From positions 1 through 36,818 of the IMG/VR virus record IMGVR_UViG_3300025892_000055: a DNA stretch of 36,818 nt, one strand, 5' to 3'. The notes beneath the pieces were generated by a model. That model had not been told where the DNA came from. It did no database searches and worked only from the letters and a program-made list of their open reading frames with translations. Shown here in pieces: positions 1 through 36,818 of this stretch (position 1 is the stretch's first letter; each line of letters starts with the position of its first letter). Both the position numbers and the translations under genes were made by a program. The DNA is from a virus.

Positions 1-222
1 ATCTAGTTTACCGTTAATCTCTTTAACCGTAGTTTCAAGACCACTCATTCTATTCTCCACAGCAGTGTCTCGTTCTCTTTGGGTAGCAAGTTCTACTTCA
101 ATCTTTGTTAGACGCTCTTCATCTTTATCTAATCGATCAGCAAACTTTTTTACTATCCAACCAAAGACACCAATTATAATCGCCAGTGCAGTGTCAAGAA
201 AGTGTGATATTGTTTCAGTCAT
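1..222 (-). CDS. Membrane-anchored coiled-coil protein, partial (candidate lysis-related)
   Basis: The reading frame starts with ATG at 222 and is still open at the window edge, so only the first 74 residues are visible. A hydrophobic segment (about residues 8-24, around LAIIIGVFGWIV) is followed by a long charged stretch with heptad-like spacing (DRLDKDEERLTKIEVEL onward), which looks like a coiled coil. It starts 1 base after the tail fibre stop codon. In T7 this slot holds the class II holin gene 17.5, followed by terminase and Rz genes, so a lysis or membrane role is plausible, but that is inference from position and topology only. No SD sequence is obvious. It is too incomplete to assign to a family. 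Confidence 0.7.
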   Translation of the reverse strand, partial: MTETISHFLDTALAIIIGVFGWIVKKFADRLDKDEERLTKIEVELATQRERDTAVENRMSGLETTVKEINGKLD

Positions 223-223
223 C

Positions 224-2446
224 TTACTTAGCAGGTTCTACGATTACTTTGCCGTTTTCATCTGTCCAATTTGTATCTAACATATGCTGATCTTGTCTTT
301 CTCCTACCACCATCCAAGAGATTGTAGCAGTTGAAGAAGAGTCCTGACAGTTAATAGTTAATATGTTTCCAGCTACACTTCCCTTAACTGCATCCCAATT
401 TGATTCGTTAGAAGTAAAGCATTGAACATCAGTGCAAAGTGCTACAAAAGTACCTTCGGTCATACCACTAGCTGTGTCTATGTTTACTTGAGCAACTCCA
501 TCCACAAGAGATACTTTACCTCTGTAGATTAAATCTGCTTGAGGGGATTCTACAAAACTATGTACTAAATGATGTGTTTCAGGTTTAATCGGATGGTCTA
601 TTTTAAACGAACCAGAACCTTTAGATAAAGCTCCTCCAATGGTCAAACTTCCATCAGTTTTAAAAATCATACCTTGACCAGCAGAGGCATCATCGTTAAC
701 CCAAGATATACCAAACTGACCTAATCCTGCTCCATCTCCTCCTTGATCAATAGCCATATTAACACGCTTTTGATTTGTGGCTGCACTTTCTGCATAAAGG
801 ATGAAGTAAGCAGACCCTTGAGGAGATTGACTCCAAACAGTGCTGTTATTAGAACCTGTAGCTAAGAATTTACTGTCAATATGTGAAACTAGTAAAGTAG
901 TGGTAGCTGTACTTGAAGGTGCTCCTCCGATTCCTATATTATCATTACTTGCTGTTGTGCTTATTAAATCAGCATTACCACTTCCCTCCACTCGAAAATC
1001 TACATCTGCACCTAATTCATTAATTACTACTTTCTTTTGAGTAGATGTATCGTCTACTAAGAATTGATTATCAGTATCACTTATTCTAGCAGCAGTAACT
1101 GAGTTATCAGTAAGTCCTACCTTAGCTGTGTTAGCTGCAACAGTAGCATTAATAGAAACAGCTGTATCAAAGTCAGTAATGTTAGCAGCAGTGTGAGTAT
1201 GTGAAGCAGGAGCAAAAGTACCTAAAGATACATAAGCAGCAGTACCTAAAGATACTGTAGTAGCAAAATCTGTAGCCTCTAGACCGTCTAACAAGTCAGC
1301 ATCTAATCCACTACCTGTACCGTCTACTGTTTTTAAAGAATTAAGTATTTCGTTTGCTGTAGGAGCACCACTGGAACCTGTAGCAGCAGCTGTAATCCTT
1401 CCTTGTTGGTCTACCGTTATATTAGTGTTAGTGTAATCACCTGCAACAACAGCAGTGTGTGCAAGCTTGTCAGCAGTGACAGCATCATCAGCAATGTTAG
1501 CAGTTCCTATTGGACCACCTGCAACACCTGTCGCTAGAGTTGTAGCAATCTGAGCATCAACATAAGATTTGTTAGTGGCATCAGCAGTTGCTGTGGGAGT
1601 AGCTAGACCTGTGATCTTATTGTCCCCCATAGCTAACGCACCAGTCATTGAATCACCAGTCTTATTAACTTGGTCAGCATCTCCTGCATCTACATAAGTT
1701 TTGTTAGTTGCGTGACTACCTGCTGCTGGTGCAATTAAATCTCTTACACTGTTAACACCTGTAATATCGTTACCACCCATTGCCAAATTACCTGACATGG
1801 AATCCCCTGCCTTAGTAACTTGTAGAGCATCTTGTGTATCAACATAGTTCTTAGTAGCAGCATCTTGATTAGAACCAGGGTCTGTTACATTAGTAAGCTT
1901 GTTACTGTTAAGGTTAACATCTGAAGTTGTGTTCGCTCCATCAAAATCCTGTAATCCTCTAGTATCAACATAGTTCTTAGTAGCAGCGTCCTGTGCAAGA
2001 GTAGGATCAGCAAGGTCAACTATCTTAGCTAAGTCAGCTTCAAAGTTACCTGCACTGTTCTTAGTCATTACATTCTTACCACTACCTTCTTCTATCTCTT
2101 CGTTAAGATATAAGTTGTGTAAGTAAGCACGGTCTAGTTCTACTTCAGTAAGTACACTACCATTCTCAAAGTCTACTAGAGCAGTATTAGATGCACTGTC
2201 TCTTTTAATTCTTATCCTGTCAGCTGAAGCAGGTGCAGATACAAACCTGATAAGCTTAGAAGGAGAGGTTACTATTGTATAGTCTGTGGTTAAAGTTTTA
2301 GTAACAAAAGCACCACCTGGTACACTCGCTTGATCTACTTGTACTACAATGTGAGAGTCATCAAGATAAGGAAATGAAAAAGCGAAATCTTTGTTGTCAG
2401 TACCTGTTCCGTCAGCACCTGTGTAATCTACGAATGTATTAGCCAT
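224..2446 (-). CDS. Tail fibre protein (T7 gp17-like)
   Basis: 740 aa receptor-binding fibre. Residues 1-120 match the T7 gp17 N-terminal domain that attaches the fibre to the tail (MANTFVDYTGADG..., then SFPYLDDSHIVVQVD and VLTEVELDRAYLHNLYL). Residues about 145-300 contain at least four degenerate copies of a DAATKNYVD-type repeat interleaved with GDSMSGNLAMGGNDITG-type units, typical of trimeric fibre shafts. Residues about 310-480 are Ala/Thr-rich (NIADDAVTADKLAHT). The C-terminal 120 residues (GSFKIDHPIKPETHHLVHSF onward) resemble a domain found at the tips or bases of other phage fibres. It is last in the tail gene block, as in T7. The leader has no SD and carries AATATATTACC before ATG. 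The host receptor cannot be predicted. Confidence 0.93.
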   Translation of the reverse strand: MANTFVDYTGADGTGTDNKDFAFSFPYLDDSHIVVQVDQASVPGGAFVTKTLTTDYTIVTSPSKLIRFVSAPASADRIRIKRDSASNTALVDFENGSVLTEVELDRAYLHNLYLNEEIEEGSGKNVMTKNSAGNFEADLAKIVDLADPTLAQDAATKNYVDTRGLQDFDGANTTSDVNLNSNKLTNVTDPGSNQDAATKNYVDTQDALQVTKAGDSMSGNLAMGGNDITGVNSVRDLIAPAAGSHATNKTYVDAGDADQVNKTGDSMTGALAMGDNKITGLATPTATADATNKSYVDAQIATTLATGVAGGPIGTANIADDAVTADKLAHTAVVAGDYTNTNITVDQQGRITAAATGSSGAPTANEILNSLKTVDGTGSGLDADLLDGLEATDFATTVSLGTAAYVSLGTFAPASHTHTAANITDFDTAVSINATVAANTAKVGLTDNSVTAARISDTDNQFLVDDTSTQKKVVINELGADVDFRVEGSGNADLISTTASNDNIGIGGAPSSTATTTLLVSHIDSKFLATGSNNSTVWSQSPQGSAYFILYAESAATNQKRVNMAIDQGGDGAGLGQFGISWVNDDASAGQGMIFKTDGSLTIGGALSKGSGSFKIDHPIKPETHHLVHSFVESPQADLIYRGKVSLVDGVAQVNIDTASGMTEGTFVALCTDVQCFTSNESNWDAVKGSVAGNILTINCQDSSSTATISWMVVGERQDQHMLDTNWTDENGKVIVEPAK

Positions 2447-2458
2447 GGTAATATATTA

Positions 2459-5400
2459 TTAATTTGTTTGTTGTAAAAGTTCAATCACATTTCGCCTAGT
2501 TGGAGCTGACTTTATTTTTTGTTGCTCTTGTCTTATTTCAGGGAATTCTTTTAACATCTGCATTTTAGCAGCTTTTCTGTATCTTCCTATGATTCTTTGT
2601 AAGTAAGCAACTCTGGGACTAGGTAAACCACTAAAAGATTGTGGGTCTAAACTTCTGTATTCTTTATTGTTTATTAATTTAGTTAAAGATTGCCTTAAAG
2701 TTAAGTTGTTTATTTTAATTTTAGATTGAAGGTCTAGCCATCTATCGTAAGCACTTCTATCGTTAGGACCGTCAAAATTAGTAAGATCAATTAAACCATC
2801 TAGTTTTGTACTAGGAGCGGAGAAACCGTGTGCAACTCTCGCTAGTTCAGTTAACACTGCATCGTTCTTCTCTCCTCCCCACATGATAGGATTAAGAGGA
2901 TTAATAACACCTGCTATACCTTCAAAGTATTCTTGTACAACAGGTTCTCCTAGAGGATTTCTTTTTAAATCCATAGCTACTCCTGGTATTCTTTTAAGAA
3001 TTACATCGGCAAAATCTCTTGCTTCTTTTAACTCTTGATCTCCTGTTATAGATTGACCTTGATTAAGGATGTTAGGAATAAAACCACCTGCTGCCGCACC
3101 TAAATATTTAGCTCCGCTAGTAGACTCAGGATCAAATATTAAACTAAAGAACTTATCAATACCTGCAAGATATGACTTGTTGGTTGCGTTCCTAGTTAAA
3201 GTTAAAGTTAAAGCTGAACTCATTTTTTCAAAGGCAGTGGAATCAATGCTGTGCATTTTACCGTCCTCTAACAAATCTGCCATATCAGCGTAAACACCTA
3301 TAATAGTAGCTATAGGGTCAAGCCTTTGGTAACTCATCCAAGTATCGCGTACTTTTATACTGTAAGGCATATTACCAGCTGCCATCCAAACCTTACGCTG
3401 CCTAAAGTCTTTTGGACCTCCTCCATTAATTCTATCTTTAAAATGATAAACAGAAAAAGCTAAAGCTGTATTAAATAATGTACCTGTAGATAGTTTACCC
3501 CAAGCTTCTGCTCTTGCAATTAAATCAGGTGAACCGTCAGCTTTAACAGCTTTAATCTGTTCTAACAAAGATTTCCTAGTTTTTTCTAACGCAGGTGCTT
3601 TACCGTTTTGAAGGGCATCTATTTTCTTAGCGTACTCTCCACCTTTTAAATACTTAGCTGTGTTGTAAGCTATTTCTCCTGGAGCAAGTAATCGACTAAA
3701 AGAAAACTTTAAGATGTTTGTTGGAGTACGAATAAAAGGAGCGACAATAAAACCTAAAGGTACACCACTTACAAAACCTTGTAGTTTCTGCATTGTTGGT
3801 CCTAACTGTTCTGAGAAAGCTATTTCATCCGCTGATTTAATATTAGGGTCAACCCAATCTCTAGCTAACTCTTCTAAAGCCATGAAATCATTATCCCTAG
3901 AATCCTCTCCTACAAGTTTATTTCTTCTTGCTGTTTCTAAAGCTTCGCTTTGTGCTTGCTGTACATAATCAGCTATTGCTTTTTCTCTCGCAGCTGGTGT
4001 AGCAAATGGACCTTGAACAAATTGTTCTGCTTCTTTAATTAAATGAGCAGTAGAAAAGTTACGGTTAGAGCGAGTTATTAAAGCACTTAAAGAATCTTCA
4101 ACATACTCGGCAACTTTCTTAGGGTCTCTGATTCCTAGTTCGTAAGCTTTTAATCTTAGGTTAGCATCAGCTCTAGTTCTGTATTCATTAAATTTATACA
4201 TCTGATCGACAGAAGTATTGAACCTATTGGGTATCCTTATTGCCTTACCCATGAAATCAATGAAACCCTTTACAGCATCGCTTTCAATGTCCTTACCTCG
4301 TAAACGCTCTACATTTTTAGCTGTGATAGAACCTACACTTCCTCCTGGTGTCTCAACAAAAGCCGACCTTGCATCTCCGATATAATGGTCTCCGCTCTTC
4401 CAAGCATTCAACACAAACCTAGCTAAATCTTTCATGTGCATCCCTTGAGATACAGAGTTAACTACAGCTCTCTTTACATCTGGAGAAGAACTGAACCAAC
4501 CTCCTACATAACGCTCAAAGTTTTTAAGAGCAGAAGACATAGCACCGCCACTAGCATTAACAGTAAGTGTACGAGGACCATACATGATAGAGTTTTTATA
4601 ATACTCTTCTACCATATCCATTAACTTCCCACCTTCAGCTCCTCGGATTACTTTATTCATCTGTATCAAAGTATTCCACAAGTCATCACCCTGTCCGTTC
4701 TTAGCTAACATTATGCCTTCTACCATTTCATCGACAGTCATTCCTCCTCTTTTATTGAGGTACTCTTGTCTTAGCTTAGTGTTAGCTATTTCGTTTGGTC
4801 CTATTCCAATCTTAACATCCATCTGCCTAGATTTAAGACCTCTACCGAACCCACTAGCTAAACCAGATTGACTAGCTTGTATATGTAGTTGTTGTTCTAC
4901 TAAAGTTTTCAAACGAGCTTCAATGGTTTCTAATTCATCTTCACTTATTTTACCTTTTTTGTTTTTGTATTGTTCAGCTACATTTAGTATTTCTTTACCG
5001 TTAGCAGCTAACATAGACTCCAAAGATTTCATCCTAGCTGTGATACGAAACAGAGTGGTTTTATCTTTAGATGCTTGTTGTATTAAAGAGTTCATCATCT
5101 TTCCGTTAGCTCCCATAGCATCTGCTAACTCATTAACTACACCTTCATCTAGCATCTCTTGACTCATCTTTTCCATTTTACTGGAGTCCTTCAAAAGCTT
5201 CTCTGCACCTTGTTCAGCTAAACCAGCTAACTCTTGTGGGTACATACCTTCAGGCAGCTTACCCATCGTCTTAACCATTCCAGTTAATGATTGCTTGCCT
5301 CCAACTCTAAAAGTAGGTGCGTCTGCATCTTTGATTATATCGTCAACAACATCGCTAGGTTTAAAGCCAGGCAACTCAGCAAAAGTCTTACCAAAATCTA

Positions 5401-7573
5401 AAGGTGCTTCTGCTCTCTTAGTTACATTACGCTGTTTTAAGAAGTCGTTGAATATCTTCTGCCTTTGGTCTATACCTAACTTAGATTTTAAAGAAGCAAA
5501 CATATCCTTAAACATAATCGCTACTTCTTGTGCTATTCTTTTAAGTGTACCTGTAGGAGCTAAATCTTTCTCGTCTAACTTTTTCAAGAAAGCATCGGTC
5601 ATCTCCTCTGCAAAGTATTCGTCTACATCTTTAAACCTATAGTTCTCAGATGTGTGCTTACCTTTTAGAAATCTTTCCAGTTCTTTAGGTATTGTTCTTG
5701 TGCGTAATGTAGAAGGATCAACAGTTTCCTCTAAATCAACACCAAAACTTCTGATGTAATCTCTCCTAGCTTTATCAAATTGTTTAGTTAAAGAAGTAAC
5801 ATCAGTTTTAGGAAGATAACGACTAAGTCCATGCCAAAGCTCGTGAACCATAGTTCGTGTAATACCACCCTCGTCTATAACAGATTGTCTTATTTGTAGT
5901 AGGTTGTTACCAAAGTTATAACGACCAGCAGATGGTATCTTATTAGTGACGGATAACGATACATCACCAAACAACCGCTTACCCATTACATCGATAAACT
6001 TCTCTACATCTGCAACATCTTGTGGGTCAGCACCCTTTATAGGGAACTTCTTCATTAACCTACTCTTGAGAGTGTCAGCCCCTTTAGGAATAATATCCAT
6101 CATGGCTTCTTCTTCGTAGGTCTTGAACGGTCTAGGTGTTCTTTCTACAGTAGCGTCAAAGTCTTCTAAAGTTTCGTCAAGTTCTTCTACTCTTCGTTTT
6201 AAATCAGGACTTGTTCCTCTTTCTTTAAACGCAGGTAATTCTGAGAACGGTCTATCTTTCCTTCCTAAGAAGTCTCTAGGGCTTTCTCCCATGCTAACAA
6301 GCTCATCCATTAAACGATCTTCGGGAAAATTTAAACTTTTAGATATTTCTCTGACAGAGTAACCTTCCGTCCACATTTCAATTGCACTACTAAAAACAAT
6401 TCGTTCTTCTTTTTCAGCTGCAACTTCCAGATTTCCCCTGCCAAACCCAGTGTCTTTTCTTCCTTTAATAAAATCCGCAGGGTTTTCTCCTAAACTTATG
6501 AACTCATCTTCTATAAATTTCTGCGGTAAGTTTACTGTTTTAGCTATTTCACTAGTAGAATAACCTTCATCCCACATTCTTATAGCAGTGTTTATTCCTA
6601 CCGCCTCTATGTTTTCTTGAGACACTTCAGGTTGAAACGAAGAATCTTTTCTTCCTCGTATGAAATCTTTAGGAGTTTCTCCTATATCTATTAAGTAGTC
6701 TTCTATTTCCTTATCACTTGTTTTTAAAGTACGACTAATTTCATCGATGCTGTAGCCCTCGTCCCACATGAACAAGCTTTTATTCCGTAATACATCTTCT
6801 GTTGTTAATGGTTCTTGAATGAATTTCTTTCTTTTTCCAAAGTCAGGTAGATCAGCAAACCTTAAATCCTTAGTCTCATCCTCCCACTTCATCATAGCGG
6901 AAGTAACTGCATCTTCTCTGCTTGCTCCTTTATTTATCTCTACATTCTTAGTTTTAATAGCATTCAAACCTGCCATAACAGACTTAGCTACAGCACCCAC
7001 ACCTAACCCTATAAGAGCACCCTCTAAAACATTCTTAGCTCTACCTACTAATTCATTATCATCAGGATCAGCAGCTAGATATTCGGTAATTGGATTCTGT
7101 AAATCAGGAAACTGTTGAATTAAGTTAGCTAGTCTTTCCTCTTGTCCATCAAAAGCTACGAAATCAGAAGCCATCTCAGCTCCTAAGTATCCTTTTAAAT
7201 TAAGATCAGTAAACTTTCCTGGCTTCTTACCTTTCGTTAAAGCTTTAGCAGCCTTACCTGTTACACCTGTTATCTGCCCTGCTCTCGCTGCTTTACCTGC
7301 TGCACTTATCCCTTTTCCTATAACTCCAAAAGGCACAGCAAACTGTGTTAATCCTTCTATTAAACTTCCTGGTACTGTCTGTGAGCGACCAAAGAATCTT
7401 TGTTCATCCCAATCAGGTAATAAATCAAAAGATAAGAAGTCACCTAAATTGTAAACACCATGAGCCATACCTTCTAAACCTCTAACAGGTGCAGCAAAAG
7501 CATCTATCACATAATCGCTTATTCCAAGCTCTTTATCTTCTTTAGGATTAAAATCAAAATTATCTAGCTTCAT
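2459..7573 (-). CDS. Very large internal virion protein (T7 gp16-like) with HTH-like repeats and a zincin motif
   Basis: 1704 aa, well above T7 gp16 (1318 aa). Position (after gp15-like, before fibre) and size identify the ejected inner-core protein that helps DNA cross the cell envelope. I see no lytic transglycosylase domain at the N-terminus, which T7 gp16 has. Visible blocks: residues 1-238 with Gly/Ala-rich hydrophobic segments; three tandem repeats at about 267-312, 331-376 and 397-441, each with MW(D/T)EGYS followed by an (E)I(S/A)K-type second helix and a GRKD ending; an HELWH motif at 577-581 with a following DEYFAEE at 651-657, the pattern of a gluzincin metallopeptidase; then a long helical region to 1704. 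The motif F-(A/S)-(D/E)-L-P-x-F occurs at 239, 443 and 731, at the block borders. It starts 2 bases after the previous stop, without an SD. Confidence 0.88.
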   Translation of the reverse strand: MKLDNFDFNPKEDKELGISDYVIDAFAAPVRGLEGMAHGVYNLGDFLSFDLLPDWDEQRFFGRSQTVPGSLIEGLTQFAVPFGVIGKGISAAGKAARAGQITGVTGKAAKALTKGKKPGKFTDLNLKGYLGAEMASDFVAFDGQEERLANLIQQFPDLQNPITEYLAADPDDNELVGRAKNVLEGALIGLGVGAVAKSVMAGLNAIKTKNVEINKGASREDAVTSAMMKWEDETKDLRFADLPDFGKRKKFIQEPLTTEDVLRNKSLFMWDEGYSIDEISRTLKTSDKEIEDYLIDIGETPKDFIRGRKDSSFQPEVSQENIEAVGINTAIRMWDEGYSTSEIAKTVNLPQKFIEDEFISLGENPADFIKGRKDTGFGRGNLEVAAEKEERIVFSSAIEMWTEGYSVREISKSLNFPEDRLMDELVSMGESPRDFLGRKDRPFSELPAFKERGTSPDLKRRVEELDETLEDFDATVERTPRPFKTYEEEAMMDIIPKGADTLKSRLMKKFPIKGADPQDVADVEKFIDVMGKRLFGDVSLSVTNKIPSAGRYNFGNNLLQIRQSVIDEGGITRTMVHELWHGLSRYLPKTDVTSLTKQFDKARRDYIRSFGVDLEETVDPSTLRTRTIPKELERFLKGKHTSENYRFKDVDEYFAEEMTDAFLKKLDEKDLAPTGTLKRIAQEVAIMFKDMFASLKSKLGIDQRQKIFNDFLKQRNVTKRAEAPLDFGKTFAELPGFKPSDVVDDIIKDADAPTFRVGGKQSLTGMVKTMGKLPEGMYPQELAGLAEQGAEKLLKDSSKMEKMSQEMLDEGVVNELADAMGANGKMMNSLIQQASKDKTTLFRITARMKSLESMLAANGKEILNVAEQYKNKKGKISEDELETIEARLKTLVEQQLHIQASQSGLASGFGRGLKSRQMDVKIGIGPNEIANTKLRQEYLNKRGGMTVDEMVEGIMLAKNGQGDDLWNTLIQMNKVIRGAEGGKLMDMVEEYYKNSIMYGPRTLTVNASGGAMSSALKNFERYVGGWFSSSPDVKRAVVNSVSQGMHMKDLARFVLNAWKSGDHYIGDARSAFVETPGGSVGSITAKNVERLRGKDIESDAVKGFIDFMGKAIRIPNRFNTSVDQMYKFNEYRTRADANLRLKAYELGIRDPKKVAEYVEDSLSALITRSNRNFSTAHLIKEAEQFVQGPFATPAAREKAIADYVQQAQSEALETARRNKLVGEDSRDNDFMALEELARDWVDPNIKSADEIAFSEQLGPTMQKLQGFVSGVPLGFIVAPFIRTPTNILKFSFSRLLAPGEIAYNTAKYLKGGEYAKKIDALQNGKAPALEKTRKSLLEQIKAVKADGSPDLIARAEAWGKLSTGTLFNTALAFSVYHFKDRINGGGPKDFRQRKVWMAAGNMPYSIKVRDTWMSYQRLDPIATIIGVYADMADLLEDGKMHSIDSTAFEKMSSALTLTLTRNATNKSYLAGIDKFFSLIFDPESTSGAKYLGAAAGGFIPNILNQGQSITGDQELKEARDFADVILKRIPGVAMDLKRNPLGEPVVQEYFEGIAGVINPLNPIMWGGEKNDAVLTELARVAHGFSAPSTKLDGLIDLTNFDGPNDRSAYDRWLDLQSKIKINNLTLRQSLTKLINNKEYRSLDPQSFSGLPSPRVAYLQRIIGRYRKAAKMQMLKEFPEIRQEQQKIKSAPTRRNVIELLQQTN

Positions 7574-7575
7574 AT

Positions 7576-9765
7576 TTATTCGTAAAGTTTAGCTTGTTGT
7601 CTAATAAAAACCTTAACCATTGCTTCATCTTTTTCATCGCCTTCTTTCAAATCAGTACCGAACAAAGCATTATATAATTCAAATATATCATTGGCTTCTG
7701 GGTCCGTCTCTCTGCTTAACTGCTGTAGTCTTTTTTTGCTGATCATTGGATACACTAAGGATAAATCCTGTAATGCCTCTTTATCTTCAATTTTTATTTC
7801 AGTACCTTCAATGTTAATAGTACCTCTTTTTATGTTTTCAGCGTTGTAAAAGTTAGACCCTTTAGAAGCTATGCCATATAACAAAACTTTTTTCCTAGCT
7901 ATTTCTTTTTCTGATATTGAAGTAGTCTGTGATTTTATTTGATTTAAAGCTTCTGTAATAACTGTTCCTCTTGTTAATAGACCGTCTTTTCTAACGGCAG
8001 GGCGTAAACCTAGAAACCCTTTACCTGTAAAGCCTTCTGCAATTTTTTTAGCTTCAGCAAAGTTACCTTGTTTGACAGCTTTTTCTAAATCAAAGAAATT
8101 AGAAGGTTCATAAAATTTAGAAGTAGCGTCATCTACCTTTGTGGATGGATCAATATAAGAAGTAGTAGGTCTAACTCGTTCTATTTTATCTTTAGCTTTT
8201 TTCTCTATTGATTTTTCTGCTCCATAAGCTTCTAGTTTTTCTTGGAACATATTAGCGTATTGCTTGTTCCAGTTTTGCATATCAAGTGTTTGAGTTTTTA
8301 AAGGAGCGTTAACTACATCTTCACCGTCTACTGTTTTGTAAGTACCTGAACTAACTTCTAAAAATTTATCTTGTCTTAATTGATCTATTTCAAAACCTAA
8401 CCTATCAGCTTCTAACTCTAAAGTGGGATCAATCTTAACTTCACCGTCTATACCACTTTTAGACTTTACTAGATTGTCAGGTAAAAGTAAGACTGAGCTA
8501 CGCTTTAAATTAATCATACTAGAAAAACTAGAGACACCAGTAAATTGTTGTGCTACTGTTTGTTTTAATCTTAACGACCCATAGTCTTCAGGCATATCAA
8601 ACATTGTTTGAGCTTTCTTTACTATAGAAACACCTTCAATACCTTTGACATAAGGATTACTAGACTGCTGTACTTTACCTACTAAGTAATCAAAGGCTTC
8701 TTCTTGAGTGCTTATCTCATCACCCTCTTCTGTTGTATAAGTTCCCTTTTTTATCCTACTAAATATATCAGTAGAAAGATCGTCAATATCCTGTAACTCA
8801 AGGGCAGCATCTGCTTTTTCTTTATTACCTTTTTGAGTTATGATGTTTTCTATACGCTCTCTCAACCTAGATTCTTCTGCACCGTAGCGTCCAAAAACAT
8901 CATCATCTTTTATCTTAGGATCGCCTATTTTGGTTGTTCCTACTTTTAAGTGACCAGACGCATATTCAACCCATTCTAAAGCTGCTTCTTCATTTCCCCT
9001 TACAGCGTGAGTAACGGCTACATCTTCAATTAACTTAAATAAATCAGCAGGTTTTAAAGCTCCTTCATTCTCTTCCCACCATTCATTTATGTTTTTAATG
9101 TTGTTTAACTTTCCTTCACTATCTAAAGTAGACGAAGTAAACAAAACAGACTTACCTGCTCTAATTAACTCCTCAATGTTTTGATCTGCTTTTACTTTAT
9201 TATAAGCTAAAGAATATTTTTGAATTGTATCTTTTGTAGCTGCATTGAAACCTTGTCTTACTGTAAGATCGTTTAATCTTTCATGTTGACCCTCCATCTC
9301 TTTAACAACATCACTTACTACTTGATCCGTTGTTGTCATAGGGTCGGACTCTTCTAAAGCCTTTTGCAGTCTGAGTTGAAAATCATCGTGTAACAAAGCC
9401 CCAGCTGCTTTTCTTACTCTTTCTTGATTCCAAGGATTACCTAAAAACGGTATTAAATTTTTTCGTACTGCTTGATCTCCTCTTTTTCTGTTATCTTTAA
9501 GTGCTTTGTCTATATCTTCAGCACTTTGATTAGCAAGGTCTTCTATAAATTCTTGTTCTTGTTGCTCACCTATCTGCTTTAACTCACCAACACCTTGTAC
9601 TGCTACACCTAAAGCTTGAGATAGTTGACCTAGTTTAGATTCTTGCCAAGGAGTAGCTTGTTGAAGTTGTGTTCTAGTTTGCCCTACACTTCCTGGTATA
9701 GCTGCTTGTAAAGATGGAACTGCTCCTCCTAATCCCTGTACTACTACTCGTCTTTTCTCAGCCAT
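7576..9765 (-). CDS. Internal virion protein (T7 gp15-like)
   Basis: 729 aa, close to T7 gp15 (747 aa), and in the same place between the gp14-like and gp16-like genes. In T7, gp15 is an inner-core protein that is ejected and forms part of the periplasmic DNA-translocating channel with gp16. The sequence is mostly charged and helical with no enzymatic motif. The N-terminus (VVVQGLGGAVPSLQAAIPGS) is low-complexity and is followed by a Gln-rich stretch. Assignment rests on order, length and general composition rather than a catalytic signature. It starts 4 bases after the gp14-like stop codon; a GGAG lies too far upstream (about 13 bases) to be a convincing SD. Confidence 0.85.
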   Translation of the reverse strand: MAEKRRVVVQGLGGAVPSLQAAIPGSVGQTRTQLQQATPWQESKLGQLSQALGVAVQGVGELKQIGEQQEQEFIEDLANQSAEDIDKALKDNRKRGDQAVRKNLIPFLGNPWNQERVRKAAGALLHDDFQLRLQKALEESDPMTTTDQVVSDVVKEMEGQHERLNDLTVRQGFNAATKDTIQKYSLAYNKVKADQNIEELIRAGKSVLFTSSTLDSEGKLNNIKNINEWWEENEGALKPADLFKLIEDVAVTHAVRGNEEAALEWVEYASGHLKVGTTKIGDPKIKDDDVFGRYGAEESRLRERIENIITQKGNKEKADAALELQDIDDLSTDIFSRIKKGTYTTEEGDEISTQEEAFDYLVGKVQQSSNPYVKGIEGVSIVKKAQTMFDMPEDYGSLRLKQTVAQQFTGVSSFSSMINLKRSSVLLLPDNLVKSKSGIDGEVKIDPTLELEADRLGFEIDQLRQDKFLEVSSGTYKTVDGEDVVNAPLKTQTLDMQNWNKQYANMFQEKLEAYGAEKSIEKKAKDKIERVRPTTSYIDPSTKVDDATSKFYEPSNFFDLEKAVKQGNFAEAKKIAEGFTGKGFLGLRPAVRKDGLLTRGTVITEALNQIKSQTTSISEKEIARKKVLLYGIASKGSNFYNAENIKRGTINIEGTEIKIEDKEALQDLSLVYPMISKKRLQQLSRETDPEANDIFELYNALFGTDLKEGDEKDEAMVKVFIRQQAKLYE

Positions 9766-9769
9766 GTTA

Positions 9770-10273
9770 TTATGAAAACTCCTTGTAAGCTCGTGCTGCT
9801 TTTGTTCCTGTTTCTAAAGCTGACAGCAGTAAACTAGGTTTTGACACAGGTTTACTTAACCTCATCATCTCTTGTTGGAATCCAAACCCTTGTTCTTCTA
9901 AAGCTAACTCAGTACCTACAGCTTTAAACTCTTGTTGTCTAGCTTGTGCTGATTTAACTCTACCGTACTGTGCGTATAAATCATCAATAGGTGCTTCTGA
10001 TATAGCTCCTGCTTCTCCCATCGCTGTGACACCTGTAGCAACTCTTTGACTTTGTTCGAGAGCTAACTGCTCCATCTTCCTAGCTTCTGCTTCTTTGTCT
10101 TGTGCTTCTCTAAGTCTAGTAGCAGATTGTTCTCTTTGAAAGCGTTGTCTTTCTACAGCTTGTCCTTGTGCTTGATACGCTGCTTGTTGTTTAGCTTGTT
10201 GACGCTGTGCTGAGAATTGCAATGCTCCTTGAACACCTGATACCGCTGCCATTGCTATTGCTGGATTACACAT
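9770..10273 (-). CDS. Internal virion protein (T7 gp14-like)
   Basis: 167 aa, compared with 196 aa for T7 gp14. The N-terminus MCNPAIAMAAVSGVQGALQF is typical of this family: CNP-x-A followed by a small-residue hydrophobic helix. A long Gln/Arg/Glu-rich helical region follows (AKQQAAYQAQGQ, QREQSATRLREAQDKEAEA). In T7, gp14 is an inner-core protein ejected to form the outer-membrane part of the DNA channel. The gene has a good SD (GAGAGGAAG about 9 bases before ATG) and lies between the gp13-like and gp15-like genes. Annotation by context and N-terminal signature is firm. Confidence 0.88.
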   Translation of the reverse strand: MCNPAIAMAAVSGVQGALQFSAQRQQAKQQAAYQAQGQAVERQRFQREQSATRLREAQDKEAEARKMEQLALEQSQRVATGVTAMGEAGAISEAPIDDLYAQYGRVKSAQARQQEFKAVGTELALEEQGFGFQQEMMRLSKPVSKPSLLLSALETGTKAARAYKEFS

Positions 10274-10279
10274 AATAAA

Positions 10280-10720
10280 TTACTTCCTCTCTATCTTAAA
10301 TGACTTATAACCAGGATAATTGCAATCTTCAAAAGTAGCACCTAACCAAGTTAACCACCTGACACTAAGTGTATTAGCTTCCATGACATAGTTTGTTAAG
10401 TAGTCAAATCCATCCATTAAGTCATCTATCCACTCTTGTGATTCTTTAACAAATTTCTTCTTTATCGTATAAAATTTCCTAGTACCTAACAACCAAGCTA
10501 TACCTACATTCCCTCTCGGACTAACTCCAAAGCAAGCTAATAGACCGTCTTGATCTGTCTTGACGCTGTAGCATTTACTGCTTGATTCAAATGATCCGTA
10601 CACAGCATCTCTAGGGTGGTGCATCAATCCAATACACTCCATCATATCCTCTTCTCGTAAGTCCTCATATAACATAGGAGCATCGAGGTCTGCCATACTA
10701 GGTTCAATTCTAACCTCCAT
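10280..10720 (-). CDS. Internal virion protein A / acetyltransferase-like (T7 gp13-like)
   Basis: 146 aa from the ATG at 10720. An in-frame ATG lies 33 bases upstream, inside tail tube B, but only the 10720 start has an SD (CAAGGAG, 8 bases upstream), and it gives a length close to T7 gp13 (138 aa). The N-terminus MEVRIEPSMADLD and the segments GLLACFGVSPRGN and GIAWLLGT fit the reduced GNAT (N-acetyltransferase) fold seen in gp13 homologues; whether it keeps enzymatic activity cannot be told. T7 gp13 is needed for virion morphogenesis. The start overlaps the tail tube B stop by 11 bases, suggesting coupled translation. Confidence 0.82.
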   Translation of the reverse strand: MEVRIEPSMADLDAPMLYEDLREEDMMECIGLMHHPRDAVYGSFESSSKCYSVKTDQDGLLACFGVSPRGNVGIAWLLGTRKFYTIKKKFVKESQEWIDDLMDGFDYLTNYVMEANTLSVRWLTWLGATFEDCNYPGYKSFKIERK

Positions 10721-13700
10721 ATCTTCTACTCCTTGATATAATTGTTGATTCAAACTCTGCTGCTAACAGTTTCACTGGTAAAGCACTAGAAGATTTAATT
10801 TCGATAGTGGCATCATTAGGTTGAGCTTGTACGGCAAACTTAAAGAATCCAGTCTCAGGTGTGAATTTACTAAGTGTACTGACAGAAGCTAACAAACTTG
10901 GGTTGTAAGTGTAAGTGTATTTATCTCTAAATTTAGGTGTTACTTCTACAGTGAAGTGTCCTGTGTCTGCATATTCAATACTACCGTTACGAATAGTTTG
11001 GAATGTGTAATCAGATGCTGACCGTCCACCTCTCTCTGTAGGTTGTTTTAAGTTCTGCTTAGAGAACCTGTATAACATATCATATTCAAATCCTATGAAG
11101 AAATCATTGAAATCTAAGTACTCATATCCTTCTTGCCATAGCGGAGCAGCAGAAGCAAAAGCACCAGCTAATCCCCATTCAGGACTTGAGGGAGGTTTAT
11201 TAGCATCAGTAGATACATGACCTGTAGTACATACATATAACACTTCTTCAGTGTAGCTCTGCCCACTAGACCAAGACGCTGCTGCTTGAGTTGTTGTTAT
11301 AATCCTCCAATAGCTTTGCCAATCAGCACCTTCTCCAGGCTTCTTAGCTGCGTCTGATGTATGTGTTTGTGTACAGATGTATTTAATATTTCCTACCTGT
11401 ACAGGATCAGCACCATAACTAACAAAGTCAGCAATCAATCCTTTCACCACTGCTCTTGTATCGTCTGTGTTATCTATGATTAATTCTCTTTTGTTACCAT
11501 TCTTAGTATATAACGACATACCAGTTTGGAATTTAAACCCACTCTGTGTACCTATTTCAGTAGCGTTGGATATGTTCTGTCCGTTAATATTAACAGTTGA
11601 ACTCACATACCAACCTAGAAAAGTTAAGAAAGTAGAACTACCTGGAAGTCTATGATCTAACAATAAAGCATAGTTCTTATCACTTTCAACCAATCCATTT
11701 TCCATAGGAATCGTTTCAATGTAAGTACCTATACTGTCGGTAGTTATAACATAAAGTGTAGACTCAATGAAGTAGAAACTTCTTACATCCTTAGCAAAAG
11801 AGAAAGTCATCCAAGCACTCTGTATCTTCTCATTCCCTTGCCAAAAGTACTTATATACATACAGCTTCTTATAGTCACTATCTGATTGTACAACCACCAT
11901 ATTCTCAGCTGCACTACCTTCCATCCTGACTATGTTAGTAGGTATGTACTTATTTATCTGTTCTGTTATCTCAGCTGATCTGTATGTCTCAGTGTTATTA
12001 TCTACTGTGTATTCAAGCAGTCCTTCAAAGTTATTTCTTTTAAAGTTAAAGTATATATAACTACTAAGTGCTAACGGACGAATAGTATCCGATACATCAA
12101 ACTCAGTCACAGGTGATATAGTAACAGTTTTAGGTGTTAACAAATCTCCACCTCTAAGTACAAACTGAGTCTTCGGAGAGAACAACATCAACTTCTCTTG
12201 GAAAGCTTGTGCGTGTTTAAGAATACTAATCTTAGTGTGTGATACACCTACATCTATTGGAGCAGAGTCTAACAGAGATTGTGTGGTAGTCCTGAAGAAG
12301 TTAAAGTATTCATCTGCTTCAGACATTATAACTCCATCGTTAACCAAGAATCCTAGTCTATTCTTAAAGAAGAAGATGTCATTGATCGTGTTGTTAGTAA
12401 AAGAAGGAAATGGATTACTAAAATCATCCCCTGCATTCCTACCTTCCCACTCAACAGTTTTTAAAGTAAACCCTGTAATCTTACCTGTGGACGGAGTAGG
12501 TACTAACCTAACAGGCATTGTGTCTTCATCTAAGAAAGAATCTATACCAGTAGAAAGTCCTTTGTCTGTACTATCATTTTGCCATCCTGATGTTTCTATC
12601 CAACTTCCTTCTCCAAACTCTTCGTTGTCCTTGGTCTTAAATTGTACATAGTAATCATCTTGGTCTAAATCTGCGTCTCCAATAATCTTAACTCTAAATA
12701 AATTGTAACAAGATTTAGGAAGATCAGTGATGCTGTCTACTTCTTTGTAAATAACACCTAATCCTTGATTAGCTAATCCATCAGTGACTCTAACTCTAAA
12801 ATCTGTATCAGCAGAAATCTTTATAACACTCCCTTGTCTATCTGTAGTGAACTTAGCAGAACTAGAAATAGTTACACCTGATAGAGTAGGGAAAGTACCT
12901 GTTCCACCATCGCTGTCATAACTTGTAGTTTTATAAGTAGTTTTAGGTCGTCTGTCTATTGATCTGATATGGGTAGTTGTCGTGGTGTCTCTAGTTGTAG
13001 CTTTTATTATTAACCTGAAACCACTTTTATCCACTGCGTTAGGGTCTCTATAAGATGTAGATAAAGTACTGCTAAACCCTGAACCTTTATGAGTTATCGT
13101 AGAAGAAGTAACTTGATTTCCACTTATCGTTAACACACCTCCAGCACCGCTTCCTATTACAGCACCGCTACTGTTATATTGAAATACACTAAAAGTGTAA
13201 TCCCTGCCCCTCCTGTAGCTACTAAATGTATCAGGAAATCCTGAACCTCCTGTTAAACTCAAAGCATCTAAAGTGCCTCCACTTGCTGTAAGCTCATCTA
13301 TACAAGATAGTAAATCTTTAGCTATAAACTCTGTGTCAGCATGTGCTCCTTTAGGTTCTACATCTGCTGGTCCACTAATATAAGTAGCAGGAGGTACTCC
13401 TGCGTTACCGTGAGCTGTGTTAGTATAATCGTGATGAGCACCAGAAGTATTACCTTGTAAAGAAGAAACTAAAGGAACTAACTGACCGTCTAAGTAAATA
13501 CTGTAAGCTTTCTCATAGTCTCCTAACTTAACAAATATCAAAGCATCTTTATCTAAATCTCTAGTTTTTAAATCGGCATCTGTTTTCTTAGCTACAGTCT
13601 TCTTTTTATTAACAAGAAAGGTAGAGTCTGCAATGGTTAACGCTCTAAGGTCTTTGACAGGGTTAAAGTCACCTGACGATACAGATAGATAAGCTTGAGC

Positions 13701-14024
13701 AGTAGCGTCCTCTACAGTAATAGTCATTGGTCCACCGTCTTCTAAATCAAAAGCTTTTAATCCGTTACCTCTGTCGTAAGTAATAACATATCTATTGTCA
13801 TTATCTCTATCAACATAGTGAGTAAATATCTCAGCTGTAAGATTAGTACCTAGCTGTGCGTTAACTTGATTTAAGAACCTACTGTTAGGTCTCTTAACAA
13901 GTCCCTCTACTACAGTTGACCAAGCATTTATCTGCTCATCACACTGTCCAGGGTATCTTAAATTGTCAGGTTGTTGTGATACACCTTGGGCAAGGTTAGG
14001 AATACTGGTGTTAAGCAGTGGCAT
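10710..14024 (-). CDS. Tail tubular protein B / nozzle (T7 gp12-like)
   Basis: 1104 aa; T7 gp12 is 794 aa, so this version carries about 300 extra residues. The N-terminus MPLLNTSIPNLAQGVSQQPD, followed by RYPGQCDEQINAWSTVVEGL, is the hallmark of the family: QGVSQQP and the start of the nozzle propeller. The protein forms the distal tail tube and carries the fibres. Around residues 870-950 there are two similar units (YICTQTHTSDAAKKPG...W and YVCTTGHVSTDANKPP...W) that look like small CBM5/12-type carbohydrate-binding modules. The Thr/Ser/Gly-rich region at about 190-400 may be another insertion. The start has a modest SD (AGGTAAAG) and lies 2 bases after the tail tube A stop. Confidence 0.93.
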   Translation of the reverse strand: MPLLNTSIPNLAQGVSQQPDNLRYPGQCDEQINAWSTVVEGLVKRPNSRFLNQVNAQLGTNLTAEIFTHYVDRDNDNRYVITYDRGNGLKAFDLEDGGPMTITVEDATAQAYLSVSSGDFNPVKDLRALTIADSTFLVNKKKTVAKKTDADLKTRDLDKDALIFVKLGDYEKAYSIYLDGQLVPLVSSLQGNTSGAHHDYTNTAHGNAGVPPATYISGPADVEPKGAHADTEFIAKDLLSCIDELTASGGTLDALSLTGGSGFPDTFSSYRRGRDYTFSVFQYNSSGAVIGSGAGGVLTISGNQVTSSTITHKGSGFSSTLSTSYRDPNAVDKSGFRLIIKATTRDTTTTTHIRSIDRRPKTTYKTTSYDSDGGTGTFPTLSGVTISSSAKFTTDRQGSVIKISADTDFRVRVTDGLANQGLGVIYKEVDSITDLPKSCYNLFRVKIIGDADLDQDDYYVQFKTKDNEEFGEGSWIETSGWQNDSTDKGLSTGIDSFLDEDTMPVRLVPTPSTGKITGFTLKTVEWEGRNAGDDFSNPFPSFTNNTINDIFFFKNRLGFLVNDGVIMSEADEYFNFFRTTTQSLLDSAPIDVGVSHTKISILKHAQAFQEKLMLFSPKTQFVLRGGDLLTPKTVTISPVTEFDVSDTIRPLALSSYIYFNFKRNNFEGLLEYTVDNNTETYRSAEITEQINKYIPTNIVRMEGSAAENMVVVQSDSDYKKLYVYKYFWQGNEKIQSAWMTFSFAKDVRSFYFIESTLYVITTDSIGTYIETIPMENGLVESDKNYALLLDHRLPGSSTFLTFLGWYVSSTVNINGQNISNATEIGTQSGFKFQTGMSLYTKNGNKRELIIDNTDDTRAVVKGLIADFVSYGADPVQVGNIKYICTQTHTSDAAKKPGEGADWQSYWRIITTTQAAASWSSGQSYTEEVLYVCTTGHVSTDANKPPSSPEWGLAGAFASAAPLWQEGYEYLDFNDFFIGFEYDMLYRFSKQNLKQPTERGGRSASDYTFQTIRNGSIEYADTGHFTVEVTPKFRDKYTYTYNPSLLASVSTLSKFTPETGFFKFAVQAQPNDATIEIKSSSALPVKLLAAEFESTIISRSRRYGG
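10729..10735 (-). promoter_or_regulatory. Shine-Dalgarno that sets the gp13-like start
   Basis: CAAGGAG on the minus strand ends 8 bases before the ATG at 10720. It lies within the last codons of tail tube B and decides between two in-frame starts of the gp13-like gene. Confidence 0.75.
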
Positions 14025-14026
14025 CT

Positions 14027-14605
14027 TTACCTGTCAAGTACTCTTAGTACGCTGTAGTTATCAAAGATAGTTCTGTCTGCATTCTCAGAGTCGCTTTCAA
14101 TAGCTCTAGCTTTTGCTTCTATCTCATCCCTCAAAGCAAATCCTTCTATCTCACGACTGCCTAAGAACCTAGCAGCAAAGATTCTAGCTGATTTAACAGC
14201 TATGTAATGTCTAAATTGTTCAGGTAGTTCTTCAAAATCCAACTCAAAAGTAATAATAGCTTTTAAGTCCTTAGTCCAAGTATCTCTGTGGTTCTTCCTG
14301 TCGTACAGTGTAGTACCTCTTTGTACAGGATCAGAGTCTGTGTATATCTCAGGGTCTAAGTCTACCTTTAAAGTGTTAATCGGAAGAGTAATCTTACTAG
14401 TACTAGAATCTGGTACTAATGGATAATCATACTCTGTATTGTAATGCCATCCTTCTGATTGAATAGCTTTACTAGTTTCTTCTAACGCATGGACTGCTTG
14501 TGTAACGGTTACAGGAACACTTGTTCCACTTAAAGTATTAACAGGTGACTCTCCTATTACAGAGATCATAATGTTTACCGCTTCTAGTTTCGTTGTCAGT
14601 GCCAT
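14027..14605 (-). CDS. Tail tubular protein A / adaptor (T7 gp11-like)
   Basis: 192 aa, almost the length of T7 gp11 (196 aa). Family features: MALTTKLEAVNIMISVIGES at the N-terminus, the TSKAIQSEGWHYNTE segment, and the PEQFRHYIAVKSARIFA helix near the middle. It forms the dodecameric adaptor ring between portal and nozzle. It is the first tail gene after the capsid gene and is separated from it by a gap holding a terminator-like hairpin (14633-14660). No SD is visible; the leader before ATG is TTTTTATTTATTAAGCT. Confidence 0.95.
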   Translation of the reverse strand: MALTTKLEAVNIMISVIGESPVNTLSGTSVPVTVTQAVHALEETSKAIQSEGWHYNTEYDYPLVPDSSTSKITLPINTLKVDLDPEIYTDSDPVQRGTTLYDRKNHRDTWTKDLKAIITFELDFEELPEQFRHYIAVKSARIFAARFLGSREIEGFALRDEIEAKARAIESDSENADRTIFDNYSVLRVLDR

Positions 14606-14632
14606 AGCTTAATAAATAAAAATATCAGTGAA

Positions 14633-14660
14633 GGGGAGTGGAACGAATCCAAACCTCCCC
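14633..14660 (-). terminator. Hairpin downstream of the capsid gene (T7 T-phi position)
   Basis: On the minus strand GGGGAG pairs with CTCCCC, and inside it TGGA pairs with TCCA, with a GTT bulge and a TTCGT loop. A T-rich stretch (ATTTTTATTTATT) starts about ten bases after the stem. It lies 24 bases after the capsid stop, where T7 has its T-phi terminator. This is probably a partial terminator that makes the capsid transcript more abundant than tail transcripts. The U-tract is not directly adjacent, so its efficiency is uncertain. Confidence 0.65.
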
Positions 14661-14683
14661 AACACCGAAGAGAGAATCCTAAG

Positions 14684-15760
14684 TTAGGAAACAAGTTCGA
14701 TAGCACACTCAGGACGGAGGATTCCGTGTCCCATAGCATACTTAGCAACGAACAATGTACCTTGACGCTCAATCTGATATTCAGACTCAGTAGCAAGATC
14801 AAGTAACTTAACTGTTCCAACAGCAGCTGAGTGTCCTACGATACCCAAGCTATTGCGGAAGTCACCGTTGTATCCTGCTCCACCTGCACCGAAAACATCA
14901 TTGCTTGCAGCACCGTCTCCAGTAGTAACAGCTGATAAATCAGTTGATGGAATGTGAGTTGACTTATAGATTTGGATACCAGCTACTTGTGCAATGCTAC
15001 CAGAAGCAAGTGATCCTGAACCTCCTACATCTTTATTAGCAGCAGAAGTATTGATAGCAACTGCACCGCTACCTCCTGTAATAAGTTTGTAGTATTCACT
15101 AGGACGAAGAACTGCAAAGCGTCCATCACCAGGAATATCGTTCTCGTCAAGCTTTTGAGCAGCTGTGAACAAAGCAGTAATTAACTCTGCACCTGTAACA
15201 GCAGCTGGAGTACCAGCAACATCACCTGCACTGAAGTCATTGTTAGCAACATCAAGTTGTCCACCTGTCTTACCACCTGTGATAACAGCAGAGCTACGAG
15301 CAGCAGCAATGAATGTCTTAGAGATAGCAGTGTCAAATCGAAGTGCAAGAGCTTTACCTAACTCGTTAGCGTAAACTGAACGAATGTCGTAGTGATTCTT
15401 TACATCATCAATGTTAGCTAAGAAAGTAGAAGCAACAAGCATCTTATCGATAGTTATTGTCTGTTCAGCTTTCTTAATGTCGCTGAGGTATGTGCTACTA
15501 GAACCACCTTCTTCAGCGATGTTCTCGCCTGGTGTGTGGTAATTAGCTGTTGCAATACCTGTTACTGGGAACTGAGCGGATTTACCGTTCTCAATTGTAC
15601 GAATAGTGTGTAAGGGTTTGAAAACATTGGACTCCTCAAAGGTCTGTAGAATTTCTCCACTGAACTTTTTAAGAAACAACGCATTGTCAGCAGCATCTGA
15701 GCCACCAACAGAATTAATCTGACCTACACGACTGGGGTCTGTTATACCTTCTCCTGCCAT
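14684..15760 (-). CDS. Major capsid protein (T7 gp10A-like)
   Basis: 358 aa; T7 gp10A is 345 aa. Family signatures are clear: ALFLKKFSGEILQTFEESNV, the RTIENGKSAQFPVTG segment, the HTPGENI turn in the E-loop region, and the C-terminal hydrophobic VAKYAMGHGILRPECA. The HK97-fold shell protein assembles on the scaffold encoded two genes upstream. It has the best SD in the virion block (AGGAG, 10 bases before ATG), in keeping with high expression, and is followed by a terminator-like hairpin. An overlapping frame continues past the stop, but I see no slippery site and no supported gp10B-like frameshift product. Confidence 0.97.
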   Translation of the reverse strand: MAGEGITDPSRVGQINSVGGSDAADNALFLKKFSGEILQTFEESNVFKPLHTIRTIENGKSAQFPVTGIATANYHTPGENIAEEGGSSSTYLSDIKKAEQTITIDKMLVASTFLANIDDVKNHYDIRSVYANELGKALALRFDTAISKTFIAAARSSAVITGGKTGGQLDVANNDFSAGDVAGTPAAVTGAELITALFTAAQKLDENDIPGDGRFAVLRPSEYYKLITGGSGAVAINTSAANKDVGGSGSLASGSIAQVAGIQIYKSTHIPSTDLSAVTTGDGAASNDVFGAGGAGYNGDFRNSLGIVGHSAAVGTVKLLDLATESEYQIERQGTLFVAKYAMGHGILRPECAIELVS

Positions 15761-15770
15761 AATATATGAT

Positions 15771-15775
15771 CTCCT
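15771..15775 (-). promoter_or_regulatory. Shine-Dalgarno of the capsid gene
   Basis: AGGAG on the minus strand, 10 bases before the capsid ATG. It stands out because most genes in this window lack an SD. It lies at the end of a gene-free gap (15761-15881) that may also hold a late promoter, though I could not identify a promoter consensus there. Confidence 0.7.
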
Positions 15776-15881
15776 ATTTTAAGTTTATAATTGTGTATGT
15801 ATTTGTTGTGACTTTCGTTAGAACCTTTGATCGAGATTGTCCACCGCAGTGGGTCTTGACATTAGCTTTACTAATTGTCAT

Positions 15882-15986
15882 TTAAAGTAAATTAAGTAGT
15901 ATAATTCCACCTAAGCAAAGAACAGTCAAGACAATAGCTTTCTCCTTCTTTGTAAGTGAGTTATAAATTTTTATGAGTTTATTCAT
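15882..15986 (-). CDS. 34-aa single-span membrane peptide
   Basis: The frame from ATG at 15986 to TAA at 15882 encodes 34 aa: a short Lys-rich head (MNKLIKIYNSLTKKEKA) followed by one strongly hydrophobic helix (IVLTVLCLGGIILLNLL). Its ATG overlaps the TGA of the lipoprotein gene as ATGA, which indicates translational coupling. Together the two genes form a membrane pair between scaffold and capsid. The function is unknown; a small holin-like or antiholin-like peptide is possible but unproven. It is easily missed because of its size. Confidence 0.68.
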   Translation of the reverse strand: MNKLIKIYNSLTKKEKAIVLTVLCLGGIILLNLL

Positions 15987-16399
15987 TTGTTTTGTGCTTT
16001 ATTGTGAACATAGCGAGTGTAGATTAACGGTACTACATTCCAAAGGATAACACCGATAAGACATAGTTTCAAGAACCCATATATCTCATCTAACATAGAA
16101 TCAAAGAATCCATTATCCATCTCTTCATTGAGTTGTTGTTGTACAAGTTTTTGTACATCTCCTTCAGTGATTGCTTTTACTTTGTTAGCTAATCCTTTAT
16201 TCTCTTCCATCAATTTAGCTCCCTCTCCTATCCCCCATCCAAGGGCAGCACCACCAGCAGCAGGACCAGGACCACCTAAAGCACCCACTGTTGCTCCTCC
16301 CACACTTCCTGCTAACGGATAAAAAGAAGCCTTGGAACATCCACCTAAAAGAACCAGAACCAACACTGGCAAGAAAAAAGATGGAGTCCAAGGCTTCAT
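15983..16399 (-). CDS. Predicted lipoprotein with glycine-zipper and C-terminal membrane segment
   Basis: 138 aa. Residues 1-20 form a signal sequence (hydrophobic VLVLVLLGG) ending in a lipobox-like LGGC with Cys21 as the likely lipidated residue. Residues 30-62 are very Gly/Ala-rich (GSVGGATVGALGG, AAGGAALGWGIGEG), a glycine-zipper pattern. A helical charged region (63-100) follows, and a second hydrophobic segment at about 108-127 (FLKLCLIGVILWNVVPLIY). It lies 23 bases after scaffold and is coupled by ATGA to a 34-aa membrane peptide. T7 has no gene here. Possible roles include a spanin-like or holin-like lysis factor or a superinfection-exclusion lipoprotein; none can be chosen from sequence alone. 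Confidence 0.82.
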   Translation of the reverse strand: MKPWTPSFFLPVLVLVLLGGCSKASFYPLAGSVGGATVGALGGPGPAAGGAALGWGIGEGAKLMEENKGLANKVKAITEGDVQKLVQQQLNEEMDNGFFDSMLDEIYGFLKLCLIGVILWNVVPLIYTRYVHNKAQNK

Positions 16400-16422
16400 A
16401 TATATGAACCTACCAAATAAAA

Positions 16423-17199
16423 CTACAGGTAATTGTGACTAACTGCGATGCGTCTGTCAATCTCTTCGTGATAACTTTTGTCACCACTCTTGTATCGAGG
16501 ATCAGACATTGCACGAGCAAGTTCTTGATTAGATTTAAAAGGCATTGTAGATGAACCATTTACAGCACCTTGTACCAACTTAGGAGTAACTCCGTTCTCT
16601 GCTTTAAATTGTGCGTATAATCCTTTGGTAGCAAGTTTAGCTTGTTCAACACTACCGTTCTGTACGATGTCATCAAAAGTATTTACTTCTTCAGGAGATA
16701 GATTATTAGCAGCCCACTCAGCCATTTGATCCCAATTACCTTCAGTAACAGCTTTGATACTACCTTCTTCACTTTGTTGTAGTGCTTGTTGACCAGCAGC
16801 GTAGCTATCTACTAACTCCTTCGGTAACCCAACCTCAGCAAGATTCTTATAGGTCTCTTCAGATATAACACCGTCATTCTCAAAGAACTCTTTACTAGCT
16901 TCAGCAATAACAGTATTAGTATTCGTATCTTCTGTATCGGTGTCCTCTTGTTGTTCATCGCTTTGCTCTCCTTCTTCTTGTTCTTGTTCGTTAGCCCCTG
17001 CTCCCATCTTCTTTTCAAGTTCACTATAGGCATTAGCCATATCTTCAGGACTCTTGAATTTCTCAGGTAACCACTCAGGTCTATCCTCTTGCGTTTCTTG
17101 TGTTTGTTCTTCAGATACTGCATCAACAGCTTCTTCTGACTCTGGGTCAATCTCCTGTGGTGCTCTCTCATTTATCTCTACTCGGTGTAATTCAGCCAT
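16423..17199 (-). CDS. Capsid assembly scaffolding protein (T7 gp9-like)
   Basis: 258 aa; T7 gp9 is 307 aa. The protein is very acidic in its N-terminal half (DPESEEAVDAVSEEQTQE; then EQEEGEQSDEQQEDTDTED), contains the typical WLPEKFKSPEDMANAYSELE segment, and ends in a helical capsid-binding region (DPRYKSGDKSYHEEIDRRIA). It is the internal scaffold for prohead assembly and leaves before or during packaging. It starts 9 bases after the portal stop with AGAGAG just upstream. The Lys/Arg-rich frame overlapping it at 16812-17171 is a shadow. Confidence 0.93.
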   Translation of the reverse strand: MAELHRVEINERAPQEIDPESEEAVDAVSEEQTQETQEDRPEWLPEKFKSPEDMANAYSELEKKMGAGANEQEQEEGEQSDEQQEDTDTEDTNTNTVIAEASKEFFENDGVISEETYKNLAEVGLPKELVDSYAAGQQALQQSEEGSIKAVTEGNWDQMAEWAANNLSPEEVNTFDDIVQNGSVEQAKLATKGLYAQFKAENGVTPKLVQGAVNGSSTMPFKSNQELARAMSDPRYKSGDKSYHEEIDRRIAVSHNYL

Positions 17200-17208
17200 A
17201 TCTCTCTG

Positions 17209-18765
17209 TTACTCTTCTTGTGGTTGTTGTGATGCCATGTACTGCTCTTGTGCAGCATTGATAGCAGGTGCTACAGCAGGTCCACCCAACTTCATCATCA
17301 TCTCTTGTTGTTGGGCTTGCTGCATAGCTTGTTGAATTTCTTCTTCTGATTTAATCAGTCCTTCAGTCTCGATACCTAACGCTGTGGCTCTTCTTTTGAA
17401 GTAGTCAGATACATTAACATATTGTGCAACTGCTTGTGGACCAACGATTTGATTAGCTCCTGCAAGAAATAGATCAAGCTTTTGTAAATCATTACCTCGT
17501 CCTAGTGCTTCAACACCAGTAACAATAGTAGGTTTAACAATGTCTTTAGGTAACTTAGGAAGTCTTCCTTCTTTACTCATCCTTGCCATTAACCTAGTAA
17601 CGACAGGCATTTGAAACTCTTGTGACAATAAAGAATACAAACCACCAAGTGCAGCTTCCAACTCTTGAGATAACATTCTTATCTCCTCTGCTGTTACTCG
17701 TTCTGCATCTCTGACTACACCACTGTTAAGTAGGAAAGCTTGAGATAGTCTATCACTAATCCCATTCATTACTCCTTGTGCAGTACGGAAGTCATTGAAC
17801 TTGTTAAGTTGTAAGACAGATACATCTCCATCACTACCTTGTACAATTGCACCGTTAGGAGATTCAGATAAAGTCTTAGCCCTGGTTGTACCGTTAGGAT
17901 TAACCATGAACAATACCTTAGCTGCTGCTGCACTACCTTCGACTATCGCTTTTGTTAACGACTCTAAAGATTTAAGATCACCAATGTACTCCTCTACAAA
18001 TCCACGACCGTAGTCTTCACCATCTATCCTTGTATAACGAAGAGGTAGGAACGGAGTCTTCTCGATAGGATACCTACCCTTTGACTCTTCAATAACAATT
18101 CCTTTTACATCTTGTTGTACTACAAATTCATTACCTTCTCTAACTACAGAGGTGTACAAGTCACAGCTATTCTCTTTCTCTTGACGATATACTTCCTCTC
18201 TTACAGACTCAGGTAACATCATTGGAGCAACAGTTTCTTTGATAGCTATGTGTGTTACATTACCCATCGGGTCTCTCTTTACACAGTACCTATCAAGTCT
18301 GAATACTCTCATCCCACCTTCATCAGGTAAGTATAACAAAGTATTTCCTGTCACTAATAAATTCTTTAACGCTTCAAACACTCCTACTCGAAATGCTTCT
18401 ACTTCTACTTCTTGAGATACACTTCGTTCTACATCTGCTAGTGCTTTCTCTAAGTCAGATCGTAACTGCTCTCCTCCCTCTGGTCCTAACTCCTGCTTTG
18501 CTTTATCTAATTCATACCTGTCAATAACAAGACGAAAGAATGGAGCGTTAGGTGGTAACAAAGCTAATAGTAATTTAGACGCTAAGTTGTTAACTCCTCT
18601 AGCTCCTACTCCTTGATATGGTGTGTAGTACTTAGTAGCGTGACTATGACCATCAGGTGGCATTATGTAAGGTATCGTTAACTCAGATGAGGTACGACCT
18701 CGATCTAAGAAAGACCACCTTTGATTCTCTAAGGAGTGGTATAGCCCTTGTGCTGTTTCTTGCAT
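17209..18765 (-). CDS. Portal / head-tail connector protein (T7 gp8-like)
   Basis: 518 aa; T7 gp8 is 536 aa. Recognisable segments are the N-terminal QRWSFLDRGRTSSELTIPYI, the GVGARGVNNLASKLLLALLP helix, the RYTRIDGEDYGRGFVEEYIG region, and AERVTAEEIRMLSQELEAAL in the crown or wing region, with a Gln/Met-rich tail. It forms the dodecameric ring at the portal vertex through which DNA is packaged and ejected. It starts the portal, scaffold, lipoprotein, capsid block, 5 bases after the previous stop, with no SD. Confidence 0.97.
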   Translation of the reverse strand: MQETAQGLYHSLENQRWSFLDRGRTSSELTIPYIMPPDGHSHATKYYTPYQGVGARGVNNLASKLLLALLPPNAPFFRLVIDRYELDKAKQELGPEGGEQLRSDLEKALADVERSVSQEVEVEAFRVGVFEALKNLLVTGNTLLYLPDEGGMRVFRLDRYCVKRDPMGNVTHIAIKETVAPMMLPESVREEVYRQEKENSCDLYTSVVREGNEFVVQQDVKGIVIEESKGRYPIEKTPFLPLRYTRIDGEDYGRGFVEEYIGDLKSLESLTKAIVEGSAAAAKVLFMVNPNGTTRAKTLSESPNGAIVQGSDGDVSVLQLNKFNDFRTAQGVMNGISDRLSQAFLLNSGVVRDAERVTAEEIRMLSQELEAALGGLYSLLSQEFQMPVVTRLMARMSKEGRLPKLPKDIVKPTIVTGVEALGRGNDLQKLDLFLAGANQIVGPQAVAQYVNVSDYFKRRATALGIETEGLIKSEEEIQQAMQQAQQQEMMMKLGGPAVAPAINAAQEQYMASQQPQEE

Positions 18766-18770
18766 AAGTT

Positions 18771-19001
18771 TTAAATTACAGCGTCAAGGTCGTACCACTC
18801 AAGACCACTTACAACATCTTTTATACTTTCTTCAGTATATTCTGTTTTACCTAATAGGTCGAAGGGTTGCGTACCTTCATATTTAACTATCGCCTGAGAA
18901 CCATCCAAAGAATATCTCAACAACTCAGAGTTGGTATTTAAAACTGTATCAAAATCTAAACTAGATACTTCAGACTGATTTATAATTACATAGCTTATCA
19001 T
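18771..19001 (-). CDS. Hypothetical 76-aa protein of the virion accessory cassette
   Basis: Small acidic protein with no recognised motif (MISYVIINQSEVSSLDFDTV; SGLEWYDLDAVI at the end). Its ATG overlaps the TGA of the LamG-like gene as ATGA, so the two are translationally coupled. It lies immediately before the portal gene. A role as a small chaperone or attachment partner for the LamG-like protein is possible by context only. Confidence 0.7.
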   Translation of the reverse strand: MISYVIINQSEVSSLDFDTVLNTNSELLRYSLDGSQAIVKYEGTQPFDLLGKTEYTEESIKDVVSGLEWYDLDAVI

Positions 19002-19777
19002 GTTCTTTGCCCTGTTGTGTCTAACATACTACTAGATGAAAGCGTACCATTGTTACCGTTACCAGATTTGTCAGTAATAGTCGTTCCTGTGTCTCCCTCA
19101 AAAGTCCACAGCCCGATTAAATTACTTGTTGGAAACACACCTCCTAAAATACTACTTATCTCATTATTTGATAACGCTTTATCATAAATAGCTACATCAT
19201 CTAATCTTCCGTCTAATCTACTACCAACACCATCATTCCCAAAGGTTAATGGAGCATCGTTTGTTGTTATTGTTGAAGCTCCCTGAGTGCTGCTTAAATT
19301 TCCGTTTATATAAAACAAAGTAGAAGTTCCTGAATTAAAAACTATAACTCCGTGATACCATGTTCCTGTACTTAAAGTAGTAGTGTCAGTTCTTAAAACT
19401 GATCCGTCAAAACTTACCATTTTGTTTCCGTTTGTGTACATAACATAGTTAGTTCCACCAGCATCTCGTTTGCCTACCAGACCTCTAAAACCTGAAGTGA
19501 CATCTAGTTGAAACCAAGCACATATAGACATATCACCAGTAACTTGTAATGATAGGTCATCAGGAATAGTAGCTACATCTGTACTACCATCAAAGGTTAA
19601 AGTGTTTGTGCCTACACCTACAGAAACTCCGTCATTGAAGTAGGTAAGATAGTCACTACCATCTGATACTTCGATAGCTTTAGTATCTGATCTAAATATA
19701 CAAAGACCTGTGTTGCTTGCTGCTGGTGCTGCTGAATCTCTAGCGGATTGTGATGCGTAACTTGTTAATGTACTCAT
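18998..19777 (-). CDS. LamG / concanavalin-like virion appendage protein
   Basis: 259 aa. Residues about 55-240 have the pattern of a LamG-like (Laminin_G_3) jelly roll: NTLTFDGSTDVATIPDD, MSICAWFQLDVTSGFRGLVG, STGTWYHGVIVFNSGTSTLF, the LDGRLDDVAIYDKALSNNEI strand-helix, and GLWTFEGDTGTTITDKSGNG. This fold commonly binds carbohydrate. The N-terminal 50 residues (ending SDTKAIEVSDGSDYLTYFND) resemble a fibre-associated module also seen in the preceding 72-aa gene. Likely a surface decoration or host-adsorption protein; the ligand is unknown. Confidence 0.82.
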   Translation of the reverse strand: MSTLTSYASQSARDSAAPAASNTGLCIFRSDTKAIEVSDGSDYLTYFNDGVSVGVGTNTLTFDGSTDVATIPDDLSLQVTGDMSICAWFQLDVTSGFRGLVGKRDAGGTNYVMYTNGNKMVSFDGSVLRTDTTTLSTGTWYHGVIVFNSGTSTLFYINGNLSSTQGASTITTNDAPLTFGNDGVGSRLDGRLDDVAIYDKALSNNEISSILGGVFPTSNLIGLWTFEGDTGTTITDKSGNGNNGTLSSSSMLDTTGQRT

Positions 19778-19785
19778 GTTAAATC

Positions 19786-20004
19786 TTAATTGTTGTTATA
19801 AATGTACCAATAATTACCGTCCCACACATACAACTTATCGGTGTCTTTAGCGTGGACAATGGTGTAGTTAGGTGCATCCGTATAGGAAATGAAGTCTGCT
19901 TCGTTATCAAATACTTGGATGGTGGGGAATGTTAGAGAGTCGTCAAACCCTACTCTTGAAGGACTACCTACTACCCCAAGACTGAATGTCGGAAGAACGA
20001 ACAT
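19786..20004 (-). CDS. Small virion-accessory protein with DxDKLYVWDG motif
   Basis: 72 aa, starting 2 bases after the upstream stop. The C-terminal half (NYTIVHAKDTDKLYVWDGNY) shares the pattern D-T-x(3,4)-V-x-D-G-x-x-Y with the N-terminus of the LamG-like protein and with motifs in many phage tail-fibre proteins. The N-terminus is hydrophobic (MFVLPTFSLGVVGSPSRVG). Probably a small fibre-associated domain expressed as a separate gene. No enzymatic motif is visible. Confidence 0.72.
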   Translation of the reverse strand: MFVLPTFSLGVVGSPSRVGFDDSLTFPTIQVFDNEADFISYTDAPNYTIVHAKDTDKLYVWDGNYWYIYNNN

Positions 20005-20006
20005 AC

Positions 20007-20675
20007 TTAGGAAGCTGTGTCTCCAGCTAAAACAAATACATTGTCAGCATAAGCTACAATACTAGCTACTCCGAATTGAGCATTAATCTTGGTGTGTGAT
20101 TGTCTGTTGTTAATGGTAGTACCTGAAGCACTAAAGCTAACTTGACCTGCACCTTTCTGAACGAACGAACAATTAAATCCAGCACCTAATCCGCTTGGAA
20201 CTGTTACTGTAACTGCTGATCCGTTATTAAGGACTACTACCTTACCATTATCACTAGCTAATAAAGTGTATGCCGTTCCTGTCTGATCGTTTATACTTGC
20301 GTCAAAGCCTAAGATTGCAGTTCCGTCAAAGTTACCATCTGTTAATTCACCTGCACTGACTGATGCTGTAATACCTGTTAAATTACTACCGTCAACAGCA
20401 GGTAAATCACCTGATCCGTTTAGCTGTACTACATTATTAGCACTTGTACCTACATCCTGAGTAGCTGCCGTACCTAATCCACTAATGTCTGTGTGGCTAA
20501 GTGTTACTGTACCTGTCCTTCCTGCTACTGATTGAACAGGTGCAAGGGTCATGAGGTTAGTTGCTGTTACCTTTTTAGTGGTAGCTGTACCTGCAATGTC
20601 ATCCACAATAGCCAATACATCAGCACCATTAGGAGTAGCCAGGTTTGAAAGTTCCGTTATCTTCTTGTTAGCCAT
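20007..20675 (-). CDS. Fibre-like virion protein
   Basis: 222 aa. The N-terminus MANKKITELSNLATPNGADV, followed by a LAIVDDIAGTATTKKVT segment, is the common start of phage tail-fibre proteins. QSVAGRTGTVTLSHTDISGL and the Ala/Thr-rich stretch that follows are typical shaft sequences. The C-terminal 100 residues (ASDNGKVVVLNNGSAVTVTV, then QKGAGQVSFSAS) resemble a beta-rich tip domain. This is therefore a second, shorter fibre or head fibre, separate from the gp17-like fibre at the left edge, and belongs to the accessory cassette before the portal gene. It follows the previous stop by 5 bases and has no SD. Confidence 0.8.
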   Translation of the reverse strand: MANKKITELSNLATPNGADVLAIVDDIAGTATTKKVTATNLMTLAPVQSVAGRTGTVTLSHTDISGLGTAATQDVGTSANNVVQLNGSGDLPAVDGSNLTGITASVSAGELTDGNFDGTAILGFDASINDQTGTAYTLLASDNGKVVVLNNGSAVTVTVPSGLGAGFNCSFVQKGAGQVSFSASGTTINNRQSHTKINAQFGVASIVAYADNVFVLAGDTAS

Positions 20676-20680
20676 TTTAT

Positions 20681-20878
20681 TTAATTATCTATTTCGTTGT
20701 CTATTGTGATGCGGTCATTATCCTCAGTCAATAACGCTTGCAGTAACTCAGTAAGTAACATTTCATCTCGTTCATCAAAAGCATAGGTTTCCCCAAACTC
20801 AGGACGGATGAAGTTACTAGGAGCAATGACAATGCCATTCGGTTTCTCCTGAGTAGCATATGGATAAATCAAAGACAT
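20681..20878 (-). CDS. Hypothetical 65-aa protein
   Basis: Acidic protein (MSLIYPYATQEKPNGIVIAP; acidic C-terminus EDNDRITIDNEIDN). No motif is recognised. It sits between two virion-like genes with gaps of 4-5 bases on either side and so probably belongs to the appendage cassette. Confidence 0.7.
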   Translation of the reverse strand: MSLIYPYATQEKPNGIVIAPSNFIRPEFGETYAFDERDEMLLTELLQALLTEDNDRITIDNEIDN

Positions 20879-20882
20879 CTAA

Positions 20883-21200
20883 TTAAAGAGAGTCTGTAGT
20901 ACCTGTAGCGAATACACTGTAAGTACCATCTGTTCTAGCAGATAGATTAGCTCTTATCTTTTCGTAGTGTCCGTGATCATCTCTGACCATTACTGCTCCA
21001 TCTGCTGTTACTACTTCAGAGTGAACAACATACCAAGCACCACCGATGTAGGCTTCTATGTCTACCGTACCTCCTGAAGTTACTGATGAAGAAGCGATTA
21101 CAAAGGTCCAACCCTTAGAACGCTCTACTGAGAATGAACTGCCAGCCCCTGTCGTTGTGACAGATGATAGCAAAGTCTTTTTTGAGAGTGTGCGAAGCAT
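20883..21200 (-). CDS. Putative small virion protein (beta-rich)
   Basis: 105 aa. Ser/Thr/Gly-rich with alternating hydrophobic residues that suggest a beta-sandwich (WTFVIASSSVTSGGTVDIEA; GGAWYVVHSEVVTADGAVMV; TDGTYSVFATGTTDSL). It heads the accessory virion cassette, following a 33-base gap with a TATATATTATC leader like those before the capsid and fibre genes. No family can be named; a head-decoration or fibre-base protein is a reasonable guess. Confidence 0.68.
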   Translation of the reverse strand: MLRTLSKKTLLSSVTTTGAGSSFSVERSKGWTFVIASSSVTSGGTVDIEAYIGGAWYVVHSEVVTADGAVMVRDDHGHYEKIRANLSARTDGTYSVFATGTTDSL

Positions 21201-21233
21201 GATAATATATAGTTATTAGTTAATAAAAATTTG

Positions 21234-21437
21234 TTAAGACATATTAACACCAGTACCGCCTGAAGTACCACCTAGTGTAGGTCTAGCAGTTCGTGCTAAC
21301 TGAGCTTGTGCTCCTCTTCTTCTCTTCTTAGGCTGTGTTTGTCTAACAGTCTTAGGTGCTTCAGCAACAGGAGGTGGTGGTGGCGGTGGTGCTGGAGGTG
21401 GTGGAGGAGGAGGAATATCTGGTGTTGACATACACAT
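21234..21437 (-). CDS. Proline-rich small virion protein (T7 gp7.3/gp6.7-like)
   Basis: 67 aa from ATG 21437; a second ATG two codons later is equally possible. The N-terminal third is almost all proline (DIPPPPPPPAPPPPPPPVAE). The C-terminal half (KKRRRGAQAQLARTARPTLG, ending GGTGVNMS) follows the pattern of the T7 gp7.3 C-terminus, a basic stretch ending in SGGGINI. T7 gp7.3 is a tail-assembly or adsorption protein encoded just before the connector gene. The polyproline segment may act as a rigid spacer. Confidence 0.72.
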   Translation of the reverse strand: MCMSTPDIPPPPPPPAPPPPPPPVAEAPKTVRQTQPKKRRRGAQAQLARTARPTLGGTSGGTGVNMS

Positions 21438-21439
21438 AG

Positions 21440-21646
21440 TTAGTCTTTTGTTAAGATGTTTTGTTGAAGCTGTTCGTTATAAGTTTGTCTTAGAAATCTA
21501 ATTACAGACACTTGTCCACTTTTAAACCAAACATCTTTTTCTGTGTTCGTCAAGTCAGGACATTTATCAGGAAATAGTTTCTCTAATCTTTTAACTAAAG
21601 TTTCACTTATAGCTGGTAGTAGTTCTTCTTCGTTATTCATCATCAT
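21440..21646 (-). CDS. Hypothetical phage protein
   Basis: 68 aa. Helical, with the segments ETLVKRLEKLFPDKCPDLTN and DVWFKSGQVSVIRFLRQTYN. A similar E/DVW-(F/Y)-K-(S/A)-GQ-x-SV pattern recurs in small proteins of T7-like marine phages, from memory. The start is ambiguous because the sequence reads ATGATGATGAATAA and overlaps the stop of the upstream gene. The function is unknown. Confidence 0.72.
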   Translation of the reverse strand: MMMNNEEELLPAISETLVKRLEKLFPDKCPDLTNTEKDVWFKSGQVSVIRFLRQTYNEQLQQNILTKD

Positions 21647-21881
21647 CTGTATTAGTCCATATGTATATTGGTGTCATCTCTCCTACATAAGCACATCCTA
21701 TGTTGAAGTCAAAGTATTCTATCGCTTCTTCCATTGTCATGTTACTAGGTTCTTGCATCATCTTCTCTAACATAAGTTCTATAGCGTACACAAACTTACC
21801 TTGTTTATAATCCACACCTATAATAGCTTCATCAAATCCATCAGCTTTTAAAGGTTCGTCATCTTTTATTGGTGCGATCAT
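21633..21881 (-). CDS. Conserved phage protein of unknown function
   Basis: 82 aa. Contains ADGFDEAIIGVDYKQGKFVY and MTMEEAIEYFDFNIGCAYVG, a pattern seen in many phage hypothetical proteins (DGFDxAxIG ... AxEYFxFNxxxAYVGExTP). The start overlaps the stop of the MazZ-like gene as ATGA. The function is not known. Acidic C-terminus (NTDDDE). Confidence 0.78.
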   Translation of the reverse strand: MIAPIKDDEPLKADGFDEAIIGVDYKQGKFVYAIELMLEKMMQEPSNMTMEEAIEYFDFNIGCAYVGEMTPIYIWTNTDDDE

Positions 21882-22243
21882 TTGTTTATGTAACTCCTGT
21901 CATCTAGTTCTTGTGGTAAGTTACCTTTATTAATTTGATCTTCGGTCCACAGGAAAGCACTGGCATTCCACAGTATAGCACCTGCGTGATCTTCCTTGTC
22001 ATCTCCTTCATTCAACGCTAACAGATGTCTATTCATACTATCTATTAATCTACTTAATGGGAATCCGTTGTGCCAGTTGTTGTCTCCGTAGAGTCTTCCT
22101 CCGTCTTCAAATCGTTTGGCAAGGGATCGAAGGGCGATTGGAGGAATAAGGCTGAATCGTCCTCGTCCAGTAGCCCTGTCACGCTGTGCACCTGTGATGT
22201 AATTCTCCTTTTGTCCGTGGTTTGGTAGTTCTTCGGTGTCCAT
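21878..22243 (-). CDS. dATP/dGTP pyrophosphohydrolase-like protein (DUF5664 / MazZ-like)
   Basis: 121 aa. The segments GRGRFSLIPPIALRSLAKRF, EDGGRLYGDNNWHNG and MNRHLLALNEGDDKEDHAGA followed by ILWNASAFLW match the DUF5664 all-alpha family. Its best-known member, MazZ, converts dGTP or dATP to the monophosphate. In Z-genome phages it works with PurZ; no PurZ is visible here, so nucleotide-pool control or recycling is a safer guess. The first 63 codons overlap the end of the exonuclease gene in another frame by 190 bases. No SD; the leader is A-rich and G-free (AACAAAAACAAATAACAAAA before TT-ATG). Confidence 0.82.
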   Translation of the reverse strand: MDTEELPNHGQKENYITGAQRDRATGRGRFSLIPPIALRSLAKRFEDGGRLYGDNNWHNGFPLSRLIDSMNRHLLALNEGDDKEDHAGAILWNASAFLWTEDQINKGNLPQELDDRSYINK

Positions 22244-22974
22244 AATTTTGTTATTTGTTTTTGTTTTTTATTGTATTGTTCTTTTCTTAGTAGTCTTGCC
22301 ATCCAAGCATTTGTTAAAGCATCCTGTTCTGTCTGTCCCTTCTTCTCATACAAAGCAACAACAGATTCCCAAGTGTATCCGTTATCATTCAACCATCTCT
22401 CAGCTGCAACAGGACCAACTCCTTTGACTCCACTGAATCCATCCGTAGAATCTCCCATCAATGTCTGTATCAAGTGGAAGTTATCTGCTTCTTGTTCTGT
22501 AGGTTCGTGATATTCTTTTTTGTTATAGTCATAAAATATTCCTGGTACTCCTTTGAAGTCCTTGTCTATAGATACTATTACTCGCTTGTCTTGTCTGTTA
22601 GGTCTTTCAGTAGCAAGGATACTTAGTATATCATCTGCTTCTATGTTAGCCCACAGTTGTGCGTCTAGTTCATTGATCATCCATTCCTTCATAGGTTTTA
22701 AGATGACAGGTAACACTGACTTCCTTCTGTTAGACTTGTACTCAGGGAATAGTTTCCTTCTGAAGTTTGCTCTGTCACTTAACGCTAACACTACTTCATC
22801 AGCTTTGAGTAAGTCTTTGAATTGTTCTATCCTTCCAATGACTCGTTCCTTTGCTACTGTCATGTCTGCGTGTACAGTCCAAAGCTCTTCTTCCCATTGT
22901 ATATTTTCTTGTGCTATGATTGACGATTCAAATGCTAATACATCTGCGTCAATTAGTATGGTTGTTTTACTCAT
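22054..22974 (-). CDS. 5'-3' exonuclease (T7 gp6-like, FEN family)
   Basis: 306 aa; T7 gp6 is about 300 aa. Metal-binding acidic residues are visible: D9 and D11 in ILIDADVLAFE, D67 in ALSDRANFRRKLFPEYKSNR, E112/D114/D115 in EADDIL, D137/D139 in VSIDKDF, and D175/D178 in GDSTDGFSGVKGVGPVAAER, which also forms the helix-hairpin-helix. The enzyme removes RNA primers and degrades host DNA for recycling. An SD (GGAG, 10 bases upstream) precedes ATG, which overlaps the previous stop by 8 bases. Residues 244-306 overlap the MazZ-like gene; this tail (DSTETTTGTTDSH at the end) looks unstructured. Confidence 0.93.
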   Translation of the reverse strand: MSKTTILIDADVLAFESSIIAQENIQWEEELWTVHADMTVAKERVIGRIEQFKDLLKADEVVLALSDRANFRRKLFPEYKSNRRKSVLPVILKPMKEWMINELDAQLWANIEADDILSILATERPNRQDKRVIVSIDKDFKGVPGIFYDYNKKEYHEPTEQEADNFHLIQTLMGDSTDGFSGVKGVGPVAAERWLNDNGYTWESVVALYEKKGQTEQDALTNAWMARLLRKEQYNKKQKQITKLWTPKNYQTTDKRRITSQVHSVTGLLDEDDSALFLQSPFDPLPNDLKTEEDSTETTTGTTDSH

Positions 22975-23449
22975 AGAATATGCTCCAGTTCTCTTGGTAT
23001 TTTTTATATTTTGATTTACTATCTGGTAGGATGTTTAACTTTAGTGTTACTCCTTTTATTTCTTCTCTCGGTATCATCCACCAAGTTTGCTCAGGTATAA
23101 TATAACACCCGACAACATCTATTGTTTCACACATAGTATCCTTACTCTTACATCCTGTCCCACTATTTATACAGTATGTATTAACAGATGACTTCCTGCT
23201 TGAAGCTTTGATCTGAACTTTTAAAGTACCTGCTGGACAAGTAACAATAAAGTCCCAAGGCATGGGTGTGGTAGGTAGGTGCGGTTCAAAGTTTCTTTCT
23301 AAACACTCTGTTATAAACCTAGACTCTGCTATCGCTCCTATTCGTTGTGTGTTTGATGAGGGCATAGGAAATGTTAGGTCAACTGTATCGTACAATTCGG
23401 CAACCTTCAAGTAGTAATCGTGTTCAAGCTCTAGTGTGTCTCTGCCCAT
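22967..23449 (-). CDS. PD-(D/E)XK nuclease-like protein
   Basis: 160 aa. The arrangement G38-x3-E42 (RIGAIAESRFITECLERNFE), D66 in MPWDFIVTCPAG, and Q79-x-K81 in LKVQIKASSRK is the catalytic pattern of a PD-(D/E)XK nuclease, closest by eye to the group-I-intron-endonuclease-like family (PDDEXK_5). TYCIN, IDVVGCYIIPEQTWWMIPRE continues the core. It lies between DNA polymerase and exonuclease, overlapping the polymerase end by 19 bases. Possible roles are recombination, Holliday-junction processing or host DNA breakdown. T7 has small accessory genes (5.3-5.9) at this position. Confidence 0.72.
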   Translation of the reverse strand: MGRDTLELEHDYYLKVAELYDTVDLTFPMPSSNTQRIGAIAESRFITECLERNFEPHLPTTPMPWDFIVTCPAGTLKVQIKASSRKSSVNTYCINSGTGCKSKDTMCETIDVVGCYIIPEQTWWMIPREEIKGVTLKLNILPDSKSKYKKYQENWSIFYE

Positions 23450-25305
23450 GACTTACCTATCTTATACTCACCATCCATAGGACAGTTCAACTTTAAGTCT
23501 TTACCTGCTGCTTGGATTGCTTTGATTGCTAACTCTCCGTATGTCTCAGCTAGGTCAGGTTTAACTTCAGCTTGGAACTCATCGTGGATATTACCAACAA
23601 AAGAATATTCCCTACCGTGTTGCCATCCTAACTGCTGTAGTTTGTTGTGTAACTTTATCAGTGCTACCTTCATAACCACAGCACCTGCTGATTGAAGTAA
23701 CATATTAAGTGCAGCGTGTTCTGATCTGACAGGTAATACTCTACCATCTAGTCCTGTTAAACAAGCAGATCGTCTGACTTTCTCCTCTATCTTTAGCTTC
23801 AATATCTTTAACGCAGGTAAGTTAGACAGGAACTTCTTCTTTAAGATTGCTCCTTCTCTTGCTGAACCTTCCACTATCTGTCCAATCTTTGCGTCACCTG
23901 CACCGTATAAGAATCCATAGATGAATGTCTTAGCTTGGTCTCTCGTCTCTAACTTAGCAGCTTGTTGATTAACTGTGTGGATGTCACCCTCTAATATATT
24001 CCTAGCGTACTCACCACCATCCCAAATAGCTAGGTAGTGTGCCAGCATTCTTAACTCTAACCCACTAGCGTCCACACCTACTAATACATTACCGTTAAGT
24101 GGGATGAATAAACTTCTACACTCCTCACCGTACTCTGCTCTTGTAGCTGGTACTTGTGCTAAGTTAGGTTTGGAATGTGTACATCTACCTGTGACTGCAC
24201 CGTTTGTATTGACTCGTCCGTGTATTCTCTTATCTTTTACTAATTTAAGCCACCCATTCTCGCCTTCAGCCAAAGCTCCTAGTCTTTTTACGACTAACAG
24301 ATACTCTAGCAGAAGCTTGGCAGCTGGGTGGTTTATCTTTTTAAGAGTAGGTTCATCCACCTTTATAGTCTTACCGTCTTCACTGACAGGTATCTCATAT
24401 CCTAGTTCTTCAAAGCGTTCTTTGATCTGCTTCCTGCTACCAGGATTGAAAGGTATGATCTCCTCCTTTACATCAAGTGCTTCAGCTTTGTTAACTAAGT
24501 TCTGTACCATACCTCTTTCTTTTAGTATAGCTTTTAACTTTGCTTTTGTAGGTGCGTTGATTACTTCTACTCCATCCATGTGTTCAATAGTTAATGCGTA
24601 TCCCTTCGGAGTCTTCATCTTCTTAACGGTAGGTTCAAACATAGCTTGTAGTTTATCTTGTAGCTTTGCTCTTAACAGGATCAACTTTTGTTCTAACACT
24701 TCTGCTGCTGCTATATCAAACCCAAACCCTGTACTTTCCTGTAAGCGTATGATGTAAGCGAACCAATGTTCTATGTCTACCATCTTCTTACTGGGTTCTT
24801 TACTAAGGAAGTGTTCGTACAAGGTCTTGGTAACAAGGACATCTCGTTCACAGTACTTCTTCATCTCATCATTGTAGCTGTCCCAAGCATCTTCGTTCTC
24901 TCCGTAAGTAAGCTTTAACATCTTACCCATCCTGTGTCCCCAAGCTTTCAAGCTGTGACTACCAATCATCTTAGGATCAAAGTCCTTTCGTTTGAAGTCA
25001 TCCTCTCTAAGGTCAGGGTATATACACCTACTCATTACCAGTGTATCTTGTACTTGAACTAATGGAGGGTAGAAGTCATACAACTTAGCTAACACAGGTA
25101 GGTCAAAACCTACGATGTTATGTCCGATGATCTTGTCAGCTTTTGCTAACATCCTTGTTCCTTCCTTTATCCCATCACCACTAAAGGTAATCATCTTACC
25201 TGCTATTGGATCGTAGATCGACAAGCAATGACAGACCTTGAGGTCACTCAGATTAGTGAAGTCCTCTATGCCGTTTGTTTCTATATCAAAGAATAGTATT
25301 TTCAT
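23431..25305 (-). CDS. DNA polymerase, A family (T7 gp5-like)
   Basis: 624 aa; T7 gp5 is 704 aa. The 3'-5' exonuclease domain is intact: FFDIET (D7, E9), HNIVGFDLP (D68) and YCERDVLVTK (D155). The polymerase domain has motif A GVDASGLELRMLAHYL (D412), motif B RDQAKTFIYGFLYGAG (Y463, equivalent to T7 Y526), and motif C VGNIHDEFQ (D575). The region between the thumb helices (about 221-285) is similar in length to T7's thioredoxin-binding insertion but not recognisably similar in sequence, so thioredoxin dependence cannot be judged. The start overlaps the upstream stop as ATGA. Confidence 0.97.
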   Translation of the reverse strand: MKILFFDIETNGIEDFTNLSDLKVCHCLSIYDPIAGKMITFSGDGIKEGTRMLAKADKIIGHNIVGFDLPVLAKLYDFYPPLVQVQDTLVMSRCIYPDLREDDFKRKDFDPKMIGSHSLKAWGHRMGKMLKLTYGENEDAWDSYNDEMKKYCERDVLVTKTLYEHFLSKEPSKKMVDIEHWFAYIIRLQESTGFGFDIAAAEVLEQKLILLRAKLQDKLQAMFEPTVKKMKTPKGYALTIEHMDGVEVINAPTKAKLKAILKERGMVQNLVNKAEALDVKEEIIPFNPGSRKQIKERFEELGYEIPVSEDGKTIKVDEPTLKKINHPAAKLLLEYLLVVKRLGALAEGENGWLKLVKDKRIHGRVNTNGAVTGRCTHSKPNLAQVPATRAEYGEECRSLFIPLNGNVLVGVDASGLELRMLAHYLAIWDGGEYARNILEGDIHTVNQQAAKLETRDQAKTFIYGFLYGAGDAKIGQIVEGSAREGAILKKKFLSNLPALKILKLKIEEKVRRSACLTGLDGRVLPVRSEHAALNMLLQSAGAVVMKVALIKLHNKLQQLGWQHGREYSFVGNIHDEFQAEVKPDLAETYGELAIKAIQAAGKDLKLNCPMDGEYKIGKSWAETH

Positions 25306-25544
25306 ATTGAAAGGTCTGGATGTTTTTTTCCGTGAGTTTCAAGCAATTTTTTATTCTTTCTAATATGACCTTCAACAATATTACTAAGTGCTTCATGTAA
25401 CGGTTCGTATCCGAGTAAATCCATAGGATAGTAACTCTCCCTACTGATGTCACCAGTTAACTGAATGCTTCTATGGAAGCTTCTTTCTGCCTCACTTATC
25501 ATGTCTTCTACTATATAATCTAATTCTTCTTGTGTTATTTTCAT
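25302..25544 (-). CDS. Hypothetical 80-aa protein between primase-helicase and DNA polymerase
   Basis: An in-frame ATG at 25667 would give 121 aa but lies deep inside the primase-helicase gene. The ATG at 25544, 4 bases after the primase-helicase stop, gives an 80-aa helical protein (MKITQEELDYIVEDMISEAE; LLGYEPLHEALSNIVEGHIR) that is more plausible. It is coupled to DNA polymerase by an ATGA overlap, so it may be a replication accessory factor. No family is recognised. Confidence 0.72.
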   Translation of the reverse strand: MKITQEELDYIVEDMISEAERSFHRSIQLTGDISRESYYPMDLLGYEPLHEALSNIVEGHIRKNKKLLETHGKKHPDLSI

Positions 25545-25548
25545 ATTA

Positions 25549-27150
25549 TTAAAACGGACTCGCTCCGCTGTTGGTTGTTGTTGTTTTGTCTTTGAATACA
25601 TTCTCATCTTCTGTGTACCTGCCACTGTCTTGATCATATAACAAGGTAGTAGCAAGCCCAGTCTCACCTGAGAATCTATTCTTTAAGACTCTTACTTTTG
25701 TTTCGTTATTGTTTTCTTTTTGTTGATTTCTCTCCAATCCTATTACCATATCACTGAGTTGTGGTATCGAATGACTACCTCTCAGGTCTGATAACCTAGT
25801 GACTCCACCCTCTTCATGTCCTCCACCATTCGGTGGTCTTCTAAGGTGAGATACTAACACCATTCCACATCCTGTCTCTTCCACTAAGCTTCTAAGTTGT
25901 GTCATCGTGTTATCAATTAACCTTCGTTCATCATCACCTTGGATACCACTAACTACAATAGATAGATGGTCAAGGAATATCCACTTACAACCTAATCCTT
26001 TGCACAGGTACTTGATCTTACTTAACAGGTTATCACTCTCCGTACTTCCGAAGTGGTCATAGGTATAGAAGTTCTTGTTACCCATTGTCTCATCGAATGC
26101 TTTCCGTAACTCCTCCTCCTTCAAATCATTCTCAAGGTGTAACGGTTTGTTAAGATGGATACCCATGATACCAAGTGCAGTTCGTCTGACTGATTCTTCC
26201 AGTGCTATATAACCTACTGTCTCTCCAAGTCCAAGGAGATGGTGACATACTTCACGACAGAACAAGGACTTACCTATCCCTGATCCAGCACAAAGTGTCA
26301 CCAACTCCCCTCTCCTCAGTCCATGTGTCATAGTGTTGAGTGAAGCATACGGATAGGGCTGACATTCAGAGGTGTCCTCCTTTATAACAGCTTGCCATAT
26401 GTCCTCACCACTAACTATCCCATCAGGTCTATACTCTCTAGCTTGCCATAAAGCTGTCACCAACTCCTCGCTACGCTTTGCCACTAACATATCGTTAGCA
26501 TCTTTAAGAGGTAACTCTGCAATGTGTGCTTTTCCTGGTGTCAATAGTGCAGCACATTTTGCTGCTCCATCTCTCCCTGGATCATCATTATCAAAGCAGA
26601 AGATTACCTTCTCAAAGGACTCCAACCAATCGATAGCTTGTGATACATACTTCTTTGCTCCACCTGCTCCGTTAGGTACAGATACAACAGCCCACTTGTT
26701 ACCGAATGCTTGGCTTACAGATAGTGCATCAATCTCACCTTCACACACTACCACTCTTCTTCCACCACTACTCCAAAGGTGCTGTCCGTATAAGCCATAC
26801 AGCTCTCCTTTGATTGAGAAAGTTTTGTTAGCGAATCGTAGTTTCTGTGCGACAAGTGCTCCGTTCCTACTCTTGTAGTTAGCTATGTGAACTGGTTCTC
26901 CGTTGTGTGTACCAATCTGATAGCCCCACTTCTGACAAGTCTCCTTAGTTAAGTTCCTCCTAGCTATCTCCTGTGCTTTACCTGTGATAAATGAGGTGTC
27001 GTTATTAGTTGTAGGTATTGTCATAGTTTGTTGTCTGCCTCGACTGTATGAATCACAGCTGAAACATTTTGTGCTTCCGTCATCGTTGACCGCAAGAGCG
27101 TCACTCGATCCACACTTTGCACACTGCTGATGCGTTCTAGTGAAAGCCAT
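25549..27150 (-). CDS. Primase-helicase (T7 gp4-like)
   Basis: 533 aa; T7 gp4A is 566 aa. N-terminal zinc-binding domain with C10-x2-C13 and C29-x2-C32 (QQCAKCGSSD ... KCFSC), then TOPRIM primase domain with E137 (VVVCEGEIDALS) and D187/D189 (FCFDNDDPGRDG), then a linker and hexameric helicase domain with Walker A GSGIGKS (289-295), Walker B WIFLDH (D394), VSHLRRP and RGSHSIPQLSDMVIGLERN. It unwinds the fork and makes primers. The start at 27150 is fixed by the zinc finger. It overlaps the end of endonuclease I by 130 bases in another frame. No SD. Confidence 0.97.
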   Translation of the reverse strand: MAFTRTHQQCAKCGSSDALAVNDDGSTKCFSCDSYSRGRQQTMTIPTTNNDTSFITGKAQEIARRNLTKETCQKWGYQIGTHNGEPVHIANYKSRNGALVAQKLRFANKTFSIKGELYGLYGQHLWSSGGRRVVVCEGEIDALSVSQAFGNKWAVVSVPNGAGGAKKYVSQAIDWLESFEKVIFCFDNDDPGRDGAAKCAALLTPGKAHIAELPLKDANDMLVAKRSEELVTALWQAREYRPDGIVSGEDIWQAVIKEDTSECQPYPYASLNTMTHGLRRGELVTLCAGSGIGKSLFCREVCHHLLGLGETVGYIALEESVRRTALGIMGIHLNKPLHLENDLKEEELRKAFDETMGNKNFYTYDHFGSTESDNLLSKIKYLCKGLGCKWIFLDHLSIVVSGIQGDDERRLIDNTMTQLRSLVEETGCGMVLVSHLRRPPNGGGHEEGGVTRLSDLRGSHSIPQLSDMVIGLERNQQKENNNETKVRVLKNRFSGETGLATTLLYDQDSGRYTEDENVFKDKTTTTNSGASPF

Positions 27151-27518
27151 GACTTTGGTATTTGTTTATGTGCATATAATATTCCTTTCTTTTCACACCA
27201 CATGGCATAGGTAGTCTTGCTACCCTTACGAATCTTGTTGTATGCGTTTTGAAATAACAACCTAATATCTAAATCAGGATGTTGTTGTTTGATTAACAGA
27301 TGTTTAGACCTGTCCTCCGTGACCCACCTACCTTTAGTTTCAATAATGATTCCATTAGGTAAGATGAAGTCAGGAGTATAGGTACTAAGTCTCTCGTACT
27401 CAATGACTAACGACTCGTAAGAGTAGCAGACCCCACACCTTTTAAGTTGGTTTGCTATTCTCTCTTCAAAGCCCGACCTAAAAGTCTGCCTTAATGATGT
27501 CTTCTTCTTCTTCGGCAT
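27021..27518 (-). CDS. Endonuclease I / Holliday-junction resolvase (T7 gp3-like)
   Basis: 165 aa from ATG 27518; longer in-frame starts (up to 27614) lie inside the ssb gene. The 27518 start puts FRSG 13 residues from Met, as in T7 gp3 (F15). Catalytic residues match T7 E20, D55, E65 and K67: E18 (FRSGFEER), D50 (TYTPDFILPNG), E60 and K62 (IIIETKGRW). The segment DRSKHLLIKQQHPDLDIRL is nearly identical to T7. It resolves branched DNA and degrades host DNA. The last 40 residues extend beyond the T7 enzyme and overlap the primase-helicase gene by 130 bases. Confidence 0.92.
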   Translation of the reverse strand: MPKKKKTSLRQTFRSGFEERIANQLKRCGVCYSYESLVIEYERLSTYTPDFILPNGIIIETKGRWVTEDRSKHLLIKQQHPDLDIRLLFQNAYNKIRKGSKTTYAMWCEKKGILYAHKQIPKSWLSLERISSVQSVDRVTLLRSTMTEAQNVSAVIHTVEADNKL

Positions 27519-28116
27519 CGAGTGCTTTTTCGAGTGATTCACCTCCGTTAACATAGCCGCCTTCAACTTCAGTAAACCCAAAGCTTTCAGCTGCTTTATC
27601 ACTGAGACCACCATCTCCTAACTCGATGACTTGGACTGCTAACAAATCAAGGCTCATTCCAAACCCAGTCGATGCGACATACCAAAACCTTGGACGCACT
27701 GCTAACTTTACCTTTGATCCACCTCTTACCAATGTATCCTTTAAAGGTTTACCTTGTGAATCATACAAAGCAATAGACTTTGCAGCTCTTGGGTCACCGT
27801 TCTTATAAGTACCAGGAAGTACATTCTTTAGTTTTGCTTTGACTACCCAGTTACCTTCATCATCTTCACGCACAGGTGCATCAGATAGTTTTAACTTTTT
27901 CTTTCCTAACTCCTCTAACTTAGCTTGATATTCAGCATCAAATAAAGGTTGGAATTGTAGGTTCAAAGCATCTGCTTCTTCCTTTGTTATTATTATATCA
28001 CAACTGTACTCACCTTCATCGTTAAACCTAGTGTTAGGTGTGTTAACATGTGGATACTTAGCTGTACCTACTGGTGTCACTGTTTGTGGGTGTCTTGTTC
28101 TAGCTTTAATCGCCAT
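27478..28116 (-). CDS. Single-stranded DNA-binding protein (T7 gp2.5-like)
   Basis: 212 aa; T7 gp2.5 is 232 aa. It has an OB-fold-like core (TAKYPHVNTPNTRFNDEGEY; KLAVRPRFWYVASTGFGMSL DLLAV region) and the diagnostic acidic C-terminal tail ending in an aromatic residue (DAEEEEDIIKADF). In T7 that tail contacts polymerase and helicase. It is the first gene after RNA polymerase and has a strong SD (GAAGGAGAGA, 4 bases before ATG at its end). Its end overlaps endonuclease I by 41 bases. Confidence 0.93.
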   Translation of the reverse strand: MAIKARTRHPQTVTPVGTAKYPHVNTPNTRFNDEGEYSCDIIITKEEADALNLQFQPLFDAEYQAKLEELGKKKLKLSDAPVREDDEGNWVVKAKLKNVLPGTYKNGDPRAAKSIALYDSQGKPLKDTLVRGGSKVKLAVRPRFWYVASTGFGMSLDLLAVQVIELGDGGLSDKAAESFGFTEVEGGYVNGGESLEKALDAEEEEDIIKADF

Positions 28117-28120
28117 CTTA

Positions 28121-28130
28121 TCTCTCCTTC
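28121..28130 (-). promoter_or_regulatory. Strong Shine-Dalgarno of the ssb gene
   Basis: GAAGGAGAGA on the minus strand directly upstream of the ssb ATG (28116). It is one of the few canonical SDs in the window and suits a protein needed in large amounts. Confidence 0.7.
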
Positions 28131-28145
28131 TATGTGTTTTGTTAA

Positions 28146-30524
28146 TTAAGAGAACATATAAGTGCAGTCGTTTAGTGCCGACACATCTAATGTGCCAAGT
28201 TCAAAGCTGTCTGTCACTTCGGTGTTCCCTGATTGTTTCAATAACTCACTCTTGAACTTTCCTGTGAGGTCTTGATTAAATATCTCGTGGTAAATCTCTC
28301 TTAAATCTTTGTGCATCTTCGGTGCGTGTGTACTGTGCGTAGCAAAGCAGTCATGTATAGTTGTTATATCGTAATCAGATTTGCAAGCTAAAAAATGTAC
28401 GACACTTGCATCAATACTGTGTATGTAGTTGGCAACCACTGCTTTAGCTTGTCTTTTAGGATCAACTTTATCTGTGTTCTTTCGATAGTTAAGTGTAGTC
28501 TTTTCCATTCCTAACACAGAGAACAATCCAATCTGTACGGTCTCGTAGATGTGTTGTTGAATCTCAATTCCGAATGGTGTCTCCCACTTTAAAGTATCTG
28601 GACAAGTAAGAACTTGTGCTTTGATCCACTTCATAAAGTTAATGTGGTTCTCTAACACAATATTAGTTTGCTTGTTAACAATTGTGGACAGGTAAAGTAA
28701 AGCTTCTAAGTACTCACTCTTTCCGAACGGATTACTCCTACCATTCTTCACCTCTTTTAAAAACACACTCTCCAACTCAAAGGTACTAGTGTATCCATTC
28801 ATACCAAAAGGTTTAGTCATTACTATTCTCTTCGTGTATCTTCTATCTATCCCCCACTTTAACCAATCACCTGCCAAACTATTCTTACTCTTTTGTTTGT
28901 GTAAGCTTTCGTTCACCCGATCTGCGATGTGTTGATATACATCCTGTGGTGGTAGGTCAGGTACTAAGTTTGTTAGCTTGCCTATCTCCTCGTCCTTTAA
29001 CAACAGCGATAGTATTTGAATACCGTTACAACTTGCATCCATCCTACAAGGTAGGTGAGTAACAAATCCATCTCCCTCCTTCTTATACTCAGCATATTCA
29101 AAACAAAAAGCCAGGAAAGCCCAAGGCTCAGATGCGTCTTGCCATAGCTTATAGGTTCGAGGGTCTTCAGCTATCGTTACAATCTCTTTAGTGTTGTTTT
29201 CTATCCAAGCTATGCGATCCTCAAATGTACCCTTTCTCCCCCATACATTCGCTCCGTGTATCTTTAACCACTTAGCATCTTCCTCACACTTAATTGGTAC
29301 ACCTCGGTAAAACTCCAAGCAACTCCTACCTAGGTCACAGCTTTGAGGACTGACAAAGGATGGTACACTATACACTCTACCTCGGTAGTCTACCTGTACT
29401 GGAAAGTAAAACTTCTCCATCTTTTCATACAACTTTGCAACATACATGATCCGTAGTGACCTCATCCTTCTACCACTAGTCTCTAAGTTCCAGTCGTGTA
29501 CATACTTTGCTTCTCTTTTCCACGCTGTGAATGCTTCAGGGTCTGTTTGTTTGAGGTTCTCAATAGGTTCAAGGACAGGTAACAAGTCTCGCTTTTCCAT
29601 AGTACCTATTGATACATCTCCCTCCCAAGCCCATAACATTATATCGTGTACCTTCTTGTTTATTCGATACGGTACTTCTTGAAGTCGGTTAAGTGGTTCA
29701 TACAACTTACTCAAGTCTCTGTTCCGTAAGTCAAATGCTTTCTTCATTATTGGTAGGCAAGGTAAGTCATCACTCATGTACCCACCTCCGTAATTACTTT
29801 CCCACCTCAAAGGTTCTTCAGTTGTAGCCAACCAAAACGGACGGAGTGACTCACTGTTCTCATCAAATTGTCTAACCCATTCCTGTAGCTGTGGATTAGG
29901 TGCTATCTTTTTAATTGTTGATCCCCTCCTAGTCAGTGTACTCTTCAAAGTAAAGAGGTTTGTTTGCATCCTTATAGTCTCTAACAACCAAGCACCAATC
30001 TTTGCTTTATTTGTTTTAGTCCACAGCGTGAAGCGTTCGTACCTACCCTTACTGTGTAAGTTCTTTTCTTTATCCCAGAACTTAGATATATACTGCTGTC
30101 TACTACGGACATTTTTCCTATCCCTTTGCAATAGCTTCCAAGTATTCTTGTCCACATAATCTTTAAAGTAACGGACTCGTACTTCATCCTCTATAGACTT
30201 AGCTAGTTCAAAGGACACATAAGCAAAGGTCATGTCATTACCATCCAGTAAATCAAACGATCTTTTAATTGCTAACAAAGCTACTTCATCTGCTTCTAAC
30301 TCCCACACTAAAGGTAACCAAACAGGACAAGGTGCGTGTACTTGTGAGCAATCATCAAAGAATTTCTGTATCACATTAGCTACACCTTCGTGCATCTGAT
30401 CAGCTAGTCTAGTATAAGCAGGTGTCTCGGATGATAACTGGTTTTGTGTTCGTAGTTTCTTAGCGTTCCTGTACCTAGCCTTGCCAAGCTCAACCATCGA
30501 TGCAGTTAAGTGTTCACTACTCAT
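28146..30524 (-). CDS. Single-subunit DNA-dependent RNA polymerase (T7 gp1-like)
   Basis: 792 aa; T7 RNA polymerase is 883 aa, with most of the shortening in the N-terminal promoter-binding part. Catalytic motifs: VDYRGRVYSVPSF (379-391), motif A with D496 (RMDASCNGIQILS), motif B with R561, K565 and F573 (RRYTKRIVMTKPFGMNGY), and motif C with H724/D725 (TTIHDCFATH). F573 falls where T7 has Tyr639, which helps exclude deoxynucleotides. The C-terminus ends CTYMFS instead of T7's FAFA. It transcribes middle and late genes. ATG overlaps the upstream stop as ATGA. Confidence 0.97.
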   Translation of the reverse strand: MSSEHLTASMVELGKARYRNAKKLRTQNQLSSETPAYTRLADQMHEGVANVIQKFFDDCSQVHAPCPVWLPLVWELEADEVALLAIKRSFDLLDGNDMTFAYVSFELAKSIEDEVRVRYFKDYVDKNTWKLLQRDRKNVRSRQQYISKFWDKEKNLHSKGRYERFTLWTKTNKAKIGAWLLETIRMQTNLFTLKSTLTRRGSTIKKIAPNPQLQEWVRQFDENSESLRPFWLATTEEPLRWESNYGGGYMSDDLPCLPIMKKAFDLRNRDLSKLYEPLNRLQEVPYRINKKVHDIMLWAWEGDVSIGTMEKRDLLPVLEPIENLKQTDPEAFTAWKREAKYVHDWNLETSGRRMRSLRIMYVAKLYEKMEKFYFPVQVDYRGRVYSVPSFVSPQSCDLGRSCLEFYRGVPIKCEEDAKWLKIHGANVWGRKGTFEDRIAWIENNTKEIVTIAEDPRTYKLWQDASEPWAFLAFCFEYAEYKKEGDGFVTHLPCRMDASCNGIQILSLLLKDEEIGKLTNLVPDLPPQDVYQHIADRVNESLHKQKSKNSLAGDWLKWGIDRRYTKRIVMTKPFGMNGYTSTFELESVFLKEVKNGRSNPFGKSEYLEALLYLSTIVNKQTNIVLENHINFMKWIKAQVLTCPDTLKWETPFGIEIQQHIYETVQIGLFSVLGMEKTTLNYRKNTDKVDPKRQAKAVVANYIHSIDASVVHFLACKSDYDITTIHDCFATHSTHAPKMHKDLREIYHEIFNQDLTGKFKSELLKQSGNTEVTDSFELGTLDVSALNDCTYMFS

Positions 30525-30730
30525 GTTCTTTTTTTCTTGTTCTTATTGGTGAAGTCAAACTCATGCTTTGGTTTCTTCCTTGGTCTATCCGTTCGTATTA
30601 ACTTACCATTCTTATCATAGCCAAGCTCATTGTTCTGCCAAAAGAGATCAAACTTTTCAGCTACTTCGTAAGAGAACTGCCTTGAGTCAGCAAAGAAGTA
30701 CGATTCAAAGTCCTCGTAATTATGTGTCAC
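30521..30730 (-). CDS. Small basic protein upstream of RNA polymerase, GTG start
   Basis: 69 aa. There is no ATG; the start is GTG at 30730, inside the end of the preceding 46-aa gene (11-base overlap), with GAGGAAGAAG upstream. The aromatic N-terminal half (YEDFESYFFADSRQFSYEVA) is followed by NNELGYDKNGKLIRTDRP and a Lys/Arg-rich tail (TNKNKKKRT). LGYDKNGKLIRTDRP resembles the end of the zinc-ribbon protein at 32414-32773 (GYDKDGSIEREDKP). Coupled to RNA polymerase by ATGA. The function is unknown. Confidence 0.72.
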   Translation of the reverse strand: MTHNYEDFESYFFADSRQFSYEVAEKFDLFWQNNELGYDKNGKLIRTDRPRKKPKHEFDFTNKNKKKRT

Positions 30731-30860
30731 TATCTTCTTCTTCCTCTTCGTAGTCTATATCAAAGTCAATGAGTCCTCGATGTCTACTGATGTCTCGTCT
30801 TATTTCTTGTTTGTACTCCCAACGGAGTTCTTCTAGTTCTATATCGTTATCTTCGTCCAT
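30720..30860 (-). CDS. 46-aa acidic protein
   Basis: Frame from ATG 30860 to TAA 30720. Short and highly charged: MDEDNDIELEELRWEYKQEI, then a C-terminus of DIDYEEEEEDSDT. It follows the hairpin at 30889-30908 and heads the RNA polymerase unit. The leader TTAACTATTAACACAAACATT has no SD but resembles those of other genes here. Acidic peptides of this kind in T7-like early regions sometimes target host enzymes, but nothing specific points to that here. Confidence 0.65.
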   Translation of the reverse strand: MDEDNDIELEELRWEYKQEIRRDISRHRGLIDFDIDYEEEEEDSDT

Positions 30861-30879
30861 AATGTTTGTGTTAATAGTT

Positions 30880-30908
30880 AAAATAAAAGGTGACCACATT
30901 GCATCACC
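30880..30908 (-). terminator. Terminator-like hairpin before the RNA polymerase unit
   Basis: On the minus strand GGTGA pairs with TCACC (30908-30904 and 30893-30889) around a ten-base loop and is followed directly by TTTTATTTT. The stem is short (5 bp). It lies just after the ParB-like gene and before the 46-aa gene, so it could separate early from RNA polymerase transcription. A palindrome CCAAGCTTGG (30907-30916) abuts it. Confidence 0.42.
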
Positions 30909-30925
30909 AAGCTTGGATCAATTCA

Positions 30926-31819
30926 TTAAGGTACTAATATCTTAGGCATAAAATTAGATTCATGTAGTTTAAACACCTTAGCAGTCTCACCTTTAATATA
31001 CTTATTCCAAGTCTGTATTCCTCCCATAAGTACCATAAAATGTGTGACAGGTTGAAAAGCGTGTGCACCTGCTCTAGCTATCATTTTATCTATGTACCTA
31101 CGAAAGACATAAACTGGATCGTTCTCTGTTAAGTCTAAACCTTTCAATAATTTATCAACAATAAAGATGTCAGCTTGTGTTCTCCCTTTGTTATCCACCT
31201 CTACAATTAAACTAAATTCTTTGATTTGCTTAGTTAAATAATAATGCAATGCAATCGTAGAAGCCATAGGTAATTGATAGTATTTTTTATGAGCACTAAC
31301 AAAATTAACAGAAGATTCAATACCTGGATACTTATCTAAGACTTCCATTATTTTGTATGTGGGAACCCATACTCTTGAACTGCCTCCCACTATGTTAGGT
31401 AAACCATCTTTAGAGTTAATCTTTTCAAGTACCTGTAATGTAGAAGCTAATGCAGTTGTATTTTTCTTACCTTCAATAGCTAACACATCTGCATTGTTTC
31501 TTTTTCTACCCACATCAAACACAGCAAAAGTATCAGGGTCAGTATGGTGGTAGATAGTACCCTCAAACGGAATGCCTGATAAAATAGATGCCATCAATCG
31601 ATGTTGTCCGTCATCTAACTTACCATTACAAAAACTAAGCTGTGAACAAGGTTTCCAATCGCCAGCTCTCATCGCTTTTGCATACAACCTTGCTGTATCC
31701 ATACTTAAAGGACGATTGCTACACCTTTCTTTAAATATTCTTTCTGCTAAAGCAGGTTGTATGATTGCTATTTTAGTTCCGTTTCTATTTTCTGTTTTGA
31801 TTTTATATTTAGTATTCAT
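30926..31819 (-). CDS. ParB/DGQHR-domain protein
   Basis: 297 aa. The N-terminal third contains RPLSMDTARLYAKAMRAGDW followed by GKLDDGQHRLMASI (DGQHRL at 70-75), the signature of ParB/sulfiredoxin-like DGQHR proteins, which are nucleotide- or DNA-binding and include DndB and phage relatives. The rest is helical with ITIALHYYLTK-type segments and VFRRYIDKMIARAGAHAFQP near the end. It may modify or regulate DNA use in the early region, but no exact role is known. Its leader (AACAACAACCAAAAATAAAAAC) is G-free without an SD, and it starts 5 bases after the previous stop. Confidence 0.8.
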   Translation of the reverse strand: MNTKYKIKTENRNGTKIAIIQPALAERIFKERCSNRPLSMDTARLYAKAMRAGDWKPCSQLSFCNGKLDDGQHRLMASILSGIPFEGTIYHHTDPDTFAVFDVGRKRNNADVLAIEGKKNTTALASTLQVLEKINSKDGLPNIVGGSSRVWVPTYKIMEVLDKYPGIESSVNFVSAHKKYYQLPMASTIALHYYLTKQIKEFSLIVEVDNKGRTQADIFIVDKLLKGLDLTENDPVYVFRRYIDKMIARAGAHAFQPVTHFMVLMGGIQTWNKYIKGETAKVFKLHESNFMPKILVP

Positions 31820-31824
31820 TGTTT

Positions 31825-32028
31825 TTATTTTTGGTTGTTGTTATTATTATACTCATCCAGTAAGTGCTGAAGGGACAGGTAAAGTGGAAAGTATTTATGG
31901 CTAGTGTACTCGTTGTTGTCTAACTTATCTTTAAAGTAAGTGTCAAAGATATAGTGCATGGTTTCTTCTATCATGTTTCTAGGTTGGTTAATATATTTGA
32001 AATCTTTTGGTGTTATCTCGGTTTTCAT
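31825..32028 (-). CDS. Hypothetical 67-aa early protein
   Basis: Helical acidic protein (EETMHYIFDTYFKDKLDNNE; PLYLSLQHLLDEYNNNNNQK). The Asn run at its end comes from the AAC/AAT repeats that also form the A/C-rich leader of the next gene. The start overlaps the previous stop as ATGA. It is the last gene in the coupled methyltransferase chain. No family is recognised. Confidence 0.72.
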   Translation of the reverse strand: MKTEITPKDFKYINQPRNMIEETMHYIFDTYFKDKLDNNEYTSHKYFPLYLSLQHLLDEYNNNNNQK

Positions 32029-32417
32029 AGCTCTTCAAAAACTATTTTTCTATTTCCATTTTTATTATAATGAAATAAAGATTGTGTTCTATCTGTATCT
32101 ATTGAATGATACTTAAATTCTTCAGTAGGTGGATTGACAGCATAACAAGCAACATCCCAAGACCATGTGCTAGGATCAGTATATTCACACTCTACCGAAC
32201 CATCTTGTTTAACTACGCACCACTCGTCTCCACAATAGATATTATAATCGACAAAAGTGCCATCTTCTAGTTCGTAGCTATACCAATAGTCAAAGTTATC
32301 TCCTTCGGTTTTAACTTCGGGATTAGCTTCAACTTTTTTGATGTGAGCTAATGCTAAATCAATAATAGCTAATCTAACTTTTTCGGGTGCTTGCCAAGGT
32401 GTTTCTAATTCTATCAT
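32025..32417 (-). CDS. Hypothetical 130-aa early protein
   Basis: Acidic, aromatic-rich protein with several cysteines (YNIYCGDEWCVVKQDGSVEC; TWSWDVACYAVNPPTEEFKY). The N-terminus is helical (APEKVRLAIIDLALAHIKKV). ATGA overlaps at both ends place it firmly in the coupled chain. No family is recognised; a small alpha/beta host-takeover or counter-defence protein is only a guess. Confidence 0.76.
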   Translation of the reverse strand: MIELETPWQAPEKVRLAIIDLALAHIKKVEANPEVKTEGDNFDYWYSYELEDGTFVDYNIYCGDEWCVVKQDGSVECEYTDPSTWSWDVACYAVNPPTEEFKYHSIDTDRTQSLFHYNKNGNRKIVFEEL

Positions 32418-32773
32418 AGTGGTTTGTCCTCCCTTTCAATGCTTCCATCTTTATCGTAGCCATAGCCTAGTTCTTCCATGATCCAAGCCATACCAGTCTT
32501 AACATCATCTTCACTATATTCTTTATCAGATGCTTGTTCATTCCATTCATGTATCGCTTCCCATACTACCTCTAAGGATTCTTTAATACTAAAGTTTGTT
32601 GGTTTATTATTCATAATTTTATTGTTGGTTGATTGTCGGATCACTCCTTCGATGGTACTGTATCCTTGGTCAAAGTTACAATGGGGCGTGAGCGAGGAAA
32701 GGCAAGTCAAACATATATCCCCTTCCTGATCACTGCCTCGTAAGGTTATACCACACTTATTACAAGCTTTCAT
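32414..32773 (-). CDS. Zinc-ribbon early protein
   Basis: 119 aa. C4-x2-C7 (KACNKCGITLRG) and C21-x2-C24 (ICLTCLSS) form a likely zinc ribbon, perhaps extended by H31-C32. A helical C-terminal domain follows (SLEVVWEAIHEWNEQASDKE; GMAWIMEELGYGYDKDGSIE). The upstream start is supported by an ATGA overlap with the 24-aa gene; a second ATG at codon 54 could start the C-terminal domain alone. GYDKDGSIEREDKP resembles the protein at 30521-30730. The function is unknown. Confidence 0.75.
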   Translation of the reverse strand: MKACNKCGITLRGSDQEGDICLTCLSSLTPHCNFDQGYSTIEGVIRQSTNNKIMNNKPTNFSIKESLEVVWEAIHEWNEQASDKEYSEDDVKTGMAWIMEELGYGYDKDGSIEREDKPL

Positions 32774-32844
32774 GGTTCTCTATATAGGAAGCCAAGGGAA
32801 AGGATTAAGATAAGTGCGTACATCAATAGCATTTCTAAGCTCAT
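32770..32844 (-). CDS. 24-aa membrane micropeptide between methyltransferase and zinc-ribbon genes
   Basis: ATG at 32844 overlaps the methyltransferase stop (TAATG) and its TGA at 32770 overlaps the next ATG (ATGA). The two junctions exactly fill the gap between the flanking genes, which makes translation very likely. The product is one hydrophobic helix, MSLEMLLMYALILILSLGFL plus YREP. It could be a real membrane peptide or simply a translational bridge; the hydrophobicity favours a product. Confidence 0.66.
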   Translation of the reverse strand: MSLEMLLMYALILILSLGFLYREP

Positions 32845-33743
32845 TATATTAGTTCCAGTTGTTTAGTTGTTTTAGGTTTTATTGGTTCATCTGCGTATCT
32901 AATTTCATTTAAAATGTGAGCAATAACATCGATAGTCCATCCATTACCAAGCATCTTAAACCTTTGGGTATTACTTACTCCTTCAGTATAGTTATCTGGT
33001 ACACTTTGCAATCGTTCACATTCTACAGGTGTGAGTCTACGCTTTAGTTCTTTAATGACTCCATAAGGTACTCCTTTGTACATATTAGCAGTTAAACAAG
33101 CTGACTTGCCATCTAATGGATTTGTGTGGTATTCCCATCTAGGTTTTCCATTCCTTAATCTACTCATATAATCAATAGCTTTATCGGAAAGGTAAAACTT
33201 TTCCTCCACTTCATCCTCTAATATATCTTTTAACACAATACCTCGATCGATAGGTTGTACAACATTAGGTATATTAGTCCAGTAAAGTCTTGGTCTATTT
33301 TGTGCAGTAAGTAAGCGAGAATTAATTGCAATAGGTTCAACTCCTAAAGTGTCGGTTATTATTTTCTCCCATTCCTTTTTCATCTTTACATTTTCAAGTA
33401 AAAAGTAGGTTGGTTTGGTTTCTTTCAGTACACGTACAAACTCCCAAAACAATTTACTCTTACCTTCCATACCACTACCATCACCAGCGTTCGAGAAAGA
33501 TTGACAAGGACTGCCTCCAATTAACAGGTCTATCCTGGGCAGGTCACTACCTTTTACATCCAGGACACTTCCAATATGTTTTGTATTAGGATAATTCTTT
33601 CTTGCTATCTGCATTGCGTACGGATCAATCTCACTAGCAAAGTAGTTGTTAACTTTAATACCTAAAGTATCTAAAGCGAGTTGCCCACATGACATACCAT
33701 CAAATAACGAAAGTACATTGTCTATTTCTATATCTATTTTCAT
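32844..33743 (-). CDS. C5-cytosine DNA methyltransferase
   Basis: 299 aa with a full set of m5C methyltransferase motifs: I (LSLFDGMSCG, 11-20), IV with nucleophile C80 (GGSPCQSFS), VI (ENV, 117-119), VIII (QNRPRLYW, 148-155), IX (RRLTPVECERLQSVPDNYTE) and X (FKMLGNGWTIDVIAHIL). The target-recognition region between VIII and IX is short, so the site cannot be predicted. The ASEIDPYAMQIARKNYP part resembles the DNMT3-like phage group. No matching restriction enzyme is visible, so it probably protects phage DNA from host restriction. Coupled upstream (ATGA) and downstream (TAATG). Confidence 0.95.
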   Translation of the reverse strand: MKIDIEIDNVLSLFDGMSCGQLALDTLGIKVNNYFASEIDPYAMQIARKNYPNTKHIGSVLDVKGSDLPRIDLLIGGSPCQSFSNAGDGSGMEGKSKLFWEFVRVLKETKPTYFLLENVKMKKEWEKIITDTLGVEPIAINSRLLTAQNRPRLYWTNIPNVVQPIDRGIVLKDILEDEVEEKFYLSDKAIDYMSRLRNGKPRWEYHTNPLDGKSACLTANMYKGVPYGVIKELKRRLTPVECERLQSVPDNYTEGVSNTQRFKMLGNGWTIDVIAHILNEIRYADEPIKPKTTKQLELI

Positions 33744-33934
33744 ATAGCTTTTGCGTGTGTAAATGTCATACCTAACATCTTAGCCAAGGTAAAGCCTGTC
33801 TTGCTCGCTTCTTCTGCACTTCGTGCTTCAACCTCGCTTATAGCTCGCTGTTTAATGATTCCACTAGGTAAGGTATGATCAGCGAAAAGCTGATAGTTCT
33901 TTAATGGCTTTCTGTGTTTCTTTCTTATTTTCAT
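33740..33934 (-). CDS. Hypothetical 64-aa basic early protein
   Basis: Basic N-terminus (MKIRKKHRKPLKNYQLFADH) followed by a helical Ala/Glu segment (ISEVEARSAEEASKTGFTLA). Linked to the methyltransferase by ATGA. The leader contains AACCAAACCAATAAATAAAACC, the G-free pattern seen at several early genes. No family is recognised. Confidence 0.7.
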   Translation of the reverse strand: MKIRKKHRKPLKNYQLFADHTLPSGIIKQRAISEVEARSAEEASKTGFTLAKMLGMTFTHAKAI

Positions 33935-33954
33935 GGTTTTATTTATTGGTTTGG

Positions 33955-34152
33955 TTATAGTGTTTTAACATATGCTTCTATTGAGTCATACATTGACTGG
34001 TCAACTACATAATATTCTGACTCCTTAAATTTTTTCATGTGGTATTTTATTTGTTCCCATGATGCATCGCATTCAATGAATCTAAGTTGATCTGTATAGG
34101 AGTCTAATAAATGGCTCATTAAGTAATGGTTATATGCTTCTTCTTCTTTCAT
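33955..34152 (-). CDS. Hypothetical 65-aa early protein
   Basis: Acidic, Tyr-rich helical protein (MKEEEAYNHYLMSHLLDSYT; KKFKESEYYVVDQSMYDSIE). It starts 1 base after the previous stop with the leader AAATAGAAAGAAATAAT and no SD. No recognised family. Confidence 0.68.
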   Translation of the reverse strand: MKEEEAYNHYLMSHLLDSYTDQLRFIECDASWEQIKYHMKKFKESEYYVVDQSMYDSIEAYVKTL

Positions 34153-34153
34153 A

Positions 34154-34348
34154 TTATTTCTTTCTATTTAATTTCTTTAGTTCCTTAAGAACACTTTTAT
34201 ATTGCTCAATCTTTTCCTCATGGCTACTCGCTCGCCCAGTGAACAAGTGCGGTAGGTCTTTCATGTGCCATTGTATATATACCTCCTTGTAATCGCTTAC
34301 AATTCGGTAAACAAAAGGCACTTCGTCTATGTATTCGGTTACTGACAT
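34154..34348 (-). CDS. Hypothetical 64-aa early protein
   Basis: Aromatic N-terminal half (YIDEVPFVYRIVSDYKEVYI) and a Lys/Glu-rich C-terminus (EEKIEQYKSVLKELKKLNRK) likely to be helical. It starts 2 bases after the upstream TAG. No recognised family. Confidence 0.66.
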   Translation of the reverse strand: MSVTEYIDEVPFVYRIVSDYKEVYIQWHMKDLPHLFTGRASSHEEKIEQYKSVLKELKKLNRKK

Positions 34349-34350
34349 GA

Positions 34351-34557
34351 CTATTGTAGTTCTTTTAAAGTTTCAACAGCTGTATTATATCCAGCTTTAA
34401 CCTTTAAATAATCTCTTAGGCTAAAGTTGTCAGGATCGGTTTCCATATCATGTAATTGTCGACTCGCCCAGTCTCTTTGATTCTTTGCATCAGTAGAGAT
34501 TTGTAGTTTACGCCAATCGTTGTTGGTCATTTTAGGAAATGTTTTTGATAAGTTCAT
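34351..34557 (-). CDS. Hypothetical 68-aa early protein (start revised)
   Basis: The frame is open from an ATG at 34692, but residues 1-45 of that version lie over the 49-aa gene at 34584-34733. The ATG at 34557 has the leader AGAAAGAAATAAAAACATT, like that of other early genes, and gives a compact 68-aa protein (MNLSKTFPKMTNNDWRKLQI; NFSLRDYLKVKAGYNTAVET). I therefore use 34557. No family is recognised. Confidence 0.66.
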   Translation of the reverse strand: MNLSKTFPKMTNNDWRKLQISTDAKNQRDWASRQLHDMETDPDNFSLRDYLKVKAGYNTAVETLKELQ

Positions 34558-34583
34558 AATGTTTTTATTTCTTTCTATGTAGG

Positions 34584-34733
34584 TTATTGCGAGCAAATCC
34601 AAATCAAGACAGCCCATGAAGTCAATACTATTACTGGCGAGATCAGCCATATGGTTATTTGTTCTTTGCGTGATGGTTTTAAGGAGTCCCATGTTTGTTT
34701 GGGACAGGAATGATCGATATTTGATTTTTTCAT
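34584..34733 (-). CDS. 49-aa membrane protein
   Basis: ATG at 34733 lies 6 bases after the upstream stop, and TAA is at 34584. The product has a polar head (MKKSNIDHSCPKQTWDSLKP) and one hydrophobic helix rich in Trp (ITIWLISPVIVLTSWAVLIW), so it is a single-span membrane peptide. A competing frame from 34692 covers the same DNA but gives less plausible protein. The function is unknown; small early membrane peptides may block superinfection or alter the envelope. Confidence 0.66.
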   Translation of the reverse strand: MKKSNIDHSCPKQTWDSLKPSRKEQITIWLISPVIVLTSWAVLIWICSQ

Positions 34734-34738
34734 ATTGG

Positions 34739-34969
34739 TTAAATTGTCTTATAGGAATTTCTTAATATCTCTATGCCTTCGATAAAAGCCCATAACTGAT
34801 CGTATAATTCTCTTTTTGTTCTTGCAGATATATGTCTACGGTTTCCCCTATCGGTTGCCATGTAATAATGATTCTGAGTTTTATACCAGTCAAAAGTTTT
34901 TTGTGGTATCAATTGGTTAATTCTTTTAATAGCAGAATCTAAATCTTGGTTTGTTGTTCTAGTTGTCAT
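34739..34969 (-). CDS. Conserved small phage protein
   Basis: 76 aa. The pattern NQDLDSAIKRINQL ... YYMATDRGNRRHIS ... RTKRELYDQLWAFIEGIEIL is shared with small hypothetical proteins of many unrelated phages (DxxLxxAxxxLN ... TKRELYDxLxAFxxGIE), from memory. Its leader contains AACCAACAACCAATAAAAAC and has no SD. The function is unknown. Confidence 0.76.
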   Translation of the reverse strand: MTTRTTNQDLDSAIKRINQLIPQKTFDWYKTQNHYYMATDRGNRRHISARTKRELYDQLWAFIEGIEILRNSYKTI

Positions 34970-34990
34970 GTTTTTATTGGTTGTTGGTTA

Positions 34991-35695
34991 TTAATTAGAG
35001 ATTGCTTGCTCGATTGCTCTTTTCTTTTTACTTCCATGAGGATTAATCCAGATTGACTTAGCACCAATACGATTGCCTTTGCAAAGTTGGCATTGGTCAC
35101 ATGAAAGACCTTTACTATCGGCAAGGCATTCAATGGTGTCCTTTGGTTGCTGTGGTGATACATGGAAATACCTAAGATTCTTTTCCTTTGCTCGCCTTAC
35201 AGAATCGTTTGTCTCTGTTGATGCCATGAAATAATTACCGTACGCTGTAGCACGTTCTTTAGACATCTCTTTCCAGTCGTGAAAGTAACCTGTCCATCCG
35301 TCACAGCTTTCTGTAATCATCTTAATAATACTTAAAGGAATCAAAGAAGGGTTGCCATATGCACCAAATCTAACCTTTCTACCGTTGAAAACACTATCGT
35401 ATAAGAAAGGATCCAATTTAGGATACTTATTTTGCTTATATGCTTTCCAAATACTATTTGGAGCTTGTCCTACATTGACATAACAGCCATTCCCCGACGC
35501 AAACTTGCACCCTGTACAAATTGTTGACGCATCAAGACCGCTTTTAACTCCTTCTACTGGACTATGATCAGATAACAAAATCCATAATTGAATCATGTTA
35601 CCTGTTTTACGATTAGAAGTTTTAAGGGTAGCAATAACAGCAAACTTTTCGCCGTTCTTGGTTCCCTCATGTATTAAAAATCCGTTGGGTTTCAT
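34991..35695 (-). CDS. Cysteine-cluster protein of a widespread phage family (unknown function)
   Basis: 234 aa from ATG 35695, chosen because it overlaps the upstream TGA as ATGA; an ATG 12 bases upstream is the alternative. Two cysteine groups are visible: TICTGCKFASGNGCYVNVGQ in the first half and LSCDQCQLCKGNR near the end. GRKVRFGAYGNPSLIPLSII and SCDGWTGYFHDWKEMSKER complete a pattern I recall from many phage and bacterial hypothetical proteins. The spacing suggests metal or Fe-S binding, but no radical-SAM CxxxCxxC is present. C-terminal tail is Lys-rich. No function should be assigned. Confidence 0.8.
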   Translation of the reverse strand: MKPNGFLIHEGTKNGEKFAVIATLKTSNRKTGNMIQLWILLSDHSPVEGVKSGLDASTICTGCKFASGNGCYVNVGQAPNSIWKAYKQNKYPKLDPFLYDSVFNGRKVRFGAYGNPSLIPLSIIKMITESCDGWTGYFHDWKEMSKERATAYGNYFMASTETNDSVRRAKEKNLRYFHVSPQQPKDTIECLADSKGLSCDQCQLCKGNRIGAKSIWINPHGSKKKRAIEQAISN

Positions 35696-35886
35696 GATGC
35701 TATCCAATCGTTTTGATGTTTAAATCTATATTGAAATGAGTACCTATCAGGTCGATTTTTAATTAATCTTGATCTCAATAATTTGCGATAGTTTAACATA
35801 GATTCCTCTAAATTTTGGCTTTCACTTGTGATCCAATCGCCATTTAATCGATATCGAGTTAATAAAGTTTTATAATCGTTTTTCAT
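35692..35886 (-). CDS. Hypothetical 64-aa early protein
   Basis: Basic protein (ESMLNYRKLLRSRLIKNRPD) with two DWI tripeptides (NGDWITSES and QNDWIAS); the neighbouring gene at 35895 also contains ADWINSS. It is coupled to the cysteine-cluster gene by ATGA. Leader AAATATAAATATTAAA without an SD. No family recognised. Confidence 0.66.
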   Translation of the reverse strand: MKNDYKTLLTRYRLNGDWITSESQNLEESMLNYRKLLRSRLIKNRPDRYSFQYRFKHQNDWIAS

Positions 35887-35894
35887 TTTAATAT

Positions 35895-36071
35895 TTATAT
35901 TTTATTGATTTGATAAACATAACTGGAATTGATCCAGTCAGCTTGGTTCATGAAAGAGTTATTTACTTTAATGTAAGTAATACCCTTTTCTAATAGCTCA
36001 GTATCAGCTATAGAATTCTTTTTGATAAAAGCTTTACAACTGGATTTGCAATGGAATGAGATAATAAACAT
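35895..36071 (-). CDS. Hypothetical 58-aa first early protein (start revised)
   Basis: An in-frame ATG at 36116 would add 15 residues, but the ATG at 36071 is preceded by AAAATAGAAAAACAAATC, the leader type used in this region, and gives a more natural N-terminus (MFIISFHCKSSCKAFIKKNS). The C-terminus holds MNQADWINSSYVYQI. It is the first gene after the 570-base gene-free region and so is likely the first early product. The function is unknown. Confidence 0.6.
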   Translation of the reverse strand: MFIISFHCKSSCKAFIKKNSIADTELLEKGITYIKVNNSFMNQADWINSSYVYQINKI

Positions 36072-36165
36072 GATTTGTTTTTCTATTTTGTAATTAATAA
36101 TTTGGTTCGAATTCAACTATACCACAGCTGTCAATAGCTATAATTAAAAAATCAGTAGCTAAATT

Positions 36166-36178
36166 ATTGATAATCAAT
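36166..36178. repeat. 13-bp palindrome ATTGATAATCAAT
   Basis: Perfect inverted repeat (ATTGAT and ATCAAT around one A), about 95 bases before the first early start codon. It could be a protein-binding site near the early promoter. Confidence 0.5.
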
Positions 36179-36396
36179 GGATCTACAAAATATTAAAAAA
36201 GTTTTAACAAGATAGTTTTTATAGAGTTAAAGCGAAAAGATTTCTTGTAAAGCTATAACTGGCAATGTCTTATGAAAAGATCAAAGGATAATTTGTAGTG
36301 TTTAAGCGGTGTTGCGTATAAATGAATAATATTTCAATGATTTCAAAAAAGATTGAAAATTAAACAAAGAAGAAATAACAAATTTACAAGTGAAGT

Positions 36397-36408
36397 CATG
36401 ACGTCATG
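36397..36408. repeat. 12-bp palindrome CATGACGTCATG
   Basis: Perfect palindrome with short flanking complementarity (GAAG on one side, CTTTC on the other). It is the most G/C-containing symmetric site in the gene-free region; possibly an operator, a methylation or cleavage site, or part of a replication or packaging signal. Confidence 0.5.
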
Positions 36409-36470
36409 CTTTCAAGCTGTCATTACATAAATAACAATTACTTAATGCAAACTACTTGCAATAAGGATAG

Positions 36471-36500
36471 ATTATTACCTAAGTCGTTGATCATTAACAA
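36471..36500 (-). promoter_or_regulatory. Candidate sigma70-type early promoter
   Basis: On the minus strand TTGTTA (36500-36495) is followed after 18 bases by AATAAT (36476-36471). Matches to TTGACA/TATAAT are 4/6 and 5/6. In such AT-rich DNA this can occur by chance; it is listed only as the best spaced pair I found in the right-hand gap. Confidence 0.25.
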
Positions 36501-36624
36501 TTAGACATAATCCATATTGTGCGATTTAATGTCATAAACCTATTGATTGCCAGAGATTTACGAAAAGTATTAATTACTTATTTTCTAACACTACCCTACC
36601 CACAGCTATTTTTTAGGGTGTACC

Positions 36625-36664
36625 AAGGGGGTTTTTTACGACAGCGTATATAGCGTAACCCCTT
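36625..36664 (-). terminator. Inverted repeat after the right-edge gene
   Basis: Minus-strand AAGGGGTTACG pairs with CGTAA...CCCCCTT, interrupted by a 4-A bulge; the loop holds CTATATACGCTGT. It begins 19 bases after the stop codon at 36684. It may terminate late transcription or mark the genome-end region. No U-run follows the stem on the minus strand; on the plus strand a run of six T lies inside the stem. Confidence 0.45.
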
Positions 36665-36683
36665 CAGATTTTTTCACCAAAAA

Positions 36684-36818
36684 TTAAACCTCTTCATCAT
36701 CATCATCATCTAGGTCTATTTCACTTCCAAAGTCTATAGTTAACGAATCCATAACCGCTAACTTGGAAGCCTCGATACAGCCTATAAGAGTTTCATCGTG
36801 TAAGTCGTACTCACTTTT
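36684..36818 (-). CDS. C-terminal fragment of a gene running off the right edge
   Basis: The last 44 codons of an open frame ending with TAA at 36684. The visible sequence is KSEYDLHDETLIGCIEASKL and a very acidic end (EIDLDDDDDEEV). The start is outside the window. If the phage genome was assembled as a circle or concatemer, this would be a late gene (terminase region) preceding the early region; otherwise an extra early gene. The fragment is too short to identify. Confidence 0.62.
   Translation of the reverse strand, partial: KSEYDLHDETLIGCIEASKLAVMDSLTIDFGSEIDLDDDDDEEV

Follow-up and report, generated by a model that had tools for sequence, protein, structure and literature searches.

The large proteins that T7-like phages eject are usually viewed as parts of a channel and of DNA entry. 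Among them, gp16 of phage T7 combines an N-terminal transglycosylase with a C-terminal DNA-binding part (PMC8954989). A further type, the polyvalent protein, is known from phages and conjugative elements; it is large, comprises multiple domains and is expected to be delivered together with phage DNA (Iyer et al., 2017, PMC5512222). In the parts of that study on which we draw, an HExxH zincin is proposed to release the other domains, with ART and ParB among the cargoes, and self-processing is proposed for polyvalent proteins in general. The same parts note that DNA-binding domains, 'other HTH domains' (HTH, helix-turn-helix) among them, occur infrequently, and they propose neither a joint motif nor a cut site.

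A gp16-like protein of a marine T7-like phage

The window, i.e., the whole stretch of DNA analyzed here, is a viral record of 36,818 bp from a marine T7-like phage. This phage encodes a T7-type RNA polymerase and, based on capsid and RNA polymerase, its nearest annotated relative is the uncultured phage MedDCM-OCT-S45-C18 (Autographiviridae, Ayaqvirus). One ORF of 1704 aa (the window protein; Table 1) matches PHROG 6651, an internal virion protein family, over aa 1191-1479 (E 2e-40), and its tblastn matches are internal virion proteins D of Autographiviridae such as pelagiphages, roseophages and others. Genes in the gp14 and gp15 positions lie before this ORF and a T7-type tail fibre gene lies after it; the gp14-family gene is two genes away, and the nozzle protein gene is a neighbor as well. 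Thus, homology and gene position both fit the gp16-like identity that the initial annotation had given to the repeat-bearing protein. Based on its homology to gp16, the window protein would be delivered into the host. A transglycosylase domain, which is N-terminal in T7 gp16, was not detected in the window protein by Pfam (E 1).

In two related contigs, a pair of overlapping ORFs takes the place of a single gp16 frame (L009, 3-1970 and 1916-4282; L026, 2151-5060 and 5024-6661). The point of the split differs between the two, and assembly or sequencing errors are the probable cause. Elsewhere, the window encodes a concanavalin A-like lectin (Laminin_G_3) protein close to the portal gene (18998-19777), a C-5 cytosine DNA methylase (32844-33743), here in a T7-like phage, and a nozzle protein (10710-14024) that exceeds with its 1104 aa the family models of 793-794 positions.

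Table 1. Features of the gp16-like gene, with their positions in the window.
Feature	Residues (aa)	Position	Strand	Basis
gp16 / internal virion protein D-like ORF		2459..7573	(-)	PHROG 6651; tblastn; gene order
N-terminal backbone	1-238	6860..7573	(-)	Common to array-less relatives (97% with L002/L010) and, distantly, to named phages
Boundary motif 1, FADLPDF, predicted cut site	239-245	6839..6859	(-)	
HTH-like unit 1	264-314	6632..6784	(-)	Unit HMM; Pfam HTH_40
HTH-like unit 2	328-377	6443..6592	(-)	Unit HMM; Pfam HTH_7/HTH_23 on array segment
HTH-like unit 3	395-444	6242..6391	(-)	Unit HMM; Pfam HTH_38 on array segment
Boundary motif 2, FSELPAF, predicted cut site	443-449	6227..6247	(-)	
Zincin-like metallopeptidase-type domain	480-730	5384..6136	(-)	Invariant HELWH and EYFxEE; polyvalent-protein tblastn match
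HELWH, predicted zinc site	577-581	5831..5845	(-)	Alignment of relatives
DEYFAEE, predicted third zinc ligand	651-657	5603..5623	(-)	Alignment of relatives
Boundary motif 3, FAELPGF, predicted cut site	731-737	5363..5383	(-)	
C-terminal gp16 backbone	738-1704	2462..5362	(-)	Matches to internal virion protein D from named phages

Fold and charge of the three repeated units

Three tandem repeats are present at 6251-6775 on the (-) strand, corresponding to residues 267-441 of the window protein, and they carry the motifs previously reported for them: MWDEGYS at aa 269 and 333, MWTEGYS at 400, and GRKD at 307, 371 and 437. Each unit comprises about 50 aa and the spacing between units is 64 and 67 aa. 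The best ungapped self-alignment over 45 aa scored 144 (BLOSUM62), while 60 shuffles gave a mean of 30.4 and a maximum of 42, ruling out a chance origin. Unit-to-unit identity is 40-51% at the amino acid level and just 50-62% at the DNA level. Consequently, recent duplication is ruled out as well, and the units go back to old duplications rather than to an assembly artefact.

About ten IMG/VR contigs have a conserved array in this same gene and, among viral contigs, it occurs in this gp16-like gene family only. Compared with the array of relative L011, dN (0.16) is well below dS (0.98). The array was found neither in annotated phage records (tblastn, E 0.01) nor in GTDB genomes by a pattern scan, a kind of search that diverged copies can escape, and one weak match was obtained among plasmids by tblastn (E 0.02). 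PADLOC gave no match for the window protein.

The HTH-like fold proposed in the initial annotation is supported by several lines of evidence. With the array segment (206 aa) as query, Pfam models exceeded their cut-offs for HTH_40 (45 vs. 27 bits), HTH_38 (28 vs. 27), HTH_23 (25.9 vs. 24.6) and HTH_7 (24.7 vs. 23.8), and HTH_40 did so with the whole window protein as well. A profile built from an alignment of 17 units was compared with PDB sequences and matched gamma-delta resolvase best (E 0.0035), covering the first two helices. In AF2 models of nine arrays the helices are at the expected places, with unit cores at a pLDDT of about 70-90 (mean 73.2) and a poor relative placement of the units (pTM 0.54). 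Foldseek against viral models delivered two matches with E < 0.001, the first being an HTH psq-type protein (E 1.6e-4), followed at lower rank by GcrA, Mor and homing-endonuclease proteins. The same search of the whole array against the PDB returned nothing significant (best E 0.14), the non-significant list being rich in Pax, Tc3, Mos1 and similar DNA-binding proteins. Structure prediction and structural comparison thus speak for the fold in the helical units and the viral HTH matches, but not in the PDB search. Taken together, the units of the window protein likely have an HTH-type fold. In the literature on ejection proteins, one ejectosome paper applies the term HTH to capsid decoration helices.

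Among solved structures, the HTH of gamma-delta resolvase (PDB 1res, 1gdt) is the best match to the units and shares MW-x-x-G ... ISKT-x-N with them. In contrast to the resolvase, the array lacks a recombinase catalytic domain and consists of three tandem copies, and the third helix of its units is acidic where the resolvase has ARSTV. The net charge of this third (recognition) helix is -4, -2 and -3 in units 1-3 of the window protein and ranges from 0 to -4 across aligned homologous units, with neutral unit-1 copies in L003 and L012. Over its 206 aa the array has a net charge of -15, while that of the whole window protein is -8. The sole notable basic feature is the GRK of the GRKD element, of which G-R is invariant in 17 of 17 aligned units. 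Consequently, the DNA-binding array that the initial annotation suggested is not supported as stated: by the refuting criterion of that annotation, the acidic recognition helix speaks against an ordinary DNA reader, and it weakens the idea that the array grips DNA. Since the recognition helices are acidic, we consider binding to a host or phage protein, or competition for a DNA-binding protein, more probable than conventional DNA reading.

Resolvases and invertases have minor-groove arms, of which the invariant G-R of GRKD is reminiscent. Together with the resolvase-type HTH sequence, the Pfam HTH families and the DNA binding of T7 gp16-C, which is not sequence-specific (PMC8954989), this feature fits a DNA-binding role in which the array would retain phage DNA inside the core, or the end of the entering genome at the ejectosome, in addition to the binding by gp16-C. 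However, such a role appears rather doubtful given the acidic third helices of the window units and of most homologous units, the charge of the whole array, and the fact that the array is missing from close relatives with backbones 92-97% similar outside the cassette. Because these relatives lack it, the array is not needed for ejection.

A variable slot, a zincin-like domain and their joints

The array is an optional, exchangeable cargo beside the zincin-like domain, bracketed by a repeated linker motif, an aspect that was absent from the initial annotation. Relatives whose similarity in the rest of the protein reaches 97% (designated here by L numbers) lack the array, and the occupants of the slot between the gp16 N-terminal region and the zincin-like domain differ among them: an HTH array, ART-PolyVal, weak ParB-like stretches, coiled coils, one module of unassigned kind, or none. 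These classes stem from seed searches, while transitive clustering merged nearly all cargoes through shared flanks. ART-PolyVal scores 38 bits in L016 and 42.3 bits in L082 (cut-off 31.2); in L016:3217-4962, L082:3843-4712, L057 and L065 it occupies the slot, ahead of a coiled coil and the zincin. L016 also gave a marginal LmuB match in PADLOC (E 9e-4). ParB-like stretches in the cargo region are weak, i.e., below cut-off (L015, L089:4422-5006 and L092:3-722), the same module of unassigned kind is found in L006 and L047, and the slot is empty in L007, L005, L062 and L067. Coiled-coil and empty versions are common and, since they exist, the slot need not always hold an effector. In L088:3-1565, LPD37 (large polyvalent protein associated domain 37) exceeds its cut-off upstream of a distant zincin, and the joint motif there lacks the proline. 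As in polyvalent-type proteins, several functionally distinct domains thus vary between relatives (slot cargoes, ART-PolyVal, LPD37).

Cargo and adjacent zincin-like domain have moved between divergent gp16 backbones. DNA identity between the window and L017 is 0.54 in the N-terminal part, 0.94 in the zincin and 0.40-0.50 after it, and L003 and L012 behave alike (0.51, 0.94 and 0.41-0.49). The reverse pattern is seen between the window and L002 (0.94, 0.65 and 0.92-0.96), where the cargo differs. At the amino acid level, the window and L011 share 76% identity in the array and 89% in the zincin, compared with 25-42% in the backbone.

HELWH and EYFxEE are invariant in 22 aligned relatives of the zincin-like domain. 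Employing tblastn, one match was obtained in cellular genomes (E 2e-6, with TRTMVHELWH in common), in a Rhizobiales MAG, and none in phage records. The matched protein (L110:3-8444, 2813 aa) carries DnaJ and LPD38 and is consequently a polyvalent protein. This match supports a zincin kinship of the window domain, as distinct from its activity. Pfam gave nothing above cut-off for four zincins, the zincin alignment profile obtained chance matches only in the PDB, and an AF2 model from the 22 relatives was unusable (pLDDT 46.9). Given these results, support for the predicted protease activity comes from HELWH, EYFxEE and the distant match.

The joints of the cassette carry the motif F-A-[DE]-[LM]-P-x-F. 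All three copies in the window protein are located at joints, flanking the array on both sides and behind the zincin, while 0.05 are expected per shuffle, and the 1704-aa ORF is the only motif-bearing one in six frames of the window. In its strict form the motif occurs 106 times in zincin-bearing proteins (103,678 aa) and not once in the other ORFs of the loci (152,207 aa); the independent events are fewer than 106, since the count includes related sequences. Across 73 distinct zincin ORFs, 53 of 69 proteins have a loose form upstream and 62 of 71 have one downstream, and all loose matches (124/124) fall inside the cassette region. Most of the inspected proteins without it have degenerate forms such as YADLPEL or KEMKDF, and in ART-bearing proteins the motif is missing on the N side of the ART. 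Among the eight homologues without zincin that were examined, neither the six from named phages nor L028 has a strict match, and the Ayaqvirus homologue has no joint motif, its single loose match (SAEFPEL) lying close to the C-terminus. In L110, SQVPGWEP comes directly after the HELWH domain; it aligns with FAELPGFKP of the window protein and might point to a wider P-x-[FW] joint.

The simplest reading of this placement is that the copies of the motif are where the zincin cuts; the motif could also be a docking element or a structural linker. The latter belongs to an explanation in which the slot is a structural spacer that tunes gp16 packing in the core, with the motif as linker or docking element without proteolysis. 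T7-like cores are tightly packed, and the common coiled-coil and empty versions would fit such a spacer. However, we regard it as unlikely, since ART-PolyVal, an enzyme family of conflict systems, occupies the same slot, no variation is seen in the zincin-like residues, cargo and zincin move together as one cassette, and the strict motif is absent from the zincin-less homologues examined. In a further explanation, which is very improbable, the FAELPxF linkers would persist for their DNA homology, as anchors for recombination, and modules would be swapped with no role for a protease: the joints roughly coincide with recombination boundaries and copies of the motif resemble one another in part at the DNA level, but 21 bp are short for homologous exchange, the Leu codons vary (CTA, TTA, TTG, CTG) while the amino acids hold, and the motif persists in zincins of 46-60% identity.

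Proposed role and comparison with known systems

With moderate confidence we favor the reading that the array is a protease-releasable, interchangeable HTH cargo in an ejected, polyvalent-type gp16-like protein. The three units would then be tandem tri-helical, resolvase-type HTH domains that form an interchangeable cargo module, and cargo and zincin-like domain would travel together as a cassette by recombination. We predict cleavage by the zincin at the F-A-[DE]-[LM]-P-x-F linkers. Such cutting would free the array and the zincin itself from the gp16 backbone, either in the virion or on entry, and the released array would exert its effect in the cell that has just been infected. More tentatively, one might speculate that gp16 of T7-like phages serves as a modular injection vehicle: horizontally traded cassettes of cargo and self-cutting zincin, with cut sites marked by a short linker code, would deliver alternative early effectors, among them an acidic triple-HTH array directed against host transcription or against DNA-binding proteins. 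If gp16 carries exchangeable, protease-released payloads, this would represent a general route for such phages to act on the host before phage gene expression, and the joint motif would be a simple sequence handle for finding such payloads and testing their release.

Compared with T7 gp16, the window protein shows the same gene order, a gp14-type neighbor and C-terminal homology to internal virion protein D, but about 490 aa of cargo and zincin are inserted. Six named homologues of 1201-1303 aa comprise neither cargo nor zincin. T4 Alt and other injected ADP-ribosyltransferases find their counterpart in L016, where ART-PolyVal occupies the same slot of an ejected-type protein, whereas the window protein has the HTH array in place of an enzyme. 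With the polyvalent proteins, as far as the parts of that description considered here go (PMC5512222), the family of the window protein shares the multidomain organization, the expected delivery, a zincin-like domain, and ART and weak ParB-like cargoes. In contrast to them, its scaffold is a T7 gp16, its HTH domains form a tandem acidic array, its zincin matches no Pfam model, and its cargoes alternate in one defined slot with a recurrent linker motif at the joints. On the favored reading, the HTH array is an unusual cargo of a polyvalent-type ejected protein.
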